In this document: positions 1 to 64,000 of the stretch, in pieces
How positions within the stretch are numbered: the stretch's first letter is position 1
How the letters are laid out: each line of letters opens with the position of its first letter
Source of the DNA: Anadara kagoshimensis
Taxonomy: Eukaryota > Mollusca > Bivalvia > Arcoida > Arcidae
NCBI GenBank assembly: GCA_021292105.1
Contig: CM037870.1
Span: forward strand, 46,518,576 to 46,582,575
DNA: 64,000 nt
Reading direction: 5' to 3'
The notes under the pieces: model-generated
Told to the model about the DNA's origin: nothing
The model's input: the letters and a program-made list of their open reading frames with translations, nothing else
The model's database searches: none
Made by a program: the position numbers and the translations under genes

Positions 1-1837
1 GTGCACTACTCGTATCTAATAACTATAGGTCAAAATACCATATCAAGATAAAAAGTCATAAATATATGAAACTGGAAACAAGTTAGTCCAATAAAGTTTT
101 TGTCAACTAAGTTTTTCTCCCAGGCTTTCCGATAACGATTCTAAAATAAAATTTTGACTTTAAGTTTTTGTAAGCATATGTTTATCAAGGCCTTTAAAAC
201 TATATGGTCGTCATCAAAATATTGATGGTAAGTATTTTGTCTCTATATCCTGCTTATGTTTTACATTCCACAATGCCATACTTTTTTATTCTCAATTTGA
301 TTAACACACGTAGCAGTTTTAGGCAGATAGACAGGGGGTGCTCAGCCTTTGGAGCTCACTGTCTCACATCCTTGATCAAAGTTCATGTGTATATCTTAAT
401 TTGCCAGTTTTCAGATTTTGCTGTGCTTTGATGTTTGTGATTTAAAAATGCATTGTTATCTTTGTTGTTTTATTTCTCTAATCTTTACAAGATATTTTAC
501 GGCAGTCAATTAGAGATGTCAAGATATACAATGTGTGATTAAAGAAAAACCATGTACCAAAAAAAACTATAATGAATTTAAGCTTTAGGGCTGTAGAAAA
601 TGTCTGTATATGTACAGTAGCTTCAATTGTATTGGCAGCACTGGGATTTCAAACGTAGGTCTGTAGAATATATCTGAGCATGTGTAAACATTGACGTCTC
701 TCTTGAGTGATCACAACTACTCTCCGAAGAAGATATACAGTCAAATACGTACTAATTATTCAGAAATGTATATAACCATCGGAATTAATGAAGATATATC
801 CGGGATCCAGGACGTGTTATAGCAATTAAGTCAATTATTCATTTAATCCTTTGATTCTGGTATTTATCAAAATAAACAAGCAGGTGATTTATCGTTATTT
901 ATGGAGCGATCATTTAATCACCCGCGAGCAATACAAATTATGGTACAGACAAATTATAGACTAATACAAATAAGAATAAAAATATGAGTAAATAAACTTA
1001 AAATTACGCATCGTTAAATATCATTTATAATTCAAAAAATCAATAAAATATCCATTAAAACAGATCATAAATAAAAACGCCAACCCTTGGGTACGACATT
1101 TGTATTGACCTTACACATAAATTTCTTCAAACTGACATTTTGATTGTAATTTGGGGAAAAAAGATATTTTTCCAATATGCCAATAATATCTAGAAAATGT
1201 AATCTATTATGAATTTTAAGTATAATTTTTATCATCAGGCATTATCGAACTTGGTGTCTTTGGTAGGTAATTGAAATAAATTCAATTTACTCTATATGAC
1301 ATGAGGTCATTAACAAAATTACAGGTTGTGCCATCAATACACATTCCATACCATTATTACAATACCAGCCTAAACATATATATTTTATTCTAACAAACAC
1401 ACTTATATATTCCATATATAACGAATGAGTTTCAGTCTGTGGAAGGAGACTCCAGAGGGAAACTGACGTCCAATTGTCTTCTTAATCAGCAACTCTTAGA
1501 GCGGTTTGTCTTGTTATATCGGCTTTAAAGAAAGTCACTGACACTTTGATCAATTATCGTTAATATTGCTGTCTGTAATAAACATGATGTATTTGTTTAT
1601 TACAATGTATATAATATAATAGAGGTCGTCTAAAAACACCACTTAAAAGGGTTAAATTGGCATAAACTTAAATAAAAAAGAAAGAAATTTGCAACTGAAA
1701 AACAAGTACTTGGCAACAGCCAACGCACCCACGAACACGAAACAATACAAGTAGGTACCAAAATGTCAAACAAGACAAGAATGCAATTGTCTGACACTAT
1801 TTTACGGTGAAGTGGCATACAAAAAAATAAATAAATA
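1..1837. other. AT-rich DNA, no gene seen
   Basis: No frame shows coding character, and I see no RNA gene, TIR or tandem repeat. The short open frames here are AT-rich, without a recognisable domain or splice context. Confidence 0.6.
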
Positions 1838-2105
1838 AACATATCGATTCATGTCCAAACCTAAATTCCAAAGCAAAGCATAAACTTTTAAGCTGGTATA
1901 TTAGGTTGGACAGGAAAGTGAAGCTAGGTGCTCCGGAAGGTTAAGCACCAATGTTTTAGCTAGTAACATCCGTCACGTGTGTAATAATTTTTGAAATAAA
2001 GGAACAAGGAACTATGGGAAGTCAAATATGTTCATGGTAGTTATGGATATAGAAACATCATGCATATCAACAATATTGTGATGACGGTCATAAAACTTTT
2101 TGTTG
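1838..2105 (+). repeat. Family A dispersed repeat, copy 1
   Basis: This is one of about twenty copies of a dispersed element called family A here. In order, the recognisable landmarks are a CATGTCC block near the start, an AAAGCAAAG block, the GGTGCT / AGCACC hairpin around CCGGAAGG (1927-1949), a CACGTGTGTAAT block, a GTCAAATAT block and an AATATTGTGATGACGG block. No coding capacity is visible and no clear pol III B box was found, so its class is unknown. Confidence 0.8.
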
Positions 2106-4298
2106 ATAAACATATAAAATTTAAGCAAGACTTTATTTAGGACACATCTAAACTATTTGAGCAACCCAACAAAACTATTTGTCAAATCAGATGGCTATAA
2201 AAATGCCGGTCTGTTACAATGCGTGTTTAACAGGTACTATGATGAAATTAAAATCAAACACACTAATCCCAAACTTGAAGGAACAAATATATTCGGTAAA
2301 TTAGAATTCCTCATCAGTAGGTACTTTTTGTGATTCGCACTTTTGACAAGGGACTATAACTCCCCGAAAAATGACCAAGCCATGCCACCTTGGGTTAATG
2401 ATTTGCGCATTTACTATCATTGGTAATGCTTTACAACAAGTTTCGTAAAAAAAGTGTTTCATAGTTTTGGAGAGTTACCCCGGACAAGACGTTTATGGGC
2501 GGAAAGACTGGTGGATGGAAGAACAGAAAGACTTAATTTCGAATTTGATATCTCCTTTTTTCCAAAGTGGAAATAAAATTGGGATAAAAATAATCAGATT
2601 TAGCCAAATAACATGTACTTAAGAAAATCTAGAGGAATCAGGAACACTTTAACATAAATTGAATTATACAAGAAAAAAGACACAGGATAGAACAAATCGT
2701 ATGGAATAAGAAATAAGGATACGCTTAATTACATCACATCTATTTGGATGTTGACATATATCTTACATTATGACAGTAACTTCACATCATCCATGTTGAC
2801 CTTGCTTCTACGTGAACTCAGGTGCTAGAGAGAGTGTTTGTTAAAGAATTAAGCAGCTACTAGAAGAATATTAATCCTGCTAATTTCTAACTTTTTTAAC
2901 ACAGTAATAGATTTGTAGTTGTTTTTCTCGAACTCAACAAATGAGGAAATTTGTAGGTTTCATTGTCATACATAACAGGAAATGCACTTGTATCTAAACC
3001 AATGACTCGATAAAATACCTTGCTTCATTTACCATCTGCCCTTAATACATCATGACATTTCATTAAATATCATCAAAATTTTATGATCGGAAGCTTATTA
3101 AGTGTCAATATACCATAGTTTTATAGGTGTCATTAAATCCTACCATAATCACCTTAAATTCTGTTTATTGCCAACTTGCTCCTAAATAGAACAAAGACTT
3201 AATATCAAATCAAACAATTCGGCTTCCTACAGTTTCGTTAAATGTTTTGTCGCTTTGCATGATTCCAAACTAAATGACATAATTGCACCAAGCCTTCAAA
3301 ATGGAGTGTTGTCATAAAACAAGATACTAGTATATTCTCTCGTTGATTAAACTTGGTGATATAACAGGATTGAGTTACTGATACAGGAATAGATTTTATA
3401 TACAATTGTTTGAAAACTGCGGACGAGTTCTTTGATCTTTTTCTATTTAATGCTTTGATATCACGTGTTGGCTAGTTATAAATTAGTTTTGCTCTCTTAT
3501 CTGTTTTAGTTCTCTTATTTATAGAGTGTGATTTGTGTTCAATTGACTGGTTGCAAAAACGCCTAAAATCAATTGGCTTAAAGATTGCCGGCATACTTAT
3601 TTACAGTTGCACTGTGTAACCTTGCGAAACGCACTGGCGACAGATAGATTTTAAAGTGAAAGATCCCATCAATTTTGTCAGGAAATGTGTTTGGCCTTGG
3701 ATTATTGTGCTTACGTTATTGTTTGATTCATATACATATTTTATAAACATCTCATCACCCAAACAAGTACCTATTAAATATATTATCACAACAACAAACA
3801 ATGAAAAAATAGAACAAGTTAACCAATACGCGATACCTTCTGGATTTGGACAGACATTGCTTTAAAAATTGTGACAAACAAAACAAACAAGCATTTTGTA
3901 ACTGTTCCCAAACTCCACTTAGGCATGGAAAATTGGTCAAATGTCAAAAAGTCAACTGAAATACCTTGTTGCAAACAAGGTTTAAAAACTACATTGAATA
4001 CCTGATTTCGACCAGTCACCATGTCTTCTTTGGTCATATGGCCATTAATCATGTAGGCAAAAAGTTACAAGGCATTTCTTATCAACTAAATGAAACTGTT
4101 TATGAGACATGAAGACCAATGCAAAAGCCTTCATTTTTGGTTCGAGAGTTAATTACAAACTTTTATCCACTAATGACGTCTATGTTCATTTTACCGTATG
4201 GGTTTATTACCCAAGAAGGGTCTATAAGCATGTGTATTTTTCCATAAGCCATATAACAATGAAATGTGAAATATATAATTATTAAAAAATTTACTAAT
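2106..4298. other. AT-rich DNA, no gene seen
   Basis: Several 60-77 aa open frames overlap on both strands around 3600-4050. They have no recognisable domain, no convincing splice sites and mirror each other, so I do not call them genes. No repeat structure was found. Confidence 0.55.
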
Positions 4299-4645
4299 CA
4301 AAAACAAACAATTTATTTCATGTCCGAATCACAATTCAGAAGCAACGTAAAAACTAGCTACACCCGCCATGTGTGTAATCAAAATTGTGTGAATATGGAA
4401 ATATCGTACGTCAAATATATCCAGGGCAATCCTGGACACAGAGAATCTAATTTATCAACAATACTGTGATGACGGCCATAAAACTTTTGCTTTGATAAGC
4501 TAAGACGTTTAATATCCTTACGTCAACAATTTATTTGCAAACAACCTGCTTCGTTGTACAAAGTCTCTGTAGTGGGAACAAGCTCTACCATAGCATATTA
4601 ATTGAGAAACAAATACACCACAAGCAGGAGAAGCAGGTATATTGC
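4299..4645 (+). repeat. Family A, internally deleted copy
   Basis: The copy begins with the CATGTCCGAATCAC block, then jumps from the AGCAACGTAAAAAC region straight to the TAGCTACACCCGCCATG block. About 130 bp, including the hairpin, are missing. The 3' half is well preserved and runs through the CAAGCAGGAGAAGCAGGTAT block also seen at 36.36 kb. Confidence 0.8.
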
Positions 4646-6593
4646 TGCATAGAAAAGGAAAGTTGACATTAAATGAAATTTTCTTATCAGAAGTTGAACC
4701 AACATACACATATGAATTAAAAAATAACATTTATTATACTTCAGGTGTGTCCTTTTCCTAATAGATTTACGTTTCTTATAAAATCGGTCCGTTCATTAAG
4801 TGTTAGAAGCAATATCAGACCATTAGCCAATTAATTCCTAGTATTTCCACTTCTGAAATTATGCTTTACGGAATTGTACTTTAGTTTTAATTCATTTCTT
4901 TTATGTTTTTTGTACAATTACTGTAATAATCAACGGTTAGAAATACTATCAGGAGTAACGGAATATTTGATCACATGATTAATTACTAAGGATTCCAATA
5001 AAATGGAAATAGAATATTCCGGAAACATCTAGAATCAATGATTAAACGATAGGAAATTAGAAAAAGCAAGTATTCTGTAGAGTTAACAAGGTCTGTCAAA
5101 AACAATTAAAACTACATCAGTCAATTTGCGGTCATACACGAACAATTAGGGGATGTAGCTCTGTAAAGAATACAAATAATGGTAGTTGAATAAACTCATA
5201 AAAAACAGAAATGTGTGCCGTTCATGGTTTTACTGCTACCAGATTTTGAAGATATTTATTTTGCCAGCATAACAAACCAATATGAAGGCGTTTGACTTGA
5301 ATAATTTGAGACAAGAAATGTGTAAAGAATGGAAGCAGAGAAAAATTAGGTGATTTAATTCGGAAGAAACATATCTAGGTACTTTCCTTCGTTTTACCCC
5401 TTCCACATTTTTGAGATATTTACCTAGTCAGTATAATAAACTAATTATAAGACGTTTGACTTGCATACAGTTTGCGAACATCAACTGTAATGTAATGACA
5501 ATAATTACGGAAAATATGCCGAATTGTGTGTCTCAGAAATTTAAAAAAAAATATGATTAAAGAAATTTCCATACAATGTCCATAGATAATGCCGTATTAG
5601 ATGCCTCAACTATGATAGACTTGATTATCATCCTTCAGAAAGAAAAATAACTATATATTTTAGATGAAGAGATTAACTTTACATTGCTTAGAAAAAGAAA
5701 GTCATACAAGTACATAGAAATCCCTATGTAAACAGTGCATAGATGTTGTAGAGTTTCTGCTTTTGAATGAATACAGAGTTTATCAAAAATACCAGAAGCG
5801 TGTTTCTTGAATTAGTCATCATCCCACCCATTGTGGTATAAAACATTAATAACTTTACCAGGAAGCATAGACAAAATCCTAAAACATATCATTTTTACTT
5901 TCAATATTACTTTTTCTTCTGAAAAGACCAGGAAATATTGTGTTTTAGCACATGAAGAATCCTTAATAAAATTATACAACTTAAACTTACCAACTCCCCC
6001 CCTCCCCCGGCAACAAATAAGACATAATTTCGTCTGCTTAATTCATCCATATTTAACTTTTTTCAAACTTAATTTTTTATCTTTTTTAAAAAATATGTCT
6101 ATACAGATATAAAAAATTGTTTTGTGCAGACAATTTTTACAGCTAATTCTTATAATCTTGTTAAAAGAAAGAAACAAAATTATATTCTGTTCCCTTGTGA
6201 TGAAAAAACTAGTGTAGATTATTGAATAATGTTTTTCCGAGAATCAAGACTACTCCATTTTATTACTAATGAAGTCGCGATTGTTGAAGTTAATAACACT
6301 ATTGGCTTTATAGGTTTTCGAAAATTGGCTGAAAATTATCCGAAAAAATTTATGCATACGGGTAGAGATGCAATTTTCTACCCAATCAGAAAACAAGATT
6401 TGTGCAAAGAAAGCGCTAGCAAAATACTTTTTCAAGAAAAAAGTTTCAAACCTATTTTTATCGTTTGTACTTTTTGTATCCTTGATTGGCAATATATAAT
6501 GTAATCGCGTCAACCATGGTAAATTTGCGACTTCCGGGAATAACAACAATCGGCGTTACAAGAAACTGCTTTTAATGACGTAACGTGATAATG
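4646..6593. other. AT-rich DNA, no gene seen
   Basis: No convincing gene. Opposed open frames of 91-99 codons at 6229-6549 lie antiparallel in the same DNA and show no known domain. 5990-6010 is a C-rich patch. 6576-6583 reads TGACGTAA, a motif that recurs in each unit of the following tandem repeat. Confidence 0.5.
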
Positions 6594-6673
6594 CGTCTTT
6601 TGACGTATCCGACGGAAACATTTGTTTTCTGATGTCAAATTGGCGGGAACGTTTTTATGGTACATATTTTACC

Positions 6674-6719
6674 AGCACTAGACGACAGTTTCGGAATATA
6701 CTTTCTCATCAGTAGTACT
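6674..6719 (-). ncRNA. Hammerhead ribozyme 1
   Basis: On the minus strand the order is AGTACTA, CTGATGA, a 13-nt stem II region, GAAA, then CTGTCGTC followed by TAGTGCT. AGTACTA pairs with TAGTGCT over 7 bp with one G-U pair. CUGAUGA and GAAA are the invariant core. The A-C / G-U stem III closes a four-base loop, and GUC is the canonical cleavage triplet. Stem II has one mismatch. All core bases needed for self-cleavage are present. Confidence 0.82.
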
Positions 6720-6843
6720 TGATTAAAAAATGTGAAACAAATTAGGACAAGACAACTTCGAGACGTCTTTTGACGTAACCGACGGAAACGTTTGATTTCT
6801 GATATCAAATTGGCAGGAACGTTTTTATGGTACATATTTTATT

Positions 6844-6889
6844 AGCATTAAACGACAGTTTCGGAATATACTTTCTCATCAGTAGTACT
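6844..6889 (-). ncRNA. Hammerhead ribozyme 2
   Basis: This lies exactly 170 bp from ribozyme 1, with the same CTGATGA core, stem II region, GAAA and stem III. Two base changes alter the cleavage triplet to GUU, still within the allowed UH rule, and put a single C-A mismatch in the 7-bp stem I. It may be slower than ribozyme 1 but is structurally complete. Confidence 0.75.
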
Positions 6890-7010
6890 TGATCAAAAAA
6901 TGTGAAACAAATTAGGACGAGAAAACTTCGAGACGTCTTTTGACGTAACCGACGAAAAGGTTTCATTTCTGATGTCAAATTTGCGGGAAATTTTTTATAC
7001 ATGTATCTAA

Positions 7011-7526
7011 AATTTAGTCAATACTTACAGACCTATATTTAAATTACACATTTGTTTCAGCTGAGAAAGTCCAACAGATAGCAGTACGCTTAACCCCTTT
7101 TTAAACCCTGTTATTATATGATCTTGTGTGTAAATATAAGAGTGCTTCTTGCCACGATCTGTGACATTTAACGCATTGATATACTGCTTAAGTCTTTTAC
7201 TCAATGGTATGTATAGATCAACGTCACTGTTAAGTGATACGTTGTTTTATAGCTGTCTATTGATAATTATCCGTATGTCAATATGTTAAATGGTGAAATA
7301 TCCCAATTTTATCGAATTTTAAAAATATTCAGTATGATCTTAATATAAGTAGAATATAAAGAAAGAATAGTTTCAATTTTTGTACTTACTACTAGTAGAT
7401 TATTCAACGCAAAACGTTCCCAGACATTTTATTTTAGTGAAATTTCTTCAGATTCTTTGCATGCCTTAGTTTCTTGACCAAGTATTGTGAATGTATTGGC
7501 AAGGCAGATTGTTACGTATCGTATAA
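7011..7526. other. AT-rich DNA, no gene seen
   Basis: I find no coding stretch, repeat or structured element between the ribozyme array and the next family A copy. Confidence 0.5.
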
Positions 7527-7925
7527 ATCAAAAACAAACAGACTAATCCATGTCTATATAAAAATCCAGAAGCGAACCAAAAACTTTAAAACTGATAAAT
7601 AAAGTTAAACACGTGAAATTGTACCAGGGAAGTGAGGTCGGGTACTCTGAAAGGGTAAACACCTCCTGTTTTGCTAGTCATGTGCTGCCACTTGTGTATA
7701 TAAAAGGGTAAACACCTCCTGTTTTGCTAGTCATGTGCTGCCACTTGTGTATCTAAAAGGGTAAACACCTCCTGTTTTGCTAGTCATGTGCTGCCACTTG
7801 TGTATCTAAAAGGGTAAACACCTCCTGTTTTGCTAGTCATGTGCTGCCACTTGTGTAATTAAAACTAAGAATGAAAGAAATGTGGAATGTCAAATATAAC
7901 CAGGGTAGACATATGATTGTGTGTT
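7527..7925 (+). repeat. Family A copy with internal tandem expansion
   Basis: The 5' part (CCATGTC block, AGTGAGGTCGGGTACTCTGA) and the 3' part (AATGAAAGAAATGTGGAATG, CAAATATAACCAGG) follow the family A order. Between them the segment from the hairpin to the CACTTGTGTA block is amplified four times. Confidence 0.8.
7653..7857 (+). repeat. 53-bp tandem repeat, four copies
   Basis: GGGTAAACACCTCCTG starts at 7653, 7706, 7759 and 7812, a constant 53-bp period with almost no differences between units. The unit corresponds to the family A segment just 3' of the hairpin, so this is a recent local amplification inside a mobile repeat. Confidence 0.93.
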
Positions 7926-8748
7926 TTTGTATAACACTACTATGAATGTTCTATATTCCTGCAAATTAGCTAAATTTCAAAGAGAACAGTTTTTAGCTCG
8001 ATTGACCATTATTACTGTCAGAATCTGTTGTTTTCGTAAAATACTCTCAATAAAAATGTTTAAAGCATGTGGATTCTAAATTTTAATATAAAAGCAACAC
8101 TTGGGGGAAAAACATACGGTCTGCAATTACTATGCAAAATGCGTATTAATGCATTGGTTACTATTTTCATACGTACGTAAATAGTGAATATTTGGATAAT
8201 TGTATAAAAATTGATTATTTTATAAATTTTAAAACGGATTAATACGCATGGAGTACCTTGTTTTCTAGAAAACCTTTTAGGTGCACAATGATCTTTAGAT
8301 CTTCAAAACATGCATTACATAACTGGCTTTACGTCGGCTAATAAAATGATCATTTGCAAGTTATCGATTGTAGGGAAATTGAAATCAACATTTTCAAAGA
8401 TAAATAACTAGTTTTAGAGAAGATTCTTAAATGAATCATTAAATTTGTTACATCTTTTGGATAATCCATCTCTTAAATCCTCTCAATCGGAGGAAAACAT
8501 TGGTGTGTTGGGTGATTTAAAAATCATTAAATCCTCTGTAATAACCATTCGTCAAAACATCCGCCATTAATTATCTAACCACGTGATACTTAACAACAAA
8601 AAGCTTAATGCAACAGGAATAAATTTGAATAACTCTTTCTTTGAGCAAACATATTTCGTCTTTTCATGAAATCATAACGTATATACTGCACAAAAAATAT
8701 GGGACGAACACTCTATCACATGATGAACTTAATTAATATAAACAGACC
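7926..8748. other. AT-rich DNA, no gene seen
   Basis: No coding, RNA or repeat feature can be supported here. Confidence 0.5.
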
Positions 8749-8957
8749 CGTCGAAAGTTTACACTGGGATAACGAACTAGTGCCTGATCGGAAGATCACC
8801 TTGACACCTCGTAAGCTATATCTTTAGGCAGCTACTATTTTTCACCCGGCAGTTTTTCTGTCACTTAAGTATCCATATATCGACCACTTACATGTATCAG
8901 TCGAGTTCAGCTCTGTTTCCTACGCACAGTGTTAAACTTACGACAGGCCTGTACTGT
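8749..8957. mobile_element. MITE-like TIR element, copy 1
   Basis: The left end (CAGACCCGTCGAAAGTTTACAC) and the right end, read in reverse complement (CAGTACAGGCCTGTCGTAAG then TTTAACACT), are inverted repeats. The same termini flank an element of similar size at 29.1 kb. The length of about 210 bp, lack of coding capacity and TIRs fit a non-autonomous DNA transposon. The left TIR has lost its outermost bases. Confidence 0.65.
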
Positions 8958-11073
8958 AATCTGGCATCTATTACAATTTCATATTTTGACATTTTTTTTA
9001 AAATCTCTTCATGTACTAATACATACAAAAACTAAAAGCTTGAACATTATGTCCCTGGAGACACAAACCAAAACGGTATTGACAACGTCACTCAAACTGT
9101 GGCTTTGATCCACTAAAGAAAGTGACGGCAAAATCTGATTAAAATTCCCCAAAATCCATTCAACATTGCCGACGTAATCTAAAAATGACATGGAAGCTAT
9201 ACTCATTTAAACTAGTTAAAAATCGCAAAACCTTTCCAATATCTAACTATCGGAAAATTCCTTGTTACAAGATTATTGTATATTCTGCTTTACGCCACAA
9301 CAATTGTCTGCTTTTATTTACACCCATTATGACATAAGATATAGTTTTAAGGATTTTCCAACGATGATCAATATTACGGAATAACCAATAGTTTTAAACT
9401 TTGATTTTAAGTTGTGCTGAAAAAAACAATATCTGGCAATTTTTAAAAAATTCGAATTTTGACATTTTTTTCAGAATGTCTGCTAATATACAGAATAACT
9501 TATCGCATGAACATCATGTCCCAGGGAACAGATTCAAACAGACTCCGTCACTCAAACTGTCGCTTTGATCCACTGCAAGAAGGTGACGACAAAATCTGAT
9601 TAAAATTCCCTAAAATCGTTTCAACATCTACGACGTCATCTGACAATGACATTGAATCTCTACTTATTTTAACTAGTTAAAAAATCGCGAAACCTTTCTA
9701 ATATCGGAAAATGTCTTGTTACTAGAGTATTTTAATTTACAGTACAGAATGTTGAAACGCCAACACAAATTTTTCCTAGAATTGCAAAATTGCAATTCAG
9801 TTTCACAACTTTCATCCATCCGCCGTTTTATAAATAGGGATTATTTTTTACAAGTGCTTTACGGCCGAAAAGGTCGCCTGCATTTATTAATAACCATGAT
9901 GACATAAGATAGCGTTTAGGATTGAGTACCAATGATTAATATGCCGGAATAAACAATTATTGTAAATTCGATATTAACTTTCGCTCAACTAAACCATAAT
10001 CTGGCACTTTTAAAAATATCATATTGTAAAATTTTTCCAGAATGCCTGCTGAAACGGTTTTTTTGACGTCACTCAAACGGAAGTTTTATTGAAATTCCCC
10101 GAAACCGAGTTAACATCTACGACGTAAACTGACAATAACATGGAAGCTCTACTCATTTCAACTAGTTAAAAAAAATAACAAAACCTTTCCAATAACGAAA
10201 ATTCCTTGTCACCAGAGTATTTTAATTATCAGTATAAAATGACAGAACAACAACACAACCTTTTTCCTAGAATTGCAATTCTGTTTTACAACTTTCATCC
10301 TTCCGCCGTTTAGTAGAGAGTGGTTACTTTTAACAAGTGCTTTATCGCCGAAAAGGTCGCCTGCATTTATTTATAACCATTATGACATAAGATAGTGTTC
10401 AGGATTGAGTACCAATGATTAATATGCCGGAATAAACACATTATTGTAAATTCGATATTAAATTGCGCTTAACAAAACAATAACATGGCACTTTAAAAAA
10501 AATCATATCGTGAATGTTTTTCCTGAATGCTTGCTGATACACAGAACAACTTATCGCATTTATACAAACATCATGTTCCCAAAACAGAAACCAAACCGGT
10601 TTTTACGACGTCACTCAAACTGACAGTTTATTAAAATTTCCTGAAATTGATTAAACATCTACGACGTAAATTGACAATGACATGGAAGCTCTACTCATTT
10701 TAACTAGTTTGAAATCAAGAAACCTTTCTAATATGAAAATATAGAAAAGTTTTTTGTTACCAGGATATTTTAGTATTTTAATTTACAGTGGAAACGCCAA
10801 CAAGGCTTTTTTCGAGAATTGTGTTTCGGTTTTACATCCCCAAGCCGTGTTTTAAACAGGGATTACTTTAGTCTCACTCATAACATAACATGAGATATAG
10901 TTTAGAATTGTACATCAATGATTTATACGCGAAAAAAAACAATAGTTTGAAATTCGATTAAAAATCGGCTGAACAAACAATGCATCATCTAAAGGATTTC
11001 CATTATGAGAGGACAACTCGTTCAGTTTATGCAAACAACCAAATATGGCCTTTATTTAGATTTATTCAGTCAG

Positions 11074-11074
<1 letters not shown>

Positions 11075-11119
<45 letters not shown>
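11075..11119. repeat. (GATT)n microsatellite
   Basis: About eleven GATT units inside the fourth unit of the large tandem array. Confidence 0.95.
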
Positions 11120-11120
<1 letters not shown>

Positions 11121-11844
11121 AACCAGCTACAGGAAAAGTGGAAGAATTTTTACCTTAAGATAGTGTTCAGGATTGAGTACCAATGATTAATATGCCGGAA
11201 TAAACAATTATTGTAAATTCGATATTAACTTGCGCTTAACAAAACAATAACATGACACTTTAAAAAAAAATCATATCGTGAATGTTTTTCCAGAATGCTT
11301 GCTGATACACAGAACAACTTATCGCATTTATACAAACATCATGTTCCCAAAACAGAAACCAAACCGGTTTTTACGACGTCACTCAAACTGACAGTTTATT
11401 AAAATTCTCTGAAATTGATTGAACATCTACGACGTAAACTGACAATGACATGGAAGCTCTACTCATTTTAACTAGTTAAAAATCACGAAACCTTTCTAAT
11501 ATGAAAATATAGGAAAGTTTCTTGTTACCAGGGTATTTTAGTATTTTAATTTACAGTGGAAACGCCAACAAGGCTTTCTCCAAGAATTGTGTTTCGGTTT
11601 TACATCCCCCACGCCGTGTTTTAAACAGGGATTACTTTAGTCTCACTCATAATATAACATGAGATATAGTTTAGAATTGTACATCAATGATTTATACGCG
11701 GAAAAAAAACAATAGTTTGAAATTGGATTGAAAGTTGCGCTGAACATACAATGCATCATCCAAAGGATTTCCATTATGAGAGGACAACTCGTTCAGTTTA
11801 TGCAAACAACCAAATATGGCCTTTATTTAGATTTATTCAGTCAG

Positions 11845-11845
<1 letters not shown>

Positions 11846-11888
<43 letters not shown>

Positions 11889-11905
11889 GATTGATTGATT
11901 GATTG
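11846..11905. repeat. (GATT)n microsatellite, second copy
   Basis: The tract sits at the corresponding place in the fifth unit, longer than in the fourth and interrupted once by GAT. The pair confirms that the 768-bp duplication included the microsatellite. Confidence 0.93.
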
Positions 11906-11945
11906 TAACCAGCTACAGGAAAAGTGGAAGAATTTTTACCTTTCA

Positions 11946-13094
11946 AATAGAAACAGGAGTTGTGCAGGGTAGGTTTTTAGCGTGTTATGCCATGCCTATA
12001 TCGTTGTTTGTTTAAGGTCTCTTACGATGGAAACCGTGACTTTCATTGCTTGGCGAAAGAACAATACTTATTTTCAAGCCTTGGTTAGATCTGGGTTGGG
12101 TTTTTTTACCCTCTCTCCCGACAAACAGAAAGAGTATTTAATGTGTTAATGAAGAATAACGAACTCGAAAACTCGAACAAAAATTACTCAACCTAGTTTT
12201 TTACTTGTAGCTATTGATTCTAGTTACATGATACTCCTACATTCATTTTGTTGCTGACTTTAATTGTTATACTAGACTTAATCAGGAGAAATTTGATGCT
12301 CTACATCATTAGGAAATTTAAATCCTTTCTTCATCTTGACTATTTCGATCAATGCTTAAATAGTCAACTTTATCAATAACTTGTAACTAAGCTTATCCCA
12401 GATTTCATTTACTACTCTTCTAGTTTCAGATATAGATTACGTTTAATACTGGGATTTAGACAACGATTGTACGATGAAGATTTCGATCCTTAGTGAGTCT
12501 AAGATACAGAAAGTCTATTTAAAACTATCCTCAAATCGCCTTAATCGATGTTATAAGCATATTTTGTGTGTAATATCATTGTACTCGTTGACAGATATAT
12601 GCATGATCATTAGTTTACTGTTACTTAAATCAGTGGTGTGTATTGGTTGATTACAAAAAGTAGAGTGAAGTTTTAAGCTTCAGTCAATATTCTTTCACTT
12701 ATAGAAAGTGCGGTCAGTTCTGAAATTGTAAATAAACCGAATAATCTGGAAAAACCCAACTACCTTTGACAAATGAACTGAAAATTTCAGAGTGAGATTC
12801 TATGCAATGAGAGGGGTTATGATGCGTTAATTGGCGTTAGTCTACTCGACTACTGAAGCCCAGTTTAAAGTGGCGAGAGCCTACTACCACAAACCCGAAA
12901 AGATACTATTTTGGCATCCCATATAGTGTCCATCAAGGTTCAGTTTTTTGCACAACTTAGCAAAAGGCTTAGGTGAGCCATTTCGATCTATCTCTGTCCG
13001 TTGAGAGCCGTGTGTAAACTTTTTCACATTTTAGACGTATTTTAAGTCTGTTTTCAACTCCTTATCTTTTTTCGTTATTCCATCGATATGAATA
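11946..13094. other. AT-rich DNA, no gene seen
   Basis: No coding stretch or repeat supported. This part is slightly less AT-rich than its surroundings. Confidence 0.5.
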
Positions 13095-13440
13095 ATTTTA
13101 TATAGGAACATTTACATGGGTTGCTATAGTATAGGACTGTGCTGTACATCATTCAGTAGTATAATGCCTTATATGGAATCGGTATTTTTTGGTAAAAGAC
13201 ATTTACTGAGCTAAACATGATGTAGGACTGTTCTTCATTCAGTTGTATATTAGCTCGGATCGGCTTCTTTGATATAGGAACATTTACATGGGTTACCATG
13301 ATATAGGATTGTCTTCATTTCGTTATATAAAAACTTTAATGGGATCGGCTTCTTTGATATAGAAATATTTACATGGTTACCATGGTATAGGACTGTTCTT
13401 CATTTCGGTTGTATTTAATAACTTTAATGTGATAGCCTTG
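13095..13440. repeat. Tandem repeat of about 88 bp, about four units
   Basis: AACATTTACATGGGTT recurs near 13108 and 13279, with eroded copies near 13195 and 13365. Each is followed by TATAGGACTGT, CATTCAGT and GGATCGGCTTCTTTGATAT blocks. The units are clearly related but diverged, so the array is old. Confidence 0.8.
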
Positions 13441-15630
13441 CATCGATCACTTAAAAGTTCTGCTCGTCGCTCCATAAACCATTGTAATTTAAATACAAAA
13501 TTACTGCAAAACACTATATTTATAAAATACATTAGCATTTGGTGATATTGTACAGTTAAAATGACAAATGGGGGAACTTTAACATTGTGTAGAAATTGTT
13601 TTACATAAATATACCTTACAAAGACTTATATGCTATTATTACAACAGAAATCGATAACAAAATCAAAGTCAAAATACATTTGGTCAAATTGGGATTGGTA
13701 AAGAAAGTAGGCTATATGCGAATGGTAACTTATAGTGGATTGCTCTTTACAAAAATACAATAAGTGCTTTCCATTTTTTATTTATGTTTTTACTGATTTA
13801 TATAGAAAAAGTTATTGGTATGGTTTGTTGGTTAAAGAATTTAACGTTTGGGATAAGAAAAAGTGGTTAACCTTTTATATATCTGTACCATACATCAACT
13901 TGAGACAGAAAACGTTAGTACTGGTGAAATGGTTCCTGACAAACATCATAGATAACTGAGAACAACAAAAGTAATAAAAAAATAACAAATATCAGACAAA
14001 GACAAAAATAATCGAGACAAAACAAGGTCGAAATAGCGTTATGGTGTGTGTTTCGCTCTTCAGTTTCTTTCACTTTTACTGAGGTGATGAGGTCTGAAGT
14101 GGTGTAGGAAACAAGATTAACACCGGGAAAAACTACCCAACATTCGGCAAACTAATTGACAAAACAAACTTTCTCACTTTAGGATCTACGCAAGTGGGGT
14201 TTAAACCTAAGAGACGAGGGACTAAGTGGTCTAAGCGCGGAAATTAACCATTTAGCCAACGAGTCATCTAAAAATAACAGCTATGAGAATCTTACTTAGT
14301 TTTATTATATAATGAGCAAACGGAGTCGAGTCCAGCAGTGTAATTAATTTCCATCAAGTTGATTACAATCAATATCTATTAAAGAAATTACCAACATCTT
14401 TTAGTCTTAAGATGCAAAGAATTAAAAATTGTTTTCTTGGAAAAAGCAACTTCGACGCACAATTGATATTGACAACAGGGAGTGGATATTATATTTTTCA
14501 CATATTGGCTACTCAATTATTTACAACACATGTGGACATATTTTTTGATATTATATCGAGTGCCCGTCCACATTCGGCAGTTTATAATTTGTATTATCTG
14601 TATATAATTATCTTCTTTACTTGTTCATTAGTTTGTGGTTTCTTGTTCTAGATCATAGTTGCTGCAGCTAACATCAAGTTTTAGATACAAAAGTTACTTG
14701 ATCTAAAATTAAATTGGAAGTTTATAACGAGTAACATTTAAGAAGCGATTGTTCATATGTCATATATACTGTATATTATAATAATCTTTACGCTATTTAT
14801 CTCATGTGCATATCACGAACTGGAATTTTCCTTTTCAAAGAATGTTTTTATTAAATCTAAAAAAATTACTAATCACTGGATTACTAATAAGTCTGTTTTA
14901 TCTCGTGTGTCTATATATTTGATTAAATTTTTTGGTTTAAAATCGTGATATCGCAAGATATCGATTACATAATATCTTCTTCGGATCGAAACTGTGCCAG
15001 CAAATTTCTATATCACAGAAGATAATTTCGTGTTTGATATTATTAGATATATTGATATTTATATTGATGTGTGAATTCATGTACAAAGTTCAAAGTTATA
15101 AGACTTGTTAGGCATTAGAAAAGATTAAGGAAGACCTTTTGGTGCATTCAACCTGCCTTAAACTTGAGAGACTTGTGAAAGGCTTGTTCTTTTGTGCAAA
15201 TCGGTACTTGTAAAGGATGTTCTATACAAATAATCGGTAACAAGAAAGACATGAAGACAACACAGAGTAATCAATATTTGAAAACATTTACCGATTATTA
15301 TGTTTGTTTTTCACTTCATCCATTATCTTTTTTTTACTTTAGAAGATAAAGATGCCACATAACGGATGGAGATTGACAATTGTTCACCAGAAAAGTATTT
15401 ATCATTTTAATCTATTACAGAGCTAAACGTTGTTTAAGCAAAGGAAGTAATCATGAAATGTTTGTTGATAATCACCTTGATCTATTGTTTAGTATTTGCG
15501 TACAAACTATACATCAAGGAAACTTAAGAAAGCAGAGTTAATCCTATTTTAATCCATTGAGAGTCTCAATTACCGTTTAGCTATTTCACTATATATTCAT
15601 GTATAGCCAAGTCGTTGTTTTCGTTGTATG
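13441..15630. other. AT-rich DNA, no gene seen
   Basis: Open frames at 14412-14651 and 14757-14948 on the plus strand are hydrophobic by composition, being T-rich. They show no signal-peptide context, homology or splice evidence I can defend. No repeats were noted. Confidence 0.5.
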
Positions 15631-15860
15631 AAACACAAACACACCATTCTATGTCCAAACCACGATCCGCAAAGCAAATTCAAACCTTTGTAAACTGGCG
15701 AATTAAGTTTGATCGACCACCAGGTAAGCGAGACTGGGTGCTACGGAGGAGTAAGCACCTAATGTCTTAGACGAAAACAGAAACGCGCCAAACCGTAAGA
15801 TCAAAGCTTAGAAATAAAGAATGTAGAAACAAGTATAAAAATGAACCTCAATATTGGTTT
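15631..15860 (+). repeat. Family A, 5' two thirds
   Basis: The ACACAAACACACCATTCTAT start, the CATGTCC-like block and an intact GGTGCT / AGCACC hairpin (15737-15759) are present. The copy fades out after the AATAAAGAATGTAG block. Confidence 0.75.
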
Positions 15861-15895
15861 CTAGTTTTAATTAGCGAGCTGGATTTGCATTGACA

Positions 15896-16110
15896 GGTAT
15901 CCGATTAGCTCATTCGGAAGATAGTCCTTCTAGTATAAGAAAGGTAGGAGTTTAATTCTCGTTTTAGCACTGCATCTTTTTCTTTTCCTGATACAAATGA
16001 GGACTTGACTGAGCCTTGGAAATTGACAATCAAATGTTGGTACCATGGTGGTTTCGATTCAATGCAGTTCAATCTAAAAGAGGAAGGTAGGAGTGAGGTG
16101 GACTTTTTTC
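15896..16110 (+). mobile_element. tRNA-derived SINE (degenerate)
   Basis: An internal pol III promoter is visible. Box A-like TTAGCTCATTCGG at 15905-15917 and box B-like GAGTTTAATTCTC at 15948-15960 have the normal spacing of a tRNA gene. They frame a weak anticodon arm (CCTT and AAGG flanking the loop). The head is followed by TAGCACTGCATC and then a body with CAATCAAATGTTGG. It is too eroded to be a working tRNA gene. The 3' limit is uncertain and no tail repeat was seen. Confidence 0.55.
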
Positions 16111-17097
16111 CGCTGCATTTTTTCCTTTCCTACTTTTTTTCTTGTCATTTCTCTTTCGTTCTTTTATGCAATATGTTTAGGTTACATTTGCCATTGTCAA
16201 CTACAAATAACCGTTATTCCATTACGTTACTGGTACTTCGTGTTAATTGGTATAGTCACGCTTATTTTTTAAGTTAATGGAAATTTCATCACTTATTATT
16301 TAAAATTTCTATAGCAATTATCATGAAATTTATTTTTTTCTATTTCAAATTCTATCTATTGTTTGTAATGTTTTGATTAGTGGCAGAATTGATGTGTTTT
16401 AGTGGCATGTAAATAGATCTGTTATATCCTGTATTTAAATAATTGATCAGCACCTGTAATTTAGTGCTTATTGATAGCAAAGTTACGTAATATTATCTAT
16501 TTTGGCCATCCGTATTTTATTGTAACGATTTTTGGATTGATTTGAAAAAGCATTTCCATACCGTTGTTTAACTAAAAAAATTTTAAGCTAGGCAATATGA
16601 TTTCAAATAATCTTGTTTTTTGCAGTGTGTCATATGAAACATATGGATTTTGTGGCTTGACAAATTGGTTTTACATACATGATGTTTACTTTCTGTTGTT
16701 ATGTGTTTAAAATGTCTTTTGGGAAAAATTTCTTCACTCACAGTCAATGCACAAAATTTGAATCATTGAACATACACACATTATGTATAAAATAAATCAA
16801 CTTTAAAAGTTCAGATGTTCACTTAAAAAAATTAAAAAACACAAATTTTTAAAGAATTTTTATACATTCATGTAAAGATGCATTAAATGGTTATAAAATC
16901 GGTTCATGTATATCGACTTTGCTGTAGTTATGCAATTCAATGCGTCACTTAATTACCTATTTTGTCATTTACCACGACTGACTTCCTTTTATTTGAACAT
17001 TAATTTAAAAGTGCTTTATATACGTACTTTTAAATGTAAAACTAATATGTTGCTACTGTTATAATTGTGATAGGGTTCATATTAGACGTCACTGGTT
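16111..17097. other. AT-rich DNA, no gene seen
   Basis: No feature supported. A T-rich open frame at 16005-16277 overlaps the SINE body and is not a gene. Confidence 0.5.
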
Positions 17098-17355
17098 GTA
17101 CAAATCCAATCCCAATAATGAACCTTTTTTGAAAAACTGATAAACTAAGTCAAACATGTGAAAATTCACCAGGAGAGTAGTTCTGGTGCTCCGGAATCGT
17201 AAACACTTCTCTCTAGCTAGCTACACCGTCACGTGTAAAATCAAGATTGATAAAAAAATATGAAAGAAACATGAAATTACGTCCAACATAACTTGGATAC
17301 ATTATCAATAACATTGACACCAACGACATTGTTACGGCGGCTAAAAAAGCTTACC
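17098..17355 (+). repeat. Family A copy
   Basis: It carries CAAATCCAATCCCAATAATG, CACCAGGAGAGTAGTTCTGG, GTGCTCCGGAATCG, a CGTCACGTGTAAAATCAAG block and an ACATTGTTACGGCGGC end, in the family order. The right arm of the hairpin has decayed. Confidence 0.75.
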
Positions 17356-17907
17356 AACCTACATTAACCTACTCCATTCTATACCATTTTGACCTTAAAT
17401 ATAGTGTCGGCAGCTTTTATTTTATCTTATTTTATTACGTCGTTTTATATTGTCTACAGCCATATACATGTTTTCAGTAGCTACAAATTGCTTACAGGGT
17501 TTGTACAACCAGACCACAATCAATCATCAAGCAGTAAATTAAGATTTCTCATGTAAACACAACAATATATAATAACATGCTGTGTATTCTATCGTGCATA
17601 CTAACACCTTTTTATAACAATGTGAAATCCCTCATGGTGATTTATGAACGTCTAATTACATCCGCTGTTTAGTGGTCATTTCGACGATTATGCCTGGATT
17701 TTAACATTAATTTCCTGAATGATAACTTTCCAGTAGACAGAATCATACCGTGATTGAAAACATAAACAAACTGATTTATTGTCGAATGACGTTTAGGTAC
17801 AAGTTATAAATAATCAGTTATATTTATTTTGAAAGTTTAGGTACAAGTTATAAGAGATCACTTATGTTTATTTCTGAAAGTTTTGTTTATTGCAAGCCTA
17901 GGATTAT

Positions 17908-18165
17908 TAAAACCCTCAAAAAGGGGTATGACCCCGTCATCTTAATATTGTTGATAAGTATAATGTCTCCAAATCACCATGGATATATTTGACGTCCAAT
18001 AGTTCCATGTTCCTTTCATTCCTAATTTTGATTACACGCGTGGTAGGTGTAGCTTACTTAACAGCAAGTTCTTAACCTTCCTGACACCCCCCCCCCCCCG
18101 GTCCAATTTCCCTGATTTTCAAAGTTATAACTTTGGTTTTGAATTGTGGTTTGAACAGGGAATGA
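17908..18165 (-). repeat. Family A copy, with poly-C tract
   Basis: This is an almost complete copy on the minus strand, from TCATCTTAATATTG at its 3' end to the TTGTGGTTTGAACAG block at its 5' end. At the place of the CCGGAGCACCC loop it has a run of about 13 C residues (near 18086-18098), a replication-slippage expansion of the hairpin arm. Confidence 0.78.
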
Positions 18166-19244
18166 TATTTTTGTTGTTGTTATTTTTCTTCTGTGAGTTT
18201 TGTTTTTCTAAATCTAATAATGTTTCCATTTCTGATAGCTTTAATAACCAATTGCTACCAGTTTTTGAGAAATTCTTCTGAAAAAAAGATACTTTAAAGT
18301 AAAAAATTATAGAAATTCGGCAAATTATTATTTTAAATTCGTGGAAACCTGGAGGTGCTTGATCTGCATATCATTCCACAGAGAATAGCTCGTACATGTT
18401 CTTAATTATCATTTGCATCACGAAAGAAGCTTTTATATATGAAAATTAAAACAGAACTTGTAACAGATGTTTATAATAATAAATAATAATACATTTTCAG
18501 TTTTTGATTTGTATAGAAAAATATGAAAATGAAAAATAGTGTATATAAATAAATGTACTTTTCAACTGCCAAAAATGTATAATGCCACAATAATTCTTAC
18601 ACGCTTATTTACTTTTCATTTGGTATTTTTTCAAATTTAGTGGTTTTATGATATATGTAGTTTGATTTGCTGAATTAGTAATATAAACCCAAATGGTAAT
18701 ATTGGCGTAATTTTGACCATCCAGATACGGTATATACATGTACAGATAAAACCACACAGTAATTCTTTAAATCAAGGCCCATATTACTCTTACTTAAAGA
18801 ATACAATTATGCTGAAGAGAGATAAATTATACCAAGCATATGAACGGTCATTGGCATGATTTTATGATAGCTCATGATCAGAGTCACACCAAATGTGTTC
18901 AGAATGCATGTATAATATATTAATATCTATCTTTAGCTACCTGGCAGTGATACAAATGTATAAATCAATGTAGCCAGACATTACGTGACCGATTCCTCAA
19001 TCAATCACAGGTAATTAAGTGTTGATGGTCTCATAAAAGCACAATGAAAAGTTTGTCTCGACATCGTGTATATTTACATTGCCGCCCATTATTCTATATA
19101 GCACGTTGCACAACATCGAAGCCCAATATTATAGTTGGCAATTCACGGGTAAGCGTGTAACAATACGATAAAATCCACTGTCCATTGCCAAACTGTATTT
19201 GATATTATGATATTATGCAATATGGTAAACATTGACTTTTGATA
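18166..19244. other. AT-rich DNA, no gene seen
   Basis: No coding or repeat feature supported. Confidence 0.5.
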
Positions 19245-19360
19245 TAATCACACACAACAATTCATGTCCATGTCTAAACCAAAATCCCAAAAGCAAGGTA
19301 AAAACTGAAAACTTGCAATTAAACACATAAAATTCCATGTAATAAAAATTTGAAAGGGAC
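19245..19360 (+). repeat. Family A, 5' fragment
   Basis: Only the first part (CATGTCCATGTC, CCAAAATCCCAAAAGCAAGG, AACACATAAAATTCCATG) is recognisable. It then jumps to a GAAAGGGACATAGAAC block from the 3' half. Confidence 0.65.
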
Positions 19361-20400
19361 ATAGAACTTTATTTATTCTTTTAATCAACTGACAAAAAAT
19401 TGCATTTTTTCCTGTACAAGGAATATCGAGCACACACACAACCATACACGTGGATATAATAATATCGGCATACACGTGTAAAAGGAGAATTTTTTGTATA
19501 TTCTATATTTTAAAGTGACTGAAAAACACAAAAGACTCATTAAAGTAATTAGGTACATTGACTTTAAACATTACTTTTTAAAAATTAACGTGAAGGGATT
19601 ATAAAAAAGCATTTCTAATGATTCCCTGTAAAATACCATCAGTTATGTGGGTTTTTAAAATATAATTCATACGGGTCGTAGCATACATATAGCCAATGTT
19701 TTAAATTGTTATAATGAACACTACTTATGCGGTTCAAACTTTAGAGGTTTGAGGTGATGGTATCAAACAGAAACTCATATTGTTGGTACCGATTATCCAC
19801 TAACAATTAGAACATGTAATCATTTTCCCGTATTTAAATAATGAATCTTACAACATCTTTAGGAATTAACTAAATGTGTTCAACTGGTTTCTATATCTCA
19901 TGACATAAATAGGCACTTATTGCAACAGTAAAGATGAGACTGAATACCAGTATATGTGTTTTTTGAAACATCATTTTTTCAAATGTGATACCTTATGAGG
20001 TGTGTGAAGGAATTGAAAAATAAAATGTCCAAGGTTTAAATTTATAAGAGAAAGTATAGAACGTTAAATTAAATGTGTTTTGAACTTCATGGATATAGTT
20101 GCATCACAACAATAGACCCCAAGCTACAACGTAAAAAGGAAAGATACAAACATACATATTGCGTCAAGTCATTGACGTATCTCATTCATATTTCTGACCA
20201 CTTTCCGAACAATACTATTTAATTAATCAGAAGCCATAGCGTGACTATTTTCGATAATAACCTTTTCTTGATTAGGAGCGGCGAGTTTGTGTTCCGACGG
20301 ATATGTACTTGTAATGTGCGTAAATACACGAACAATACTAGTATTACGGTCGTTAACATCCAAGAATAAATAAGTTTAAAAAAGTACCGCACCTATTCAT
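19361..20400. other. AT-rich DNA, no gene seen
   Basis: No feature supported. The short minus-strand frame over 19248-19475 crosses the family A fragment and is not a gene. Confidence 0.45.
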
Positions 20401-20715
20401 AGTCAAAAACAAACATGCAAATCCATTTCCAAATCAGAATCCCAAAACATAATAAAAACCTTTGAAACCGGCAAATGAAATTAAACACGCGAAATTCCAC
20501 TTGACAAGTGAAACCGGGTGTGCCGGAAAAGTAATCATCTCTGAGCTAGCTACACCCGCCACGTGAAGGGTATTACAGAAAAAAGTAAGTACCTACTGTC
20601 TAGCAAGTAGCGTGTTATCAAAATTGAGAGAATGAAAGGAACATGGGACGTCAAAATATCCAGGGTAATTTTGGACACAGAGACATCATATTGATAAACA
20701 AGATTGACAAGTACC
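20401..20715 (+). repeat. Family A copy, left arm of an inverted pair
   Basis: All the main blocks are present: AAAAACAAACATGCAAATCC, AAGTGAAACCGGGTGTGCCG, AGCTAGCTACACCCGCCACG, GGGACGTCAAAATATCC and GGACACAGAGACATC. There is a small internal duplication near 20575-20620, where GTAAGTACCTACTGTCTAGC repeats the segment just before the CACGTG block. Confidence 0.82.
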
Positions 20716-20724
20716 TAAACTCCT

Positions 20725-20875
20725 TAATAGTACCCTTCCGGAGCACCCAGTCTCACTTCCCTGGTAAAAGTTCACCTGTCTAACCTGACTTGTCAGTTCC
20801 AAAGTTTTTACTTTGCTTCTGGATTGTGATTCGGACATGGATAAGTATGTTTGTTTTTGATGGTTTGAACAATAG
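20725..20875 (-). repeat. Family A 5' part, right arm of an inverted pair
   Basis: This is the first 150 bp or so of family A on the minus strand, from the CCTTCCGGAGCACCCAGTC block to GTATGTTTGTTTTTGAT. It faces the copy at 20401-20715, so about 130 bp can fold back on each other. Confidence 0.82.
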
Positions 20876-21118
20876 CTAAGTCATAAATAAACGAAAAAGG
20901 TACACGAGAGGATAATGAATGACCTGACAATAACCGAGACTTTAACAGAAAATCACCTTACAAAGCCAGTAATTAGAGGTACATTTGTGTCTGTTTAATG
21001 TGACTTTAAAACCTTAGTTTTCAGTAGGCGTTCGATTGACTTTTTATGCAGGATAACATATGTATTGATGTGTTTATTAATTACGCATTCTACTTACCGG
21101 CAACGTTTGAATTATTAA

Positions 21119-21373
21119 CTTGCTCTTAATGCGTTTTGTGAAACATGCGAACGTATCATAGATGAAAGGTATGCTCTAAGGAGATTTTCACGGCTTATTA
21201 ATAATAATGATTATGTAGACCTGACAATTGATAATCAGATTTTAACAGGATTACGTGATGAAATACAGAAATTGACAGCTGGAAAACAAACCCAGAACAG
21301 CAATGAACTCTATACAACACTAGAAACACGACACAAAATGGGTATTAAGACCCCGCTGATTATAACAATATGA
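21119..21373 (+). CDS. Unrecognised coding-like open stretch
   Basis: Eighty-four codons are open without an early ATG. The product is rich in charged residues and looks like a folded helical protein segment: acidic and basic residues alternate (ERIIDERYALRRF, VDLTIDNQ, LRDEIQKL), unlike the T/F/I-rich noise frames elsewhere. The DNA composition is also more balanced. It ends at TGA near 21371. The lack of a start suggests an internal or last exon, or a decayed gene fragment; coding-like character may extend upstream. I do not recognise the family and assign no function. It may be a host exon or part of an old element. Confidence 0.3.
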   Translation, partial: LALNAFCETCERIIDERYALRRFSRLINNNDYVDLTIDNQILTGLRDEIQKLTAGKQTQNSNELYTTLETRHKMGIKTPLIITI

Positions 21374-23929
21374 TTAGATGAATTCTAGTAATAAAAGCAA
21401 CTGTCCTATTGATGATAAAAGTCTATCACCAGTTGGATATGATTATAACTAATATTTTGTTTTGTTGTTTTTTTAATTATATTTGTTTTGTATACGGTGT
21501 CCGTATCAATATTCATTAATCAATGATGCATGTATGTACAATGTAATTATTGTTAAAATTGGAGGAAAAAATTGCTCTTGGCAATAACGAACGTAGAAAG
21601 ATCACCAAGATGAAACAACCTGACAGGACAAGGGGAAAAACGCATATCGGGATCACTGATAACAAAATTTCGATTTTTGACGGGTTCTAGATTACGTGTC
21701 CAGTGGTTCCGTTAAATTAATTCTTAGGAGTAAAACATCACGATTATATGATGCAAAAGTATAATATTTATATCCTATGTGTCAGATGGATAAACAAAAA
21801 GTATCAGTCTACTCAATTAAACCATCCATATGTCGAAACAAATTAATATCTCGTCGTGTTATGAACTTACATTATGAAACACGCGCGATTTGTTTTAACT
21901 TCTTTCGTTACATGAATAAATAAAATAAAAAATACTGTTTTATAAGACGAAACGGTTTATAGCATAAACAGAATTTGAATCTATGGTAACTGTCTGAAAA
22001 AATATGTTTGTTTATTGTGTAGACAATACCAGACGGAATGGTAGATTTAAAATTTTTGCGATACTGACTGTTTAAATACTAAAAAAAAACTGTAAAATAT
22101 GGATTTTAGATTTATCTAATAAACTGTTTGTCTGCCTACTGCGTGTTTTAGATGGGTTTTTACGTCTATTTGACAAAAAATGTTACGAACTTATAATTTA
22201 AGCGTAAAGCAATGTTTCACTATATATAATCTTTAACATTTTATAAGCAGACACTGGATTTAGGAAGACTAACATGCGATTAAAGGCGATTCTATTTTAC
22301 AATTCTTGTACCAAGAATGCTTTGTTAATTCATGCATCTTAAAAACATGTAGTCATCATGTAATGGAAAATAGCTTAACACCGGATATCTGTTTACACTT
22401 AAAACTTAAATATAATCAACAATGATATTTTGAATGAAAACATCTAGTGTTTGTGTTTAGTCTGGAAACAATTTACAGGTATAAAACGTAATTATAAATA
22501 GATTATATAATGATTTTAAGAAAACTTTATTTAACTTACTTCAAGATGTATTTGTCATGTTAAGAAACAAAAAAATCAATCCAATTCAATATTTTACTAT
22601 AGACCTTTATAATTTATAACCTATTTAATTTTCCTTTGTATTAATGCATTATTTGAATTTGCGCATCTTACAAACATACGAAACTGTTACAAAAGTAAAA
22701 CCTTTCAAAACGTTGCCGTAAATACAGACAAGTTATTAAGCCAGAAAAACAAACAACAGATCTCAAATTAAGATTGATTAGTATTGGTACTTTAAATATA
22801 ACCACCCATTATACAATCTTTTATATTGATATCTGTACAAGTTCTTGTTTTACTATGGCAACCTATTTGATTATATAAAATAAAGTTTGTTTAATGGAAA
22901 ACATACTTTGTTTTGCCAGGAAAATCCATAGAGATACATATCGCATGTTGTGAATCACATGAGAAACAAGAACCATTGCAAATATTTACAAATTGATATC
23001 AAACAAACAAACCGCGAAGCCTTTAAAACACGTATTTAACAATAGCTTGAAGAACAAAGACGGATGAAATAAGAACATACAATAAGTCAAATATCTAAAC
23101 ATCTTATGATAAAGCTACTAACTCGCAGGTGTAGGTCATAATTACAAAGTGGTACCCGGTGATCATAATTTGATAGAATAAGGGATTCGGCATAAGGAAA
23201 GTACTTATAATAATGTCAAAAACTTATCCAGTGGTGTGATGTGATGCAAGTATTGTTGCTTCATTCAATTCAGACAATACCTCGTTGTATTGGAAATGTC
23301 TATTTAGTAATTCATTTAGCTTTACGTGAAAATAAATTTATAATTTAATGTTTTTAAATTTCCTGCAAGATCACGCATTTACAATAAGAAATGCAATTTA
23401 ATAATATTTTTAATAATCATTCTGAAATTTACACCATCGAGCAAAATGTAACTTCGTTTTCTGTCAAAAAAGTTAATATGATTTTTCTAAATACTTTAGT
23501 TTGTAGTAAAAACTATTACTCTTACGCGAAAAAGTTAAATTTTAACCAAACATATAGAGAAATTAAACCATGATGGTTATAATACACGCATTTATTAATT
23601 ATTTTATTATCTATTATTAACAGTTATAAGATCACTGAAACAAAGTAACAATGTGATTAGAGAAGATAAAGTTACAAATAAAAGCTTACCTTTTCCTTCT
23701 TTAACTGTACATAGTCAACCAATGATCAATAAATCTCCACGATAGAGTATTGCTCTATTAACAGCTTAAAAAGCTGATATACATCCTTCCACTTGAAGAT
23801 TGGACTTGTATATGAACGCCACAAGCAATACCAAATCAATAAAAAGCAGCTGAAAATAAGCTCATGAATAATTAACTAGTAAACAGCGAGACAGCTCAAA
23901 CAGCACACGCTAAATTAACTGATATCTTG
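21374..23929. other. AT-rich DNA, no gene seen
   Basis: Nothing can be supported here. The 60-codon frame at 23391-23573 is AT-rich and without context. Confidence 0.5.
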
Positions 23930-24901
23930 TATAACTGGTCGGGACATTTTTTTCGATGTTACAATGCTCCATGCGACTACGAAAAGTAGTGTTTGTTTAT
24001 AACGCTAATTTAACTGATATCTTGTTTAACTGGTCGGGGCATTTTTTCGATGTTACATTGCTTCATGCGACTACGAAAAGAAGTGTTTGTTTATAACGCT
24101 AATTCAACTTATATTTTGTTTAACTGGTCGGGACATTTTTCCGATGTTACAATGCTTAATTAAGTTGTAAATGACCTGACAGTTTCAATGCCGTGTTTGT
24201 TTTCAATTGACATCTTTTTTAGATGGCCGTGATAAATTTCTTTCCAGACAGTTCCAACAGTGTGTTTGGTTATAATGCCAATTTAAATGATATGTCGTGT
24301 AACTGGTCGGGACAATTTTCTTGATGCTCCAATGCTTCATACTAGGTCTTTGGTATAAAGTTGTAAATGACAAGACAGTCCCAACGCAATGTTTATTTAT
24401 AACGCCAAATTGACTGATATCTTGTTTAACTGGTCGGGACATTTTTCCGATGTTACAATGCTTAATATGAAGTCTTTGGTATCTACTTGTAAATGACCTG
24501 CCGGTTTTAATGCCGTGTTTGTTTTCAACTGACATCTTTTTAGATGGCCGTGATAATTTTCTTTCCAGACAGTTCCAACAGAGTGTTTGGTTATAATGTT
24601 ATAATGCCAATTTAACTGATATGTCGTGTAACTGGTCGGGACATTTTTCTTGCTGTTCCAATGTTTCATACAGCGTCTTTGGTATTTAATGACAAAACAA
24701 ACAAGACAATTACAATGCCGTTTTTATAACGCCATTACAACCATTCAACTAATGTTTTGTTCAACCTGCCGGGATATTTTTATATTTTTCTTGATGTTTC
24801 AATGCTTCATGTGAGCTCTTAGATACCTAGACCGTTTCAACACCGTGTTCTGCAATCAACTGATATCTTGTGTAACTGATCATGACAATTTTCCTGATGT
24901 T

Positions 24902-24942
<41 letters not shown>

Positions 24943-25460
24943 GTACATAACTGTAAATGACGAGACATTTCTAACGCCGTGTTTAATTATAACGCAATTT
25001 TAGTTATTATCTTATTTGACTGGTCGGGACATTTTTCCTGATGTTTCAATGCTTCATACGTGATCTTTGATACCTTATTATAAATGCCAACACCGTGTTT
25101 GTTTAAAATGTCACTTCAACTGATATCATTGCAACTGGTCGGGACATTTTTCTTGATATTCTAATGCTTTATAAGAGGTCTCTGGTCTCTATTTGTAAAT
25201 GACCTGACAACTCCAACACCGTGTAACGTATAACGCCAATTCAACTGATATTTTGTTTAAATTGTTGAAGGATTTTTCTCAATATCTTGTTGAATCGGTT
25301 GGTGTTCCAATATTTCATACTGATATTTGGTGTTTCATTGTAAATTGCACGACAGTTCCAACGTCATACATGTTTATAACGCCAACTCAAATTATATGAC
25401 ATTTATTTTTCTTGATGTTCAAATGCTTCATTCGGAGTCTTTGGAATGACAAGCAACTTT
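23930..25460 (-). repeat. Degenerate satellite with ACTGGTCGGGACATTTTT core
   Basis: The core ACTGGTCGGGACATTTTT recurs near 23934, 24029, 24123, 24302, 24429, 24631, 25019 and 25134, with eroded copies between. Each is followed by GATGTTACAATGCTTCAT, CTTTGGTAT, TTGTAAATGAC and CGTGTTTGTTTATAACGCC blocks. Spacing is irregular (about 94-200 bp), with a longer higher-order duplication of about 320 bp (CCGTGATAA with TTTCTTTCCAGACAGTTCC near 24223 and 24545). On the minus strand the units stay open over long stretches (24203-24535 and 24397-24669) and give periodic peptides such as MKHW and PTSYTTYHLNWHYN. I read these as repeat translation rather than a gene. Confidence 0.82.
24905..24941. repeat. 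Poly-T tract of about 37
   Basis: A pure T run inside the satellite. It could be the poly-A tail of a minus-strand retroposed copy or simple slippage; no element body was identified next to it. Confidence 0.95.
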
Positions 25461-26662
25461 CAACTGTTCAGAGTTATATTGTTTCATACGAGGTCTTTTA
25501 ACATATATATCAATTGAATCTATCTGTGGTATAAAGCGTGAGGCTTTTTTTATTTTGATACTTATATAGATGCAATAACAAAATATGATTCACTATTAAT
25601 AACGGCGTGGTATATTCAAACTGCAATGCAGGAATAGATTGATTTAAAGGTAGATTGATTTTATTAAGCGCAATATCAAACATAATGTCAGATTTTGAAA
25701 TCTCAATACCGGGTATTTGAAACCTGCATTTTTGCATCTGAAACCCTTTATTGGATTGAGGATGTTTTTAGTATAACTTATACAAGAAGTATTATTAATA
25801 TTACCCATTGTATAAAGGTATCGAGCATTTAAACTTTATACTCTTTGGGAAATTAAAAAATAAATCTATAATATATAATACGATATATTTATATAAATGT
25901 CAAGTCATTACAGTAAAACCTATACATACAGAAAACACACATAACCTAGAAATGCGGAATATATAGACAGGTGGTCTTTATATAGATCTTCATTTTGGTG
26001 TAAATATGAAGAAAATTGCCTTTAACACACAAACTCTGGATAGAGGGCCTTTATTTAGAAGATGTCGTCATAGAAGATTTTACTAAAAGACTGGACAGTT
26101 AAACATTGACACGGTCGTTATATTATTATATCATTTTTTGAGTTTTTTTATTTTGCACATTATCGCCTTTTAGAAATCAATCCTGACGTTTTCAATAGAA
26201 TTTGTTTGTTAACTGGTATAATATGTAATTTTTTATAATCATGAATAAAAATAATAAATTGTAGAATCGATAACCAAAACTATTTGTCAAAATCATACTT
26301 ATCTTTAGATGTTGGTGGTGTTGTTTTGAGCAATACATTGCATATGGATAAAATTAAGCGATATTACATTTTAATTTGTACGTCGATTTGAATTAAATAT
26401 TAACACTTCACGAGGGTTCTTTATTAGACAGAGTTGATAACCACAGGATTCCGCTTCAACACATAAACATTTATTAATACATTGTTGTTGCACCTTCACT
26501 TAATATATGTTTATTTGTACGTTTTTTTTCGGTTTGGTAAATTACAAGCAATATTCCTACTGTGTCATTTAAACTATCTGTCCTACCAAATGATGTTATA
26601 TAATTATTTTTTAATTAGAAATTGACAATTGTGTTTACTGATGTACATTTGTTTATTTCCAG
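25461..26662. other. AT-rich DNA, no gene seen
   Basis: No supported gene. The last 35 bases, ending TTTATTTCCAG at 26662, form a pyrimidine-rich 3' splice-site-like context for the exon candidate that follows. Confidence 0.45.
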
Positions 26663-26895
26663 TGGTATTGATATCGATCATTAGATTATCAGTCGTTATA
26701 ACTAAAACGTGTAATAAAACTCTTAACTCAATTATTACAAAAGTTGGCCATCGTATGACTGAGAAGGGAAAAGGCATTGGTATTGAGGAGAATGCTGATG
26801 TTGTGCTGTCTGACAGCAAGGCCAAATGGAACAACTCTATCGCCTGGAAGCAAAGTATGAACACATTATACATTGGATCAACTTCAAGTATTTAA
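26663..26895 (+). CDS. Candidate terminal exon of an unknown host gene
   Basis: A good 3' splice-site context (pyrimidine-rich, ending TTTATTTCCAG at 26662) opens a frame that runs to TAA at 26893-26895. An AATAAA lies about 115 bp downstream (27008-27013). The first dozen residues are hydrophobic (VLISIIRLSVVI). The rest is polar and charged (GHRMTEKGKGIGIEENADVV, KAKWNNSIAWKQ), with more balanced codons than the surroundings. This would fit the end of a membrane protein with a short hydrophilic tail. No family is recognised and no upstream exon was found. It could be chance. Confidence 0.35.
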
Positions 26896-27007
26896 GATAA
26901 ACGGGTTCTTATAACTTAGTAGCAGGAACCATGCTATAAAATAAGAATGCAAAAAAACTTACATGATTCCAGAAGGCGAAATGCCACCAAAATAGTGTGA
27001 TGACGTG

Positions 27008-27013
27008 AATAAA
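27008..27013 (+). promoter_or_regulatory. Poly-A signal candidate
   Basis: AATAAA sits about 115 bp after the stop codon of the candidate terminal exon, a usual distance. In such AT-rich DNA the hexamer alone is weak evidence. Confidence 0.3.
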
Positions 27014-28699
27014 GCCAACGTTTACCATATATTATGTGATTTACACAGGTTAAAGGTCATATAAAAGATAACAGTGCTATTATGTAATTATTTTATTTAA
27101 CCACAAGATTATTGATCAAGTACATGAAGCTCTTAGTTATTAGCTTGTCGTTGTCTCTTGAAGATGTACAATCAAATAACAAAGTCCTTAAAGTACACTC
27201 GTATTTTAAATGAAAGAGAAATAAAAGGTTCTGAAAAGTGAGATTAACGGAACATTTCACCGAAACGTATCTATCGAAACCTTTATCACCTTAAGTTTGA
27301 TTGGAGATGTTCATCCAGTAAAGCATGATAAGATTTCAGTATGACCTTCACCTTACGTTACTAGATGTCCCCAGTAGGTAGCTATTCAGTTTATCTGATA
27401 TTGTAAAGTATAAAAAAAACACCACAGAACCGGAACGAAACGTATGATAGTAGACTCATATACAAAATATTGGTTCAATATCTAGCGGCGATTAGGGAAA
27501 GTGTCCTGAAATCTATCCTGCCCGCATGTCCGGTCGCATCACCAAATTAAAAGTCGCAACTCAACTAAAATGAAGAACCAGTCTCGAAACACACGACGTT
27601 TTTGATGATTTGTTAATTTGTGTTTATTGTTGAATTATCTATTTTCAAGTTTGGTTTTTGATTTTCTTTAATTTTATATATAAAATCAAAACAATCAAGG
27701 TCATATAAAAATGTGCTGAAAAATGCTTAAATGTAAAACAGTATACAATCTCCGTTTTGATTGGAGATGTTCATCTATTCAGTCACTATGAAGTCTTCAA
27801 TTAACTTGCGTGCATTCCATAGACTTAAACATCCACAGTCTTAAGTTGAACTGTATTATGAGTATAATGTGAAAATTACTTTATCTACAAAAAAAGCTAC
27901 AAGACGGACACGCTTCAAGAATAAACAGTGTTGTCAAACAAATAATTGAAATGTACAAACCTTGATAAATATCAGAACATATAATCATATAGAGCTTGTA
28001 TTCCCTAGCCATTAAATCGATCTGTTCTCTCTTGAGGTAAAACAAGAAAGAAAAAAAAAATCGAAAACTTGCAGATTTGATTTAATTCAAAACCAGCAGT
28101 ATGACATTAGAATGCAAACTTTATCCGTTTTAAATATGTGTACAAAGTATAATATAAAAACACCATCTTGCTAACAAAATAAAGATCTAATGTGATTGAA
28201 AACAGAAGCTATATTAGATTTAGTAACATTGTATTATTTTGTGTAAATTGAATATAGGATGGTATGATCATTTTATCAAAATTGATGGAGACGTAACATT
28301 GTTTTTTGTATAGTTATTTTGTTGATAGTATCACCAATTTCCAGTATAAACATCTATAATGTTAAACTGTATCCCTTTGAAATAAGAGAAATAGACATTT
28401 AAGATTATTATAACCCACGTCAATGTATAGGAAATGGGCGTCTCGAATGGACTAGATGAACATACCGAATATAAACTTAGACATAATAACTGTTTTGATT
28501 TACATTATTGGTTGTGGTTCTAGTTCATCAATTTTTCTTTTTTCAAAACTTTTTTAAAATTTTTATTTCATTACCTTTCCAAAACGAGGAATTACTTTAA
28601 ATTAAAAAAACGACGTATATTTGATTTATTTAAATTTCAATAACTCTACAATTGTGTAGATAACTAAATCCAAAAAACCTTCTTAGCACTCTGTCTAAC
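27014..28699. other. AT-rich DNA, no gene seen
   Basis: A short segment, GATTGGAGATGTTCATC, occurs near 27300 and 27762; otherwise no repeat or coding feature was found. Confidence 0.5.
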
Positions 28700-28815
28700 T
28701 TCCTTAGGGGACGTTCAAGTGTTTGATTTTTCAGTTTTCAAAGTTTTACTTTGTCTTTGGGACTGTGGTTTGGACATGGACCAGTATTGTTTGTGTGTGA
28801 TTCAATGCATTAATG
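28700..28815 (-). repeat. Family A, 5' fragment
   Basis: The minus-strand fragment carries the TTTGGACATGGACCAGTAT and AAAGTTTTACTTTG blocks of the family start. An open frame at 28719-29006 begins inside it and is not a gene. Confidence 0.7.
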
Positions 28816-29110
28816 TAAAAATATTAGTTCAAGGTTTTCAGCTTAATCCATCTGAAATCATAATCAGTTTTGTCTATGTTGGTATAGAATGTGTTGTCAA
28901 CTGCATAATTTGCTTTGCAATAACACTTGTCTTATTGCACCCTACCTTGTATAAAAGTATTACATGTCAGTTGACATATAATTCATGTAAGTATTTCCGT
29001 TTTTAAGAGATCTAATATTGTAACACAACACCAGAAATATTAGGAATTACGTTTTTGTAATTTCCGTTTCTTACACCTTATAACAACATTACTGCACAGT
29101 GACATAACAT

Positions 29111-29325
29111 ACAGTACAGACCTGTCGAAAGTTTAACACTAAGCTTACGATTATTTGCAGAATCAATAGCTCATCCCGGCATCGCGTTACATCGAAAGAT
29201 ATCCGACCGCTGTTATCTATCTCTCGGCAGATTTTCGAGCAATATCTATGTATATCTCGGCCATTCGGCAGTAGAGCTTGGGTATTTTAGTTAGCTGTGT
29301 TAAACGTTAGACAGGTCTGTACTGT
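29111..29325. mobile_element. MITE-like TIR element, copy 2
   Basis: The left end CAGTACAGACCTGTCGAAAG, then TTTAACAC, and the right end, which reads CAGTACAGACCTGTCTAACG, then TTTAACAC in reverse complement, form TIRs of about 28 bp with three mismatches. The termini match those of the element at 8.75 kb, but the interiors are only weakly similar. The length is about 215 bp and there is no coding capacity. Target duplications are unclear. Confidence 0.75.
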
Positions 29326-29955
29326 GTATATAAAGTGTATAATACACAGAAGGGTTGCACGCAGGTTTTGTAAGTCACATCATGTCTCAATAATTATTGT
29401 TAGACAGGTGGGTAATTAACGCAGTATTGTCATGTAATCAAGAAAACATCAAATTAAATATTAATATTCTTTAGCTTTTCTGGTATAAAAATAACTACTT
29501 GTATATGCCAGGGTTCACTATCCTGACACTAGAGACTGCCTAGAAAACAAACCTCTTTATCTGAACATGAACTTTAGACAATTCTGGCACACGGCACTTA
29601 ATAGTCATTATCATATGAAAAGAATCAACCTTATTGGGCGAGATAATGGATTGTTAACTTTCTGTCCATATACACCCACCAACAAATGTTACATATATTG
29701 AATGAAAATTAGTATTATTTTGTTACGCAACGTCTTTATTTTAAAAAATCACAAATTATGTTTTCGAAAATGGTTTGGTGCGGCAAAAAATAATCTGAAA
29801 CTGTAGACATGTAATTACTTTGTGTGTTAAAATGAAGAAGATAATAATAGATTTTAGTGTACATTAACTTGTTCGAACTATACTATATAACTCCGTGGTT
29901 TAAATAGTTGATGCTTTAACTTGAGGACTAATGTACTAAAGAATTGATGCTTTAG
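29326..29955. other. AT-rich DNA, no gene seen
   Basis: No feature supported. Confidence 0.45.
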
Positions 29956-30440
29956 GTACTTATGTACTAATGGCCCGCGCATAAACAATCCGTGGTCCTC
30001 AAGCACTTATTTTCTTTCAATATTATATGATTTAGGATGAACAAGAATAATTTTGTTGCATAAGAAAATGACTTATTTAAAGCTAATAGTTTATGTTGTT
30101 TAGTATTGAACAAGATTACTTTTCTTGAATAAAAAATTACAAGAACGAAATACCCTCGTATTAATAATCCGTGGTCCTGAAATACTTATTTTAAGTTCAT
30201 ATTTTTGTTCATAAGAAAATTACAACAGTGGAATGCCCGCGTATTAACAACCCGTTTTCCTGAAATATTTATTTTAAGTTCAGATTTTCTGTTGTTTAAT
30301 GTTCCTGCTTAAGAATATTACAAAAATGGAATTCTGCTAAATATCAATCCGTGGTCCTGAAATACTTATTTTAAGTTCATATTTTCTGTTATTTGGTGTT
30401 GAACAATATCAATGTTCTTGTATAAGAAACTTACTAGACT
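29956..30440. repeat. Tandem repeat of about 80-180 bp units
   Basis: AATCCGTGGTCCTGAAATAC with CTTATTTTAAGTTCATATTT recurs near 29987, 30166, 30248 (decayed) and 30346. Each is preceded by TGCCCGCGTATTAA-like and CATAAGAAAATTAC blocks. The units are diverged and of unequal length. No coding character. Confidence 0.8.
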
Positions 30441-31659
30441 GGCAACATATATATCATGTAACATGACAAATCATGTAGTTTTATTTTATTAAAACTTCGA
30501 AACACCACATGACATATAGCATAAATCTTTTTGGATGTAACTTTCAATTTGGCTTAAAATATTGATATTAAGCCTAAGTCATGGAAATTTATTCATTATG
30601 AAGCCCTTGCTTCGGACAATTAATTGAACCTAATGATTGTCAGTCTCTCAGAAGAAATCATTTTCAAGAGTGTCGAATACGGTTAAATTGTAATGTATCA
30701 AAGCTAAGTGCGTTTGGATGTAACATCTTTATTACTTTGAGATGTCTGTTGGCGTCATAAGGTCATTTTTTAATCATTAATAGTGTTGCCACTTGTCATT
30801 CTTGTCTGTATAAAATAATTTAAACTGATATTTGTTGGAATTTATATCTCTTTCCAATAAAATTTTTATACATTAATGCCAGAAGTATGACAGCGATTGA
30901 TAATATTTAGCTTTATTGAAATATAACCCAAAATAAAACTCTTTTAAGTATGCTTTCAATGGACATAAATCTTCTATCATATCTACATCTTGGCTTTCTC
31001 TCTTTTTAATTGTGACATATATGTCATATATATTCAATATATCCCCTTTGTAGCAGCTTGATTGACTCCAGCAGTATCCCTAGTAAGTCTTGTGTATGAA
31101 TGCATAATATATATGGTCCATAATACATTTCTTTTTATTCAAAAGTTAGAGCCCTGCAACGCACATTGACATCTTGTAAATTCTTAGCAATATATATTTT
31201 GTGCTGTACATCAAATATATTTTTAAAGAAGATTTTTCAACAGAAAGAAATAAAATTACATATATAACTGAAAAACGTGTACTTTGCAACAATCGATGCT
31301 ATACATCTTCTGCACTTCTGTGCATTCAGATGGGTACCTAGCAGACAGTTATTATCACTTCTATGTCATGTGATGTACTTCACCAAGGGAATTATTTTTC
31401 CAGGACTAGAGATAAAAATAAATATAAAAGACTAGCAATTTGTATAATTGTTTCCTACAACTGAAGGATATAATGTACAAGTCAATAATTTTCTTCCAAG
31501 ACATTCCATGGTTTTAACATAATACAGGAAAGCATTAACATTCTCTCAATGGTGTCTGCTAGCTCCTTAATTGTCTATGAAATTCAAGATAGAGAACTCA
31601 CCAAAACAACTTTTGCCATGGGCAGTAATCATTTGTAAATAGATACTTATTAAAGATAA
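30441..31659. other. AT-rich DNA, no gene seen
   Basis: No gene or repeat supported. Confidence 0.5.
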
Positions 31660-34600
31660 TTGAGATTAGATGTAAGATATTCTACATAATAGTAATTTTT
31701 TCTGAAAAATTGGGTGATTCTATTTATCAAAAAGAATTTAAATGTTCAGGGCACTATTTCGACTCCAAATGCAATGGACATTGGAAGTTTAAATAACTAT
31801 CATTTTGAAATTAACCTTCGGGAACAGACAATATCTGCTAAAATATAGCATATAATATTAGTCTTTGGTTACTGATGATGTCGGTGTGAGGTTACAAATA
31901 TGACGTTAAAGCGTGTTTGGTGTTGTTCGTGGTCACAGAGAACCTTTATCATATGCTGTATAAGAAGAAACGTTAGCGTTAGGATAATCTCGCGGTTTTG
32001 ACCTTCCAAATTATTTCGCGGTAAGAAATTTTCTCGGCTCAGATTGTAGAGAAAATGTACAAAGAGAAATAAGAAAGTTTAGCTTTGAAAATATATTCGC
32101 GATAAAGAGTAACAGTGAATGTTTTTTCTTATACAGAATGCAAAATTGTTTTCGTCACTTATATAATATATTATTTAAATTTTAATCCTAAATGTCCATG
32201 AGAGTTTTTATTCCACTGTTAGTAATTTTTGATGTCTTATGACATGATCACGGTAGATCCGGATGTTGAACAGTAAGCTGTTCCGCTAAAATCGTTAAAA
32301 TGTACTTTTAGATATTGAGATGTCCAGTTTAAGCAGAAAAATGTCAATCACAGGTTGTTCCGCCAAACGAATCGGATCAAAGAACTAATACAACGCTTGT
32401 CAGTGATAAGAAAAACAAGAATTCACGTTTTTCAATCAAAGACTTCTCAAAACAAGAGTAAACTATCAGATATATTGTCATGTATATTAATATACGATTC
32501 ATATCAACTTAATACGTATACACTGTACACAATGACAAATTATTAGACAAGCCAGTCCATCGTTGTTTGCAGACACGTTATAGTAAGATAAAATTAAAGA
32601 AGCCATGACTCATTCATGTGGATTCATTTTGTTTGATTAGTATCTTCGTGGTTTTAATTACATATCTTCTGTTGTATTAATTGAATTTCTGATTAATGAA
32701 CACAGTTTAACACAGCTGTCTGGTCCTACTGTGTCATGTGTCTGGTTTTTCAACTTCTCTATATCTTGTAAAAGGGTCTGTACTTTTCCGTTGAAATCGT
32801 TGATGTCAGACCAGTTTAATATATATGTATTTTCCTTTTTGGTATGATATAAGATGCAAGATATTCTACATAACGGTAATACTTGCTGATATATTGCTTG
32901 ATTCTCTTTTCAAAAGGGTTTATATGTTCATGGCTGTATTTCGACCACAAAATGCAATGGGCATTGGAAATTTAAATAACGTATCATTTTGAAATTAACC
33001 TTCGAGTTCAGACAATTTCTGCTAAAATATAGCATATAATATTAGTTTTTGATGACTTATGATGTCTATGTGAGGTTACAAATATGACGTTAAAGCGTGT
33101 TTGGTGTTTGATCAATTCAGCTTTCGTGGTCACAGAGAACCTTTATCATATGTGCAAGATTGTTTAGTCACTAACATAATACATTATTTCAGTTTAAGAT
33201 CAAAATGTTTGTGTGAGGTTTTTTTCCATTGTTTGTAATTTTTGATGTCTTATGACATGATCATGGTAGATCTGGATGTTGAACAATAAGCTGTTCCGCT
33301 AAAATCGTTAAAATGTACTTTTAGATATTGAGATGTCCAGTTTAAGCAGAAAAATGTCAATCACAGGTTGTTCCGCCAAACGAATCGGATCAAAGAACTA
33401 ATACAACGCTTGTCAGTGATAAGAAAAACAAGAAACTAAGTTTTCCAATCAAAGACTTCTCATAACAAGAGTGAACTATCAGATATATTGTCATGTATGT
33501 TATTATACGATTCATATCAACTTAATACGTATACACTGTACACAATGACAAATTATCAGACAAGCCAGTCTATCGTTGTTTACAGACACGTTATAGTAAG
33601 GCAAAATTTAAGAAGCCATGACTCATTCATGTGGATTCATTTTGTTTGATTAGTATCTTCGTGGTTTTAATTACATATCTTCTGTTGTATTAATTGAATT
33701 TCTTATTGATGAACACAGTTTAACATAGCTGTCTGGTCCTACTGTGTCATGTGTCTGGTTTTTCAACTTCTCTATATCTTGTAAAGGGGTCTGTACTTTT
33801 CCGTTGAAATTATTGATGTCAGACCAGTTTTATATATGTGTATTTTCTGTTTTGTAATGATATAAGATGCAAGATATTCTACATAACGGTAATACTTGCT
33901 GATATATTGTTTGATTCTATTTTCAAAAGGGTTTATATGTTCATGGCTGTATTTCGACCAAAAAATGCAATAGGCATTGACAATTTAAATAACGTATCAT
34001 TTTGAAATTAACCCTTCGAGTTCAGACAATTTCTGCTAAAATATAGCATATAATATTAGTTTTTGGTGACTCATGACTTCTTTGTAAGGTTATAAATATG
34101 ACGTTAAAGCGTGTTTAGTGTTTGATCAATTCACTTTTCGTGGTCACAGAAAACCTTTATCATATGTGCAAGATTGTTTAGTCACTAACATAATACATTA
34201 TTTCAGTTTAAGACCAAAATGTTCGTGTGAGGTTTTTTTCCACTGTTTGTAATTTTTGATGTCTTATGACATGATCGTGATTATCTAGATTATGAACAGT
34301 AGGCTATTTCGCTAAAATCGTTAAAATGTACTTTTAGAAATTAAGATGTCCCGTCAAAGCAGAAAATGTCAATCACAGGTTGTTCTGCCAAACGAATCGT
34401 ATCAAAGAACTAATACAACGCTTGTCAGTGATAAGAAAAACAAGAAACTGAGATTTTTAATCAAAGACTTCTCAAAACAAGAGTGAACTATCAAATATAC
34501 TGCCATGTATGTTATTATACGATTCATATCAACTTAATACATATACACTGTACACAATGGCAAATTATCAGACAAGCCAGTCCATCGTTGTTTACTGACA

Positions 34601-35880
34601 CATTATAGTAAGATAAAATTAAAGAAGCCGTGACTGATTCATGTGGATTCATTTTGTTTGATTAGCATCTTCGTGGTTTTAATTACATATCTTCTGTTGT
34701 ATTAATTGAATTTCTGATTGATGAACACAGTTTAACATAGCTGTCTGGTCCTACTGTGTCATGTGTCTGGTTTTCCAACTTCTCTATATCTTGTAAAAGG
34801 GTCTGTACTTTTCCGTTGAAATCGTTGATGTCAGACCAGTTTAATATATATGTATTTTCCTTTTTGGTATGATATAAGATGCAAGATATTCTACATAACG
34901 ATAACACTTGCTGATATATTGTTTGATTCTATTTTCAAAAGGGTTTATATGTTCATGGCTGTATTTCGACCAAAAAATGCAATAGGCATTGACAATTTAA
35001 ATAACGTATCATTTTGAAATTAACCCTTCGAGTTCAGACAATTTCTGCTAAAATATAGCATATAATATTAGTTTTTGGTGACTCATGATGTCTATGTGAG
35101 GGTACAACTATGACGTTAAAGCGTGTTTGGTATTTGATCAATTCAGCTTTTGTGGTCACAGAGAACCTTTATCATATGTGCAAGATTGTTTAGTCACTTA
35201 CATAATACATTATTTCAGTTTAAGACCAAAATGTTCGTGTGAGGTTTTTTTCCACTGTTTATAATTTTTGATGTCTTATGACATGATCGTGATGATCTAT
35301 ATTATGAACAGTAGGCTATTTCGCTAAAATCGTTAAAATGTACTTTTAGAAATTAAGATGTCCCGTCAAAGCAGAAAATGTCAATCACAGGTTGTTCCGC
35401 CAAACGAATCGGATCAAAGAACTAATACAACGCTTGTCAGTGATAAGAAAAACAAGAAACTAAGTTTTTCAATCAAAGACTTCTCAAAACAAGAGTAAAC
35501 TATCAGATATATTGTCATGTATGTTATTATACGATTCATATCAACTTAATACACATACACTGTACACAATGACAAATTATCAGACAAGCCAGTCCATCGT
35601 TGTTTACAGACACATTATAGTAAGATAAAATTAAAGAAGCCATGACTGATTCATGTGGATTCATTTTGTTTGATTAGTATCTTCGTGGTTTTAATTACAT
35701 ATATACTGTTGTATTAATTGAATTCTCTGATTGATGAACACAGTTTAACATAGCTGTCTGGTCCTACTGTGTCATGTGTCTGGTTTTTCACTTCTTTATA
35801 TCTTGTCAAGGAATTTGTACTTTTGCGTTGAAATCATTGATAACCAGTTTTGTATATATGTATTATCTCTTTTGATATGA
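31660..35880. repeat. Four-copy tandem array, 1,012-bp unit
   Basis: The landmark GTTGTTCCGCCAAACGAATC starts at 32354, 33366, 34379 (one change) and 35391, giving periods of 1012, 1013 and 1012 bp. The landmark AAGATATTCTACATAACGGT starts each unit near 32858, 33870 and 34883, with a diverged start near 31664. The first unit is more diverged and carries about 190 bp extra near 31957-32140. Units 2-4 are very alike. The array ends near 35880, just before a family A copy. No known domain was found. Confidence 0.92.
34683..34907 (-). CDS. Short ORF inside the 1,012-bp unit (uncertain)
   Basis: A 74-codon minus-strand frame in the third unit gives a helical, charged product (WSDINDFNGKVQTLLQDIEK, then LENQTHDTVGPDS). 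The same frame is open in unit 1 (about 32660-32880, without the ATG) and disrupted in units 2 and 4. It could be a fragment of an exon copied by the tandem duplication, or chance. No family is recognised. Confidence 0.18.
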   Translation of the reverse strand: MLSLCRISCILYHTKKENTYILNWSDINDFNGKVQTLLQDIEKLENQTHDTVGPDSYVKLCSSIRNSINTTEDM

Positions 35881-35935
35881 GCAACGTTTGAACACATTGT
35901 TTTAGACGTATATCTTTGATATTGGGTTAAATAAA

Positions 35936-36385
35936 TTAAAAAACAAACATACCAATCCATGTCCATGTCATAATCCCAAAGTAAAGTAAAAACTGACAAA
36001 TTAGGTTAAACACATGGTTTTCCACCAGTGAATTGCGCCGAGAGCTCCGGAAAGGTATGTATCTCTTGTTCAGCTAGCGACACCGACATGTGTATAATCA
36101 AAATTGATAGTGAATAAAAAATGAAATCATGGGACGCCAAATATATCAAGGGTAATTCTGGACACAGAGACAACGTACTTATTTACAATATTGTAATGAC
36201 GGCCATAAAACTTTTGATGGCCCTGCAAATCTATAGGCTTGCAATATCCCTTGGTCACAATTTATTGTAAGTAGCTCGCTTCGTTGTATAATTTTCCCGC
36301 AGTGGAAACAAGCTCTTCAATGGCATATTAATTGTAAACTAAATACACCATAAGCAGGAGAAGCCGGTATGCTGCTGGAAAGCAA
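35936..36385 (+). repeat. Family A, longest copy of the A half
   Basis: It shows the full A-half order: ACAAACATACCAATCC, CATAATCCCAAAG, GAGCTCCGGAAAGG, the CAGCTAGCGACACCGACATG block, GGGACGCCAAATATATC, GGACACAGAGACAAC, AATATTGTAATGACGGCC, CTTGCAATATCCC and CATAAGCAGGAGAAGCCGG. The family B half does not follow here. Confidence 0.85.
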
Positions 36386-36756
36386 AAAGAAAGATGAGTT
36401 TATCTTTTGTTGGTATAAACGTATTGTTCATAATATATTACCCTTTTTTATGTCATATCGTTCCTTTTTTGCCACCCAAATTTGGGAGTTTTATAATCAG
36501 GTACCAATTTCTCCAAAATATGTAATTTACTTCCTTAAATATGAGCACCAATGAGAACAAACTTTATGCTTTGTAATAATGTTTTATTCAAACAAATTAT
36601 GAAGGTTATAAAGTTTTCTCTCGGTTGCAATTTATATTTCCTAATTTATATTAGTCAAAATATAAGTTCGACCAAATATTCGAAAATGTTATAAAATATC
36701 TAAAGTTCAATATATTGGCCATACACAATAAGAGAGAAATGTTAAAATAAATCATA

Positions 36757-36824
36757 AACTGATATTGTGAAATATTGTCCCGAGTTGACGAGTCAACGAG
36801 GGACAATATTTCACAATATCAGTT
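36757..36824. repeat. Perfect 25-bp inverted repeat
   Basis: The arms AACTGATATTGTGAAATATT plus GTCCC (36757-36781) and their exact reverse complement (36800-36824) flank an 18-base loop. The loop itself contains GTTGAC and GTCAAC. This can extrude as a cruciform or fold as a long RNA hairpin. It sits just outside a structured TIR element. Confidence 0.93.
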
Positions 36825-36833
36825 CAATAACCC

Positions 36834-37183
36834 TTTTATTATATAGCAAAATAAATTTCGTTTACTTCCCACTAGTATTTCATCTCAAAAGACCATTTTT
36901 TCTTACAATACATAAATATTGCACTTGTTCTTGTATACGGATATAAGAACTAGTGCAATACGACAACAACTCAATCATGACGTTGTCAGCCATGTAACAA
37001 CAATCGTATGACGTCATAAATGACAGCGTCATGTGACAAAGCGTGCAATATGAAAAAAAATTGATTCGGGTAACCTCGGACTGTAGCAAAGTTTGCGTGC
37101 AAATATCGATATATATTGCACGCTAACACCTCGGGATTTATCCTTTAATTTCTATGTGATGCATATATTGCTATATAATAAAA
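36834..37183. mobile_element. Structured MITE-like element, 16-bp TIRs
   Basis: TTTTATTATATAGCAA at 36834-36849 is repeated inverted at 37168-37183. Inside are two further inverted pairs: ATTGCACTTGTTCTT (36918-36932) against 36945-36959 with one mismatch, and AGCGTGCAATAT (37040-37051) against 37113-37124. No coding capacity. The right TIR overlaps the start of the ribozyme repeat that follows, so the true boundary is uncertain. Confidence 0.55.
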
Positions 37184-37400
37184 TTACATGTTAAAAGAGT
37201 TTTAATTTTACAGCACTAAACGGCCGTTTCGGAACCCAATTCCTCATCAGTATTGCTTGGTCCAAAATTGTGAAACCAATTTTTTTTCTAAAATGTTGAA
37301 AAGTTACCCAAAGGACCAAATATATTTTACCAAATTTTGACTAAGAAATTCTTTGCATGAGGGAGTATACCTTGTATTTTGAGGAATTTAACCTCTAATG
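37160..37400 (-). repeat. Family C, hammerhead-bearing repeat, copy 1
   Basis: Homologous in inverted orientation to 48475-48720. Shared blocks are TTGCTATATA, AGTTTTAATTTTACAGCA, CCAATTTTTTTTCTAAAATG, GGACCAAATATATTTTACCA and GAGTATACCTT. The strand given is that of the ribozyme. It may be part of a Penelope-like terminal repeat or a single-unit retrozyme; no reverse transcriptase was found beside it. Confidence 0.7.
37212..37257 (-). ncRNA. Hammerhead ribozyme 3
   Basis: On the minus strand: AGCAATA, CTGATGA, GGAATTGGGTTCC, GAAA, CGGCCGTT, TAGTGCT. Stem I pairs over 7 bp with one A-G mismatch. Stem II is a clean GGAA/TTCC helix with a five-base loop. Stem III is A-C/G-U around GGCC, and the cleavage triplet is GUU. 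The core is fully conserved. Confidence 0.78.
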
Positions 37401-39704
37401 ACAGATATGTCCGTATTTCAATATATGCAAATGCGGTTTAGTTTTTGGAGCCGAAAATGGCCTTTATTATGTCCTTTCTGTTCGTATATATGTTTTCCTA
37501 CATAGACTCCACTAACAAAATAGATTTATTTCCAAATGATAAAATACAGTAGCCTACTAATTGGTATATAGTGTTTCAGTAATTAACACACATATTGGAG
37601 TGTGATCTGGGTACCAATAGCATGGTTCTCAGTGTCTCTTCCACTTTGTCTGTAATGGGTTTGTATCTAATTATGTATCGAATTGGTCTACTGGACATTA
37701 GAACGACTAATTATTTAACAGAAATTGAATCGATAAAAAAACAATGTATAAACAAAAAAAAACAGGAAATATGACACGGATTAAGAGCTTATCTCGTAAT
37801 AGCATTCTCAATCATAACAATTGACAATGTGTTCAAAATGAAGTTATTTTTAAATTGAATACAAATAATGAATCCAAATATAACATAATGAAAAAGTTAT
37901 CTGAAATCAATTAATGACTTCAAATTAAATTGGACCAATCTGTAATATTTTTTTTTATTTGACAGATAAACAAAAAGTGTGTTATTAGTTTGTATATCAA
38001 CAAATAGAGTAATACAGAAATAAGTATTTGATTTTTACATAATGTGAAAACAAATATTTAAAGAATAAAATTTCAATAATGACGGCAATGTAAATCGAAT
38101 ATTGATTATGAAATTCAATTTTTGGTGAAGAGATATTTTAGTGCAAAGAGTGCTAAATCTGTTTAATCATTCTTTAATTAAAGGGGTAAGTAATAAATGA
38201 AAGTTGCAGTATATGGCCTAAACTTGAGTGCCAACAGCAACCAGGGTTAGTTATTCCACTGCGCATGAAATGCATGCTATAAATAGTTCTTTAGATTACT
38301 CAAATTTGGACAGGTGTCTGAGACATATCATCAATTATTGTTGTATTATTGACAACTTTTGTCTTGGTTAAAACTTAAAATAAATTCCGTTAATGTGCTT
38401 GATAATGCTTTGCCCTAGTGTTTGAAGGAAATACCAAAGTCTTGTTGTAGCTTTCCATAAAAGGAAAGTACATATTACAGTAGAGTTCTTTGGAGATTTA
38501 AAATAAAGATTACAACCACAATGATTACTTTTTTCTGATTTCTTTCCTTAATTTGTCTCAAAAAGTTTTTTAATTGCACCCGTAATTGTAAGAAACCATG
38601 TAGGTTTGTCCTTTGGCTAAAGAATTTGTGGATTCAACAACCAACAAGTACTTCAAATAATGATCCACAAATTACCATTATGTGTCGCTTATCTTTTTGT
38701 CAGTTTATAGCAAAGTATTAAACTAAGCATCCCCTTGACCTAAATTTCTAAAAAAAAGTGAAAAACTGAACAAATACCAAATACTGGTAATTACAAGAAT
38801 ACATGCACTTAATGGCCCAATCATCATTATTCCTATGGAATACGAGTAAAATGACTCTTAGAAACCCCCTTTGAGTTATATAATTTGATGGGATCGATAT
38901 AAAAAGTGTAATTAAAAACAATATTTAATTTTTCTACATTTAGAACGCAATAAATCCCTAATTAATATTTTATAAATCTGTCGTATTATTATTTCATAAT
39001 CAAATGAAATTATCAGTACAAATACCTCATTTAGATTGTGTAAATAAATGTTTTTATTTTTCTGTTATAATCAAACGCATCCAACTGCAAATACATTAAA
39101 AATTTAATTACTTAAGCACTCGTCAATATTTTATTACTCAGTTTAAGAACACTTGTTTTACTCTATCATTGTTAAGTAAACATTTACAAGTATTGTAAAT
39201 ATTACTCTGTGAAGTGAAAAATTGATTCAATGTAAACAATTTTCAAGTGCGAAATGGTACCATTCTGAAACCTGAATGCCAAAACCGACACTTAATTGTA
39301 TTGTTTAATGGAAATAATGAAAATTACATGTATTCTATTTCAACTATGATAGAACAATAGAACAATGTAGATAATACAATTTTAAATGTAACGTTAATAT
39401 ATCCTCTCTATCATGTGCATTGCAATTCACTGCTTTCTGTTCGGATTAAAAGTCCGTTGAATGTTGTTTCCAGCAGATTCTCATGGGTTAACTATTGCAA
39501 AAGTGCCAACTGAAAACCAAGAAATACAAATAACATTTGGAAACACATTTAATCTAAACATAACTTAATGGTGTCTACAAATTTAAATGTAATTTTTTAA
39601 TTATTTTCTAATGATCATATATTGTTAACCAAGAGGTATGTGCTGTTTTTTACTGTGCTTTCTAATGTTTTACATACAAAGACAGTCCTTTTTTCCAGAG
39701 ATAC
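37401..39704. other. AT-rich DNA, no gene seen
   Basis: No gene, RNA or repeat structure could be supported over this stretch. Confidence 0.45.
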
Positions 39705-39983
39705 ATGCTTACCCTTCCAGAACACACCTCGGCCGTTCTGCAAAATATAAATTTTGCAGCATCACAACATATTCAACCTGTAATTTCAAACCAGTTTGCT
39801 AATAATTCAGATAATATTTTTGATAATACTTTTACTACTAATAATGACATTAATAATGCTCACATTGTGAGTATTCGTGATTTTGGATATATTATTGCTA
39901 CTGTCCTTTTACTTTGCTGGAGAGAAAGGAATAACGCTAATATCTCAAAAATTTGAACGGCACGGTTAAAAATCAAATAATCA

Positions 39984-40525
39984 TTTACTTACATGAGCCG
40001 AGTCGTTGCTAATAATCCTTATTTCGATCTAATCCGTGCATTATAACTCCTTTAATGCACCAAAACGTGTTTTGGATGGGTGTTTACAATGGTAAAAATT
40101 TTGACAAAATGGCGGAGTCTTTCGTGTGACGTAATGATGACGGAAGGATTTATTATTTACGTAGGTTCGCGAGGGGTACAATGAAGGGTAGTTCAAAGGT
40201 CGGGTTGAGTTTAAAAGTTTGAATTTACGTCAATTTTTTCAAAAGTTTGAAAATGCAGAAAGGTAGTTCACTTTATTACTTTATTAAATCGATTTTGGTC
40301 ATCCCAGTTACGCAAAAATCAATCCGTTCTCTAGCTGCACTAACCTACGTAAATAGTCGACTCTTTCGTCATGACAACGTAACATAAAGAACCCCGCCAT
40401 TTCGTAAAAAAGATTACTATTGTAAACACCCACCCAGGTTATATTTTGTCGCATAAAATGATATATTAGGCAAGGATGGAACCGAAACAGAAATTTTCAG
40501 TTACGACTCGGCTCATGTAAGTAAA
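39984..40525. mobile_element. Foldback MITE with long inverted arms
   Basis: Perfect 23-bp termini (TTT plus ACTTACATGAGCCGAGTCGT at 39984-40006, inverted at 40503-40525) continue as imperfect inverted arms of about 190 bp. Paired blocks include GGGTGTTTACAAT, AAATGGCGG and TATTTACGTAGGTT. AATCAT lies beside both ends (39979-39984 and 40528-40533), a possible target duplication with two or three extra bases. 542 bp, no coding capacity. It sits inside the Ngaro-like fossil. Confidence 0.85.
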
Positions 40526-41335
40526 AGAATCATTGATTTGTTCCCGTCGTATTGAAATTTATTAAGTATTTTGCGATCTTGCTTTCTCCGAAATAGGCTA
40601 AATAAACAGTAATAGTATTAAACTGGTAATTATCAGCAATACCTATACTGACCTAGGTACATTTATATCAAAATCATCTGATCCAAATGATTGTACCAAT
40701 AATATTTCTTTTAAAGATGGTAAACTGGTCATAACTGCCAAATCTCAACCAGTTAAAATCACTGACATCCAAAAATGGACTGATGCCTTTTTGATTTTTT
40801 CGTCTATATATGCGTCAGCTTATCAGGAATGTGTTGCCGGTCTTTTTAAATACATACACACTGTTAGATTATTAGCAAATAGAACTAATGGAGCTTTTTG
40901 GTTAAATTATGATATTCAGTTTCGACTGAAGAAGGAGAAAACTCCTAATATGGCATGGAATGTTGTAGATCAAGAATTGTGGCTTTTGTATATATGTATA
41001 GCAGTAACATTAATACCGCACCAGCCACACCCCCCGTTCTACTTAATTAATGCTATGATTAAATTTGTACAAAAACGTCTTGTCCAAGTTGAGAAAATAA
41101 GGATCTTTTGGTGTACATTTATCATTTGATAATGATCTTTTCTTATTACTCATTCAAAATTCCATTGTGTCTCCCCTGACGGCTAATCTGGGCCATGGCA
41201 CTATTTACAATTTACATTTATTTACTTATTTATTTAGTTTGATTTTTTTTTCAAAAAGTTTGATTTTTCATATATTTTGATTTATTTTGTCTAGTGGTGC
41301 TGACTTATTTTATTGGCGTTTAAAATTAGTCATGT

Positions 41336-41592
41336 GGTATATTTTTGCGCTACCAGTCTATTTATTCACAATAAATTGGAAAATCATAAATTTTATGCTG
41401 TACAACTGACACCAGGGTACACCATATTTTCTTTTCTTAGGGTGTCCATTACAGACTCCTTTCAAGTCTCGGCTCCTTCATTTTGGCCGTGGCCAGATTA
41501 CGCCAAATAATATAAATAAATATATATGATTGTATTTATTGTATTTTAAGCCAATGCATTTACTCCTTATTTCTCCCCATTTCATTAGACTA
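41336..41592 (+). repeat. Direct repeat, left copy (possible B1 of the fossil)
   Basis: It shares TATTTTTGCGCTACCAGTCT, GTCTCGGCTCCTTCATTTT, CCGTGGCCAGATTACGCCA and CATTTACTCCTTATTTCT with the segment 577 bp downstream. Confidence 0.8.
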
Positions 41593-41912
41593 CATTGTTT
41601 CACGCACCCGTATAAAGCACTGTGTTATATATCGACGTGATTTGGCAGTACCGCTTGTGTCCTTGTCTTGAGTTCAGGTCAACTCTTATGTCATACCCCT
41701 GTATAAAAGCACGATGTTATCTCCGTGAGTTGGAAGTTTTGATAAAGATTTTCACCCACCCTTTCCTCCCCTTTTCATTTTATCAGTTACTTCTGTTGTT
41801 CTTTCTTTCTATTTCAGGGTACGTGTACATGAAACCTACTTTTGAAGATTGATACATATGACGTCACAGCGGAATACAAGAAAAACTGATTACTGATTTA
41901 ATTTCACTGAAT

Positions 41913-42172
41913 GGCATATTTTTGCGCTACCAGTCTATTTATTCAAATAAATTGGAAAATCATACATTTTATGCTGTACAACTGATACCAGGTTACAACA
42001 TATTTTATTTTCTTAGGATGCCCATTACAGACTCATTTGGAGTCTCGGCTCCTTCATTTTCGCCGTGGCCAGATTACGCCAATAAATATAAATAAATATA
42101 TATGATTGCATTTGTCGTGTTTTAAGCCAATACATTTACTCCTTATTTCTTTCCATTTCATTAGACTGCCTC
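41913..42172 (+). repeat. Direct repeat, right copy (possible B2 of the fossil)
   Basis: Near-identical to 41336-41592, with about 320 bp between them. If the Ngaro reading is right, the spacer would be A2; I found no matching A1 upstream. Confidence 0.8.
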
Positions 42173-43527
42173 GATATAATGGGATATATTCGGGCTTAGC
42201 ACACCATTTCTTATTTTTATCATTGCTTATCTTTGATAATTTAATAATCTATAGTTGTTGTTCATCAGATTTTTTCAGAAACTTCATTCTATTCCTTCAT
42301 GCTTGAAACTATCCGAAGTTCTTATGACAGACGTTAAAACCTAAATCTGATTATGGATTATAGCCACTACTATCTATGACGTCATCATTTCTAGAAATAT
42401 AACCAAAATACTTTCGTTCGATTATTCAAAACACAAGTCTGAGAACATTGTAAATACAACATTTTAACTGGTTTTAAATCAAATATCCATGGTAAGCCAG
42501 CTTATTTAAACTATCCTTAATGCATTGAACAGTTGCAAAAAATCGAAGTCATCACGTGTGTCATATAGCTTCAAATGTAGCCTTTTGTGTAAGGTATACG
42601 TCTAAATATCAAGCAGAACTTGAAGAATTAGTTGAATCCTTTATACCATGCTTCTTGGGATAGATGACATAGTATCCAAGTTTAGGATTATTAAGAGATG
42701 AAACTTATCTATATATCTGGATGAGAAGTTAAATGATCACACAACAGCTGTTCTCTTCATGTTTAATATGGTACTGGATATAAAAAACAAACGCCAAGCA
42801 TTTGTGTACAGTTTACCGATTACTTGATAAAAAACTATATTATTACCAAACCAAAAACTATGTTGTCTGTCAAAAATTCTTATATTTTGTTGATGGCATT
42901 TCCAGTATATTTTTGTTTGAAAACGTCTGTTCATGTTACAAGTTTTAGTTATTGTGTTACCAATGATCCCAAGTATATTTCTTTTTAATTCAAAAGTATC
43001 AAGTAAATATCCGAACTAACCATCGCCCAATCTAAATATTGCTTACGCTTTCCTTATACAAAGTAAGCTTTCTAAGAAATAGGCTTAGCCTTAACAATCA
43101 GTATTAGGATTTCTAAAGATATATATATATATGGCTGATATAGTTACCAAATAACGTGTTAATATAATTGTTCAAAACATGCGAATATTTATTCCTCATT
43201 GTAAATCTCTTTACATACCTTGTTCTAACTGAACAAAATTTCTTCTCTCGTTTTTGCTGACAAATTATAAGATAGCAGTAACTTATCTATAGTAAAGACG
43301 TTATAGTACGTCAAGTTTCACCTGGCCTTTTGACCTTTAATTAGAATATTCAAACAGGCATATTCGTTGTTTAATTTAGGGACTATATAAAGTTGACATA
43401 TAAGGATAGGCAATATTAATACTGGACAATAGATGTTTATGGTAATGAAACATGCTGTCTTACCTAAAAAACACAGTCTATTAGTCAAATCTAATATTCA
43501 AATTTAAGGTCAAATTGCCAGGTCAAA
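42173..43527. other. AT-rich DNA, no gene seen
   Basis: Nothing supported beyond a short (AT)n tract near 43118-43132. Confidence 0.5.
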
Positions 43528-44153
43528 TTGACGCACTATATCGAACATTGCGTGCTTCTTCGTGTAAGGAATACAGCTTTATGTTTTATTTGTAAATGTA
43601 CAATCAGGATTGTTTTATGCCTATCATTGATTTTGACAGTAATATTATTACACCACATTATCACTGAATTCGTCAGAGAAATGTATTTCCCTTTTTCCTT
43701 GTTTGTTGTCACCATTATGAAACTTTATATAAATGATTAATCCTAATTCAATGTTCCATGATCAGGAGAAACAAATATAACTTACCACAGAGTTTAAAGT
43801 ATGTTTTCCTTGTATTTGCGTTTCAATTGAATTAACGCATTTATGGAAATGAAATATCAATTATAAAACTCCGAATTAAATTATTTGTTTATATCCAAAA
43901 AAGCACTATTACGGAACATATGATTCATGTCGAGGGAATACGACGGCGAATTTATGTAATATTATGTAGTACATTTACAAACAGACAAAATATGAACATG
44001 ACATGGCGTTTTGATATTTATAAGATAATAAAGAAATATTTACGTAATAACATTATAATATTCCATGCAAAAGCGATATACTAAAACATTTAGCAAAAAA
44101 AACCAAGTATTTTGGTGCACCTGAACCATAAATATTAATTTAAACTATATAGG
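43528..44153 (+). repeat. Family B repeat, tandem copy 1
   Basis: Landmarks are CATTGCGTGCTTCTT, ATTGATTTTGACAGTAATAT, ACTTTATATAAATGATTAAT, TCAATGTTCCATGATCAG and CATGTCGAGGGAATAC. It recurs 619 bp downstream. Elsewhere (50.5 and 61.8 kb) the same sequence directly follows a family A copy, so B looks like the 3' half of one longer element. Confidence 0.8.
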
Positions 44154-44790
44154 ACGATATCGGGCATTGCGTGCTTCTTTGTGTAAATGATACAGCTTTA
44201 TGTCATATTTGTAAATAAATGTACAATCAGAGTTGTTTTATGTCTACCATTGATTTTGACAGTAATATTAGAACACCACATTATCACTGAATTCGTCAGG
44301 GAAATGTATTTCCTTGTTTGATATCAGCATTATGAAACTTTATATAAATGATTAATCCTAATTCAATGTTCCATGATCAGGAGAAACAAATATAACTTAC
44401 CACAGAGTTTAAAGTATGTTTTCCTTGTATTTGCGTTTCAATTGAATTAACGCATTTATGGAAATGAAAAATCAATTACAAAACTACGAATTAAATTATT
44501 TGTTTATATCCAAAAAGCACCATTACGGAACATATGACTCATGTCGAGGGAATACACAAATGATTCAATTTTAGATAATGCAGTGCATTTTCAAACAAAC
44601 AAAAGAACACAGTATGAACACAATAATGATTTAAAGGGATTTATAAAAAGATAAATACATGCATATCATCAACGTCAATAAAAAATTTCCAGTAAATGAC
44701 AATACAACTGTAAAACAAAGATCATATAATAAAAACTGTTGGGAAAAAACTACTAGTATTTCAAATAATGTACCCGAACCACAAATATTA
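44154..44790 (+). repeat. Family B repeat, tandem copy 2
   Basis: A 619-bp period separates this from the preceding copy. The central 200 bp, from ACTTTATATAAATG to ACGCATTTATGG, is almost unchanged, whereas the last 150 bp is diverged. Confidence 0.8.
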
Positions 44791-45764
44791 ATTTTACCCA
44801 TCTTACTATAACAGACTTTCTTGAATCTTATATCGAAAAATAGAGATAATATGTAACATATAGTTTGAGTTCCAGTTCATACAGCCAAGAAAACGATAGA
44901 TTAACATTAAGTAGTATTAAAGGAACAAGAAAACACAACAAAATTGATTGAAAAAAATCTCCATACTCAACCTTAAGCTCAAATTTGTATTCAGAAAAAC
45001 AGAAACTTGAAAGGTATTTTGCAGCAGACATTGTCAGTCCTCTGCTATGTAAGCGTACAATGCATTATAGAGCAATGTAAACTCCATACTTGCTTGACAA
45101 TGACAAATAAATGTACAGTGATATGGTTGTGATTATATTGGATGACACCAATCATTCCACGTTTTTATAGCGTTTCATCGAAAGTTATAAATAAGGTTCT
45201 TTTACAAAACAATAAACCAACAACTGGTGTGTGTATGTTATTTATACTTCATTAAGAAAAAATACATACTTTTATTTTATTTTCATATCTTTTATAGAAC
45301 AGTATAAATTGGTTAAAATAAGTTAAGATGTACTACAGTTTAATCAGATACAGGTCCATGGAATGTAAAGAATATAAAGAAGATAGTAAATGAACATTGT
45401 TTTTCGAAGTCCAATCGATATACGGAAACAGATATGTATAGATTTAAGAAGAGTTCCTTTAGTAAATCCAAACATAGATCTAGCACATATATATCTCTGG
45501 TGATCTGTTTAAGTAACAATTACACCATATATCTAATATGCCTCACAGACAAAAACCTTACAACTTGTGCAATTCAAAAAAACTTACCGGTCCCGGATTT
45601 ATTGAAGATGTCCGTCCAGTCGCATGACTGTAAGCAATGTAAACAATCGGGTAATCAAATACTGACATAACGGTCGATGTTCAAAACATAATCTTAAAAC
45701 AAAAGTAAATATATTTAGCGTATCATAGTTCTAAGTTTCATTTACTTCTCAAATTTGATTTCAC
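44791..45764. other. AT-rich DNA, no gene seen
   Basis: No feature supported. The 78-codon frame at 45434-45670 has no recognisable domain. Confidence 0.45.
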
Positions 45765-45930
45765 ACTTGGTGATTGTAGCTAGCTAGAAGTAAGGGCTAA
45801 TAAATCTAGAACAACCAACCTCACTTCCCTGTTGAAAAAAACATGTGTTTTACTTAATTTGTCAGTATTTAATTTGCTTTTGGAATTATAATTTGGACAT
45901 GGACAAGTATATAAATGATGTTTGATTCAA
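45765..45930 (-). repeat. Family A, diverged 5' part
   Basis: The TGTAGCTAGCTAGAAGTAAG, CCTCACTTCCCTG, AATTTGTCAGT and TTTGGACATGGACAAGTATA blocks identify it on the minus strand. The hairpin is lost. Confidence 0.7.
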
Positions 45931-46149
45931 TAACAATAATTATTCATTTTCATTTTTAGGTGTGGATTTTATGGTTCAATGCATGCGAATATTCCTCGAA
46001 GGAAATCGCTGTACGAATATCATATCGGACAAGGAAAAATATGGCTTCCTCTCATGAAAAAATATCATAGTGTCGGTTACCGTTTTATATGTAGTCATCT
46101 TCATACCTTTTCAGACGTAGCATATGAATTTGTTGAAACATATAAGCGT

Positions 46150-46590
46150 GTTGTGTAAATAAATTGACAATCAAGACGGTTTTATATTTCCATGTTATGT
46201 TTTTAGTTTTTACACAGCGTTACCTCTATGATATTTTAAGGGATACCACCTTGCCTTTTGTTGCCAGTATTTTGAAACTTCTTCATATAAATCATGTATA
46301 ATGATTTTATGTTCCATTTTAGTAAATTTATTTTATGTTCCATTTTAGTAAATTTAGTAACAAATTTAAGACCATGATTTTTATATATTTGTGTTGAAAT
46401 AATAAAACAAAAAAGGAATTTTAGTTCAAAACCTGAATTGAACAAATTAAGATATTTGATTAAATACGAAAAGTAATATTGTTGAAGTAATAAAATCCCA
46501 ATTTTATTATGTGCAGTTTTAAAATGATGATTTAAAATGTAACCTAATGATATTTTAAGGGCCTTTAGATAAACAAATAATTTTGACATT
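46150..46590 (+). repeat. Family B, diverged tandem copy 1
   Basis: GGGATACCACCTTGCC, TTTGAAACTTCTTCATATAA, TTATGTTCCAT and GAAATAATAAAA blocks. The next copy begins 388 bp on. TTTATGTTCCATTTTAGTAA is itself duplicated here. Confidence 0.7.
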
Positions 46591-46985
46591 TATGTTTTTC
46601 CACTGTGTTGACTCTCTCAAATTTTCAGGGATACCACCTTGCCGTTTGTTACCATGATTTGAAATTTTATAGAAATCATTTATCATAATATGATGTTCCA
46701 TGATAATTAGTATGTTATAGACGAATTTGTATGTTAGCTGAAATAATAAAAGATAAGTTTTAACACTTCAAAAATTCAAAAATTAAAATAAACAAGTTAA
46801 AAATGCTTGTAATAAAATACAAAAAGCAGTATACTTGAACTTATAGTTTACGTCGAGGGAAATCAATTTCTAGTATTTTTTTATATTTTAAAATGATCAA
46901 CACAAATGCAACCCAATAATGTCTTAAAAGTGATATATAAATGTCATATAAACTATATAATTGTCATATAAACCTCGTAATCTTG
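46591..46985 (+). repeat. Family B, diverged tandem copy 2
   Basis: It repeats GGGATACCACCTTGCC, TTGTTACCATGATTTGAAAT, ATATGATGTTCCATGAT and the ACGTCGAGGGAAATC end block. It is more complete at the 3' end than copy 1. Confidence 0.7.
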
Positions 46986-47344
46986 ATACTAGACACAAAT
47001 TCCATAGTCCTCGCGGTAAAATGACAGTCGGATTAATACGCCAATTTCAAACGATAATAATGAAATATAGAATATATAGCATTGGTTTTGTAGTCAATAA
47101 ATTTGGTATAAAGCAAGTTTAGATAAAATCGTTCCAAACAGCGGCATATTAATTTCACCTAGAATGTTGAATAGCAACAAGGAGCCTATTTCTATGTAAA
47201 TCATATTTGAAGCAACAATTTGAATTAAAATTGGAGTAAAAAACAATTAGTTTTGAGTTTATACCTGTAATATAGGAAAATGTTGTATGTAGGTTATTAT
47301 TCCAGCTAAAGACGAGACTTTCCTTCATGGGTACATGGGTACTT

Positions 47345-47660
47345 ATTATCAAGAACACACATACTAATGCATGTCTAAATAATAGATAATCATATTCTTT
47401 ACCCAAAAACTGACATTAGCAATTTTCCTTATATATAACAAATCTCCATTAAAGACAAAACACATACTAGTATCCATCAACCACAAACAAACCGAACCAT
47501 GTTAAAATCACTATCTCAACTTTAGAAGCTGAAAAAAGAGTAAAGTTTTAGGCTAACTACACCCATTGCCATGAAATAAAATATGTGAATGAGGGAAGCA
47601 TTGCATTATGAGACGTCAATATATCCAAGATATCAGAAAAATAAACAACATGAACTACAC
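47345..47660 (+). repeat. Family A, very diverged copy
   Basis: ACACACATACTAATGCATGT at the start and GGCTAACTACACCCATTGCC plus GAGACGTCAATATATCCAAG further on keep the family order, but the part between them is unrecognisable. Confidence 0.5.
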
Positions 47661-48474
47661 TTCAGGGAAACTAAATGAGAATATTGACACTAAAATCAAC
47701 CGATTCACAACTGCTTTGAACTATCACATAACATTCGATGCCAGGAAGTGCAGAATTCTGTCATAATAAGGTTTCTGAGTAACAGTGAAGCCAAAACCAA
47801 TCATTATATAATCTGTGATTTTTTCTTTTGGATGTTTATTTTACGTATTTGAGAGAGCATTATTAACAACTTTAACGCAGATATCGTACGTACCTGAACC
47901 CATACGGGTTAGAACATAACTGCTTTGTAAAAACTGTTTAGGCTCAACATTCAGATATGATGGAATGGGAAAACGTAATGGAAATTGATGACATTTTCGG
48001 ATCATGTTTATAAGGGTTTGATTATAGCAAGTTATAACATATCAACATTGAGTGCATAACTAATGATAATTGTGTCCAAATTTATTATTTTATTATTTTT
48101 ACAGAATTAAACTAGATTCTTTGGGTAAAGTACGTTATGAAAGCCACGTATGAATTTTCAAAATGCACTTGGTATACTAGTGATTACATTAGATGCAAAA
48201 TAATTTTTGTGGCCTTCTAATAGTTCTATAGTCAGTAATCACACCACTTCGCATTTTACTTCTGTTGTGTCCAAAATCGTGAGTTGATTGATTTTTTTGT
48301 TTGTTTTTTATGTTTATCATTGATTTGTGCCAGGTTCTTGTTTGCGTTGGCTTTAACCGAGTACATGTTTTTCAGATGCAAATCGTTTTCTTCTTTTCCC
48401 ATAATCTTTCTATTGCCGGTCATTAAGTATCGAATTATGTATTAATTTGATATAATCTTGAAATGTTTGATTTT
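47661..48474. other. AT-rich DNA, no gene seen
   Basis: No feature supported. Confidence 0.45.
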
Positions 48475-48720
48475 AGGATTATATTTTTGTGCAAGTAAAT
48501 CCCCAACACTAAGGTATACTTCCGCATGTTAAGTATTTCTTTATCTAAATTTGGTAAAATATATTTTGGTCCTTTTTGTTTATTTTCAACATCTTGAAAA
48601 AAAATTGGTTTAACAATTTTTGTCCAAGCACTACTGATGAAGTAATGTAAATGGAAACGGTCGTCTATTGCTGTAAATTAAAACTGGTATAATACGTAAT
48701 TACATTTATTTCTATATAGC
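48475..48720 (+). repeat. Family C, hammerhead-bearing repeat, copy 2
   Basis: Inverted relative to 37160-37400 and about 80 percent similar by eye over some 240 bp. It ends with CTATATAGCAATGCA. The ribozyme is on the plus strand. Confidence 0.7.
48627..48672 (+). ncRNA. Hammerhead ribozyme 4 (stem II decayed)
   Basis: AGCACTA, CTGATGA, 13 nt, GAAA, CGGTCGTC, TATTGCT. Core, stem III and the canonical GUC cleavage triplet are intact. Stem I has one C-U mismatch. The stem II region no longer pairs well, so activity is doubtful. Confidence 0.68.
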
Positions 48721-49439
48721 AATGCACCTAAACATTAATATGACTAATAATAATTAAAACTAAAATTTAGAATATGTGTTATGAATAGAGTAGAATGATG
48801 TTTTTCATCTTTTTGTATAAAAAATACTCACCTTTTGATTGTATTTCTTCATAAGAATAAAAAAATGAAATTATAAGCCGATTTGCAAGCAAACGCATAT
48901 TCAAAATTTTCAAAAAACAAAAAAAATCTATTTAAATCTGCATAGTATTATCAGGTTATCGGCAGGATAAACATGACTATTCTGAATAGAAGAGATGTGT
49001 TTTAATGCCTATGAAAGAGAAATTACCATATTCTTTTTTTACAATTTTACGAAATGGTTCCAAAAAGTATTGTTGAATAAATGTGTTTTTGTTATGTAAT
49101 ACACAACCATCTATATTCTTTTCTGACAAAATCATTCTAAAAATTTCTATTTTATTGAATAAGCATGCATCTGTTATTTAATGTTCAACCATCGATATAT
49201 ACAATTAAACGAAAGCTGATGATCCATTAACAATTTACGCAAATAAACAGACTAAGTATTTAGTTCCGTATTTTTAACAATGAAAGGATTTCCTAGGAGA
49301 ATTCAACAGCGTTGATGTGATGTTTCATTATAGTGTAAACTTGATAGCTCAGCCTATGTGTATATTTCTCCAGGGAAATCACAGCCCATACATCATATTA
49401 GGCAAACATTGGATAATTATGTTTGGACCATTACCTGAC
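48721..49439. other. AT-rich DNA, no gene seen
   Basis: No gene. A weak family B-like segment may begin near 49320 (CCAGGGAAATCACAGCC). Confidence 0.4.
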
Positions 49440-49960
49440 AACATATCGTAAAGCAAAGGCGGTGTATCTTATAGTCTTTATCAAGACGGTATCGGTAATG
49501 CCGTGCCACTTTGTAGAAACATCCATGTAGTATAAATTATTTTTATCCTAAGCTAAGAATAAACAGACAAAACTTTTATATAGTTGTAGTAATTTTATTA
49601 CACAATGTAGCTATCTTTTATATTATGTTATAGATCATATTTATTCCTTCCATGTTCAGTTCAATGTTCCAATATATTTTAAACATGGTAAAAATTATAT
49701 ATAAATTAAGCAATAATTCAAAGGATATATTTATATTCGTAAGAACAGTAATAGTTTGATAACTAGTTTATAATAAATAGATATTTGATTTAAACGAGTG
49801 ATGTAGATGATTTGGTTTTGTACAGTATGTAGTAAAGTGGAACTTATACCCCATGTCAAGGGAATATCAACAATAAATCATATTATATAATAAACTAAGA
49901 AAAAACCATTTCAAGATATATACACCGTAATAACTCGATGGACCAAATGCATTTTTGGAT
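49440..49960 (+). repeat. Family B copy
   Basis: GGTATCGGTAATGCCGTG with CCACTTTGTAGAA, TCAATGTTCCAATATATTTT, TTTATAATAAATAGATATTT, ACAGTATGTAGTAAAGTGG and CATGTCAAGGGAATATCAAC match 50.5-50.9 and 61.9-62.2 kb. Confidence 0.75.
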
Positions 49961-50157
49961 AGGTTCGTTCAGACACTTTAAGATCAGCCGTGCAGGGAAT
50001 TTAATCTGATAATAAAAAATTTTATTAGTCTTTTTCAACTTTTTTTTTAAAAAAGGCTTTGTATATTACATTTGATTGGATAGTTTTAATGTATTTCTAT
50101 TGGGTGCTTTATACATGTCAGCTTGTTGATTGCAAAGAATTCTATTTATTACATTTT

Positions 50158-50900
50158 ACCCTCATCAAAAACGAACATACAAGTCCATTTCTAAATCACA
50201 ATCTAGAGATAAAGATAAAGCTTCAAAAACTGACAAATTGGGTTACCTTTAGCCATGGAGATAAGCCCAAGTCCTCCGGAAGGGTAAGAATCTCCTTTAA
50301 GTATTTATACCTTCGGTATTTAATATGAAATTTGAGAATGAAAGTAACATGCAGCTATGGAAAGTCAAATTTATGACAGATAATTTGAAATAGAGACATG
50401 ATACTTTTTAACAATATTGTAATGGCAGCCACGAAACCTTTGAGACCTTTGATAAGACTATTCCTGCAATAACCCTGGGTCAAGAATTTATTTACAAGCA
50501 CTTTGCGTCACAATATAAATATGTTGATATCGTACTTTGATTATTTAAATGTTTCCATGGGGAATTGTATCCATCTTTCACAAAATATTTCATAGAATTT
50601 TATTATTCCGTGTTTAATTTCAATAGTCCGATAAATTCATACAAACATTAATGATGAACTCAGAGAAAATGTGCACATTGTTTTAGATAGTAACGGTTCG
50701 GTAATTCGTTTATAATAAATAGTTATTTGATTTAAACAAGTGTTGTAAATAATTTGATTGTTTACAGTATGTAGAAAGTGAAACTTATGTCTGATGTGAA
50801 GGGAATATCAATAATAAATCATGTTATATAATAAACAATAATATGTCAAGATTTTAAGTAAATGAAGAACATTGCTTGATGGTCCAAATCCTTCGCTTAA
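50158..50900 (+). repeat. Composite A+B element, copy 1
   Basis: The family A half (ATCAAAAACGAACATACAAG to the CAAGAATTTATTTACAAGCA block, about 50158-50520) runs directly into the family B half (to GTGAAGGGAATATCAATAAT, about 50850). With 61495-62290 this is the best evidence that A and B are one element of about 750-800 bp. No open frame of note and no terminal inverted repeats were recognised. Confidence 0.75.
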
Positions 50901-52529
50901 CTTTTGGATATGATCATTCGTGCAAAATTTGTAATAAACAAATTGCATTTCATAACAAGAGTCTACTTAGTATTGTTAAATCATGTGTATATTTTAGAAC
51001 AAGTGTTTTATCATAGAACCGATTGTGTTGTTTTTACGAATCCCTATTGAATTTATTTTATAATGGAAGTTTATATACATGTCAGCTTCCTGAGAAATAA
51101 ATGTAGATCTGTAGATAGCTATATCAGTGCATCATTATAAATGTAAATGTGTAGTAAATGTACTTCAAAATACTTTGAATAACACGAATGCATGTGTTTC
51201 GTTAGTATGCATGGATCTTTTGTCACTATGAGGTACCTGTTTCCGTCCAGTAGATTTTATTATATGACATCAGACAGTAATTCAAAGTCATTTAACGTTC
51301 TTTGTCAAAGTTTTGGGATTGTGACACGCAATATTAGTACTTTTTGTTTTTGATACTATATCAATTATTATTTTAAATGACTAATTTTTTAACAGTCGAT
51401 GGTTGTAGGTTTCGTATGTTGTTCACCATATATTTTAAAACTTCTGCAATTAGAATTTAATATGTGTATGGGCGGGTGTGTGCGCGTTTGAGGTGATGAT
51501 TTCATTCATTAAGTACATTTATCCCATTGCTATAATTTCTGTTCCCGAAATCTTAATAAGGCGAAGTTAGCAAATTTTTAAATCCAACAAAAATATGGAC
51601 AAAAGCAACAAAGAAGAATAACGAAAACCAACACAGTCCCCTTGGGGTTTAGAAATGATACTTATTCTGGCCACATTGGTGTACAGTAATGAAGTCAGTA
51701 ATTGGTCACCATTTACAATTACGTGGTTCATTAACCTTTAAAAGAACCTTCCTCATTCTCATTTTCGATTTTCAGCATTTTATTAATCAAAATTGAGTTA
51801 ATGCTGTACATGCAAGTATTATAATTACATCGCGTGATAAAAAACCATATCAAATTACATGTATATGGCAATGTGATGTGTTAATGACGTTCAATTGGCA
51901 TCAGCTATAACTAATTAGAAAATGCAATCTTTTTTTGTTTATCACGGAAACGTATATTTGATACCACTAACGGGTTTTTAAATTCTGGAAATGGTTGATT
52001 AAGATATTCTTATTTTAAGATGTTCTTTTTTAAAGAACAGTAAGTGTCCTTTATTTCAAAGAAAGAAAAGATATATGCAAACTGAATTGTGTGTACTGTA
52101 CGAAAAACGCCTATCCAAGAAATGTCACAAGGTAACGAAAGAAACAGCCAAGGAAGAAAACAATACAAGAAAATAACTTATTACATTGATTCTAATGCAT
52201 TATATTCACTTCTAGCATGATGTTTTTATTTCTTTTTTCAGTTTACACCAATATATTTTTGCTTTATAAAATAAAAAATCCTCTTTTATCATAACAGTCA
52301 AAAATAGTTTAATTAATTTTTTGTATGCAAGGTATATGTAATGTATTGTCTGCTGCGTCTCGTTTTTTGTTTTCATTAATATATAATTTTGCAAAAAAAG
52401 ATGTCCTCGGTGTTTTATTTCTTTGGATTTCCAGTCCTGAGAAAATATAGTTTCCTGAATAAATGCCTGATGGGTTGTTTTGAATCTGAATTAGCCATTT
52501 TAATGGATCAAATCAATCTTATTTTTGAA
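50901..52529. other. AT-rich DNA, no gene seen
   Basis: No feature supported. Confidence 0.5.
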
Positions 52530-52960
52530 ATGTAATTATAAAAGCATATTTGTGACGGAAACCCGAAGCAAACTTGTCAAGAAACATGACTGATATATCT
52601 GAATTTTTACCAAAAATAGGCTTACAGCGGATATATTTTTAAGCTTATCACGTAATTGCAATACCATTTTCTCCAACATGCCTGTGGACATGGAAAGACA
52701 TATTTTAATAAGAAACTGCAGTTTGACAAATTACATAAATTGAACGCGATAATACAGGTTTACAATGTTTTTATTGCCTTGGAAAACTGTTGTAAATGCC
52801 AAGTTCATTTTCTTATGGGAAATAAAGGAATGTGATCCTTAAACATGCACTTTTCAATAGCCAACAAATATAAGTTCCATTTCCATATGATTACCAGAAA
52901 TCCGGTAATTGTCGATAACTTTCTGGACACTGGCATTATAAGTAAGATGTCTCTATAAGA
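52530..52960. repeat. Family D dispersed repeat, copy 1
   Basis: AAAGCATATTTGTGACG, a TCAAGAAACAT-like block, ACCAAAAATA, CACGTAATTGCAATA and CAACATGCCTGTGG recur in the same order at 63415-63650. Diverged and without coding capacity. Confidence 0.55.
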
Positions 52961-52984
52961 AATTTCCATTTTCTTTCATTCTCT

Positions 52985-53165
52985 TGATAAAACACCGGCG
53001 GGTGTAGCTAGCTAAGCAGGTTGCGCCTACCCTTCCGGAGTACTCGGACTCACTTCCCTGGTAGAAGTCCACGTGTTTAACTACATTTGTCCGTTTTAAA
53101 GTTTTAACTTTGCTTTGGTGTGGTGATTTTAACATGGATCGGTGTGTTCGTTTTTTATTTAGTTT
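52985..53165 (-). repeat. Family A, 5' half
   Basis: GGCGGGTGTAGCTAGCTAAG, TACCCTTCCGGAGTACTCGG, CTCACTTCCCTGGTAGAAG, CACGTGTTTAACTACATTTG and AACATGGATCGGTGTGTTCG, all in minus-strand order. The copy stops at the CACGTG block. Confidence 0.82.
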
Positions 53166-55179
53166 AATGTTTTTTGTTATTGCTTGTCTAGCAAGTGGCT
53201 TATATGTAAAGAGGTCATTGGCGCCAATAATCACTATTTTTTTACATTTTTCTTTATAAAACTAGGATGTATAATAAGATAAACCGTTGTTAGTAATTAC
53301 GTTCGTTGTATATCTATTTATACATTTTTAAAGTCAATAAAAATCGCTGATGAAAACTAAAAAAGGAATATGAATTGGAAATCCAGCGATTTCCATTTAC
53401 TTCAATATTTTATTCAACATCTATATGTTTTTGTTCACTTTGATGTTTATTAATTGTAATTTAAACATTATACGCACATAATTATTTCATTCATGACGTC
53501 TATGAGTCATTTGTAATAGTAGTAAAAAGTTACCATAAGAAACATGGTGTATTTTTCCACAGTTAATAAGCTACAATAAAGCCTGCCCGAACTACAAAAA
53601 CTTTATACAACAAAGGATGCTGCTTACAAACACATTGTAGAAACATGGTTATTTCAAGTCTTTTCAATACTCTCAAGTATTTTTATGTTCATTATTACAA
53701 TATTATTGATAAGTATTATATCTCTATCAAACTCTTCCTGCATTTATATGACGTTCCATAGTATCACGTTTCTTACATTCTCAGTTTATATTTCCCACAT
53801 GGCAGATAAAACTACCTATGCAGGAGATGCATTCACTTCCGGAGCATTTATCCTTACCCAGCTGGTGAGCTTTTTGTTAATCTTAAAAGGAATCAACATT
53901 TTATGAGGAACACAAATTCTCTGCATGCATATACATATTTATTAGTTCTGTCTTTCATATGATGATACGGTTATCTTAAGTTTAAAATAATGTTGCCTAC
54001 ATGTGAATAATGTTTTATTACATTTGTTCCTGGAAAAAACTAAGTTAAATTGTAAATTTTATAGATGGTTGTCATGATCACAGAGAATGGTTTATATAAA
54101 GAAATTAGTTAAAATACTATCTGGCTTTTAAGAACGAGTAGTACATTATATATCGATACATTATTTATTACATTGATATAGTAATGTTACATATTTTCTT
54201 TTTAAATGCGTAACAAATGGCATTTGTCTATAGGTTGTCACTCCTCGGAAAATATATGGCGTGTCGAAAATGAATATAAAAATAACTAGTTTATGCCAAT
54301 TTATTTAACAGAATGTCTGTATGTCCTTTCAAGGTGCTAAGTTTTTTTCATTTTATTTTGTGTACAGTTTACAAAGATAATTTTATGCTTAATTATAAAT
54401 ACATTTGCTGCATTCATGTCAACAACTATATAAGATTTTCCAAGCATTTTGGCTTAGTTGATTTTGGCACATTCCCATGAAAATTGAAACCTGGTATACG
54501 ACTGATGTGTTATGGGCCAGTATTTATAGAAAACAACCTACTTAAAGTACATGCATAATAGAGCACATATTGTTAATAAATACAAAGCCCAAAAACTACG
54601 TAACGCGTTACAAGGCAAGGCTAAGAAATCATGCACGCTTACGCCCATGATCATTGTGGTATCAATCATATTCACAAACACATGTTTTTTATTGGGATTT
54701 AATGAGGAGAACGGAGGATATCAAGACCTATTGACAGACACTTAACGCTGATTTTCGATAATACAAATCAAGACCTAGGATTTAATATATCAAGATAGTA
54801 CACAACAGTCGACTTTAACACCATTAACATAGTTCATCGTAACCAGTCAACTTGTATTGTCATTTCATCAATATTATCGATATCACTTACATTCAACTGA
54901 ATGAGAAAATTCAAGAAAAAGTTAGGATAAGCCATAACTGCATACGTATATTTCATGTTTACTAGAAACTTTGTTGTCAAACCCATCGTTATTGATAACA
55001 TTCAAAGAACAATTTCAATTTTGTTTTTGTTTTATTTCAACTGCGTGTATTTCAACAACAATTTTATTTTTTCTACTTAAATTTTTTATGTTTTATTAAA
55101 AAAAACACATTATATATTGTTTCTTCATAAAAACACTTGAAGGTGAAAGGATACAATGGGAATGTCATAAATCAGATCA
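53166..55179. other. AT-rich DNA; one doubtful small ORF
   Basis: A 64-codon frame at 54551-54745 would give a basic start (KYKAQKLRNALQGKAKK), one hydrophobic span (MIIVVSIIFTNTCFLLGF) and an acidic end, like a tiny single-pass membrane protein. No splice, poly-A or homology support was found, so it is recorded here and not called as a gene. The frame at 53685-53906 is T-rich noise. Confidence 0.35.
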
Positions 55180-55325
55180 TAGAGGTACTTACCCTTCCGG
55201 AGTACCCGGCCTCACTTCCCTGGCGGCATTCACGTGTCTTACCTAACTTGCCAGTGCCAACGGTTCTACTTTGATACTAGATTGTGATTCGGACATGGAT
55301 TAGTATGTTTGATTTTTTACCAAAA
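55180..55325 (-). repeat. Family A, 5' third with compensated hairpin
   Basis: TACCCTTCCGGAGTACCCGG, CCTCACTTCCCTGGCGG and TCGGACATGGATTAGTATG. The hairpin arms read GGTACT and AGTACC (55184-55206) in place of GGTGCT and AGCACC, so the stem is kept by a paired change. Confidence 0.85.
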
Positions 55326-55639
55326 TCATCAATAATAGATGTTGACTAACAAAAGTCTTAAACAATTAACATATCTGCATTTGATAAAGAAATAAACCCC
55401 CTTTTATTCCTATTTTTCTTTTTGTGTGCTCTTTACTTATATTCTACACAGTAGTCGCCAAAAGGAACAGTAACAAGTTTGTTTTTGTATTTTATCGATA
55501 TGGCACCGTCCTGTGCGTGATACACCACTCTTTACGTAGAGAGTCTGTAGTCAGTCTTTTTATGATTTTGGACATTGGAATGGTCAAAGTATAAGTTTAC
55601 ATGCTTACAAAAACCCATGAAGAAAATGGTTCAGCAAAT

Positions 55640-55700
55640 ATTTTTCACTTTGCTTTTGGAGTTTGGTTTGGACATGGATTGCTCTGATTCTTTTGGAATT
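55640..55700 (-). repeat. Family A, tiny 5' fragment
   Basis: CACTTTGCTTTTGGAGTTTG followed by GTTTGGACATGGATTGCTC. Only about 60 bp. Confidence 0.6.
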
Positions 55701-56164
55701 ATATTATTTCTCTAAAAACCAAACCTATTGTACATGCTTAAACATATATCAAATTATTAACATTAAAAAACGTTGATAAAATAATTGTTCACCTTTTATT
55801 TATAAAATATATATGCTTTATTGTAATTCCCATTGAAGTAATGTGCAAATGACAGTTGTCAGTTGGTGAAAAATTAAAAGTGTTTGTCCTAAGTAGTAAA
55901 GGAAATGTTAACTTCGAGTTTGAAATGTAAAGCTTAATGGTTTACACTTGGTTATTAGAGGAATTGAGAACACAGCACGCTACAGTAATTTGATTGTAAT
56001 AAGACACAACAATTTGCATAAACACAGCTTGCGTTCAATAAATACTAATAATAAAGTAAAGGACTCATAATCTTGACTAGATAATGTAAAACAAAAACCT
56101 CATACCTTGAAATCAGCTGGAGGTAATGACATTTAAATGGTGTTTGTTTGCAATTGTTTTATAA

Positions 56165-56425
56165 GTATAATGTCTCTGTATTCAAATTTATCCTGGATAT
56201 AATTATCTGACGTCAAATTATTATGTTGATTTTTTCTCAATTTCAGTTTTACACGTGATAGGTGTAGCTAGAAAGACAGGAGTTGCTTTCGCTTTTCGGA
56301 GAAGCAACCTTACTTCCCTAGTGAAAGTTAACGTATTAAACTTAATTTAATTTTCTAGTTCTCAAAGTTGTCTTTGGGGTTGTGATTTTGAAATGGACTG
56401 GTATGTTTGTCTTTTTTGTATTTTA
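56165..56425 (-). repeat. Family A copy
   Basis: Nearly full A-half from TAAGTATAATGTCTCTG through TACACGTGATAGGTGTAGCT to GAAATGGACTGGTATGTTTG. The hairpin has a different sequence but still pairs over 7 bp (GTTGCTT at 56282-56288 with AAGCAAC at 56302-56308). Confidence 0.8.
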
Positions 56426-56621
56426 GTATACCCTTGTTTGCTGTTGCTATAGCTAATTGTATTCCATTATGCACTGGTTACTTCTTATATTTACTGCAAA
56501 TTGGCGTATAACATCATTCATGATATTTTTTACTGTTGGGTCATCTAAACTGCCTAATTGATAGAAGCTCTACTTGAGCATTTTTACAAATTTACATATA
56601 CATAAACCAAGTACACCTACG

Positions 56622-56780
56622 AGTTTAAATCAAACATACCGATCCATATTAAAATCTGAAAGCAAAGTAAAAATTTAAAACTGATGAACCAATCGTAACG
56701 CGTGAACCTTTTAAAGGAAAGTGAGTTCGGGAACTCTAGAAGGGTAAGTACCTTCTGTTTATCTACATTTAAAGATACAC
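56622..56780 (+). repeat. Family A 5' half, left of the LINE
   Basis: AAATCAAACATACCGATCC, GAAAGCAAAGTAAAAATTT, AGTGAGTTCGGGAACTC and GAAGGGTAAGTACCTTCTG run in order. The copy breaks off at TTTAAAGATACAC, where the LINE appears to begin. The other half is at 61320. Confidence 0.72.
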
Positions 56781-57088
56781 ATATACATGCTTTTGTATGT
56801 GTATTCAAATTTAAGGTGTATAGATTTATATTTTATATCAATAATCCATCATATCACGGTGCAAAATAACTTTTAGTTCGGAAAATAAACTGGAGAATAT
56901 TGCATTATATCCCGTCATAAGACACACTTCTTTCTCTATCAAATTATCTCCCTTTACTATTCTATCATGTTAATCTCTCAGTCTACATTTTTCTTCTCTA
57001 ATTCTTCCTTCTCACTTTCTTTCTTGTCCATCCCTTCGATTATAGTAAATACTTTAATAGGTGGTTTGAAAATTAGACCCCTGCCGCC

Positions 57089-58102
57089 ATGACTTTGAAA
57101 ATTTTATCATTAAATTGCCAAGGTCTGGGAGACAAACTTAAACGAAGAGATGTATTTCACTATCTAAATTCACTTGATTATAACTTATATTGTTTACAAG
57201 ATACACATTTCACCTTTGAAATTAATTCGTCGATAGAACAGGAATGGGGTTATAAATGTGTTTTCAGTTCATTTAGGTCAAATGCAAGGGGTGTTTGTAT
57301 ACTTTTTAAAAATAATTTTGAATTTGAATTGTTAAAAGAATCACATGATAAAAATGGAAATTATATTGCAATCGAAATCTTTGTTGAGCAGAGAAAAATA
57401 ACTCTTGTAAACCTATATGGCCCTAATAAAGATGACCCGATTTTCTATAACAATATCTTTGAAATAATTGCTGAATTTGGAAATAACAATTTTATTATCT
57501 GTGGTGACTTTAATCTTTGCTTGGACCCTGATTTAGACTCATTCAATTACATTCGTACAAATAACCCAAATGCCAGAAACAAATTATTAGATTTTATTCA
57601 GGAAAATAATTGCATAGATGCATTTAGAGAGCTTAATCCAAATTTGAAAAGATATACTTGGAGAAGAAAAAACCCTCTAAAACAAGCGAGATTGGATTTC
57701 TTCATATTAAGTAAAACTTTATCGACAGATACATTTCAAGCTTTTATAAAACCAGGTTATCGTTCAGATCATTCATTAGTCCAATTACAAATGACGTTGA
57801 ACGAATTTATTAGGGGAAGAGGATTGTGGAAATTTAACAATTCTTTATTATATGACTTACAATACATTAAAACAATAAAAGAATTAATAAGTAAAATCAA
57901 ATTACAATATGCAATCCCAGTCTATGATTTAGATAATATTGATAAAATACCACTTGACTCCGTTCAATTCAATATAAATGATCAATTATTTTTAGAAACT
58001 TTATTAATGGAAATCAGGGGTAAAACTATTTCATACGCGAGTTATGTAAAAAAACAAAAAGAAAATCAAGAGACAACATTGATGGATGAAATAAAATACT
58101 AG
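57089..58102 (+). pseudogene. LINE ORF2, APE endonuclease part
   Basis: This is the apurinic-type endonuclease that nicks target DNA to prime reverse transcription. Motifs in order: SLNCQG at residues 7-12 (metal-binding Asn 9), CLQDTH at 35-40 where the family usually has Glu in place of Asp 38, NLYGPN at 108-113, GDFN at 139-142, TWRR at 190-193, ARLDFF at 200-205 and SDH at 226-228. The ATG lies in a good context (GCCGCCATG). The frame is closed by a TAG at 58100-58102, after which the same frame continues open into the reverse transcriptase, so this stop splits a single ORF2. The product would be one protein of roughly 1,250 residues with the following parts. Confidence 0.92.
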
Positions 58103-59485
58103 GAAGAAAATTTAAATGATCAAAATTTTGGTATATTAGAGGGTAAACGGGTACAATTAGAGAATGTCAGAAAAGAAAAAATCAAAAGTTCTATCGTTCG
58201 ATCGCGAGTTAAATGGGTAACAGAGGGCGAAAAACCAACAAAATTTTTCTGCAACTTGGAAACAAAAAATTATTTGAATAAAATTATACCTAGAATAGAA
58301 AAAAATAACGGAGATATCATAACTGATCAAAAAGAAATTTTGAAAGAAATTGGAAGTTTTTATAGTAATCTGTACTCTGAAAACCGTAATATTTTAGATG
58401 TAGATTTAAACGACTATCTCAACAATTGTGACTATTCAAAATTAACCAAAAGCGAATCTGATCGTTTAGAAGGTGTTATTACTGAAAAAGAAGCTTTATA
58501 TACATTAAAGAATATGAAAAATGATAAAAGTCCTGGCTCTGATGGTTTTACTGTTGAATTTTTTAAAGTATTTTGGAATGACATTGGGCCCTTTATTATT
58601 CGATCTTTAAATTATGGGTATAAAAATGGACAACTTTCAGTAACACAAAGGGAGGGAATAATAACATGTATACCAAAAGAAGGAAAATCTAAACACTTAT
58701 TGAAAAATTGGCGCCCAATTACTCTTCTTAATACGGTATATAAAATAGGCTCAGGGGTTATAGCGAACAGAATTAAACCGACTTTAAATAATATAATTGG
58801 TAAAGAACAAACGGGTTTCATTCCAGGGAGATATATTGGAGAAAATACCAGACTAATATACGATATAATGCAATATACTGAATACAATGATATTCCTGGG
58901 TTATTATTATTAGTAGACTTCGAAAAGGCTTTCGATTCAATCTCTTGGTCCTTTTTAGACAAAGTATTAACTCTTTTTAATTTTGGAATTTCTATAAGAA
59001 AATGGATTTCTAGTTTCTATAAAGATATTAAATCTGCAGTTACACAAGGGGGAAATTTAACAAACTTCTTTCAAATTAAAAGAGGCTGTAGACAAGTGGA
59101 CCCTTTGTCACCATATATCTTTTTACTATGTGTTGAGATTTTAGCAATAAAAATTCGAAATAATTTGAAAATAAAAGGAATTAGAACAAATCTTACTGAA
59201 TCTAAAATATCTCTATTTGCAGATGATACTTGTCTTATATTGGACGAATCTGAACTTTCGTTACGACAAGCTTTATGCGAACTTGATGTTTTTGCAAACA
59301 TTTCGGGTCTTAAAATAAATTATGATAAAACTCAAATTATTTGGATAGGAAATAAAAAATACAGTGAAGAGAAACTATGTATAGACTATGACTTACACTG
59401 GGGCAATACTCGTTTTACATTACTTGGTATTATATTTGATGTAGATATAGATAAAATTACCAAATTAACTTCGACCAGAAATTAA
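58103..59485 (+). pseudogene. LINE ORF2, reverse transcriptase part
   Basis: In frame with the endonuclease after the TAG. Classic non-LTR RT blocks follow in order: a KSPGSDGFTVEFFK block, CIPKEGK, LKNWRPITLLNTVYKI, EQTGFIPGRYIGENTR, LLLVDFEKAFDSISW, GCRQVDPLSPYIFLL and the catalytic FADD (about 59214-59225, with the first catalytic Asp in DFEKAFD). GCRQVDPLSP has Val where nearly all relatives have Gly, a likely damaging change. The wording of these blocks places it in the L1/Tx1 group. A one-base shift near 59455-59461 moves the continuation to another frame, and this frame ends at TAA 59483-59485. Confidence 0.93.
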
Positions 59486-60699
59486 ATACAGTACGGATGT
59501 TAATAAAGTCATGGAAAAAACGAAATCTCACTCCGATTGGAAAAATCACAGTGATAAAAACACTCCTCATCTCACAATTAAACCATTTATTTATTTCATT
59601 ACCAAATCCAAACCAGAAAATTATTACTGAACTTAATACAATTTTATATCACTTCATATGGGATAGTCCTACTGGTAGAGTCAAAAGAGATGTTTTAATA
59701 AAAGAGTACGAAGAGGGAGGGTTAAAAATGGTTCATTTGATTTCTTATATAAATGCTCTTAAAACTACTTGGATAAGGAGGCTGCTACATGAAGAAAGCA
59801 GTTGGAAAGAAATTCTGAATTCTCAAATAGATATCCACAAATTTCTTAGTGTTGGGGAGGACTTTATAACTGAAAATATTGAAAAGATAAAAAACAATTT
59901 TTGGATTGACGTCTTTAAAGCATGGTTATTGTTAATTAAAACATGTCACACATTAAAAACTTACAAGCAACCTTCTGAAAACTTTCTTTGGTACAATAGT
60001 TACATAAAAAAGGGGAATAAATCCATGTTTTTTAGACAATTATACGATAAAGGTGTTAAATTTGTTAACGACTTACTCGATATAGATGGAAATTTTTTAG
60101 ACCTCAAAAGTTTTAACAATTGTTTTAATTGTAATATAAATTTTGTAGACTTTAATGGTATAATTTCATCGGTGAAATGTATGTTGAAAAAGAATAATCA
60201 AGCGCCTGTTTCTAAAGTTGAAAATCCATTTATTCCAGTGAATTTAAAAGTATTTTTTATCAGTAAGAAAGGTTCAAAAGACATGTACAAAATCTTGAAG
60301 CAAAATAATATGATACCAACCGCAAGGTTAAAATGGCAAGAAATCTTTGAAGATTTAAATACAGAAACGTGGAAAGAAATCTATAAATTAATTTTTTCAA
60401 CAACATCAAGTACAAAACTGCAATGGTTTCAATACAGAATTGTTAATAATATAATCGGTACTAACGCCTTTTTGTTTAAGATTAATTTAAGAAATGATCC
60501 AAAATGTACTTTTTGTAAACAAAGTAATGAAACTGTTATACATCTCTTCTGGGAATGTGAATATGTGCAAAATTTTTTAGAAGAAGTAGATACCTGGTTT
60601 TTACAAAACAGCATACTATTAGATTTTACAAAACTTCATTTTATATTAGGAGACTTTAGTTTAAATAATAGAATAAAAAATTTGATTATAGTCCATTAA
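59461..60699 (+). pseudogene. LINE ORF2, thumb and C-terminal zinc region
   Basis: It continues the RT in the next frame. WKKRNLTPIGKITVIKTLL matches the conserved block after the RT palm in L1/Tx1 proteins, and LISQLNHLFISLPNPN is the usual follower. Near the end CTFCKQSNETVIHLFWEC (about 60504-60560) is the C-x2-C-x7-H-x4-C zinc-binding motif of the RT-associated zf-RVT region, thought to hold RNA or DNA. The frame stops at 60697-60699. Confidence 0.9.
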
Positions 60700-60701
60700 A
60701 A

Positions 60702-60868
60702 TATTATATTTATAAAACTAGATGTCTTGGCAAATCCCTGTCAATAGATTCATTTAAGTATATTTTGGCTGATGTGTACAATATTGAAAAAACATCGCTA
60801 CAAGCAGAAATAATCTAGAAAAATTTATGAAAGAATGGCAACAATTCCACAATATTGTAATAACTTAA
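60702..60868 (+). pseudogene. LINE ORF2, last residues in two shifted frames
   Basis: KYYIYKTRCLGKSLSIDSF at 60699-60818 in one frame and EKFMKEWQQF at 60818-60868 in another are the usual end of this protein family (a basic, aromatic tail). Two more small frameshifts therefore separate them from the body. Confidence 0.75.
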
Positions 60869-61034
60869 ATTTATATCTATTTATAAAGTCTGGACATCGA
60901 TGTTACATTGTACTGAATGGCTTTAAAACTATTCAACCACCAATTGTGATATTTACGTAAATACTCTCTCCCCCCTCTCTCTCTATCTCTCTGTTAATAT
61001 TGTTTTATGGATTTATATGTTTGAGTGACTTACA

Positions 61035-61047
61035 GGTCCTTTGGGCC
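61035..61047 (+). promoter_or_regulatory. Small hairpin in the LINE 3' UTR
   Basis: GGTCC TTT GGGCC can form a 5-bp stem (one G-U pair counted as RNA) with a three-base loop, about 170 bases after the coding end. LINE 3' UTR hairpins often serve as RT recognition sites; here this is inference. Confidence 0.35.
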
Positions 61048-61113
61048 GGGTGCTACTTTATGTTATTGATTATACTTTACTATTGTATTTGATGCACATG
61101 TCACTATAATAAA

Positions 61114-61201
<88 letters not shown>
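61114..61201. repeat. (TTAC)n then (CT)n microsatellites
   Basis: About nine TTAC units run straight into about 25 CT units within the LINE 3' region. A shorter CT-rich tract is at 60966-60993. Confidence 0.95.
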
Positions 61202-61204
<3 letters not shown>

Positions 61205-61319
61205 AACACATTCATTATGTAAGTTTATATTGTATTATATATATTAGATGTTAGAGTATTGTTAAAATAAAATATGATATGATGAATGTGAATAAAAAAA
61301 AAATAAATATAAAAAAAAA

Positions 61320-61490
61320 AAAGATACACTTGTCACGTGTAAATTCGAAAATGAGAATGAAAGAAACGTGGATTTATAGGACGTCAAATACATCCAAGAT
61401 ACATTTTAGATACAGAGCTATCGTACTTAACAATAATGTGATGATGACTATTGAACTATATAACAGTATTTCTTTTTAGATCAGGAATTG
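61320..61490 (+). repeat. Family A 3' half, right of the LINE
   Basis: It starts with AAAGATACACTTGTCACGTG and continues AATGAGAATGAAAGAAACGT, GGACGTCAAATACATCCAAG, TAGATACAGAGCTATC and ACAATAATGTGATGATG. It begins almost where the fragment at 56622-56780 stops. Confidence 0.75.
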
Positions 61491-61494
61491 TTCT

Positions 61495-62290
61495 AATCAA
61501 AAACAAACATACTAATCCATGTCCGAATCACAATCCAAAGAAAAGTAAAAACTTTGGAACTGACAAGTCAGGTTTGACATGTGAATTTTCACCAGAGAAA
61601 TGAGGCCGGGTGCTTCGGAATGGTAAGCATCTTCTGTTTAGCTAGTTACACCCACCACGTGTGTATTCAAAATTGTGTGAAAGAAACATTAGACTATGCG
61701 ACGTTAAATATATACAGGGCAATTCTGGGCACAGAGACAGAGATGACGTCACAAAACTTTTTCAGGGGCTTAATAAGCCTAGGCTTGCAATATCCCCTAG
61801 TCAACAATTTATTTGCAAACTAAAATATCATATTTACTTACAATCGGACAAAATGTTTGTTTTCCCATTTCCTGACATATATGATAATAAAGCAGACAAG
61901 AGTAACAGTGACTTATTTTATATTCATTACCACGATGTTATCGGTAATAGCGTGTCACTTTGTGGAATTATAGTATATTTGTTTGGTTTGTAAATGAACA
62001 ATCAAAACTGCCTTATGTTTCTGGTATTGATTGTTATACTTCACTGTGTTAATTCTAAATATTCAGAGAAACAATTACTTTGTTCTTTATCAGTGTTAGA
62101 ATTTTATCCATTATTTATCATAAATCTATGTTCAATGTTCCGGTATGCTTCAGCAAACAACCACGCAAAAATATATGTAAATTATTCAGCTAAGCTGAAG
62201 GTATATTTGTGTAACGATTCAGTTAACTTATTTATGACGAATGACATATGAGATAAAAACAAGTGAATTGAATTATCTAAAACAGAAGAA
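61495..62290 (+). repeat. Composite A+B element, copy 2
   Basis: The A half (AAAAACAAACATACTAATCC, GGCCGGGTGCTTCGGAATGG, CACCCACCACGTGTGTATTC, GGCAATTCTGGGCACAGAG, CTAGTCAACAATTTATTTGC) continues into B (GTTATCGGTAATAGCGTGTC, TTCTGGTATTGATTGTTATA, CTATGTTCAATGTTCC). Open frames at 61581-62251 overlap each other in several frames and show no domain; I regard them as chance. Confidence 0.8.
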
Positions 62291-63414
62291 AGATATTTCA
62301 AATTAAAACATGTACTTGCTTACAAACTTATTGTCTTAGTATACAAGACAAATCGTTGATAAAAGCTGCAAAACAAGACCAAAAAAACGCATATTGGGAC
62401 CATTAATTATTAAAATTTCGACACTGGAGGGAATGTCCATTGGTGGTTATGGTACTTTTTGCGCCCTTAAACAATTCCAATTACTTTACAACCAGTGATC
62501 CATAAAACGCACATTTGAAAGTTATCATTATTATTGTGAAAACTTAACAGAAATGTCATCAATAAATAGTTTTTGTAAGGTGTGTGTTGTTATTAATGGC
62601 ATAATCATGCCACTTTATCAACACAATCCTTTTTGTATTGGGTAAACAAAACCAGAATTAAAAAGACTATAATTTACATTTTTATGGTCTGTAGCTGTAT
62701 ATTATTACCTTATTACGAGGATATAAGTTTTTAAAACTATCATTATTGCTTGCCATAGTACTTGATAATAACGTGTTTATTTTGTCTTGATTTCCTATTT
62801 TGTATGTTTGCTGTGATAGGCGTTCCTTGTTGTTTTGAACTGAAATCTATGTATAAACGCCACCTGTAAACTGAGCAAACGTGGGCTTATATGAAAAGAC
62901 AATTAGTTTGTTTTATATAGAAGATCATCCATTAGTACGTGTAAACGATTATAAAAATATCAATACCCAGTAAAATACTTATTTGTAAAATGGTTGTATT
63001 TGCATAATATATTTGTTTTAAAAAAATTCTTTTTTTTTTTAAAAACTGACTCCATGCATTTCTACATATCAATGAGGTTACATTTTTAATTACTGTTGGA
63101 ACTATTCTATTTATGACAGTAAAATACTCTTTATTTCCATAGAAAATCAAAGAAATTTGAATATTTTGAATAAGGATTGATATTTTTTACTTACTTGTAC
63201 CTAGTCGTAATTGAAAATCTATATGCGCATACGCGATTGTCATCAATTATTTCTTTAGAAAGGAAAATGTTGGCGTTATGGTTAAACCAGGCACGATATT
63301 TTAACCTTTTATACCCTGAACTCTTGATTATTGTTTGACATGCTGATTTACATTGACTAAAAAAGGTATTACACAAATGGTAGTTGTGTGGTTACAATGT
63401 TGCTTTAAAAACCA
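62291..63414. other. AT-rich DNA, no gene seen
   Basis: No coding feature supported. The block AAAACGCATATTGGGACC near 62385 resembles AAAACGCATATCGGGATC near 21640, hinting at another old dispersed repeat. Confidence 0.45.
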
Positions 63415-63650
63415 ATTATCAAAGCATATTTGTGACGACTACCCTTGGCAAAAAATATGTCAACAACATCTGTAATTGTATCAAAAATAATCCTACGTAA
63501 TTTATTGATAGTCTTAAAACGTAATAGCAATAACATCAACATGCCTATCGGCGAAAAATACACATTGAATAACAGTAAGAAACCCATAATTCGGTAAAAT
63601 ATTTGACATAATTATTTGTATTGTTTTAGACACTGAAATATCAACGCAAC
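63415..63650. repeat. Family D dispersed repeat, copy 2
   Basis: Same orientation as 52530-52960. Shared AAAGCATATTTGTGACGAC, CAAAAATAATCCTACGTAAT and CATCAACATGCCTATCGG. The minus-strand open frame here is a by-product. Confidence 0.55.
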
Positions 63651-64000
63651 CATGAGCATGTTATGTGAAAACACCTTACAATAACGCAACACATACTAGG
63701 GTTCTTAATATAGTTTCCTACTTTTGACGTGCATTGGAGTCAGTTTCAGAGATGTGGATATTGTATCAATAGGTTGTATCAACCATCCCACTTTTTTGAC
63801 ATTTTGGTGTGCCATTTATATGCACTTTTATTGATCGTTTATTACCGTATGAAAAACAATATTTGAATGAAGTCCCAGTATAAAAGTTAAAAGCAATCAT
63901 ACCATTTGTTGATGAATGCTTGAATAATTGGGCGAAGAAAGATCAGGGTGATAGTGTTTATTTTTAGTGTGTGCATTAACTTGTATCAATTGAATAAAAT
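63651..64000. other. AT-rich DNA, no gene seen
   Basis: Nothing supported to the end of the window. Confidence 0.45.

What the first reader, a model, noticed from the sequence alone, without database searches (positions are those of the whole stretch)
6594..7010. Retrozyme-like 170-bp tandem repeat with two complete hammerhead ribozymes
Seen: a 170-bp period and, on the minus strand of two units, CTGATGA, a 13-nt stem II region, GAAA, a 4-base stem III loop and a paired 7-bp stem I. Known: metazoan retrozymes are tandem hammerhead repeats of about this size, reported from invertebrates including bivalves, that produce small circular RNAs. Inferred: cleavage at 6680/6681 and 6850/6851 would release a 170-nt RNA ready for circularisation. 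The unit is very short and this sequence may be an undescribed member.
Basis: partly seen in the sequence, partly recalled or inferred. Interest (0 to 1): 0.85.

Follow-up and report, generated by a model that had tools for sequence, protein, structure and literature searches.

The report
Duplicated fossil of a hammerhead retroelement
Two copies of an old, partly decayed self-cutting RNA motif sit in a small local DNA duplication; they look like remnants of a very common animal mobile element of a known kind, not a new 170-base circular RNA.

Summary
The sequence is much as described: a 2.4-copy, 170-bp tandem repeat (6594-6998) with a type I hammerhead core on the minus strand of both full copies. 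The reading as a 170-nt retrozyme is very probably wrong. The hammerheads belong to a family with 10,426 near-exact cores in this genome (control 0) and a usual tandem period of 325-355 bp (803 junctions). Only about 85 of the 170 bases match that family. The 65-bp remainder (R) has seven matches genome-wide: five in this locus and its ~1.5-Mb-distant paralog, two elsewhere, without hammerhead or 170-bp tandem. The paralog has one hammerhead. Best reading: a 5'-truncated solo insertion, later duplicated with 65 bp of flank. Unit 1 keeps 12 of 14 model pairs and GUC; unit 2 has 11 and GUU. In the parent family, 15 of 20 copies taken in genome order end 35-40 nt past the cleavage site with variable 5' ends, like the 'tail' of Penelope-like elements; such elements in this genome carry a different minimal hammerhead and end about 64 nt past it. 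A relic of a new member of a known kind.

The parts
6594..6998 (.). 170-bp tandem array, 2.4 copies (full units 6594-6763 and 6764-6933, plus a 65-bp partial third copy)
   Evidence: TRF; unit alignment
6681..6712 (-). hammerhead core of unit 1 (CTGATGA to GTC); predicted cleavage 6681/6680; 12 of 14 model pairs
6851..6882 (-). hammerhead core of unit 2 (CTGATGA to GTT); predicted cleavage 6851/6850; 11 of 14 model pairs, stem I C-A mismatch
6664..6750 (-). part of unit 1 homologous to the genome-wide ~340-bp family (sense positions 14-100 of the 170, widest extent over three loci)
6661..6680 (-). tail downstream of the cleavage site in unit 1 (short form, 14 nt less than the common form)
6594..6658 (.). 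R1: 65-bp flank copy next to the unit 1 hammerhead
6764..6828 (.). R2: 65-bp flank copy between the two hammerheads (92% to R1, 88% to R3)
6934..6998 (.). R3: 65-bp flank copy without hammerhead (86% to R1); its homology to R1/R2 stops within about 3 bp of the end of the hammerhead tail
689..9949 (.). stretch shared with C14:45020000-45029999 (L041), pieces 93.6-98% identical (the fetched 10 kb limits the extent); that copy holds one hammerhead
37219..37250 (-). further fossil copy of the same hammerhead family, solo
48634..48665 (+). further fossil copy of the same hammerhead family, solo, 10 of 14 model pairs

Best explanation
A 5'-truncated copy of an abundant hammerhead-carrying non-autonomous retroelement (unit about 340 bp) inserted here long ago in minus-strand orientation. 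The insertion, together with a 65-bp flanking direct repeat (R), was then tandemly duplicated, probably by unequal exchange between R copies (inferred), so the 170-bp period is accidental. The region also exists as a paralog about 1.5 Mb away on the same chromosome. The parent family probably moves by reverse transcription that starts at a fixed place about 37 nt past the hammerhead cleavage site, on RNA still continuous through that site (circle or uncleaved multimer), in the manner of Penelope-like elements (inferred from copy ends). The local pair has no evident function now.
For: 10,426 cores within 2 mismatches, control 0. Arrays of period 339 and 344; 803 junctions at 325-355 bp. BLAST of the 170-bp unit to family arrays covers sense positions 14-100 at most. 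R, searched alone: 7 matches, all 7 candidates scored; 5 are this locus and its paralog, 2 (C17, C16) elsewhere. Neither of those two 1.2-kb loci has a match to the family array, a hammerhead core or a 170-bp tandem, and one of them also matches window sequence beyond the array's edge. The paralog has one hammerhead. R3 lacks the hammerhead and its homology stops at about the tail's end. Family copies in genome order: 15 of 20 end at +35 to +40, 5' ends from -51 to -350; one (L060) interrupts a minisatellite, so both insertion ends can be read.
Against: How the local duplication arose is not shown. R1/R3 (86%) could be an older repeat or a long target-site duplication, which I did not see at most other copies. 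Units 1 and 2 differ at 12 of 170, unit 1 and the paralogous unit at 4 of 170, so the paralog lost a unit or unit 2 changed faster; unresolved. Strongly diverged relatives could escape these searches.
Confidence: 0.87

Rival explanations
1. A genuine 170-nt retrozyme: minus-strand transcripts self-cleave at both hammerheads and the 170-nt product is circularised and reverse transcribed.
For: Two tandem cores with intact CUGAUGA and GAAA; size at the lower edge of published ~170-400 nt circles (PMC7229834 abstract); 35% G+C.
Against: R relatives elsewhere lack the hammerhead. Unit junction and core plus tail occur only here and in the paralog. The paralog has one hammerhead. The array runs 65 bp past the family's usual 3' end. 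Unit 2 has GUU and a broken stem I. The 170-nt RNA folds no better than shuffles, z -0.19. Hammerhead spacings of 155-185 bp are rare, 22 against 803 at 325-355; those patterns cannot see the window's own loop variant.
Confidence: 0.05
2. The hammerhead copies are pieces of pseudo-LTRs of a full Penelope-like element (PLE) rather than of a separate non-autonomous family.
For: Minimal hammerhead with a 2-bp stem III and, in 32 of 43 copies, an 8-base self-complementary stem III region (G-U allowed) suited to dimers; fixed tail past the cleavage site; 50 GIY-YIG matches, 150 of 248 candidates scored.
Against: Of three GIY-YIG loci read, two carry a minimal hammerhead of a different sequence (CTGAAGA core) about 90 nt past the open frame and the third none by this scan; none has this family's core there. 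The two family arrays read hold no long open frame (longest 112 and 82 aa stop to stop).
Confidence: 0.15
3. Chance resemblance to a hammerhead in AT-rich DNA.
For: No Rfam match in the window.
Against: Pattern expectation 0 in 100 shuffles; 10,426 family cores, control 0.
Confidence: 0.01

Closest known systems
Metazoan non-LTR retrozymes (Cervera & de la Pena 2020, PMC7229834; mussel family of ~350-390 bp, ~5000 copies)
   Different: The window's 170-bp unit is not dispersed; R is flank sequence. Expression as circles is not tested. Not compared with the mussel sequences, which I did not have.
Minimal hammerheads of Penelope-like elements (passages in PMC7761336; Frangieh et al. 2024, PMC11167929)
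   Same: Very short stem III, thousands of dispersed solo motifs, copies that end a short fixed way past the ribozyme ('tail', 30-40 bp in the paper; about 37 nt here)
   Different: No PLE frame attached in the copies read; two PLE loci of this genome carry another hammerhead and end about 64 nt past its cleavage site
Newt satellite hammerheads that work as dimers (passage in PMC6155905)
   Same: Weak stem III that would be lengthened in a dimer
   Different: Different host; the window copies have lost the self-complementary loop (TGTC)

Membership tests
Metazoan non-LTR retrozyme (the window's 170-bp array) | type I hammerhead core with invariant residues | tested here: met
   (CUGAUGA and GAAA present in both; unit 2 has GUU and a stem I mismatch)
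Metazoan non-LTR retrozyme (the window's 170-bp array) | hammerheads in tandem repeats of about 150-450 bp | tested here: met
   period 170, 2.4 copies
Metazoan non-LTR retrozyme (the window's 170-bp array) | the unit as a whole is a dispersed mobile repeat | tested here: not met
   unit only in this locus and its paralog; R's two other relatives lack the hammerhead
Metazoan non-LTR retrozyme (the window's 170-bp array) | highly self-paired monomer RNA | tested here: not met
   z -0.19; an intact 339-nt family unit is no better, z 0.04, so this is weak
Metazoan non-LTR retrozyme (the window's 170-bp array) | low G+C (<50%) | tested here: met
   35%; the whole window is 31%, so it does not discriminate
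Metazoan non-LTR retrozyme (the window's 170-bp array) | expressed as linear and circular RNA | not testable with these tools
   no RNA data
Metazoan non-LTR retrozyme (the ~340-bp parent family) | type I hammerhead in multi-copy tandem repeats without coding region | tested here: met
   open frames checked in two arrays only
Metazoan non-LTR retrozyme (the ~340-bp parent family) | expressed as linear and circular RNA | not testable with these tools
   no RNA data
Penelope-like element | RT + GIY-YIG open frame between pseudo-LTRs that hold the hammerhead | tested here: inconclusive
   3 GIY-YIG loci of 50 matches read: two with a different hammerhead, one with none
Penelope-like element | genomic copies ending at a short tail past the ribozyme | tested here: met
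   parent family, 15 of 20

The most novel reading that the evidence does not exclude
The copy ends of the parent family show that a retrozyme-like RNA is reverse transcribed from a fixed internal start about 37 nt past the hammerhead cleavage site, hence from a circle or uncleaved multimer and not from the cleaved linear monomer, by a Penelope-type enzyme. That would answer which machinery moves metazoan retrozymes.
Probability: 0.38. Interest if true: 0.55.

Novelty: new member of a known kind. Interest (0 to 1): 0.25.

Why it matters
The locus is a relic and of little interest by itself. It warns that a hammerhead pair at a plausible spacing is not enough to call a retrozyme: one solo copy duplicated locally looks the same. 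The parent family is more useful: over ten thousand near-exact cores, with a sharp common 3' end in the sample read, allow a direct test of how hammerhead retroelements are reverse transcribed.

Tried and rejected
Rejected: Rfam as a yes/no test. The whole-genome search scored 73 of 112,716 candidates and its control genomes were silent too; one of 14 family cores was listed in four loci, below cut-off. The two E<=10 hits in 6500-7100 are weak plus-strand snoRNA matches far below cut-off, dismissed as chance. Rejected: chance motif. Rejected: a 170-bp family elsewhere. Corrected on checking: I first read as showing no hammerhead in three PLE loci; my pattern was too narrow. A better scan finds a minimal hammerhead in two of the three. 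I also first took R to be unique; one search shows two distant relatives, then read. The probe spans the unit junction and overlaps the family-related part, so R was searched on its own. Odds were moved slightly for these two facts. Led nowhere: target-site duplications. The test placed the tail end too early in many rows and is not used, 2 of 14 copies exceeded the 95% level of cross-pairs, one being the minisatellite insertion. Led nowhere: folding of the monomers and literature on hammerheads in bivalves beyond the mussel paper. Not resolved: the species.

Full report
Observation. The 170-bp repeat is real: 6594-6998, 2.4 copies, 91% matches. On the minus strand both full units carry CTGATGA-13 nt-GAAAC-4 nt-GTH. 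That pattern gives 4 matches in the window, 0 in 100 shuffles; the other two are at 37219-37250 (-) and 48634-48665 (+). The stated cleavage places are right. Against a 14-pair model (stem I 7, II 5, III 2) unit 1 forms 12 pairs and unit 2 forms 11, with GUU and a C-A mismatch in stem I; both lack two of five stem II pairs. In a set of 43 copies the two rank 27th (tied with the paralog) and 38th by model energy, and 13 of 43 form all 14 pairs. The set is biased: cores found in loci fetched for likeness to the window, plus the window's four; 44 were found and one was dropped for its different stem II length.

Family. A 35-base core pattern has 10,426 places at up to 2 mismatches in the 1.115-Gb genome, 0 for the reversed control. 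Two arrays have periods 339 and 344 and no long open frame (longest 112 and 82 aa stop to stop). Pairs at 325-355 bp number 803, at 155-185 bp 22. The second anchor of those patterns is only 7 bases, so some of the 22 are expected by chance; as far as printed (80 bases) they differ from each other except for look-alike pairs on C7, C9 and C14. These patterns need the common loop and cannot see the window's own array. Among the first 100 exact cores listed on C1, same-strand neighbour spacings under 2 kb are 325, 331, 338, 339 (three times), 357, 675, 677 and 1124 bp; none is near 170.

Why it is not a 170-nt retrozyme. The unit matches family arrays over sense positions 14-100 at most. In a search with the whole array, 43 matches were listed (40 of 1232 candidates scored); outside this locus and the paralog they lie within query 67-159 or 243-318, the hammerhead part. 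A probe across the unit junction and one of core plus tail each have three places at 3 mismatches in 35: two here, one in the paralog. The 65-bp R searched alone has 7 matches, all candidates scored: three here, two in the paralog, one on C17 (85% over 55 bp) and one on C16 (83% over 58 bp). The two distant loci (1.2 kb each) have no match to the family array, no hammerhead core and no 170-bp tandem; the C16 locus also matches about 45 bp of window sequence beyond R3, outside the array. So R belongs to the surroundings, not to the hammerhead element. The paralog lies about 1.5 Mb away; 689-9949 of the window matches it in pieces of 93.6-98%, with one hammerhead between two R copies. In hammerhead sense the window reads R3, hammerhead, R2, hammerhead, R1; R3 has no hammerhead and its homology stops within about 3 bp of the tail's end. 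The simplest history is a solo insertion between, or creating, R repeats, then one more duplication. Whether the tandem or the segmental duplication came first is open: unit 1 differs from unit 2 at 12 of 170 and from the paralogous unit at 4 of 170.

How the parent family moves (inferred). I fetched the first 20 places of the list on C1, leaving out the eight that lie in listed tandem clusters. They were exact matches to the core, so they are well-preserved copies. Homology ends at +35 to +40 after the cleavage site in 15 of 20; the others are L059 (+8), L065 (+27), L074 (+29) and two arrays (L064, L072); L066 and L068 look like duplicates of each other. The 5' ends of the 15 range from -51 to -350. 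In the biased set, 35 of 44 show a tail motif with up to 4 differences, mostly near +37, or near +23 in a short form; the short form has 36 places at 2 mismatches. L060 interrupts a minisatellite of about 32-bp units; the element part is 306 bp, 5'-truncated, with no evident target-site duplication. An RNA cut by the hammerhead would end at the cleavage site, so the template probably ran through it. PLEs show internal initiation and a 30-40 bp tail (PMC11167929, abstract and passages); in that paper hammerhead mutants did not affect insertion. PLEs have been proposed as helpers of metazoan retrozymes (PMC7229834, discussion). In this genome, of three GIY-YIG loci read, two carry a minimal hammerhead with a CTGAAGA core (three copies; mean 0.0 in 50 shuffles), and the homology between those copies runs to about 64 nt past its cleavage site; the third shows none by this scan. 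This is another hammerhead, so it shows a similar plan, not a shared sequence.

Literature seen. PMC7229834: abstract, passages, sections 13, 14, 17. It reports circles of ~170-400 nt and, in a mussel, ~5000 hammerheads in ~350-390 bp repeats. PMC7761336, PMC6155905, PMC4918200: passages only. Lunse et al. 2017 on PLE hammerheads cleaving as dimers was seen only as a reference-list title. The searches hammerhead ribozyme + bivalve, retrozyme + clam, and hammerhead + mollusc + retrozyme listed, by title and abstract start, no description of this family; the library holds only open-licence papers.

Verdict. It is a relic of a new member of a known kind.

Noticed in passing
window 7646-7864; L041 7352-7930: A 53-bp tandem repeat next to the hammerhead array has 4.1 copies here and 10.9 in the paralog.
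   Followed up: partly
window 57089-60699 (+): Remains of a LINE: Exo_endo_phos, RVT_1 and zf-RVT domains in three successive open frames.
   Followed up: partly
L060: A 5'-truncated hammerhead element (306 bp) sits inside a minisatellite of about 32-bp units, showing both insertion ends.
   Followed up: yes
L053:6761 (+) and 2829 (-); L054:4094 (+): Penelope-like loci carry a different minimal hammerhead (CTGAAGA core, 6-bp stem I, self-complementary loop region AGTACT or AGCGCT) about 90 nt past an open frame in two of the three cases; copies are alike to about 64 nt past the cleavage site.
   Followed up: partly
L054: A GIY-YIG element with an inverted partial copy of itself (99% over 1475 bp); a unit of the ~340-bp family lies about 1 kb past its open frame, in opposite orientation.
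   Followed up: no
window 6594-6658; C17:58453361-58453415; C16:20782060-20782117: The 65-bp R sequence has two single relatives on other chromosomes (83-85%) without hammerhead; what R is remains unknown.
   Followed up: partly
family cores: The stem III region is self-complementary over 8 bases (G-U allowed; mostly ACGGCCGT or ACGGTCGT) in 32 of 43 copies, as expected if two hammerheads pair into a dimer.
   Followed up: partly
window 23907-24157: A 94-bp tandem repeat, 2.7 copies.
   Followed up: no
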